A stretch of DNA of 22,157 nucleotides from positions 1 to 22,157 of the IMG/VR virus record IMGVR_UViG_3300030118_001962, one strand, 5' to 3'. Under the pieces are notes generated by a model that saw nothing but the letters and a program-made list of their open reading frames with translations, searched no databases and was not told where the DNA came from. The translations under genes were made by a program, and so were the position numbers. This document shows positions 1 to 22,157 of this stretch, piece by piece (the first letter of the stretch is position 1; each line of letters starts with the position of its first letter). The DNA comes from a virus.

Positions 1-2241
1 AACCTTTTGTTGTTCAAGACCAAGCTTCTGTCCTTCAATTTGAACAAGTTGTGCTTCAGGTGACATAGCCTGTTGTTGCATAGCAGCAGCTTGATTAGCT
101 TGCATAACCTGTTGAGCAGCAGTAGCCATGACCGCTTCAATAACTTTAGGATCATTAGGATCAATGCCCTGCTGTTCTGCTTCAGCACCATATGAGGAAA
201 CCATATTTTCTGTAATACCAGTAATTTGTTCTTGATATTTTAACATCATATGTTCCTGCATGTTAGCCTCTAAAATTGGTGCAATACGTTGCATTAACGG
301 ATTAGCACCATTAGCAGGGTCTTGTAAGTACATAGTTTTAACTTGGATATGAGCATCGTGATTTTGACCAGGAAATGCTTTAATAGCCATACCTTTAACT
401 GCCGCACTAATATCACTGAGAGGATCAAGCGGTACAGGCTTTGGCTTGCTTGGCATGATCTTATCTAAGTTAGGAATATTTGCCGCATTAAGAATTGTTC
501 TGTTTAACTCTTCAATATCAAACATACCAGGAGGTGATGATTGAGACAGTTGAAGTGCAAGTTGTGCCATCATCATACGGTGCGCTGAAGATGGTATGTT
601 AGGATCAGACACAGGAATAATATCAATCCTGCCATCAAAGTCACTGCGAAATACTTTTAATGTACCGTTAGGAACATCACATATTGACTCCATAGGAAGA
701 TACTCAAAGTTAATTCTTCCTAAAAGTTTAAACTCTTCTTTCTGAGATTTATGTAAGCGTTTATGAATAGCACTGAAAAATTTACTACTGGCTTCTAACA
801 ATGCCATTGTAGTTCCTACAGGACCATAGTTAACACCATCAGCTACAACTTGTTCTGTAGTATCTGCAAACTTTTGCGCCGTACCAGTTACAAAGTTAAG
901 CATCTGTAAAAGTGTTTGTGAAGGTTCTTTGTATGGCAGGTTAATAATCATCTTAGAGATATCATTACCTGTAGCTTCCACCTCTTTAAACTCACCAGGA
1001 GATATAGGATCATTATCTCCTACAATACGCATACCTTTTGCCTTGAAACCTCCAGGTAAATTAGCAAACTGACCAGCATCCACCAAGCTACGCATAGCTG
1101 CAGTTGCTGTCATAGTAAGATTACCCAAGAAATGTATCAGTCCCAGACCATAAAAACCAAATCCAGGTACAAAACGATAGTGTGTGAAGAAGATTTTCTT
1201 CTCTTTTCGCGGGTCATCCCTGTCATAATTCCTACGAATAGATAGAATCTTTCTGCTTTTTTGCTCTATTGTAACAATATATGGTAGAGCTATGTCCTCT
1301 TCATCCTCAAATCCCTCTAAATCCAAATAACAATGCTGTTCCAGTAGCACATATTGTGGATCATTGTCCCCAGATGGGGATAAACCCATGATATTGTCCA
1401 TTTTTTGGGACATTGCAGTAGTTTGTGGGGTAGATGCTTCAGGTAATTCTATGTCTGAGTACATTCCTGCAGCAATATCTCTTCGCATTTCTACTGGAGA
1501 GCGGTAAATTACGTGTGTATATCTGTCTGCACGGCGTAAATCTGTAGCATAGTACGATACATAGAACTGATCTATAGGTACAAACTCAGATACAGGACGA
1601 TTTAGACCTGAATCAAAGTAAATTTTCTTAAATGCAGAACCTATCAGGGGTAAATGGAAGAGCATTCTTTCAAACTCATCAAAATATTCTGTCATCTGGT
1701 CCGTGACCTGATAATTCATAAACTCTTCTACACGTTGTGCCTGATTTTCTTTCTCTTCAGAGACATTTCCTATGATTTGAGACTTAACAGGTCCACCAGC
1801 AGGGAATAATTCTTGTGTAGCTTTAGATTGAAACTTAACTGCTGACTCAATAAGCACAGGATGGACTGCAGTACATGCACCCTCAAACGGTTCTGAAGCT
1901 TCTTCCAGCTTTAATCCTAAAAGATCGAAGCCACGCTCGAACATACTTTCCCATTCGCCGCGACTGTCTTTATCTGCCGTGTAATTATCGTAGACTTCTT
2001 CAGCAATATCCTGTAGAATATCTTCATCTATGTCATCTGCCAGGTTTCTGTAAAACTCATCATCTGTTTCTTCTACCTGTTCATCAGATAATAACTCTTC
2101 TACTGGGTTTTTAAACTCAACTATCACACCGCCGTCAGAATCATCGTATTCGATAGTAGCTTCATCATTCTCTGATTCAATTTCTATCGGGGTAACTTTA
2201 ATTTGCGGAATAGGATCAAAGGGATTACGTTCAGTTGCCAT
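1..2241 (-). CDS. Phage portal protein (C-terminus cut by window edge)
   Basis: The minus-strand frame is open from the ATG at 2241 to the window edge, giving 747 residues with no stop, so the C-terminus is missing. The protein begins MATERNPFDPIPQIKV and has a very acidic N-terminal 100 residues. A long body follows with a portal-like order: FEGACTAVHP, then the tract ATQELFPAGGPVK, then YFDEFERMLFHLPLIGSAFKK, VPGFGFYGLG and LIHFLGNLTMTATAAMRSL. The C-terminal part is Gln/Met/Ala-rich and probably helical, as in the barrel of large P22-type portals. The portal forms the dodecameric ring at the capsid vertex through which DNA enters. The start directly abuts the upstream stop (0 nt gap), with AAGGA about 8 nt before the ATG. 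Position beside the terminase supports the call. The family name rests on my recognition of the sequence, not on a search. Confidence 0.85.
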   Translation of the reverse strand, partial: MATERNPFDPIPQIKVTPIEIESENDEATIEYDDSDGGVIVEFKNPVEELLSDEQVEETDDEFYRNLADDIDEDILQDIAEEVYDNYTADKDSRGEWESMFERGFDLLGLKLEEASEPFEGACTAVHPVLIESAVKFQSKATQELFPAGGPVKSQIIGNVSEEKENQAQRVEEFMNYQVTDQMTEYFDEFERMLFHLPLIGSAFKKIYFDSGLNRPVSEFVPIDQFYVSYYATDLRRADRYTHVIYRSPVEMRRDIAAGMYSDIELPEASTPQTTAMSQKMDNIMGLSPSGDNDPQYVLLEQHCYLDLEGFEDEEDIALPYIVTIEQKSRKILSIRRNYDRDDPRKEKKIFFTHYRFVPGFGFYGLGLIHFLGNLTMTATAAMRSLVDAGQFANLPGGFKAKGMRIVGDNDPISPGEFKEVEATGNDISKMIINLPYKEPSQTLLQMLNFVTGTAQKFADTTEQVVADGVNYGPVGTTMALLEASSKFFSAIHKRLHKSQKEEFKLLGRINFEYLPMESICDVPNGTLKVFRSDFDGRIDIIPVSDPNIPSSAHRMMMAQLALQLSQSSPPGMFDIEELNRTILNAANIPNLDKIMPSKPKPVPLDPLSDISAAVKGMAIKAFPGQNHDAHIQVKTMYLQDPANGANPLMQRIAPILEANMQEHMMLKYQEQITGITENMVSSYGAEAEQQGIDPNDPKVIEAVMATAAQQVMQANQAAAMQQQAMSPEAQLVQIEGQKLGLEQQKV

Positions 2242-3159
2242 TTATCTTATCCTTTGTGTGTTGTAGTTATTATTTCTCATAACCATGCCGCCTGATTTTT
2301 TCTTAGTAATTTTTACTGCCGCTTTTCCTATACCAGAAACTGTTTCAATATTAAAATTTTCTTGTCCTAAAGTTTCTTCAATATATTTTTTTAATTCTGG
2401 TTGACTAAATCCTTTTTGATAACCACCATCTGGTAATATTATAGATGCATCTTCTTTTCCTGGTGTTCCTGTTTTAGCACCTAAAACATCTGATATACCT
2501 CTTGTAGATATAATAGCAGTGCCTTTAGGTTTTAAAACTCTACCAATATTTAAAACTATTTCATCTCTTACATTTTTTGGCACAACATTTAATACATTTA
2601 AATTAGCTACTTTAGAATAAGAATTGCTTGGAATTTGATCTATTTCTGTATATTTAGGTTTAAATCCTTCTCTAGGAAAAGGTTCAAAAGCATCTGCTTT
2701 TAGTTCTTTTGACCCTAAACCTAGGCCAGCACCAAAATCTAATGTTTTACCTTTAATATTTTTAAAATATTTTTCATTTACGTTTTTATAAGTAGCTAAA
2801 GTATTTGGTCTTTGTGTTTCTTTAGTAGCTTCTGGAATAATATCTTCTTCTGTTTTTGCTATAGGCTTTGTTGATTTTGTTTTTGCTATTTTACTTACAG
2901 GCTTTACTGCTTTACCTGCAGGACTTTCTAATGCTCCAGCCATAGCTACAGCAGTTAAAGCAGAGGGGCTAGGTTGTTCTACAAATTGTTCGCCAGCCTC
3001 ATATATTGCTGGCACATCAGGTGTAAGAAGTTGAGCAAGTCCTCTAACTGGTTCATAGGCAGGACCAAGTATACCTTTAGCTACTTCTTCTCCTTTAGCT
3101 AATCCAGATTGAATTAAGGCTGCAATATTTTCTAATGCACTATCGCCATCAGTTGCCAT
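2242..3159 (-). CDS. Protein with C-terminal class I SAM-dependent methyltransferase domain
   Basis: This is a 305-residue protein in two parts. Residues about 1-110 are Ala/Gly/Pro/Lys-rich, with stretches such as AKGILGPAYEPVRGLAQLL, and look like the linker-type N-termini of phage virion or polyvalent proteins. Residues about 120-290 look like a Rossmann methyltransferase. Motif I is LDFGAGLGLG (D141, G143, G145, G147), an acidic end of strand 2 lies at DAFEP (E159), and NVLNVVPKNVRDEI leads into GRVLKPKGTAIISTRG. This arrangement is familiar from methyltransferase domains embedded in phage structural-region proteins. The substrate cannot be told. The gene lies between terL and portal and abuts the portal start exactly, so it is probably translated with the packaging genes. 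The N-terminal Lys/Thr/Pro linker (about 85-118) suggests a modular fusion. Confidence 0.72.
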   Translation of the reverse strand: MATDGDSALENIAALIQSGLAKGEEVAKGILGPAYEPVRGLAQLLTPDVPAIYEAGEQFVEQPSPSALTAVAMAGALESPAGKAVKPVSKIAKTKSTKPIAKTEEDIIPEATKETQRPNTLATYKNVNEKYFKNIKGKTLDFGAGLGLGSKELKADAFEPFPREGFKPKYTEIDQIPSNSYSKVANLNVLNVVPKNVRDEIVLNIGRVLKPKGTAIISTRGISDVLGAKTGTPGKEDASIILPDGGYQKGFSQPELKKYIEETLGQENFNIETVSGIGKAAVKITKKKSGGMVMRNNNYNTQRIR

Positions 3160-3203
3160 ATTGTATATTACCTTTGCTAAATAAATAATTTCTAATTATA
3201 ATC

Positions 3204-4802
3204 TTAAACTCGCCAGTACGCAACTCGCTTCTGATTTCTATAACCCTGATCGTCTTCCCAATCAGGATCGTCTGGATGTTCCAAACGCCAGCTATCTTTT
3301 ACATAGTGAATAGCCATTGTCATGGCATCAACCTGATCATCGTGTTTACCATACGGAAACATTATCATTTCTTCATACAGTTCTGTTGACCAGCCTTTTC
3401 CATCTGGCAACCAAACTCTTCCTGACTCCAGCATAGGAGATGCAGATATAACTCTGCTAACCTTATCTCTGTCAGGTGTATATTCTAAAACAGGTAACCC
3501 GCTTCTACGCATATCCTGAATCAAAGACTGACCACTAGCCTTCTTCTCCACAAGACAAAAATCAGGTCTGTGTTTTTTATACTCCTCCTGTGCTATACGT
3601 CTTAGATCAGGATACTCATATCTGCCCCGCTTACTTCCCAACAATATAATATTGGATGCCACATTCTCCTCACCTGTCTGAGGATCATCATCATGGAAAT
3701 AAAATACACCCCACGTCTGTATTACCGAGTAGTCTGCTGTTGTCTTTGTAGAGAAAGCTGTATCGTAAGTCTGTAGAATAAAATCACAACCAGGAGGATC
3801 ACCATATTCCCACCAGTTGATCCAATCTTTTTTAATTAAGCTGCCTTCATCAGGAGTGGGATTTTGCATGTACAGGCTTTCCCAATACTTCGATCCATTG
3901 GTGGACCGTATTTCCATCTCATCTTGTCTTAATACTTCATCACTTTTCCACTCAGGAAAGTAACTTGTTCCTATAGGCAAGCCTAATAATTTACTAGAAT
4001 CCTCATCTACCCATGCAGGTATACTAACTACGTCCCAGCGCATCTCTGTATCTATATCAAACTTCTCTTGCTGCTTTAGCAGCCATCCGCAAAGATCGTC
4101 ATAATGATAACGGGTATTAATAATAATTATCGCGCCGTTAGGCATGATACGTGTGCGTAGTCCTGATGGCCACCATTCCTTGATATACCTTCTTCCTGCT
4201 TCAGAAAAACTATCTTCTTCAGACATGGCATCGTCAAGGATAGCTACGTGTGCGCCACGACCTGCAATCTGACTACGAACACCTGCAGCGTAGTAACTAC
4301 CGTTTAAGTTTGTCTTCCACTTACCTGCCGCACGTACATCCTGTCTCAGGTTTACCCCAGGAAACATATCTGTAAATTCTTCTGTTCCTACGATATCTCT
4401 GACTGATCTGCCGAAGTCACTGGATAGCTGATCTGAGTGACTGACTGTAAGTATTTCGTGATTAGGATTTTTACCTATGTACCATGCAGGAAATAACTTG
4501 GAGCATATTACAGATTTACTGCTACGTGGAGGAAGAAAGACCATGAGGCGCTTGATCTTACCCTCCACCACCTTTTGCAATTTGTCTGCTATGACTTCGA
4601 TATGCTTACCCATCTCCCAATCAGATATCAGGGTAGGTGCCACTAATCTTACAAATGTCAAAAAATCTTTTTTACATTTCTGTGCAGCCAGTTCTTTCAA
4701 ACCGTTTCTTATCTGAAGAAGAGTGGCGTACTTAAACTCCTGTTCCTGAATGGCCTGTTGCTGGCTGGCTGTCAGCTTCTCTTCTTCTGGGTTGTCTTCC
4801 AT
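3204..4802 (-). CDS. terL: Terminase large subunit (packaging ATPase/nuclease)
   Basis: This 532-residue protein is the motor that pumps DNA into the procapsid and cuts the concatemer. The N-terminal ATPase has a variant Walker A, LPPRSSKS (residues 90-97, K96), and a Walker B with catalytic acidic pair at VAILDDA (186-192). The coupling motif candidate is IIINTRYHYDD (about 226-236). The C-terminal RNase H-like nuclease shows QTYDTAF (D347), FCLVEKKASG (E419) and KHDDQVDA (D488, D489, D492). These are the three acidic positions expected for a gp17-type nuclease, and the length is normal for the family. The start at 4802 follows a purine-rich stretch but only a weak Shine-Dalgarno. The gene sits 12 nt after the zinc-ribbon gene and upstream of the methyltransferase and portal genes, a standard packaging order. 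Confidence 0.95.
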   Translation of the reverse strand: MEDNPEEEKLTASQQQAIQEQEFKYATLLQIRNGLKELAAQKCKKDFLTFVRLVAPTLISDWEMGKHIEVIADKLQKVVEGKIKRLMVFLPPRSSKSVICSKLFPAWYIGKNPNHEILTVSHSDQLSSDFGRSVRDIVGTEEFTDMFPGVNLRQDVRAAGKWKTNLNGSYYAAGVRSQIAGRGAHVAILDDAMSEEDSFSEAGRRYIKEWWPSGLRTRIMPNGAIIIINTRYHYDDLCGWLLKQQEKFDIDTEMRWDVVSIPAWVDEDSSKLLGLPIGTSYFPEWKSDEVLRQDEMEIRSTNGSKYWESLYMQNPTPDEGSLIKKDWINWWEYGDPPGCDFILQTYDTAFSTKTTADYSVIQTWGVFYFHDDDPQTGEENVASNIILLGSKRGRYEYPDLRRIAQEEYKKHRPDFCLVEKKASGQSLIQDMRRSGLPVLEYTPDRDKVSRVISASPMLESGRVWLPDGKGWSTELYEEMIMFPYGKHDDQVDAMTMAIHYVKDSWRLEHPDDPDWEDDQGYRNQKRVAYWRV

Positions 4803-4814
4803 GCAATTTTCTTT

Positions 4815-4958
4815 CTATTCTTTTTGATGAGGAAGATAGACTTCAACGTATGAATCGCAGTTCGGGCAAGAAAGGTTAGTTACCATACTATGCTCAGTAT
4901 CTTCTAAATCTTGGTCGCCGCCCCAAATAAGTTTTGTTTCACAATGCCAACAATTCAT
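4815..4958 (-). CDS. Zinc-ribbon micro-protein (47 aa)
   Basis: This short gene begins at an ATG that overlaps the stop of its upstream neighbour in an ATGA junction, which indicates translational coupling. The product starts MNCWHCETKLIW and later carries LSCPNCDSYVEVYLP, so two CxxC knuckles (C3/C6 and C31/C34) are separated by 24 residues, the layout of a minimal zinc ribbon. Peptides of this kind are common beside phage terminases and are usually unannotated. Small size and two knuckles suggest a nucleic-acid or protein-binding adaptor, possibly of the packaging machine, but this is inference from position. The terminase start follows 12 nt later. Confidence 0.7.
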   Translation of the reverse strand: MNCWHCETKLIWGGDQDLEDTEHSMVTNLSCPNCDSYVEVYLPHQKE

Positions 4959-5197
4959 TCTGGATTCTCTGCACAAATAATTTGTTTTACTGGTTTACCA
5001 TCAAACTGAGAGGATGCAAATTTTTTAATTGCTTCGACATTTTCCTGCATGTAAGTGTAACAGCTTTTTTCCGTGATAAAATCTAGAGGTTTTGCATTAT
5101 AATGTGTGATAACTATTGCATCCCTTTCACTGGTTAGCGGATATACATGTGGGTCTGTACCAAAACCCATAACCATTATAGCTACTATCTGCCACAT
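4955..5197 (-). CDS. Hypothetical protein with hydrophobic N-terminus (80 aa)
   Basis: The product is 80 residues and begins MWQIVAIMVMGFG, a short hydrophobic stretch that could be a weak signal or anchor. A soluble part follows with YPLTSERDAIVITHY, the segment SCYTYMQENVEAIKKFA, and a C-terminal CAENPE. Two cysteines (one in SCYTY, one in ICAENPE) could form a disulphide if the protein is exported, which would fit a signal-like N-terminus. I do not recognise a named family. Its start lies 1 nt after the stop of the Cys-rich gene, and its stop overlaps the zinc-ribbon start by 4 nt, so the three small genes form one coupled unit upstream of terL. Confidence 0.7.
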   Translation of the reverse strand: MWQIVAIMVMGFGTDPHVYPLTSERDAIVITHYNAKPLDFITEKSCYTYMQENVEAIKKFASSQFDGKPVKQIICAENPE

Positions 5198-5198
5198 T

Positions 5199-5330
5199 CT
5201 ATTTTTCCTTTTGCTCTGTTAATCTTTCTTCTCTACAACATTTACAATTGCATGTGTTGTCTTCTTTAGATACACTATCCTTACCGCAAGTGCAATACTC
5301 TTTGTTAGTACAATACTGAACCTCTTCCAT
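5199..5330 (-). CDS. Cysteine-rich micro-protein (43 aa)
   Basis: I choose the ATG at 5330 rather than the in-frame one at 5396 because GAGGTG lies about 9 nt upstream of it, and because the longer N-terminus would run into the leftward promoter. The product is 43 residues with seven cysteines at positions 7, 13, 15, 27, 29, 31 and 32. They form C-x-C and C-x-C-x-CC groups, followed by a charged tail ending EQKEK. This density is metallothionein-like and suggests metal binding, though no family is recognised. It is the first gene of the leftward operon. Confidence 0.6.
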   Translation of the reverse strand: MEEVQYCTNKEYCTCGKDSVSKEDNTCNCKCCREERLTEQKEK

Positions 5331-5364
5331 AAAAGACACCTCTACATTATGGTGATAAAGTATA

Positions 5365-5393
5365 ATTCTAACACCCTGCTTTAATAAAGACAA
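5365..5393 (-). promoter_or_regulatory. Sigma70-like promoter for the leftward packaging operon
   Basis: On the minus strand TTGTCT (5393-5388) is followed after exactly 17 nt by TAGAAT (5370-5365). An alternative TATACT lies slightly downstream. Transcription would start roughly 35 nt before the chosen start of the Cys-rich gene, giving a short leader. Box match and spacing are good for a host-type promoter. Confidence 0.6.
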
Positions 5394-5419
5394 CAAGCAC
5401 TGTATTTAAGGGTAGCAAA

Positions 5420-5435
5420 GTTGCATAAATGCAAC
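5420..5435. promoter_or_regulatory. 16-bp palindrome between divergent promoters (operator candidate)
   Basis: The sequence GTTGCATAAATGCAAC is a perfect inverted repeat with 7-bp arms and a 2-bp centre. It lies about 27 bp from the leftward -35 box and about 36 bp from the rightward -35 box. It could fold as a 6-bp hairpin, but at this place a dimeric repressor or activator site is the more natural reading. No regulator gene is identifiable. Confidence 0.45.
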
Positions 5436-5470
5436 ACTAAAATAATTTTTTATTTTTTTACTTTTTAGTA

Positions 5471-5499
5471 TTGATTCTATTATTTTTGTCTGTTATAAT
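5471..5499 (+). promoter_or_regulatory. Sigma70-like promoter for rightward genes
   Basis: TTGATT (5471-5476), a 17-nt spacer and a perfect TATAAT (5494-5499) make this the best consensus promoter in the window. It points at the 58-aa gene starting at 5618, leaving a leader of about 110 nt. Confidence 0.7.
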
Positions 5500-5617
5500 T
5501 ATATATATAGAGACACTAATGAACAGCATTTAGAACTGCTATTAGAAAAGATAAAAAAGAAAAATAAAAAATAAAGTTAGAATAACCACCACGTAGAGTA
5601 TAAGGAGATATATATAG

Positions 5618-5794
5618 ATGCTGGAAAGAACCAATAACTTTTTTGAATTGTTTTTTTCTAATAGAGGTACTACAATATCCAAGATAGTTAATAGATTAAC
5701 ATGTTTTAAAGAAGATATATCATCTATGGATGGTGCGACACTAAACAATTATCGCCGCTCAAAGAATGTTTTATATGATGATGTGTGTATGTAA
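5618..5794 (+). CDS. Hypothetical small protein (58 aa)
   Basis: The gene starts at an ATG with a strong AAGGAGA (5602-5608) 9 nt upstream and a consensus promoter about 120 nt upstream, which is why I prefer it over the open frame on the opposite strand here. The 58-residue product begins MLERTNNFFELFFSN and continues with KIVNRLTCFKEDISSMD and LNNYRRSKNVLYDD. The order of predicted helices and the LNNYRRS segment could suit a small DNA-binding protein, but I recognise no family. It is the first rightward gene after the divergent region, so a regulatory role is possible. That is inference from position only. The next gene begins 2 nt after its stop. Confidence 0.6.
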   Translation: MLERTNNFFELFFSNRGTTISKIVNRLTCFKEDISSMDGATLNNYRRSKNVLYDDVCM

Positions 5795-5796
5795 TT

Positions 5797-5922
5797 ATGC
5801 CTGGTAAAAAATTAACTCCAAAACAAAAGAAACTGGCAGTTGTTGCCCCACCAAGAAATAAGATAACGGCTGCTGATTTAAAAAAGCTTCGTCGTGGGGG
5901 TAAGAAAAAGAAGAAAGTTTAG
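5797..5922 (+). CDS. Basic micro-protein (41 aa)
   Basis: The product begins MPGKKLTPKQKKLAVV, has APPRNKITAADLKKLRRGG and ends with five lysines and a valine. It is strongly basic and lacks cysteine or membrane segments. Short proteins of this style (MPGKKLTPKQKK..., then a P-R-x-K-I-T motif and a basic tail) are familiar to me from marine podovirus genomes, where they remain without known function. The charge suggests binding to DNA or RNA, or a structural minor component. It follows the 58-aa gene by 2 nt and is followed by a terminator, so the pair forms a bicistronic unit. Confidence 0.65.
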   Translation: MPGKKLTPKQKKLAVVAPPRNKITAADLKKLRRGGKKKKKV

Positions 5923-5978
5923 TAAGCCGCATTTTAAAAAATAATTTTACTATGCACAAATTGCTAAAAATAAACTAA

Positions 5979-6014
5979 GGGGGTGTTTCCTAGATTGGAT
6001 GCACCTCTTTTTTT
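5979..6014 (+). terminator. Rho-independent terminator
   Basis: GGGGTG (5980-5985) pairs with CACCTC (6002-6007), with one G-T pair, across a 16-nt loop, followed by seven T (6008-6014). It closes the two-gene rightward unit. The stem is modest but the T-tract is clean. Confidence 0.6.
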
Positions 6015-6053
6015 GTGTAAATTTTAGTATTGTTAGCAAGCCTTGTATTTTTG

Positions 6054-6087
6054 GTCCGTATATGTCAGGGGCATATATATATACGAC
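6054..6087. repeat. Bulged AT-rich inverted repeat
   Basis: GTATAT (6058-6063) pairs with ATATAC (6079-6084), and GTC (6054-6056) can pair with GAC (6085-6087) around a bulged C. The 15-nt loop contains a TCAGGGGCA run. No T-tract follows, so it is not an ordinary terminator. Confidence 0.45.
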
Positions 6088-6186
6088 AGCGCGGCAAAAT
6101 TTTTTTGCACGGGTCTATATAAATTACGCTCAGAAAATTTCCACATTGCGGCCCGAAATGCTTTTTAGACATTAACATAAATTTTT

Positions 6187-6239
6187 CAGGCCTTTTTAAA
6201 CTAAAAAAGAATATAAATAATTTTATATATGAAGGCCTG
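6187..6239. repeat. Inverted repeat CAGGCCTT ... AAGGCCTG
   Basis: Perfect 8-bp arms at 6187-6194 and 6232-6239 flank a 37-bp AT-only-like segment. Each arm holds the self-complementary AGGCCT, so the unit reads as two palindromic sites. GC-rich palindromes around an easily melted AT core resemble protein-binding sites of origins or promoters; the role is unknown. Confidence 0.5.
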
Positions 6240-6254
6240 TCTCTTAATATATAA

Positions 6255-6289
6255 ATATCCCCCACCTAAAACCGCAGATATCCCCCACC
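6255..6289. repeat. 12-bp direct repeat ATATCCCCCACC
   Basis: Two identical copies (6255-6266 and 6278-6289) are 23 bp apart start to start, about two helical turns, with a C-rich bias that stands out from the AT-rich surroundings. On the minus strand each reads GGTGGGGGATAT. Confidence 0.55.
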
Positions 6290-6375
6290 CATCCCCTATT
6301 AATTTGTTTAAACATCACCATTAAAATTAATTAGAATGATTATTTTAAAAAAAATAAAAAAAGTTTGGAAGAATA

Positions 6376-6404
6376 TTTACACCCGATCGTCTACGTGGTA
6401 CAAC
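6376..6404 (+). promoter_or_regulatory. Candidate promoter for the 49-aa gene
   Basis: TTTACA (6376-6381), 17 nt, then TACAAC (6399-6404). The -10 match is only four of six, but position and spacing fit a promoter for the isolated gene at 6442 that ends at its own terminator. It runs into a 14-bp element, ACAACAACATTAAC (6400-6413), that recurs at 6771-6784. Confidence 0.4.
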
Positions 6405-6441
6405 AACATTAACACAAACCAACTTTAAGGAAATTAAGCCG

Positions 6442-6591
6442 ATGCTTAAATCAAATGAAATCAAACAAGCCGCTACTTTCATCAACTCAATTGCTGGTCT
6501 AGACAACACTGAATTAAAATCTCAATTTGAAAAGCTACCAGCTAACGTTCAAAACAAAATTAAAAACGCGCTGATTAAATCTTCTAAATAA
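6442..6591 (+). CDS. Hypothetical helical small protein (49 aa)
   Basis: The 49-residue product begins MLKSNEIKQAATFINSIAG and continues with NTELKSQFEKLPANVQNKIK, ending IKSSK. It is mostly charged and helix-forming, with no cysteine, and AAGGAAA lies about 10 nt before the start. It stands alone between a promoter candidate and a very strong terminator (6619-6646), which indicates a separate, probably highly expressed transcript. I recognise no family. An early host-takeover or DNA-binding role would fit the position but is not shown by the sequence. Confidence 0.65.
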   Translation: MLKSNEIKQAATFINSIAGLDNTELKSQFEKLPANVQNKIKNALIKSSK

Positions 6592-6618
6592 ATTTAAACA
6601 TTCACATAGTTCAAACTC

Positions 6619-6646
6619 AGAGCGGTTTTATACCGCTCTTTTTTTT
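6619..6646 (+). terminator. Strong Rho-independent terminator
   Basis: A perfect 8-bp stem AGAGCGGT (6619-6626)/ACCGCTCT (6632-6639) with a 5-nt loop is followed directly by an unbroken T-run to 6646. It ends the monocistronic 49-aa gene. Confidence 0.85.
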
Positions 6647-6656
6647 GTTTTAAAAT

Positions 6657-6720
6657 TTTATAATTGCAGCTCGAAAAATCATTTTTAAAATATTTATAAT
6701 TGCAGCTCGAAATATCATTT
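6657..6720. repeat. 28-bp tandem direct repeat in control region
   Basis: Two copies (6657-6684 and 6693-6720) begin with the identical 20-mer TTTATAATTGCAGCTCGAAA. They differ at one base after it and then share ATCATTT. Start-to-start distance is 36 bp. Each includes a TATAAT but no -35 box at normal distance. The core CAGCTCGAAA recurs at 9191-9201, ahead of the gene at 9221. The repeats lie between a terminator and the next promoter, suggesting regulator-binding sites. Confidence 0.65.
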
Positions 6721-6740
6721 ACAATGTAATTAATTTATAT

Positions 6741-6769
6741 TTGACTTCATGTTTTCCAAATGATACTAA
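6741..6769 (+). promoter_or_regulatory. Promoter candidate for the early gene block
   Basis: TTGACT (6741-6746) is followed after 17 nt by TACTAA (6764-6769) preceded by TGA, an extended -10 arrangement. GATACT at 15 nt is the alternative. The pattern TTGACTT ... ATGATAmT also occurs upstream of the primase-helicase (15663-15691). It would drive the run of genes from 6807. The 14-bp ACAACAACATTAAC (6771-6784) follows directly. Confidence 0.5.
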
Positions 6770-6806
6770 GACAACAACATTAACTTAAATATGGGATATT
6801 AATTCA

Positions 6807-7148
6807 ATGAATAGTGTATGGAATGTAATTGGAATTGATCAGGATGGTGTGACAATGTCTGGGGTATACAGTTCTAAAGAAAAGGCCATTGAAGAAATAA
6901 ATGTGTATTTTTTTGATAAATTAGTAAAATTAGGCGCAGAGTTTAAAGGCAATTTCGACGAGTTTAAGGACAATTTAAACGATTTTACTGAGTACATGAA
7001 TGATGATTATGTTGTTATGCAAGTAGCAGATAAACCTTATCACCATTGGGCAGACAAATGGAGAGTGCCAAATACTGCAGCTATGGGCGATTTAATGTCA
7101 GAAAAAGTTCATATCGAACGCATGACAATGGATAGCCATAGATGTTGA
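6807..7148 (+). CDS. Hypothetical protein (113 aa)
   Basis: The 113-residue product opens MNSVWNVIGIDQDGVTMSG, then KEKAIEEINVYFFDKL, an acidic stretch with DEFKDNLNDFTEYMNDD, and a C-terminal HHWADKWRVPN. The opening (a strand with a D-Q-D turn, then a helix beginning SSKEKA) resembles short phage proteins that start with a strand-loop-helix unit, but I cannot name a family. The Shine-Dalgarno is weak. It is the first gene of the long early block, downstream of the tandem repeat and promoter candidate, and is followed after 37 nt by the next gene. Confidence 0.7.
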   Translation: MNSVWNVIGIDQDGVTMSGVYSSKEKAIEEINVYFFDKLVKLGAEFKGNFDEFKDNLNDFTEYMNDDYVVMQVADKPYHHWADKWRVPNTAAMGDLMSEKVHIERMTMDSHRC

Positions 7149-7185
7149 CGTAGGATTTACTTATTAACCAACTAAGGAAAGCAAA

Positions 7186-7461
7186 ATGAAAACAGCAGAA
7201 AAACTATTAGCAACACTCCCCGAATGTAAGGAATTTGATTTTAAGGATAATGAAGTTATAGAGGTTTTTATTAAACCTCATGCTTTTATTCAGGATGAAA
7301 CACTAATGATTAGTGGGGAAAATGGTGATGGATTGGTAGATTACTATGGCGAGTTTCGTGGCGGCGATCCATACATTCATGAAGATTTAGAAAAATGGGC
7401 AGAAGAAAATGACGGTATGTGGGAATGGATCAATCCCGCCTCAATAGGATTTTATAAATAA
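7186..7461 (+). CDS. Hypothetical acidic protein (91 aa)
   Basis: A clear AAGGAAAG precedes the ATG. The 91-residue product begins MKTAEKLLATLPECKEFDF, has EVFIKPHAFIQDETLM, and then GENGDGLVDYYGEFRGGDPY and a tail WAEENDGMWEWINPASIGFY. It is strongly acidic and aromatic-rich, with a Gly/Asp-rich middle. Acidic phage early proteins sometimes mimic DNA and inhibit host nucleases or polymerase, but nothing here proves that. No family is recognised. It sits in a same-strand series with a membrane micro-protein 10 nt downstream. Confidence 0.7.
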   Translation: MKTAEKLLATLPECKEFDFKDNEVIEVFIKPHAFIQDETLMISGENGDGLVDYYGEFRGGDPYIHEDLEKWAEENDGMWEWINPASIGFYK

Positions 7462-7470
7462 GGAACAACC

Positions 7471-7575
7471 ATGCTTGATTTTAAAACTGTAATGATAACA
7501 ATATCTGCGGCGATCGTGACATACGCGCTTGCTGTACTAGGAGATTATTATTTCGGAATATGGATAGGAGTTTAA
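7471..7575 (+). CDS. Single-span membrane micro-protein (34 aa)
   Basis: This 34-residue gene has AAGGAA ahead of its ATG. The product begins MLDFKTVMITISAAIVTYAL and continues AVLGDYYFGIWIGV, so about residues 7-24 form one uninterrupted hydrophobic helix with aromatic residues at the far end. It would sit in the host inner membrane. Its 3' end contains the AGGAG that serves the next gene, so the two are packed and probably coupled. Function is unknown. Confidence 0.6.
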   Translation: MLDFKTVMITISAAIVTYALAVLGDYYFGIWIGV

Positions 7576-7578
7576 ACA

Positions 7579-7764
7579 ATGAGTTTAGAAAAAGATGCGG
7601 CAACATATGTAAAGGCCTTACGAAATCCCGCCAATGGATGGGGACAGTACATTATTAATGGTGAACAAAGCCACGTATTCTTGGGTGAAATGTTCAAGCA
7701 ATATGGGGAAGACAAAGTTAATAACTTTTTAAAAAATAACTATTGGAGCAAAGAGAGGGATTAG
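7579..7764 (+). CDS. Hypothetical protein (61 aa)
   Basis: AGGAG lies 9 nt before the ATG, inside the end of the previous gene. The product is 61 residues: MSLEKDAATYVKALRNPANG, then WGQYIINGEQSHVFLGEMF and YGEDKVNNFLKNNYWSKERD. It looks like a small soluble alpha-helical protein with a mixed charge and a Trp/Tyr-rich end. No known domain is recognised. The following start is 3 nt after its stop, which is typical of the compact early block. Confidence 0.65.
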   Translation: MSLEKDAATYVKALRNPANGWGQYIINGEQSHVFLGEMFKQYGEDKVNNFLKNNYWSKERD

Positions 7765-7767
7765 ACC

Positions 7768-7926
7768 ATGTTTAAAACAGATGCATCAATTAGACGGTTT
7801 ATAAGATTACAGGAAAGTTTATTTCCTGAAGCACCAGAAAAATTAATAGATAGATATCGCGTATATGTATGGTGTGTGGCGCGACATGAATACCCTAAAC
7901 CATTTAAGGAATGGGTAACTGATTAG
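7768..7926 (+). CDS. Hypothetical small basic protein (52 aa)
   Basis: The product has 52 residues: MFKTDASIRRFIRLQESLFP, EAPEKLIDRYRVYVWCVARH and EYPKPFKEWVTD. It is rich in Arg and aromatic residues and seems to form two helices joined by a P-E-A-P turn, with one cysteine. A GAGGGA stretch upstream supports the start. I recognise no family. It lies 3 nt after the previous gene and 9 nt before a membrane micro-protein gene. Confidence 0.6.
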   Translation: MFKTDASIRRFIRLQESLFPEAPEKLIDRYRVYVWCVARHEYPKPFKEWVTD

Positions 7927-7935
7927 GGGATTGAC

Positions 7936-8022
7936 ATGATAGAAGTTTTAATATTAATTACATTAGTAATAGTATTCTGTTATCTTAGTTACATCACACT
8001 GGAGTTAAACAAATGGCTATGA
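7936..8022 (+). CDS. Single-span membrane micro-protein (28 aa)
   Basis: The 28-residue product MIEVLILITLVIVFCYLSYI plus TLELNKWL is almost entirely one hydrophobic helix. AGGGGA precedes the ATG by 5 nt. Its last 10 nt overlap the start of the next gene, a tight arrangement that argues for real translation. Peptides this short can modulate membrane processes or exclude other phages, but no function can be assigned from the sequence. Confidence 0.5.
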   Translation: MIEVLILITLVIVFCYLSYITLELNKWL

Positions 8023-8780
8023 AGAAAGAACCAACAGGTTACATTATCTATGATGGACCTAGTCAAATCGATGGTGAGCGTATTGTGGCAGTAGCGTTAA
8101 CAGGTAAAAGCCGCAATGGTAAAACCGGCGGGATGCTTCAAACTTATATATTACGAGCAGACATTGATCCAAGGGAAGCAAGCAAAACCGGCGAAGATTT
8201 TAGCATTTGTGGGTCATGCCCTCATAGAGGCAACCCAACAAATAACCCAGATAAAAAGCAAGCTACTGAACGCACATGTTACGTTGTGCTAGGACAAGGT
8301 CCACTAATTGTTTACAAGGGATTAGTTGCTGGACGTTACCCACATAGGACGCAAATACTACCCATTGTAGCTCTTGGCTCTGGACGTAAGGTAAGGCTAG
8401 GAACTTATGGTGATCCTGCAGCAGTCCCTAGTTACGTATGGGATGCATTGTTGACAGATAGCATAGGACACACGGGTTATAGCCATCAAGCTGGTACTAA
8501 AGCAGATTACCAACCTAAGCAGACAATGAGAAGTGTAGATACATTTCAGCAAGCTTTAGATGCATGGCAAAATGGCGAACGTACATTTAGAGTTATATCT
8601 AATGTTAATGAAATAGATCCAGAACACGAGATACTATGTCCGGCTAGTAAGGAAGCTGGACAACGTACCACATGCGAGAAGTGCGGCCTATGTGCTGGGT
8701 CAGAAGTCAAGGCCAAGTCTATCGCCATTCCAGCACATGGCAATGGTCGTAACCATTTTGGAAAACAAATAGCAGCATGA
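8013..8780 (+). CDS. Conserved phage protein, DUF7227-like, cysteine-rich
   Basis: This 255-residue protein starts MAMKKEPTGYIIYDGPSQID, a pattern (x-T-G-x-I-x-Y-D-G-P-S-x-I-D-G) I associate with the uncharacterised DUF7227 family of environmental phages and plasmids. Its N-terminal part has KTGDM-type motifs (GKTGGMLQTYILR) and KTGEDFSICGSCPHRG (C66, C69, H71), then TCYV (C89). The C-terminal part has ILCPASKEAGQRTTCEKCGLCAG (C209, C221, C224, C227) and ends IAIPAHGNGRNHFGK. Two cysteine groups suggest zinc or iron-sulphur binding. GGAG lies about 8 nt ahead of the start. Function is unknown; a role in nucleic-acid metabolism is a guess from the metal-binding look and the context. Confidence 0.75.
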   Translation: MAMKKEPTGYIIYDGPSQIDGERIVAVALTGKSRNGKTGGMLQTYILRADIDPREASKTGEDFSICGSCPHRGNPTNNPDKKQATERTCYVVLGQGPLIVYKGLVAGRYPHRTQILPIVALGSGRKVRLGTYGDPAAVPSYVWDALLTDSIGHTGYSHQAGTKADYQPKQTMRSVDTFQQALDAWQNGERTFRVISNVNEIDPEHEILCPASKEAGQRTTCEKCGLCAGSEVKAKSIAIPAHGNGRNHFGKQIAA

Positions 8781-8792
8781 GGAGCTAAGACA

Positions 8793-9005
8793 ATGACAGT
8801 ATTAAAATTAAGCGGAAAAATGAGAACTGTATTAATGGATGAAAGTTATTCGATCGAAGATGATAGGCATTACGTGAAGGCCGGAAACAAACACTACATG
8901 GTCTATAAGCAATGGGTGGGCTATGAAGTAGATTGGCAAGGCAATCAGATAGGCGATACAGAATATAGTGAAACAAAGAGACAACTTCTAGAAAATTTGA
9001 AATAG
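8793..9005 (+). CDS. Hypothetical protein (70 aa)
   Basis: GAGGAG lies well placed before the ATG. The 70-residue product is MTVLKLSGKMRTVLMDESYS, then DDRHYVKAGNKHYMVYKQWVG, YEVDWQGNQIGDTEYSETK and RQLLENLK. Alternating hydrophobic residues suggest a small beta-rich protein with a C-terminal helix. I recognise no family. It follows the DUF7227-like gene by 12 nt. Confidence 0.65.
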   Translation: MTVLKLSGKMRTVLMDESYSIEDDRHYVKAGNKHYMVYKQWVGYEVDWQGNQIGDTEYSETKRQLLENLK

Positions 9006-9022
9006 AAAAAGGGAATAGGACA

Positions 9023-9166
9023 ATGGCTATTAAATATTATGAAACTTCATTCGATCAAATAGAGGACCAACATCTTAATAACTCGGTTGATATAGCCATG
9101 AATAAAAAAGATGTTAAAAATTGGATTAAATATATCATGGAAAAAGAAAATGAAACACTGCCTTAG
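9023..9166 (+). CDS. Hypothetical small protein (47 aa)
   Basis: An AGGGAATAGGAC stretch precedes the ATG. The 47-residue product is MAIKYYETSFDQIEDQHLNN, SVDIAMNKKDVKNWIKYIME and KENETLP. It is acidic and helix-rich, with a KNWIKYIMEKE helix near the end. No family is recognised. It keeps the strand and spacing of its neighbours. A 54-nt gap follows that carries a third copy of the CAGCTCGAAA element. Confidence 0.55.
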   Translation: MAIKYYETSFDQIEDQHLNNSVDIAMNKKDVKNWIKYIMEKENETLP

Positions 9167-9220
9167 TTATGACACATTTATAAGCATACTACAGCTCGAA
9201 ACAAAACAGGATAAACAACA

Positions 9221-9496
9221 ATGCTCTATGAATTTACCGTCTCATGTTTGGAATGCGAAGGCGAGGGAAAAATATATCGCGGCGAAGGAGATGAGTGGGT
9301 TACATACTACGATTGCGATCACTGTAACGGGGAGGGAGTTGAATATTCACAAGCCTACTATGACTCAGTGTCTGATTTAAAAGAAGATTTTCCTGACGCT
9401 GAGAACATAGAAAAGCACACGCTAACAGAGTATGAAAAGTATTGGCTAAAACATAACCCAGAAGTTTTAGAATACGATAATATAAAGAGGTATTAA
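9221..9496 (+). CDS. DnaJ-type zinc-motif protein (91 aa)
   Basis: This 91-residue protein carries two CxxCxGxG repeats: CLECEGEG with C9 and C12, and CDHCNGEG with C32 and C35. They are 23 residues apart, and each repeat ends in GEG. This is the zinc-binding signature of the DnaJ cysteine-rich domain, but there is no J domain and no client-binding C-terminal region. The remainder, from SDLKEDFPDAENIEKH, is acidic and helical. Small zinc-finger proteins with one or two such motifs are common in phages and may bind partner proteins. I choose this frame over the overlapping 9111-9380 frame because of the motif, an AGGA about 10 nt upstream and consistent packing. A CAGCTCGAAA element lies in the leader. 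Confidence 0.75.
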   Translation: MLYEFTVSCLECEGEGKIYRGEGDEWVTYYDCDHCNGEGVEYSQAYYDSVSDLKEDFPDAENIEKHTLTEYEKYWLKHNPEVLEYDNIKRY

Positions 9497-9511
9497 TAAG
9501 GAATTAAGATA

Positions 9512-9700
9512 ATGTCAAAATATGAATTAGTTGCAACCATGCGGACACATTTTATGTGTACGGTCGAGGCTGACAATTACCAGCAAGCTTGTGAGATTGG
9601 CCAAAATAATCTTGATCTTTGTGATAATAATTTAGGCTGGGAGGAAAACGAATTTCGTAGTGATTTTTATTTTTATGACGCATTTAAGATTGAGGAGTAA
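9512..9700 (+). CDS. Hypothetical acidic protein (62 aa)
   Basis: AAGGAA precedes the ATG. The product begins MSKYELVATMRTHFMCTVEA and continues DNYQQACEIGQNNLDLCDNN, then the tail FYFYDAFKIEE. The pattern of a strand ending in VEAxN/D followed by a QQACEIG helix is shared by many small phage proteins, of which the DpnD/PcfM-like type is the nearest I can name, with low confidence. It is acidic. Three cysteines are present. It follows the zinc-motif gene by 15 nt. Confidence 0.65.
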   Translation: MSKYELVATMRTHFMCTVEADNYQQACEIGQNNLDLCDNNLGWEENEFRSDFYFYDAFKIEE

Positions 9701-9706
9701 AACAAT

Positions 9707-10051
9707 ATGACTAGGACAATTAAAAAAAGCAGATATGTAAAACCCACATATCAAGAGGAGCAAGAGATATGGCGCAAAAAAAGATTTGTGGTAGGTATAT
9801 TTCGCGATACACACATGCTTGCCCAGATAGGTAACTCATATCAAGATTACGAAACAGCACACTTGGCGGTAGAATATCTGGAAAGTGTAGGCATACAAGA
9901 ACATTTACGCGATAGTGATTATATCGCTTGTGATTTTGAAACATTAAAACCTAGTAACATACCAGTCATTTCAGTACCTGTACTGTCATGGAAAACACCC
10001 AGCAAAATAGGGAAGAACTATTATGGAAAAGAAAATAGTTACATTAATTGA
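9707..10051 (+). CDS. Hypothetical protein (114 aa)
   Basis: GAGGAG lies about 9 nt before the ATG. The product begins MTRTIKKSRYVKPTYQEEQE and continues IWRKKRFVVGIFRDTHMLAQ, then ETAHLAVEYLESVGIQEHLRD and a C-terminal YGKENSYIN. A strand-turn-helix core with a basic N-terminus can be seen. I recognise no family. Its last 29 nt overlap the start of the next gene, so the C-terminal GKENSYIN tail is encoded together with the neighbour's first codons. Confidence 0.6.
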   Translation: MTRTIKKSRYVKPTYQEEQEIWRKKRFVVGIFRDTHMLAQIGNSYQDYETAHLAVEYLESVGIQEHLRDSDYIACDFETLKPSNIPVISVPVLSWKTPSKIGKNYYGKENSYIN

Positions 10052-10280
10052 AAAGCGCACAAAAAAACAAGGTTATAACTTTAGTGGTGATAACAAGAAC
10101 GTAGTATCTTTTTATCCAGAGTATGACTATCACTATGAAGTATCGACGCTACGCAATACATGCGAGTTTCATATAGGTGAGATAGTCAAGCCAGCTAAAG
10201 TCAGGACTATGTGTATGAACCGAGACAGCTACAGAGTAATTATACGAGGCGAGACACAAGATGAACATGCAGAAAATTGA
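10023..10280 (+). CDS. Hypothetical basic protein (85 aa)
   Basis: The product has 85 residues: MEKKIVTLIEKRTKKQGYNF, then SFYPEYDYHYEVSTLRN, CEFHIGEIVKPAKVRTM and RDSYRVIIRGETQDEHAEN. The strand pattern suggests a small beta-barrel or OB-like protein, but that is only a reading of the hydrophobicity. Function is unknown. It begins a run of six overlapping genes (10023 to 10912). The start overlaps the preceding gene by 29 nt. Confidence 0.55.
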   Translation: MEKKIVTLIEKRTKKQGYNFSGDNKNVVSFYPEYDYHYEVSTLRNTCEFHIGEIVKPAKVRTMCMNRDSYRVIIRGETQDEHAEN

Positions 10281-10425
10281 TAGCCAGGAATTGGTAGAAC
10301 AAGTTTGTTATCAATACTTCGACGGCGTTTTATCCTATGCCGAGAGTAAGGAACAGCTAGTAGAAATTGTCGGAGATGAGAACGAAGCACGCATAATATT
10401 ATTAGGAGCTAATTGGTATGATTGA
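10261..10425 (+). CDS. Hypothetical small acidic protein (54 aa)
   Basis: The 54-residue product is MNMQKIDSQELVEQVCYQYF, DGVLSYAESKEQLVEIVGDE and NEARIILLGANWYD. It is acidic and helical. An alternative start two codons later is possible. It overlaps the previous gene by 20 nt and contains, in its last codons, the AGGAG used by the next gene. The order suggests translational coupling. No family is recognised. Confidence 0.5.
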   Translation: MNMQKIDSQELVEQVCYQYFDGVLSYAESKEQLVEIVGDENEARIILLGANWYD

Positions 10426-10597
10426 CCCAATGTTAAATAGCGTTGACGAGACATTCGGAATCAAACTTGCCGAAGTCATTAAAGAGTACGTCACAGAATT
10501 AGTAGATCATCAAACTGACATCATTACAGACTCAGATTGGTTTTACGAAAAGGTAGAGAAAATGGTTGATGAGAGAGTAGCGGAGAAATTAAAATGA
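10418..10597 (+). CDS. Hypothetical small protein (59 aa)
   Basis: The 59-residue product is MIDPMLNSVDETFGIKLAEV, IKEYVTELVDHQTDIITDSD and WFYEKVEKMVDERVAEKLK. It is acidic, with two long amphipathic helices. The start overlaps the stop of the previous gene by 8 nt; AGGAG lies 10 nt upstream. The stop overlaps the next start in an ATGA junction. A small dimerising helical protein is a plausible guess; no family is recognised. Confidence 0.55.
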   Translation: MIDPMLNSVDETFGIKLAEVIKEYVTELVDHQTDIITDSDWFYEKVEKMVDERVAEKLK

Positions 10598-10764
10598 AAA
10601 CTTACGAAGTAATTAAAATTATGACAGTGTTGTGTAATGTCAAGGACAGGATGCTAGGTAACAGAGTAGAAGATAGGACATTCACACAGATAATGAATGA
10701 CGTACTAACAGCAGAGCAGTTTAAGTATTTAATAAAAGAAATGGAGAAAAATAAAAATGCCTAA
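10594..10764 (+). CDS. Hypothetical small protein (56 aa)
   Basis: The 56-residue product is MKTYEVIKIMTVLCNVKDRM, LGNRVEDRTFTQIMNDVLTA and EQFKYLIKEMEKNKNA. The sequence is helical with balanced charge. It begins in an ATGA overlap with the preceding gene, and GGAG lies 9 nt upstream. It overlaps the next gene by 8 nt. Function is unknown. Confidence 0.5.
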   Translation: MKTYEVIKIMTVLCNVKDRMLGNRVEDRTFTQIMNDVLTAEQFKYLIKEMEKNKNA

Positions 10765-10912
10765 GAAAAAAGAACTGACAGATAGAAGTAAAATATTTGT
10801 AACAAATACGCATTCTGCAGTGGCGCATATAACTAACCCAGTTGAAATCAAATACATAGAGAAACCATCAGCAAAGGACAAAAAGAAATGTACGAATACA
10901 AAGCAAAAATAA
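10757..10912 (+). CDS. Hypothetical small basic protein (51 aa)
   Basis: The 51-residue product is MPKKKELTDRSKIFVTNTHS, AVAHITNPVEIKYIEKPSAK and DKKKCTNTKQK. It is strongly basic at both ends with a short strand-rich middle, which could suit nucleic-acid binding. A GGAG lies about 10 nt upstream. Its final 25 nt overlap the start of the nuclease gene. The overlap makes it plausible as a translated gene, but it is among the least certain of the block. Confidence 0.45.
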   Translation: MPKKKELTDRSKIFVTNTHSAVAHITNPVEIKYIEKPSAKDKKKCTNTKQK

Positions 10913-11427
10913 TCAAAGTAGTAGATGGTGATACCGTAGACGTAGATATTGATCTAGGCTTCGGGGTATGGCTAAACAATCAACGCATAAGATTGTATGG
11001 CATTGATACGCCAGAGTGTAGGACAAGGGATAAGGTAGAAAAATACTTTGGCTTGATGGCTAAAGCATTGGTTAAAGATTTTCTGAAAGAAGGATCTATA
11101 CAACACCTGTCTACAAGTTTAAGCAAAAGCAGGAAAGGAAAGTTTGGTAGGATACTCGGTCAGTTTTGGATCTATGATTCATGGACTGATAGACAAACTA
11201 GTTTAAACAATGCGCTATTAGTCAGGAACTATGCAGTAGAATATAATGGTCAGTCTAAGGCTGAGATAAAACAAAGTCACTTGGTTAATAGAAGGATTAT
11301 TTGGGAGCGTTTAGGATATGGCGAAAAAGAACTTAGAGAAATTCAAGGTAAGTCCTACTCTTCAAATAACTATACAACAAAACGAGAAGATATCTTTTTA
11401 CAAGAGAATGGAAAAAAGGATAGTTGA
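10888..11427 (+). CDS. Thermonuclease, staphylococcal nuclease-like
   Basis: This 179-residue protein matches the SNase fold. VVDGDTVDVDID (D13, D15, T16) supplies the metal-binding acidic residue, and IRLYGIDTPE (R35, D40, T41, E43) is the catalytic signature. KFGRILG supplies the second arginine (R88). These are equivalents of staphylococcal nuclease D21, R35, D40, T41, E43 and R87, so the active site appears complete. The enzyme would cut DNA or RNA at the 5' side of phosphate with calcium. No signal peptide is present, so it should act in the cytoplasm, perhaps in host DNA breakdown or processing. AAGGACAAAAAG precedes the start, which lies inside the previous gene. Confidence 0.88.
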   Translation: MYEYKAKIIKVVDGDTVDVDIDLGFGVWLNNQRIRLYGIDTPECRTRDKVEKYFGLMAKALVKDFLKEGSIQHLSTSLSKSRKGKFGRILGQFWIYDSWTDRQTSLNNALLVRNYAVEYNGQSKAEIKQSHLVNRRIIWERLGYGEKELREIQGKSYSSNNYTTKREDIFLQENGKKDS

Positions 11428-11428
11428 T

Positions 11429-11596
11429 ATGACAAGCACTTGCTTTGTAATACTAATCGCTACAGCAGCTTTATGCTATGGCGCGGGTGCGGCAGTTGGA
11501 TGGTACATTAAAAAATCTGTCACACCACAGAGAAAAGTACAAAGAAAAGATAAAGAAGTTAAGAAAGGAAGTGCGGCTAGAAGGATGCGGAGATAA
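11429..11596 (+). CDS. Single-span membrane protein with basic tail (55 aa)
   Basis: I choose the ATG at 11429, 1 nt after the nuclease stop, with AAGGA 8 nt upstream. The longer frame from 11318 would overlap the nuclease by 110 nt. The product begins MTSTCFVILIATAALCYGAG, and residues 5-27 form one membrane helix with small residues (GAGAAVG). A strongly basic cytoplasmic tail with PQRKVQRKDKEVKKG and RRMRR follows. An inside-positive, N-out topology is likely. Holin or pinholin function cannot be excluded but nothing specific supports it. Confidence 0.6.
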   Translation: MTSTCFVILIATAALCYGAGAAVGWYIKKSVTPQRKVQRKDKEVKKGSAARRMRR

Positions 11597-11600
11597 ACAA

Positions 11601-11825
11601 ATGAACAGTAAAGAAAATAAAACAAAAGACTTAATAAAAAGAGATATAGAGGCTGATACTTTTGACGCCATGTACACTAATTTTTTAACCTATGGCATAA
11701 CATACTCTGAGCTAACAGGCAGAGAACAGAATATGATAATGGCATTGGCAGCAAGATATAGTGACGCGATTTTTGAAATAGTTATGAGGTACAGGAAAAG
11801 AGATAATGGAAAACATAACGTATGA
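11601..11825 (+). CDS. Hypothetical protein (74 aa)
   Basis: The ATG at 11601 is preferred because GGAGAT lies about 8 nt upstream and it follows the previous stop by 4 nt. The longer in-frame start at 11478 would overlap the membrane protein gene by nearly 120 nt. The product begins MNSKENKTKDLIKRDIEADT, then FDAMYTNFLTYGITYSELTG and MIMALAARYSDAIFEIV, ending with a basic tail. It is mostly helical. Its 3' end overlaps the next gene by 20 nt. No family is recognised. Confidence 0.6.
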   Translation: MNSKENKTKDLIKRDIEADTFDAMYTNFLTYGITYSELTGREQNMIMALAARYSDAIFEIVMRYRKRDNGKHNV

Positions 11826-11979
11826 TGATTGGAAAAAGTGTTGGGAAAAAAATATAAAACCTTTACCTATTTGGTGGAGTTGTGAGGATGTTCGTAAAAA
11901 ACAATATAGAGAGTTTGTTCACGACTATAAACAACGTCAATTAGATTGGGAAAGTGAAGACCCAGGAGAAGATTTATGA
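11806..11979 (+). CDS. Hypothetical small Trp-rich protein (57 aa)
   Basis: The 57-residue product is MENITYDDWKKCWEKNIKPL, PIWWSCEDVRKKQYREFVHD and YKQRQLDWESEDPGEDL. It contains five tryptophans, and W-x-x-C-W followed by PIWWSC is striking for its size. It overlaps the previous gene by 20 nt and the next start by 4 nt (ATGA). GGAAAAGAGA precedes the ATG. No family is recognised. Confidence 0.55.
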   Translation: MENITYDDWKKCWEKNIKPLPIWWSCEDVRKKQYREFVHDYKQRQLDWESEDPGEDL

Positions 11980-12281
11980 CCATAGTAAGTAGTATAGACG
12001 TTCTAAAAGATAACGTAGACGCTGACATGGGACGTAAAGAACAGGTAACAGCATACATAGAATACGCCCCTTCATATCGAAGAGAGAATGTATGCTCCCG
12101 AATATTTTGGAAAGAGGAAGGAGAGAAAGCAAAGAAAGAATTTATAGCTGAGATGATTAATCTAGTAGTAGGTACGAAAGATAATATTATTATCACACGA
12201 TGCCCTGTTGTAGGTGAAACTGCTAACAGGGACAGAGAAATAACTATTTATTCATGGATAGGTGAAGGAGTAAAGAAATGA
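11976..12281 (+). CDS. Hypothetical protein (101 aa)
   Basis: The product begins MTIVSSIDVLKDNVDADMGR and continues KEQVTAYIEYAPSYRRENVC, then KEEGEKAKKEFIAEMINLVV, and TIYSWIGEGVKK at the end. An order of strand-helix elements can be seen, with an RKEQVTAYIE strand and a KKEFIAEMINL helix. I recognise no family. AGGAGA lies about 7 nt before the start. It overlaps both neighbours by 4 nt, at an ATGA with the upstream gene and at an ATGA with the lipoprotein gene. Confidence 0.65.
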   Translation: MTIVSSIDVLKDNVDADMGRKEQVTAYIEYAPSYRRENVCSRIFWKEEGEKAKKEFIAEMINLVVGTKDNIIITRCPVVGETANRDREITIYSWIGEGVKK

Positions 12282-12562
12282 AAAAGTTTATATCTGCACA
12301 CATGCTGTTATTAACTTTATTAATGGTAGTGGTTGCTGGTTGTGCGCCTATGCTTTTAGCTGGTGGCGCAGCAGTAGGCATCAAAGGAACTGTCACTGAC
12401 ATAGAACATACAGCTAAACTGGAAGAACACGCGGCAATGATGGACAGTAATCTTTTAGAAGTTCAGGTAAATAAAGTTGATATAGAGGCTTTACATGAAA
12501 AGATAAAAATGTTAGAAAGTAAAATAAATAATTTAGAAAAGTTATTCCATCTTAAACTGTAA
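12278..12562 (+). CDS. Phage-encoded lipoprotein with coiled coil (94 aa)
   Basis: The product has a classical lipoprotein signal: a basic start MKKFISAHM, a hydrophobic core LLLTLLMVVV and the lipobox V19-A20-G21-C22, so Cys22 should be lipidated after signal peptidase II cleavage. The mature part begins CAPMLLAGGAAVGIKG and turns into a helical, heptad-rich stretch (about 60-94, with IEALHEKIKMLESKINNLEK) that should form a coiled coil. AAGGAG lies 7 nt upstream. Mature length of 73 residues with a coil and no proline-rich tract argues against an Rz1-type spanin. Surface-anchored superinfection exclusion is a known role of phage lipoproteins (for example T5 Llp) and is a hypothesis here. 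Confidence 0.75.
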   Translation: MKKFISAHMLLLTLLMVVVAGCAPMLLAGGAAVGIKGTVTDIEHTAKLEEHAAMMDSNLLEVQVNKVDIEALHEKIKMLESKINNLEKLFHLKL

Positions 12563-12584
12563 TCTGACAAACAGGAGATAAAAA

Positions 12585-13472
12585 ATGTTAGACCATCTTA
12601 CTACCACGAACGACAGAGAAATATTTTTTAAAGTGTTTGAACAGAACGTAATAGGTAAATGCACAGCTTGCGATGCTGAAAACTACAAGATGTTAACTCG
12701 CGGTGATGGTGTCATTGGACCTGACGTTTGTCTATCTATAGTAAAATCTAACTATAGAATAGTAGAGAATGAAGAAGTACTTATGCCTTTGCAAGAACAG
12801 ATGATTAATTACTTTGATCCATCTGTATTAGAAAACGTTCAGATAAAAGACCATATCTCTAAAAATGGCGCGGTGTGTCATGCAGAGTATATCTTTCCTA
12901 GCATTAAAAAATCTGTTGAGACAGATGTAGGACACAAAACAGATATGATCCTTAGATTTATTCTCAAGAATACTTTTAATGGATCATCATCTGTAGTCTT
13001 CTATGGTGGCTTGATAGATACCTTCTGCACTAACGGTATGATTGTAGGTAACTACGATGTAACCAAACGTAAGCATACGAAAAACTTTACTATAGATGGC
13101 TTCATATCTGCTTTTCAGGATTGCATGGTTAACTATAAAAATGTGGTTAAGATGCATCAACAGTGGGCAGATACTAGGATTGGTCCTCTACACAATGTCA
13201 GACTTCTGTTTTCTGAGTTAACTAAGAATCAAAATTTGCAAAGAAAAAATACTTTAGCAGACAGACTGTATGCTCAGTATGCGGATGAGGTTTATAACAG
13301 AGGTAACAATGTGTTTGCTGTTACTTCAGCTATGACGCACTACGCTAGTCACAATGATAATAGGTTCCCATTGCGTAGCAACGCTGATAATGATAGTTTA
13401 TTTAAGCGGCAAGAGACTGTACGCAAATGGTTTAAGTCTAAAGTATTTGAAGAGTTTCTTGAAGCAGTTTAA
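12585..13472 (+). CDS. DUF932-like phage/plasmid protein (295 aa)
   Basis: This 295-residue protein resembles DUF932. The hallmark region is ILKNTFNGSSSVVFYGGLID, followed by TFCTNGMIVGNYD (residues about 126-157). In DUF932 members the N-x-x-[DN]-G-S-x-x motif and the CTNG-x-x-VG motif appear in this order. Downstream, FTIDGFISAFQDCM and a conserved-looking FAVTSAMTHYAS... RWFKSK end fit a phage replication-linked helper. DUF932 proteins are common in phages and plasmids but their biochemistry is unknown. N-terminal KCTACDAENY has a CxxC. AGGAGAT precedes the ATG. It is the largest gene of the accessory block. Confidence 0.65.
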   Translation: MLDHLTTTNDREIFFKVFEQNVIGKCTACDAENYKMLTRGDGVIGPDVCLSIVKSNYRIVENEEVLMPLQEQMINYFDPSVLENVQIKDHISKNGAVCHAEYIFPSIKKSVETDVGHKTDMILRFILKNTFNGSSSVVFYGGLIDTFCTNGMIVGNYDVTKRKHTKNFTIDGFISAFQDCMVNYKNVVKMHQQWADTRIGPLHNVRLLFSELTKNQNLQRKNTLADRLYAQYADEVYNRGNNVFAVTSAMTHYASHNDNRFPLRSNADNDSLFKRQETVRKWFKSKVFEEFLEAV

Positions 13473-13495
13473 CAACAATTAGAAAGGAAGTTAAA

Positions 13496-13681
13496 ATGGT
13501 TTATAAGTATAAATCACACGAAGAAATTCCCTCATACATGAGAGATTATCTTCTAGGTGTCGCAGACGCTAACCATGTAGAAGAGTTAGATCTAGATGAC
13601 ATAAATGACTTTCTGAATGGTTTGGAAGAGTGGCATGATGAACAAGAAAACATCCCCGACTCTTTAAGAAGTGTTCACTAG
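13496..13681 (+). CDS. Hypothetical acidic protein (61 aa)
   Basis: GAAAGGAAG precedes the ATG. The product is MVYKYKSHEEIPSYMRDYLL, GVADANHVEELDLDDINDFL and NGLEEWHDEQENIPDSLRSVH. Past a basic start it is strongly acidic (EEL, DLDD, EE). It is the last gene before a strong terminator, and therefore closes the accessory block. Acidic small phage proteins can mimic DNA; nothing specific supports that here. No family is recognised. Confidence 0.65.
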   Translation: MVYKYKSHEEIPSYMRDYLLGVADANHVEELDLDDINDFLNGLEEWHDEQENIPDSLRSVH

Positions 13682-13687
13682 TTGTTC

Positions 13688-13729
13688 GGGACAGGTTTAT
13701 TTAATCCTATAAGCCTGTCCCTTTTATTT
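13688..13729 (+). terminator. Strong Rho-independent terminator closing the accessory block
   Basis: A 13-bp stem starts with GGGACAGG (13688-13695)/CCTGTCCC (13714-13721) and continues through one T-G pair and TTAT/ATAA, with an 8-nt loop. A T-rich tract TTTTATTT follows. Confidence 0.85.
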
Positions 13730-13757
13730 GTTAGTTCTATTATAGGGGAGTAAAATT

Positions 13758-14039
13758 GTGAAAAGGATTAAAATTGTAGAGGAAGTTTTCTTAAAGTATG
13801 AAAGAAGAAAAAAGATTTCTAGCATATCTTTATACAGAGATAACTTAGATCACCCACCGTCTATGATGAGTACCATATCCTTAAAAGAGTTAATTTTTAA
13901 TTCGTTAAATTCAAACTCATTTAGAAGTATAAATCAAGAATACATAGAAAATATACTTAAAGATTTAGAAGATATACAAGAAGAATTAAAACAATACTCT
14001 GAGGACTACCCTGAGTTTGGTTTTGGAGATAATGCATAA
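13758..14039 (+). CDS. Hypothetical protein, GTG start (93 aa)
   Basis: The start codon is GTG with AGGGGAG about 8 nt upstream; no upstream ATG fits. The 93-residue product begins MKRIKIVEEVFLKYERRKKI and passes through LKELIFNSLNSNSF to a helical end with NILKDLEDIQEELKQYSED. Coiled-coil character is likely in the C-terminal half. The stop overlaps the next ATG by one base (TAATG). It is the first gene after the terminator, so it opens the nucleotide-metabolism and replication block. No family is recognised. Confidence 0.65.
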   Translation: MKRIKIVEEVFLKYERRKKISSISLYRDNLDHPPSMMSTISLKELIFNSLNSNSFRSINQEYIENILKDLEDIQEELKQYSEDYPEFGFGDNA

Positions 14040-14311
14040 TGGAGAAGACATTACAAAATACAGTAGATGAATTGCGTGCTTGTAAAAACGAGCGAAATTT
14101 AATAGAGCCGCATATGTTACAAATAAGTTTATCAAGATTATTAGATGAAGTAAAAAAAGATAACTGTTATATAGTTTCAACTCTTAACGAAGTATTAGAT
14201 AAAGTAAATGAAATGTCTTACTTAAATTTAAAACAAGAACATCAGCTACATGACTTAGCTACCAGAGTGCAAGTCCTACGTGATGAAGTTTTAAAAATTA
14301 TTAGAAAGTAA
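14039..14311 (+). CDS. Hypothetical helical protein (90 aa)
   Basis: The 90-residue product begins MEKTLQNTVDELRACKNERN and ends HQLHDLATRVQVLRDEVLKI-type sequence. It is almost entirely charged and helical, with leucine/valine heptads across residues 10-88, so a coiled coil is probable. It starts in a TAATG overlap with the previous gene and has little room for its own Shine-Dalgarno, so translation probably depends on termination-reinitiation. It forms a trio of helical proteins with its neighbours. Confidence 0.65.
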   Translation: MEKTLQNTVDELRACKNERNLIEPHMLQISLSRLLDEVKKDNCYIVSTLNEVLDKVNEMSYLNLKQEHQLHDLATRVQVLRDEVLKIIRK

Positions 14312-14316
14312 AACAA

Positions 14317-14508
14317 ATGGATAAACAATTTGAAAACTCAACGATTAAAATATTGAAAGATCAAATAGCCCAGATGACTAACGCAACTTATAATAATTAT
14401 AAAAGAATAGCAGAACTAAATGAACAGAATATTTATTTAAGAAAAAAGGTAACGTACTTAGAAAGTAAACTAGAACAAATATCGGATAGGAGATTAAATG
14501 AAAGCTGA
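14317..14508 (+). CDS. Hypothetical coiled-coil protein (63 aa)
   Basis: The product is MDKQFENSTIKILKDQIAQM, TNATYNNYKRIAELNEQNIY, LRKKVTYLESKLEQISDRRL and NES. Its heptads with I/L/Y at a and d positions (residues about 10-57) strongly suggest a two-stranded coiled coil. It follows its neighbour by 5 nt and overlaps the ThyX start by 11 nt. The AGGAG of thyX lies within its last codons, so translational coupling is likely. Function is unknown. Confidence 0.65.
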   Translation: MDKQFENSTIKILKDQIAQMTNATYNNYKRIAELNEQNIYLRKKVTYLESKLEQISDRRLNES

Positions 14509-15241
14509 ACTTATAGCTAATTTAGGGGATGACCTTACAGTTGTCAATGCCGCTAGGGTTTCTTTTGATAAACAATCTTCGTGGAAAAAAAATGTTAAGT
14601 CGCCACCAACTGAAAAAGAACTACACGAGAAAGATATAAAATTAATTAAGTATCTAGCGAAGCATAATCACTTCACACCCTTCACTCATTGTTCGATTAC
14701 TTTAAGAGAGACTGTACCTATTTTTGTTGCGAGACAAAGATTTAAGCACACCATTGGTTTTACTTATAACGAAGTAAGCAGAAGATATGTGGATGATGAT
14801 CCTGAGTTTTACTCACCTGAAGTATGGAGGTTTAGGGCTGAGAATATTAAACAAGGTTCTGATGAAGAAGGTTTAACAGAGAAAGAATTAGATGAGAAAA
14901 TTTGGTTTGTTGATGGAGTATACCGCGCCTTAGATCAATCATCCAGTAGTCCAAAAGAATTATATTCTATGTGCATGAGAACTTATAAGTCATTGTTAGA
15001 ATTAAATATTTGTCCTGAACAAGCCAGGATGGTTTTACCTCAATCAATGTATACGAGTTATTACGTGACAGGTTCACTGGCTGCATTTTCCAGAGCGTAC
15101 AATCTACGCAGTGAAGACACCGCGCAGGAAGAAATTAAAGAACTGGCTAGAGAGTGGAATAAAATAATTCGTAAATTATTTCCTGAAAGTTGGAAAGCAC
15201 TAACAAAAAATAATAATAAAAATGAAAAGGTAATACACTAA
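14498..15241 (+). CDS. thyX: Flavin-dependent thymidylate synthase
   Basis: The 247-residue protein makes dTMP from dUMP using methylenetetrahydrofolate, FAD and NADPH, for phage DNA synthesis. The ThyX region reads RQRFKHTIGFTYNEVSRRY (residues 79-97), beside NAAR (17-20) near the N-terminus, HFTPFTH (58-64), and ARMVLPQSMYTSYY (176-189). The classical RHR-x7-S signature is altered: positions expected to be RHR read KHT, and the downstream loop is one residue longer. I recall similar RQxFKH variants from marine phages, so loss of activity should not be assumed. AGGAG precedes the ATG. It sits immediately upstream of the replication genes. Confidence 0.9.
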   Translation: MKAELIANLGDDLTVVNAARVSFDKQSSWKKNVKSPPTEKELHEKDIKLIKYLAKHNHFTPFTHCSITLRETVPIFVARQRFKHTIGFTYNEVSRRYVDDDPEFYSPEVWRFRAENIKQGSDEEGLTEKELDEKIWFVDGVYRALDQSSSSPKELYSMCMRTYKSLLELNICPEQARMVLPQSMYTSYYVTGSLAAFSRAYNLRSEDTAQEEIKELAREWNKIIRKLFPESWKALTKNNNKNEKVIH

Positions 15242-15387
15242 TGGCGATTAAAAAAGGGATAGGATTAAAAGATAAGATTGAAATAACAAGGCACATGCAG
15301 ACAAGTATAGGTCACTCGATTAATACTAATCCTAAAAATAAACATAAAAAAAGAGATTGGAAACCATATCGTGGACAGGGGAAATGA
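15241..15387 (+). CDS. Hypothetical small basic protein (48 aa)
   Basis: The start overlaps the last base of the thyX stop (TAATG). The 48-residue product is MAIKKGIGLKDKIEITRHMQ, TSIGHSINTNPKNKHKKRDW and KPYRGQGK. It is basic and lacks hydrophobic helices. The ending W-K-P-Y-R-G-Q-G-K is a motif I have seen at the ends of small unannotated marine-phage proteins. Its stop overlaps the next ATG in an ATGA. Function is unknown. Confidence 0.6.
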   Translation: MAIKKGIGLKDKIEITRHMQTSIGHSINTNPKNKHKKRDWKPYRGQGK

Positions 15388-15560
15388 AGAATCTATGGGA
15401 GAAAGACAGGAAAACAATCTATAAAGAATTATTAGATTTATATTTAGAAGAGGGTTACTCAAGGAAGGAAGCAAGAAAGTTAGCTACAGAAGAAACAGAT
15501 GAAATAAAAGCGGGTGATTTTTCTTTTGTGTCTAACATTATGGATGAACAGGATTGTTAA
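15384..15560 (+). CDS. Hypothetical small helical protein (58 aa)
   Basis: I choose the ATG at 15384 because it makes an ATGA overlap with the preceding gene and lies just after GACAGGGG. The in-frame ATG at 15357 would overlap the preceding gene by 31 nt. The product is MKNLWEKDRKTIYKELLDLY, LEEGYSRKEARKLATEETDE and IKAGDFSFVSNIMDEQDC. The segment YLEEGYSRKEARKLATEETDE-like is typical of a small conserved marine-phage protein without known role. It ends the thyX group; a non-coding control region follows. Confidence 0.65.
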   Translation: MKNLWEKDRKTIYKELLDLYLEEGYSRKEARKLATEETDEIKAGDFSFVSNIMDEQDC

Positions 15561-15577
15561 TATTTATATAAATCTTC

Positions 15578-15621
15578 CTCATACGTGAATAATTTTTTAG
15601 TATATCTCTCTCATACGTGAA
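15578..15621. repeat. 12-bp direct repeats upstream of a TATAAT box
   Basis: CTCATACGTGAA occurs at 15578-15589 and 15610-15621, 32 bp apart (three helical turns). A TATAAT lies at 15642-15647 with no -35 consensus at 17 bp; the second repeat ends about 20 bp upstream of it. This arrangement fits activator sites substituting for a -35 box. The region 15561-15722 has no gene. Confidence 0.5.
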
Positions 15622-15662
15622 CCGTTTTATAAGTTATTGATTATAATATATAAAATATATTA

Positions 15663-15691
15663 TTGACTTATATTTTAAAATATGATAATTA
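15663..15691 (+). promoter_or_regulatory. Promoter candidate for the replication operon
   Basis: TTGACT (15663-15668) is followed by TAATTA (15686-15691) after 17 nt with a preceding TGA, or by GATAAT after 15 nt. The same TTGACTT ... ATGATAmT pattern precedes the early block (6741-6769). The leader to the primase-helicase start is about 25 nt. Confidence 0.45.
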
Positions 15692-15722
15692 ATTATTAAT
15701 TAATAACCCAGAGGTTAATTAC

Positions 15723-17390
15723 ATGGACAGCAAGGAGAGCGTACTGGTTGAGGCGCATAGGCCGTGCGATAGTTGTGGTTCATCAGATGCAAGAGCGTTG
15801 TATTCTGACGGACACGAATATTGTTTTAGTTGTCAGACAAGATTTGAAGGAGAAGGAGATTACCCTGTCATGTCTAAACCCATCACCACCAATGTCACCC
15901 CACTAAAATCTACTGAAGGTGTAGTAACATCAATACCAGATAGAAAGATATCATCAAACACCTGTAAAAAATACAATGTTAGAACAGTTAAAAATCAGGA
16001 AGGTGTTATAATAAAACACCGCTATCCTTACTACGATTCTAACGGTAATCACATAGCTGATAAAATTCGTATTGTGGAAACGAAAGACTTTCCTGCTGAA
16101 CCAGTGGGTGCATTGGGACGAGGTGTTTTATTTGGTCAAAACCTTTTCAATGCTGGTGGTAAGTACGTCACAATTTGTGAGGGTGAGTTAGATGCACTGT
16201 CAGCATTTGAAATGCTTGGAAGTAAATGGCCTGTGTTGTCTATCAAGAATGGTGTTCAGTCTGCACTCAAAGATTGTAAGGCTAACTTAGAATATCTTTC
16301 AAAGTTTGATAATGTTGTCTTGTGCTTTGATGCAGATGACAAGGGAAGGAAAGCAGCGCAACAAGTAGCCGCACTGTTTGAACCTAATACTTGTCGCATT
16401 GTTCACATGACGGATGGTAAGGATGCATCTGAATACCTACAGGGTGGTAAGCGTGAACAGTTTTCTCAGGCATGGTGGAATGCCAAAGTGTACACCCCTG
16501 CTGGCATCCTTAATCTGGCTGACATGGGCGATGGCCTGTATGATGAGGGTAATTACAAAACCTGTCTGTATCCTTTCGATGGTTTAAATGAAAAGCTGTA
16601 TGGAATACGCACAGGGGAACTTGTAACCTTCACGGCTGGCACAGGCACTGGTAAGTCCAGTGTTATGCGTGAACTTATGCATCATGTATTAAATAATACA
16701 GAGGAAAACATTGGTGTAATATCTTTAGAGGAAAATGTAAGGTCAACTATCTTTCACCTCATGTCAGTTGAGGCTAATGCCAGGTTGTACATTCGTGAGG
16801 TGCGTGACCAGTTTAGTATGAATGATCTTCGCAAGTGGCAAGAGGCTACTGTAGGAACAAGAAGATTTTATGCCTTCGATCACTTTGGAAGTATGAAGAC
16901 TGATGAAATACTTTCAAGAGTCAGGTACATGGTCAAAGCATTAGACTGTAAGTGGATATTCTTAGATCACTTATCGATATTAGTTTCTGGTTTGGAGGGA
17001 GACGACGAGCGTAGAAACATTGATAATCTGATGACTAAGTTAAGGTCGATTGTAGAGGAGACAAACGTAGCTATGCTTCTTGTCTCCCATCTACGCCGCG
17101 CACAAGGTGACAATGGGCATGAGAATGGCAGAGAGGTTAGTCTGTCCCACCTTAGAGGTAGTCAAAGTATAGCACAACTTAGTGATGCAGTGGTGGCTAT
17201 GGAGCGTGATCAACAATCTGATGACCCTAACATAGCCAACACAACAACCATCAGAGTATTGAAGAATAGATACGCTGGGGATACTGGCGTGGCTTCTCAT
17301 TTATTTTTTAATAAAGATACAGGAAGGTTGACAGAGGTACACAATCTAGGCGATGATCCAGAGGGAGATAGTTCAAGCGGAGAACTGTAG
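15723..17390 (+). CDS. Bifunctional DNA primase-helicase, T7 gp4-like
   Basis: The 555-residue enzyme makes RNA primers and unwinds DNA at the phage fork. The N-terminus has a zinc-binding module with C15, C18, C34 and C37 (PCDSCGS, EYCFSCQ). The TOPRIM primase domain shows ICEGELDALS (E153) and VVLCFDADDKGR (D203, D205), and the helicase has Walker A GTGTGKSS (306-313). Later come KWIFLDHLSIL (Walker B region) and LLVSHLRRAQG, a DnaB/gp4-type H4 region, before a conserved-looking LSHLRGSQSIAQLSDAVVAM. Length is close to T7 gp4 (566). AGAGG precedes the ATG. Its stop is 2 nt before the DNA polymerase start, so the two replisome proteins are encoded as a pair. Confidence 0.94.
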   Translation: MDSKESVLVEAHRPCDSCGSSDARALYSDGHEYCFSCQTRFEGEGDYPVMSKPITTNVTPLKSTEGVVTSIPDRKISSNTCKKYNVRTVKNQEGVIIKHRYPYYDSNGNHIADKIRIVETKDFPAEPVGALGRGVLFGQNLFNAGGKYVTICEGELDALSAFEMLGSKWPVLSIKNGVQSALKDCKANLEYLSKFDNVVLCFDADDKGRKAAQQVAALFEPNTCRIVHMTDGKDASEYLQGGKREQFSQAWWNAKVYTPAGILNLADMGDGLYDEGNYKTCLYPFDGLNEKLYGIRTGELVTFTAGTGTGKSSVMRELMHHVLNNTEENIGVISLEENVRSTIFHLMSVEANARLYIREVRDQFSMNDLRKWQEATVGTRRFYAFDHFGSMKTDEILSRVRYMVKALDCKWIFLDHLSILVSGLEGDDERRNIDNLMTKLRSIVEETNVAMLLVSHLRRAQGDNGHENGREVSLSHLRGSQSIAQLSDAVVAMERDQQSDDPNIANTTTIRVLKNRYAGDTGVASHLFFNKDTGRLTEVHNLGDDPEGDSSSGEL

Positions 17391-17392
17391 AT

Positions 17393-19114
17393 ATGAAAGT
17401 TGTCCTAGATATTGAGACTGATGATTTAAATGCAACAGAAATATTTTGCATCGTAGCCAAAGAACGTGAGTCAGGTAAAATACATGTTTGGAAAGAACAA
17501 CAATGTTATGAAACATTTCCTTTGTTTGCAAAACGTGTATCTAAATTTATTATGCACAACGGTATATCTTTTGATGCCCATGTTCTCAATAAACTTACTT
17601 CAGTCAATATTGATTTAGATCGTATAGAGGACACTCTGATCTTATCACAGTTGTCTGATCCTGTAAGAGATGGTGGACATTCTTTAGAATCCTGGGGGCA
17701 AAGGCTAGGCTTTGGTAAGATAGACTTCCACGACTTCTCTTGCCTGTCTCAAGAAATGATAGACTACTGCATTCGTGATGTGGAACTTACTGAACGAGTT
17801 TATATCTCGTTGCAATCAGAGATGCAGTCTGTTCGTAGACAGTGCATAGACTTGGAGTATGAAGTTAGAAAATTAGTTTCTCAACAAGAAAGAAATGGTT
17901 TTGCTTTGGACATGCAGAAAGCAACATGTCTAGTTGCGAGACTAAAAGATCAGTCGGATAAGATCGAAAAAGAAGTAACAGATATGTTCCCACCCATACC
18001 TGTTTTTATCAGAGAGGTTACACCTAAAATTAAAAAGGATGGTTCTTTATCCTCAGTCGGATTAAAACATATAGAAGATTTATCTACCGTGGGCGGTGTT
18101 CATTCTCTGATTGATTATCAAAAATTTAATTTGTCTTCCAGACAACAGATAGTTAAAAGACTTTTGTCTAGAGGCTGGAAGCCTAAAAAGTTTACAGACA
18201 AAGGGCATCCTATCGTTGATGAAGGTGTGTTAAAAGATGTGGACTTACCTGAAGCAAAGAAGATAGCAGAGTTTCTTATGCTTCGTAAAAGGATAGCACA
18301 GATACAATCATGGATAGATGCAGTTCAAGATGATGGAAAAGTACATGGACAAGTTCTTACGTTACGTGCAATCTCTGGAAGAATGGCGCATCATTCTCCG
18401 AATATGGCGCAGGTGCCAGCTAGTTATTCGCCGTATGGTAAGGAATGCAGAGAATGCTGGACTACTGGAGATGCATCTAATCTTCTTGTCGGCTGCGATG
18501 CTTCTTCTCTGGAGTTACGTGCGTTAGCACACTACTTGGAAGATAGTAAGTTTACCAGTGATGTTGTTGACGGTGATATACATACAGCTAATCAACATGC
18601 GGCAGGATTAGAGACACGCGACCAGGCAAAGACGTTTATCTATGCTTTTATTTATGGTGCAGGGGCGGCTAAAATCGGCACTGTGGTAGGTGGCACGGCA
18701 CAGGATGGTCAAAGACTAATAGATACTTTCTTGTCTAACGTGCCAGCCTTGGCAACGCTGAGACAGAAAGTTGATGCTGCATCCAACAGAGGATATCTGA
18801 TAGGGTTGGATGGAAGAAAACTAATCGTGCGAAATAAACATTCTGCAGTAAATCTTTTGATACAAGGGGCTGGTGCAGTAATATGCAAGCAATGGTTAGT
18901 TGACATACATGATTTATTATCGTATACGCAAATGAAAGCGCGTCTTGTTGCATCAATACATGATGAATACCAACATGAAATAAATAAAGAACAGGCTGAA
19001 GAATTTGGCAAGCTAACCAAATTGGCGATGAGGAAAACTCAAGAGAGGTTAGGCATCAAATGTCCACTCGACAGCGAATACAAAGTAGGCCACAACTGGT
19101 CGCAGACGCATTAA
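17393..19114 (+). CDS. DNA polymerase, family A, T7-like with 3'-5' exonuclease
   Basis: This 573-residue replicative polymerase has a DEDDy exonuclease at the N-terminus: VLDIETDD (D6, E8), MHNGISFDAH (N56, D61) and IDYCIRDVELT (Y125, D129). The polymerase domain shows motif A CDASSLELRALAHYL (D369), motif B RDQAKTFIYAFIYGAG (R409, K413, Y417, Y421) and motif C SIHDEYQHEI (D524, E525). Residue Y417 aligns with E. coli Pol I F762, so the template-side residue is tyrosine as in T7 Y526. T7 polymerase is about 704 residues, so this version is short, probably with a reduced thumb insert and perhaps no thioredoxin-binding loop. That absence is an inference from length. The gene follows the primase-helicase by 2 nt. 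Confidence 0.94.
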   Translation: MKVVLDIETDDLNATEIFCIVAKERESGKIHVWKEQQCYETFPLFAKRVSKFIMHNGISFDAHVLNKLTSVNIDLDRIEDTLILSQLSDPVRDGGHSLESWGQRLGFGKIDFHDFSCLSQEMIDYCIRDVELTERVYISLQSEMQSVRRQCIDLEYEVRKLVSQQERNGFALDMQKATCLVARLKDQSDKIEKEVTDMFPPIPVFIREVTPKIKKDGSLSSVGLKHIEDLSTVGGVHSLIDYQKFNLSSRQQIVKRLLSRGWKPKKFTDKGHPIVDEGVLKDVDLPEAKKIAEFLMLRKRIAQIQSWIDAVQDDGKVHGQVLTLRAISGRMAHHSPNMAQVPASYSPYGKECRECWTTGDASNLLVGCDASSLELRALAHYLEDSKFTSDVVDGDIHTANQHAAGLETRDQAKTFIYAFIYGAGAAKIGTVVGGTAQDGQRLIDTFLSNVPALATLRQKVDAASNRGYLIGLDGRKLIVRNKHSAVNLLIQGAGAVICKQWLVDIHDLLSYTQMKARLVASIHDEYQHEINKEQAEEFGKLTKLAMRKTQERLGIKCPLDSEYKVGHNWSQTH

Positions 19115-19626
19115 TAAATTTAACTCCTGCTGAACTACAGATTAGTTCGTTCATAGGTAGATCACGTAATAAAAGAAACAGAGGTGCGGGTATATATGAT
19201 AATGCTGTATCGGACACACAGATAATAGATATCATAGGTGCTGAAGCTGAACTGGCTTTTGCTAAGTTATGTAATTTATACCCGACAGATTTTATGATAT
19301 TAGATCTTAAATCAAAAGCCAAAGGAACTGATGATGGTGATCTAAATGTAGATGGTATATGTGTTGACGTTAAGACTACAACTCATAGAAATGGGATGTT
19401 AATATCTAACTCAAAACATAAATCTAGTATAGATGTATTTGCTTTAATTATAAAGAAAGGAGAAGACACGTTTCAATTAAAAGGTTTTATGACTGCGGCT
19501 GAACTTATTGTTAAGAAAAGGTTTGGCAGAGCTAACGGAAAACTTAAAAGACCTGCATATGTGGCTACACAAAATGAACTATATTGTTTTAAAACCGCTG
19601 TGCAAAAATTAAAAAAAATATCTTGA
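19060..19626 (+). CDS. PD-(D/E)XK-like nuclease candidate (188 aa)
   Basis: The start overlaps the polymerase gene by 55 nt. It is the only ATG that keeps the basic N-terminus; a later start is possible, so the first 18 codons are tentative. The pattern fits a PD-(D/E)XK nuclease: a helix with GAEAELAFAKL (E62, E64), then DDGDLNVDGICVDVKTT (D94 or D98, D103, K105), a long strand order and SSIDVFALIIKKG. The D-x-K pair on a strand and an upstream glutamate helix are the core features. Endonucleases at this place (after polA) process recombination or packaging intermediates in T7-type phages. The assignment is by motif only. Confidence 0.6.
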   Translation: MSTRQRIQSRPQLVADALINLTPAELQISSFIGRSRNKRNRGAGIYDNAVSDTQIIDIIGAEAELAFAKLCNLYPTDFMILDLKSKAKGTDDGDLNVDGICVDVKTTTHRNGMLISNSKHKSSIDVFALIIKKGEDTFQLKGFMTAAELIVKKRFGRANGKLKRPAYVATQNELYCFKTAVQKLKKIS

Positions 19627-19651
19627 CAACATGTAACTGTCATAATATTTT
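19623..19651 (+). promoter_or_regulatory. Promoter with embedded palindrome for the SSB-like gene
   Basis: TTGACA (19623-19628), 17 nt, TATTTT (19646-19651). The arms TGACA (19624-19628) and TGTCA (19638-19642), 9 nt apart, form an inverted repeat across the -35 box and spacer, a natural repressor site. AAGGAG precedes the ATG of the target at 19711. Confidence 0.55.
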
Positions 19652-19710
19652 ATCAACTCAACTATCAAGCTAAGTAGTTAGACTTAGTAAACTGTAAAGG
19701 AGAATACAAT

Positions 19711-20184
19711 ATGGATACTCACATTATTTCTGGTAAGGCTTACTGGGCAAGCGTTATTTCCCCTAATACAACTTACGAACCTGTATGGCAAGTTGATGTT
19801 TGTCTGGACGACGATAGTAAAAATCTGGTTGAAAGTCTTGGTCTTAATGTTCAAAACAAAGACGATGACAGAGGTGACTTTATTAAAATAAAACGTAAGG
19901 TGAACAAGCGTGATGGTTCACAACGTACTGCTCCTGTTGTTAAAGATTCCGAGAACAACAACTGGGATGACAGACTTATCGGAAATGGTAGTATGGTTAA
20001 CGTCAAGTTTTCTACTTACGATTGGGAATACAATAAGAAGAAAGGTGTAGCCACTGATCTTATTGCTATTCAGGTAGTTGACTTAGTTCCTTATGGTGGA
20101 AGTGGTTCAGAGTTTGAACCTGTTAAAGGTGGCTTTGTAGTTGGTGGTAGTGAGTCTGCTCAAGAACAAGAATCTCCTTTCTAG
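19711..20184 (+). CDS. Single-stranded DNA-binding protein-like (157 aa)
   Basis: The 157-residue protein begins MDTHIISGKAYWASVISPNT and has strand-rich sequences typical of an OB fold (YEPVWQVDVCLD, DDRGDFIKIKRKVNK, SMVNVKFSTYDWEY and a VATDLIAIQVVDLVPY). Its C-terminus ends Ser-Pro-Phe after an acidic, glycine-rich stretch that includes SESAQEQE. Acidic tails ending in Phe are the partner-binding signature of bacterial SSB and T7 gp2.5. The overall look is closer to phage gp2.5/DUF2815-type proteins than to bacterial SSB. It would coat single-stranded DNA at the fork and recruit the helicase and polymerase. It has its own promoter, fitting a need for large amounts. Confidence 0.7.
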   Translation: MDTHIISGKAYWASVISPNTTYEPVWQVDVCLDDDSKNLVESLGLNVQNKDDDRGDFIKIKRKVNKRDGSQRTAPVVKDSENNNWDDRLIGNGSMVNVKFSTYDWEYNKKKGVATDLIAIQVVDLVPYGGSGSEFEPVKGGFVVGGSESAQEQESPF

Positions 20185-20190
20185 AGTAGA

Positions 20191-20259
20191 CCACAATTAG
20201 GGGTTGCCTATCTGGGTGAATTGTGGCAACTGAGTTAGTAGCGCGGGAGGGAGACTAAC
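20191..20259 (+). promoter_or_regulatory. Structured RNA leader upstream of gmd (pseudoknot-capable, wcaG-like candidate)
   Basis: Between the SSB-like gene and gmd lie three sets of complementary segments. CCACAATT (20191-20198) pairs with AATTGTGG (20219-20226); GTTGCC (20203-20208) pairs with GGCAAC (20225-20230); GTTAGT (20234-20239) pairs with ACTAAC (20254-20259). The first two helices are interleaved (A1-B1-A2-B2), so they can form a pseudoknot or two alternative folds sharing GG at 20225-20226. The third is a separate hairpin with a G-rich loop. No T-run follows, so it is not a terminator. The wcaG RNA motif is known upstream of exopolysaccharide genes in cyanophages and marine metagenomes, and the position suits it. 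Identity is not proven by sequence inspection. Confidence 0.6.
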
Positions 20260-20277
20260 ACTTTCAAGGAAATATTT

Positions 20278-21375
20278 ATGTCAAAACGTGCGTTCATTAC
20301 AGGCATTACTGGACAAGATGGTTCTTACCTGGCTGAACTACTTTTATCAAAAAATTATCATGTGCATGGTTTAATTAGACGTAGTTCAACACCTAATACA
20401 AAAAACATAGAACATATTCTTAATAATCCTAATGTAACTATTCACTTAGGGGATATGACAGACAGCGCTAGTTTAAATAAAATAGTAAATAATATTAAAC
20501 CTAATGAAGTTTATAACTTGGCTGCACAAAGCCATGTTAAAGTATCTTTTGACACTCCTGTATGCACTGGAGATATTAACGCCATTGGTTCAATGCGTTT
20601 GCTTGAGGCGTGTAGAAATATAAAGGATTGTCCTATACCCAAATTTTATCAAGCATCTTCTAGTGAATTGTTTGGCAAGATACAAGAACCAATTCAAAAT
20701 GAAACAACTCCTATGTATCCTCGTTCACCATATGGGGTAGCAAAATACTACGCATACTGGGCGGTGAAAAATTATCGTGAAGCATACAATATGTTTGCTT
20801 GTAATGGAATATTATTTAACCATGAAAGTCCAAGGCGAGGAGAGGAGTTTGTTACCAGAAAAGTAACTAAGTATGTGGCTAATTGGGATATAATTTCTGA
20901 GCCGCTTGAGTTAGGAAATCTTTCCAGCTTGAGAGATTGGGGACATGCTAAAGACTATGTTAATGGAATGTGGCTTATGCTACAAGCATCTAAACCAGAT
21001 GACTATGTTCTTTCAACAGGAGAAAAACATAGTGTTAAAGAATTAGTAGAACTTTGTTTTAAAATTAGACACAACAAAACTATACTATGGGAAGGTGAAG
21101 GTATAGAACAAAAAGGATATATTAATTATTTTACAACTAAGGCTAACGAAAAAATGAAAAGGCGACTGGTTGTCGTAGTTAATCCTGACTTTTACAGACC
21201 CTCTGAGGTAGACGTTTTATGTGGTAATTCTGCTAAAGCTGAAAAAGAATTAAATTGGAAACGTGAATATACTTTTGACAGGTTGATAAAAGAAATGTTA
21301 TTGTCTGATCAACCAGAAAAATATTGGTATAAAAATGGAGGTGAATTACCTGATGGTTACTACACAGTATCATAA
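20278..21375 (+). CDS. gmd: GDP-mannose 4,6-dehydratase
   Basis: The 365-residue enzyme converts GDP-mannose to GDP-4-keto-6-deoxy-mannose, using bound NADP. It is a short-chain dehydrogenase/reductase: the nucleotide-binding motif is GITGQDGSYLAE (G9, G12, G15) and RRSSTPNT fits the GMD NADP-binding region. Catalytic residues appear at SSSELFG (S128, E130) and YPRSPYGVAK (Y152, K156). GMD-specific stretches follow: LFNHESPRRGEEFVTRK, LRDWGHAKDYV and FYRPSEVDVLCG near the C-terminus. Length and order fit bacterial GMD. AAGGA lies 7 nt before the ATG. The product feeds GDP-fucose, GDP-rhamnose, GDP-perosamine or GDP-colitose pathways; the next gene points to the last. The gene overlaps that neighbour by 23 nt. 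Confidence 0.95.
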   Translation: MSKRAFITGITGQDGSYLAELLLSKNYHVHGLIRRSSTPNTKNIEHILNNPNVTIHLGDMTDSASLNKIVNNIKPNEVYNLAAQSHVKVSFDTPVCTGDINAIGSMRLLEACRNIKDCPIPKFYQASSSELFGKIQEPIQNETTPMYPRSPYGVAKYYAYWAVKNYREAYNMFACNGILFNHESPRRGEEFVTRKVTKYVANWDIISEPLELGNLSSLRDWGHAKDYVNGMWLMLQASKPDDYVLSTGEKHSVKELVELCFKIRHNKTILWEGEGIEQKGYINYFTTKANEKMKRRLVVVVNPDFYRPSEVDVLCGNSAKAEKELNWKREYTFDRLIKEMLLSDQPEKYWYKNGGELPDGYYTVS

Positions 21376-22157
21376 AATTAACTGGCCTTTAGCCCATGAT
21401 ACATGGGACAACAAGGAGCGAGATGCAATGCATGAGGTTATCGCTTCTGGTAAGTTTACCTTTGGAGAAAAAGTAAAAAAGTTTGAAGATGAGTTTTGTG
21501 ATCACTTTGGATTTCCATATGCTGTTCAAGTCAATAGTGGTGGTAGTGCTAATCTATTAATGGTGGCGGCTGCTGTTGAAAGAGGATGGATATCTAAAGG
21601 AGATAAAGTTATTGTACCTGCTATTGGCTGGAGTACATCTTACTTTCCATTTATTCAGTATGGTATTGATTTAATTTTTGTAGACGTTGATAAAGATACA
21701 TGGAATATTGATGTCAGTCAAATTGAGGATAATATTAAAGAGGACGTAAGAGGCGTTCTTGCTATTAATATTTTAGGCAATCCTTGTAACTACGAAGTAA
21801 TTAATTCTATCTGTAATAACTATGACTTGGTATTGTTTGAAGATAACTGCGAGTCTATGGGAGCAAAGCAAGGAGATACTAATTGTGGGGGATTTGGTGA
21901 CATAGGCACGTTCAGTACATTTTTTAGCCACCATATACAAACAATGGAAGGCGGTATGGTCGTTTGTAATGATCCTGAAACATACAATGTTTTGCTAAGT
22001 TTAAGATCACATGGCTGGACAAGAGGCACAAAATACTTTAAGGATAATCCTTTTGAGTTTGTCACTTTAGGATACAATGTGCGACCAGGAGAGTTGAATG
22101 GTGCGTTAGGTTCTGTCCAGCTAAAAAAGCTGGAGAATATGAACAATCAAAGAATTA
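21353..22157 (+). CDS. DegT-fold sugar 3-dehydratase, ColD-like (C-terminus cut by window edge)
   Basis: The ATG at 21353 overlaps gmd by 23 nt, and GGAGG lies 11 nt upstream; 268 residues are present before the edge. The beginning is a DegT/DnrJ/EryC1/StrS fold: WPLAHDTWDNKERDAMHEVI, ASGKFTFGEKVKKFEDEF and VNSGGSANLL, then VIVPAIGWSTSYFP and LFEDNCESMGAKQG, whose Asp should contact the cofactor ring nitrogen. At the position of the Schiff-base lysine the sequence is FFSHHIQTMEGGM, with H193 replacing lysine. This His is the hallmark of PMP-dependent 3-dehydratases (ColD, RfbH/E1), which remove the C3 hydroxyl of a 4-keto sugar. Since gmd makes the ColD substrate, GDP-4-keto-6-deoxymannose, ColD is the favoured call. 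An ordinary aminotransferase such as perosamine synthase is less likely. Confidence 0.82.
   Translation, partial: MVTTQYHKINWPLAHDTWDNKERDAMHEVIASGKFTFGEKVKKFEDEFCDHFGFPYAVQVNSGGSANLLMVAAAVERGWISKGDKVIVPAIGWSTSYFPFIQYGIDLIFVDVDKDTWNIDVSQIEDNIKEDVRGVLAINILGNPCNYEVINSICNNYDLVLFEDNCESMGAKQGDTNCGGFGDIGTFSTFFSHHIQTMEGGMVVCNDPETYNVLLSLRSHGWTRGTKYFKDNPFEFVTLGYNVRPGELNGALGSVQLKKLENMNNQRI

Follow-up and report, generated by a model that had tools for sequence, protein, structure and literature searches.

What is the structured RNA that lies between a phage single-stranded-DNA-binding protein (SSB) gene and gmd, and to which of its two neighbors does it belong? The locus is near the end of a 22,157-base virus fragment, and the whole of that stretch is referred to here as the window. 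The minus strand of the window carries terminase and portal genes. The plus strand encodes ThyX, a T7-like primase-helicase, a family A DNA polymerase, a DUF5843 protein, the gp2.5-like SSB, Gmd and a DegT-type aminotransferase. Relatives of this SSB in pelagiphages are annotated as ssDNA-binding proteins. The original prediction for the intergenic stretch was an RNA with two interleaved helices, A and B, that form an H-type pseudoknot or mutually exclusive folds, followed by a third hairpin, C. That RNA was proposed to resemble the wcaG motif and to act as a switch for a sugar operon. The features discussed below are listed in Table 1.

Table 1. Coordinates of the genes, the conserved RNA and the helix A arms around the ssb–gmd junction of the window
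Feature	Position	Strand	Evidence
SSB gene (gp2.5-like single-stranded-DNA-binding protein, 157 aa), precedes the RNA	19711..20184	+	PHROG 112 Gp2.5-like ssDNA binding protein, E 3.5e-11
Arm A1, CCACAATT, outside the conserved element	20191..20198	+	8/8 pairs only in window/L002, 4–6/8 in other relatives
Complete conserved two-hairpin RNA	20195..20261	+	Covariance model R2, 51.2 bits, E 1.1e-8 over 624 kb; sole match in window
Unpaired GGG immediately 5′ of P1, conserved	20200..20202	+	Column counts: first two G present in 56/56 rows
P1 5′ strand, GTTGCC (originally arm B1)	20203..20208	+	Covariation
Arm A2, AATTGTGG, not conserved	20219..20226	+	Same pair counts as arm A1
P1 3′ strand, GGCAAC (originally arm B2)	20225..20230	+	Covariation
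P2 5′ strand, GTTAGT (originally the third hairpin)	20234..20239	+	Covariation
P2 apical loop, AGCGCGGGAGGGAG; family pattern ~GYGNGGRRNGGGAC, two G invariant	20240..20253	+	Column counts
P2 3′ strand, ACTAAC	20254..20259	+	Covariation
gmd (GDP-mannose 4,6-dehydratase), next gene in window	20278..21375	+	PF16363, E 4e-132

Covariation and strand

Folding the flagged stretch as a single sequence gave no signal (z = −0.15). Since this was uninformative, the decision rested on comparison. Relatives came from an SSB search of viral contigs (74 loci) and a search with an SSB alignment (80 loci), with some contigs found by both. Directly after the SSB stop codon, most relatives have a recognizable order of unpaired GGG, stem P1 (~6 bp), short linker and stem P2 (~6–8 bp, with a G-rich loop of 13–18 nt), although the stem sequences themselves are wholly different. 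For example, P2 is GTTAGT/ACTAAC in the window, TGACAG/CTGTCA in L015, TAACAG/CTGTTA in L035, CAATGG/CCATTG in L204, GTTGGC/GCCAAC in L054 and GATAGC/GCTATC in L250. The covariance model of the family has two hairpins and a length of 67.

What is the evidence that these stems are conserved as structure? First, in an alignment of 44 diverse sequences that was fitted to the covariance model, a procedure that favors the model, 96.5% of pair cells hold standard pairs and both sides have changed in 12 of the 13 pairs. Double-change cells number 181 in this alignment and 52 ± 8 in shuffles, and pairing falls to 22%–56% when the partner strand is slid out of register. Second, the alignment of E/F-type sequences has 95.3% standard pair cells and 36 double-change cells, as against 8.7 in shuffles. 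Third, an independent scan of all column pairs, using columns anchored by hand, ranks the pairs of P1 and P2 at the top and reveals no further helix. Relatedness was only partly removed in the covariation controls; it is an unlikely explanation for the signal in these alignments because the effect is large and the stems are many and different. The counts omit the MAFFT alignments A2, A4 and A5, which misplace P1, and the alignments of groups C and D, where P1 has long inserts, were inspected by eye only.

Covariance-model searches lead to the same site. Model R1 was trained only on 15 E/F-type sequences, from clades other than that of the window; in an unfiltered search at E ≤ 10, 14 of its 17 matches, including the best 11, fall at this site, both in the window's group and in others. 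The 20 training sequences of model R2 included close relatives of the window; this model gave 53 matches in 88 loci, all of them at the 3′ site of ssb.

The non-Watson-Crick pairs indicate the strand. Counted as RNA, the stems contain 37 G·U pairs and no A·C pairs. A G·U pair here would be A·C on the opposite strand, and the structure is therefore selected as coding-strand RNA. On this comparative evidence, the two-hairpin element acts as RNA of the strand that encodes SSB.

Helix A and the proposed pseudoknot

The three helices are all present in the window as first described, with 8/8 pairs for A (CCACAATT/AATTGTGG) and 6/6 each for B and C, and helices A and B are indeed interleaved, sharing bases 20225–20226. 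Their history in the relatives differs. Helices B and C, which correspond to P1 and P2, are upheld by compensatory changes across divergent phages, the covariation that had been suggested as a check; helix A is lost: it is perfect only in the window and the near-identical L002, and a further 15 close relatives retain 4–6 of its 8 pairs. Because helix A is not conserved, a pseudoknot or switch made from A and B is unsupported as a conserved feature, and the pair scan, with P1 and P2 alone, agrees.

Could the A–B pseudoknot nonetheless be what matters in this virus, whether it arose by chance or in one lineage? The arms are perfect in the window, and interleaved helices of 8 and 6 bp appeared in 0 of 2,000 dinucleotide shuffles of the 69 nt in a post hoc test (a perfect 8-bp helix appeared in 19 of 2,000). 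The predicted minimum-energy fold of the window RNA includes helix A (−19.6 kcal/mol, versus −11.8 for P1 and P2 alone), and helix A may thus compete with P1 in this one virus. However, helix A is broken in every other relative of the same group, and this reading of the element is very improbable. Additional pseudoknots were considered and dropped, such as pairing of GTCCCT with AGGGAC in group B; they are absent from other groups and from the pair scan.

The RNA and its neighboring genes

In the covariance-model search, the RNA occurs once per genome and always downstream of a gp2.5-like SSB gene. None of 32 whole records has a convincing second copy; weak matches in L240 and L310 lie within coding sequence and were judged to be chance. 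The distance between the start of P1 and the SSB stop codon is 18.5 ± 3.5 nt. The distance to the start of the next gene is 29 ± 15 nt, with starts chosen automatically, such that individual values may be off. Pattern scans that took no account of SSB gave the same picture: every two-hairpin match sits 58–67 nt 3′ of an ssb stop codon, and two earlier scans agree. The remaining exact pattern matches are in coding sequence, have no hairpins and are likely due to chance.

The genes that follow the RNA are far less constant. The next gene is gmd in some clades; elsewhere it encodes a winged-helix protein, a DUF3310 protein, an FkbM methyltransferase, a PD-(D/E)XK-like protein or an unknown small protein. 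Moreover, the two-hairpin RNA is absent from all 28 gmd loci taken from other phages. The RNA thus belongs with ssb and not with a sugar operon, because the downstream genes vary and it is missing beside the gmd genes examined in other phages. The original prediction was right that a structured RNA, in the form of conserved P1 and P2, lies between the ssb-like gene and gmd; a role for it in the sugar operon is not supported, in view of the unrelated next genes, the other gmd loci and a spacing that is fixed to ssb and variable downstream. That there is a structured-RNA family and that it is linked to ssb is almost certain from sequence comparison.

The same gene content bears on whether the RNA is a switch that senses a metabolite or controls translation of the downstream gene, as originally proposed, or a self-cleaving ribozyme. 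In favor are the conserved unpaired nucleotides and a location behind ssb and ahead of the next start codon. Against this, the downstream genes share no pathway, P2 is clear of the start region in most members, the spacing varies, and Rfam 15 gave no riboswitch or ribozyme match in the window or in seven relatives. Such a switch or ribozyme is highly unlikely.

How widespread is the RNA? All known carriers are uncultured virus fragments from a large aquatic group. No isolated phage with the RNA was found, including isolates with similar SSBs; it is absent from the checked isolates HTVC115P, HTVC103P, HTVC104P and CRP-7, from the record ctwe8250, and from five SSB-like loci of bacterial assemblies. 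In the SSB tree, deep splits have RNA-bearing branches on either side, and at least seven changes are needed to explain the distribution of the RNA. Some SSB relatives that lack the RNA have a plain or terminator-like hairpin at the same site, and others have no element there, so the RNA is replaceable.

The loci L225, L232, L233, L239, L243, L254, L262, L125 and L126 (the last two being HTVC103P and HTVC104P) lack the RNA. In this set, a single GC-rich hairpin, often terminator-like, apparently replaces it after ssb. P2 itself was considered as an intrinsic terminator and rejected, as a steady T run after P2 was not found in all groups.

Known RNA families and comparable systems

The wcaG RNAs are marine and cyanophage elements that typically lie ahead of exopolysaccharide genes (PMC2864571), a context that made wcaG a sensible lead. 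The Rfam 15 model does not bear it out: wcaG has no match up to E 5 in the window, up to E 10 in a permissive search of the 241 nt from 20100 to 20340, or up to E 3 in seven relatives. The expected association with exopolysaccharide genes, or with high-light genes, also fails: gmd follows the RNA in one group, and unrelated genes follow it elsewhere. The manA RNA model (RF01745) likewise has no match in the window, the 241-nt stretch or the seven relatives. Both wcaG (RF01761) and manA are, like the present RNA, structured RNAs from marine viruses. Neither model matches it, and its place after ssb does not depend on which gene comes next. No Rfam 15 family scored above its gathering threshold in the window or the seven relatives; the weak matches below threshold, to DUF2815, Noro_CRE and sn2903, were judged to be chance. 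A T-box-like reading of a GGGTGG loop was set aside because the loop is not universal and an Rfam match is absent. A literature search found no earlier description of the two-hairpin RNA. Judged from these sequence comparisons, it is best read as a new phage RNA family of ~67 nt, predicted to lie in the 3′ untranslated region of the SSB message.

Three known systems are similar in function or layout. First, the translational operator of T4 and RB69 gene 32 is a folded RNA on a phage SSB message through which SSB controls its own synthesis (PMC535899). It is, however, a pseudoknot in the 5′ leader with UUAAA repeats, whereas the present RNA consists of two simple hairpins downstream of ssb. Second, HK022 putRNA is a cis-acting RNA of ~70 nt with two stem-loops that works without a protein (PMC9378689). 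The present RNA, at 67 nt, resembles putL and putR as described, in size and hairpin number; the put sites lie near the early promoters of lambdoid phages, and the present RNA lies after ssb in a run of genes on the same strand. Third, the L17 downstream element (RF01708) lies downstream of one fixed protein gene, on which it is proposed to exert feedback (PMC2864571). The present RNA is also a structured element behind one fixed protein gene, but the L17 element belongs to a bacterial ribosomal-protein operon, and RF01708 has no match in the window. All three are functional look-alikes, and none is a demonstrated relative.

Possible functions

What might the RNA do? Given a fixed site, a structure selected on the coding strand and unpaired G residues that never vary, we favor, tentatively and with somewhat less than even confidence, an element in the downstream part of the ssb message that is bound by a protein and controls the stability or output of the transcript. 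The ribosome would finish ssb, and the RNA would then fold ~18 nt past the stop codon. The fixed, unpaired, G-rich parts could be bound by SSB itself or by a host RNA-binding or decay factor, and the bound protein would determine how stable the ssb transcript is, how it is processed or how much it yields. An alternative effect would be to shield ssb from the exchangeable genes that follow the RNA. Against the favored reading, the fixed place after ssb could simply reflect the edge of an operon and not regulation of ssb, and the RNA is replaceable in relatives. A more specific version of the favored reading is that the G-rich RNA is bound by SSB, or by a partner dedicated to this task, so that the supply of SSB is coupled to the amount of ssDNA. 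This would be a new class of feedback, with the RNA behind the gene where the T4 gene 32 operator lies ahead of it. Such feedback is rather unlikely on the present sequence evidence.

The main alternative is a put-like antitermination or anti-pausing RNA, with hairpins that would bind the host RNA polymerase and aid transcription of later genes. HK022 putRNA has a similar size, has two stem-loops and needs no protein (PMC9378689), and a strong terminator-like hairpin occupies the same site in some relatives. A T7-type RNA polymerase is unmatched in 19 of 20 RNA-bearing records, so the host polymerase is probably used. However, put adjoins early promoters, whereas the present RNA appears to lie inside an operon, and a simple finder located only two intrinsic terminators in the following kilobases of 15 RNA-bearing loci, many of the records being fragments. 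By analogy with HK022, a put-like function is conceivable but unlikely.

It is also quite unlikely, from the sequence features, that the 3′ region of ssb yields a small RNA whose G-rich P2 loop would target host or phage messages in trans. The strong conservation of the unpaired loop, the compact pair of hairpins and the single copy per genome would suit such an RNA. Most members, however, have no terminator after P2, the next start codon is 15–50 nt away in most, and a loop that pairs with targets would not be expected to hold a fixed purine pattern across diverse phages.

In a large group of uncultured aquatic phages, this well-supported family, absent from Rfam 15, goes one-to-one with a core replication gene. 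A 67-nt object with clear covarying pairs makes compensatory-mutation, probing and protein-binding tests straightforward. Should the RNA control the supply of SSB, phages would have a second RNA-based answer to a classic problem, independent of the first.

Variation at and around the element

Some loci depart from the common layout 3′ of the SSB stop codon. In L041–L048, an inner hairpin (GTAAGG/CCTTAC) lies within P1, and in group C (L033–L040, L145 and L155), P1 has long inserts that bear a stem of their own. L258 has a differing arrangement, GTCTAGC...GCTAGAC around a G-rich stretch, which may be a rearranged or decayed form of the two-hairpin RNA.

The position immediately behind the RNA is a recurrent site of cargo insertion in L002–L014, L034, L038, L145, L155 and L224. 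The cargo, which comprises gmd, a 77-aa protein and an FkbM methyltransferase, lies between ssb and a winged-helix/endonuclease I block. In the window (20278–22156), gmd is followed by a gene for a DegT/DnrJ/EryC1-type aminotransferase that is truncated by the window end; this pair would suit GDP-perosamine synthesis. Elsewhere in the window, the plus-strand early region contains a strong hairpin with a T run behind it (13689–13720), resembling an intrinsic terminator, and the stretch that separates the divergent gene blocks has two more such hairpins, near 5979 and 6619.
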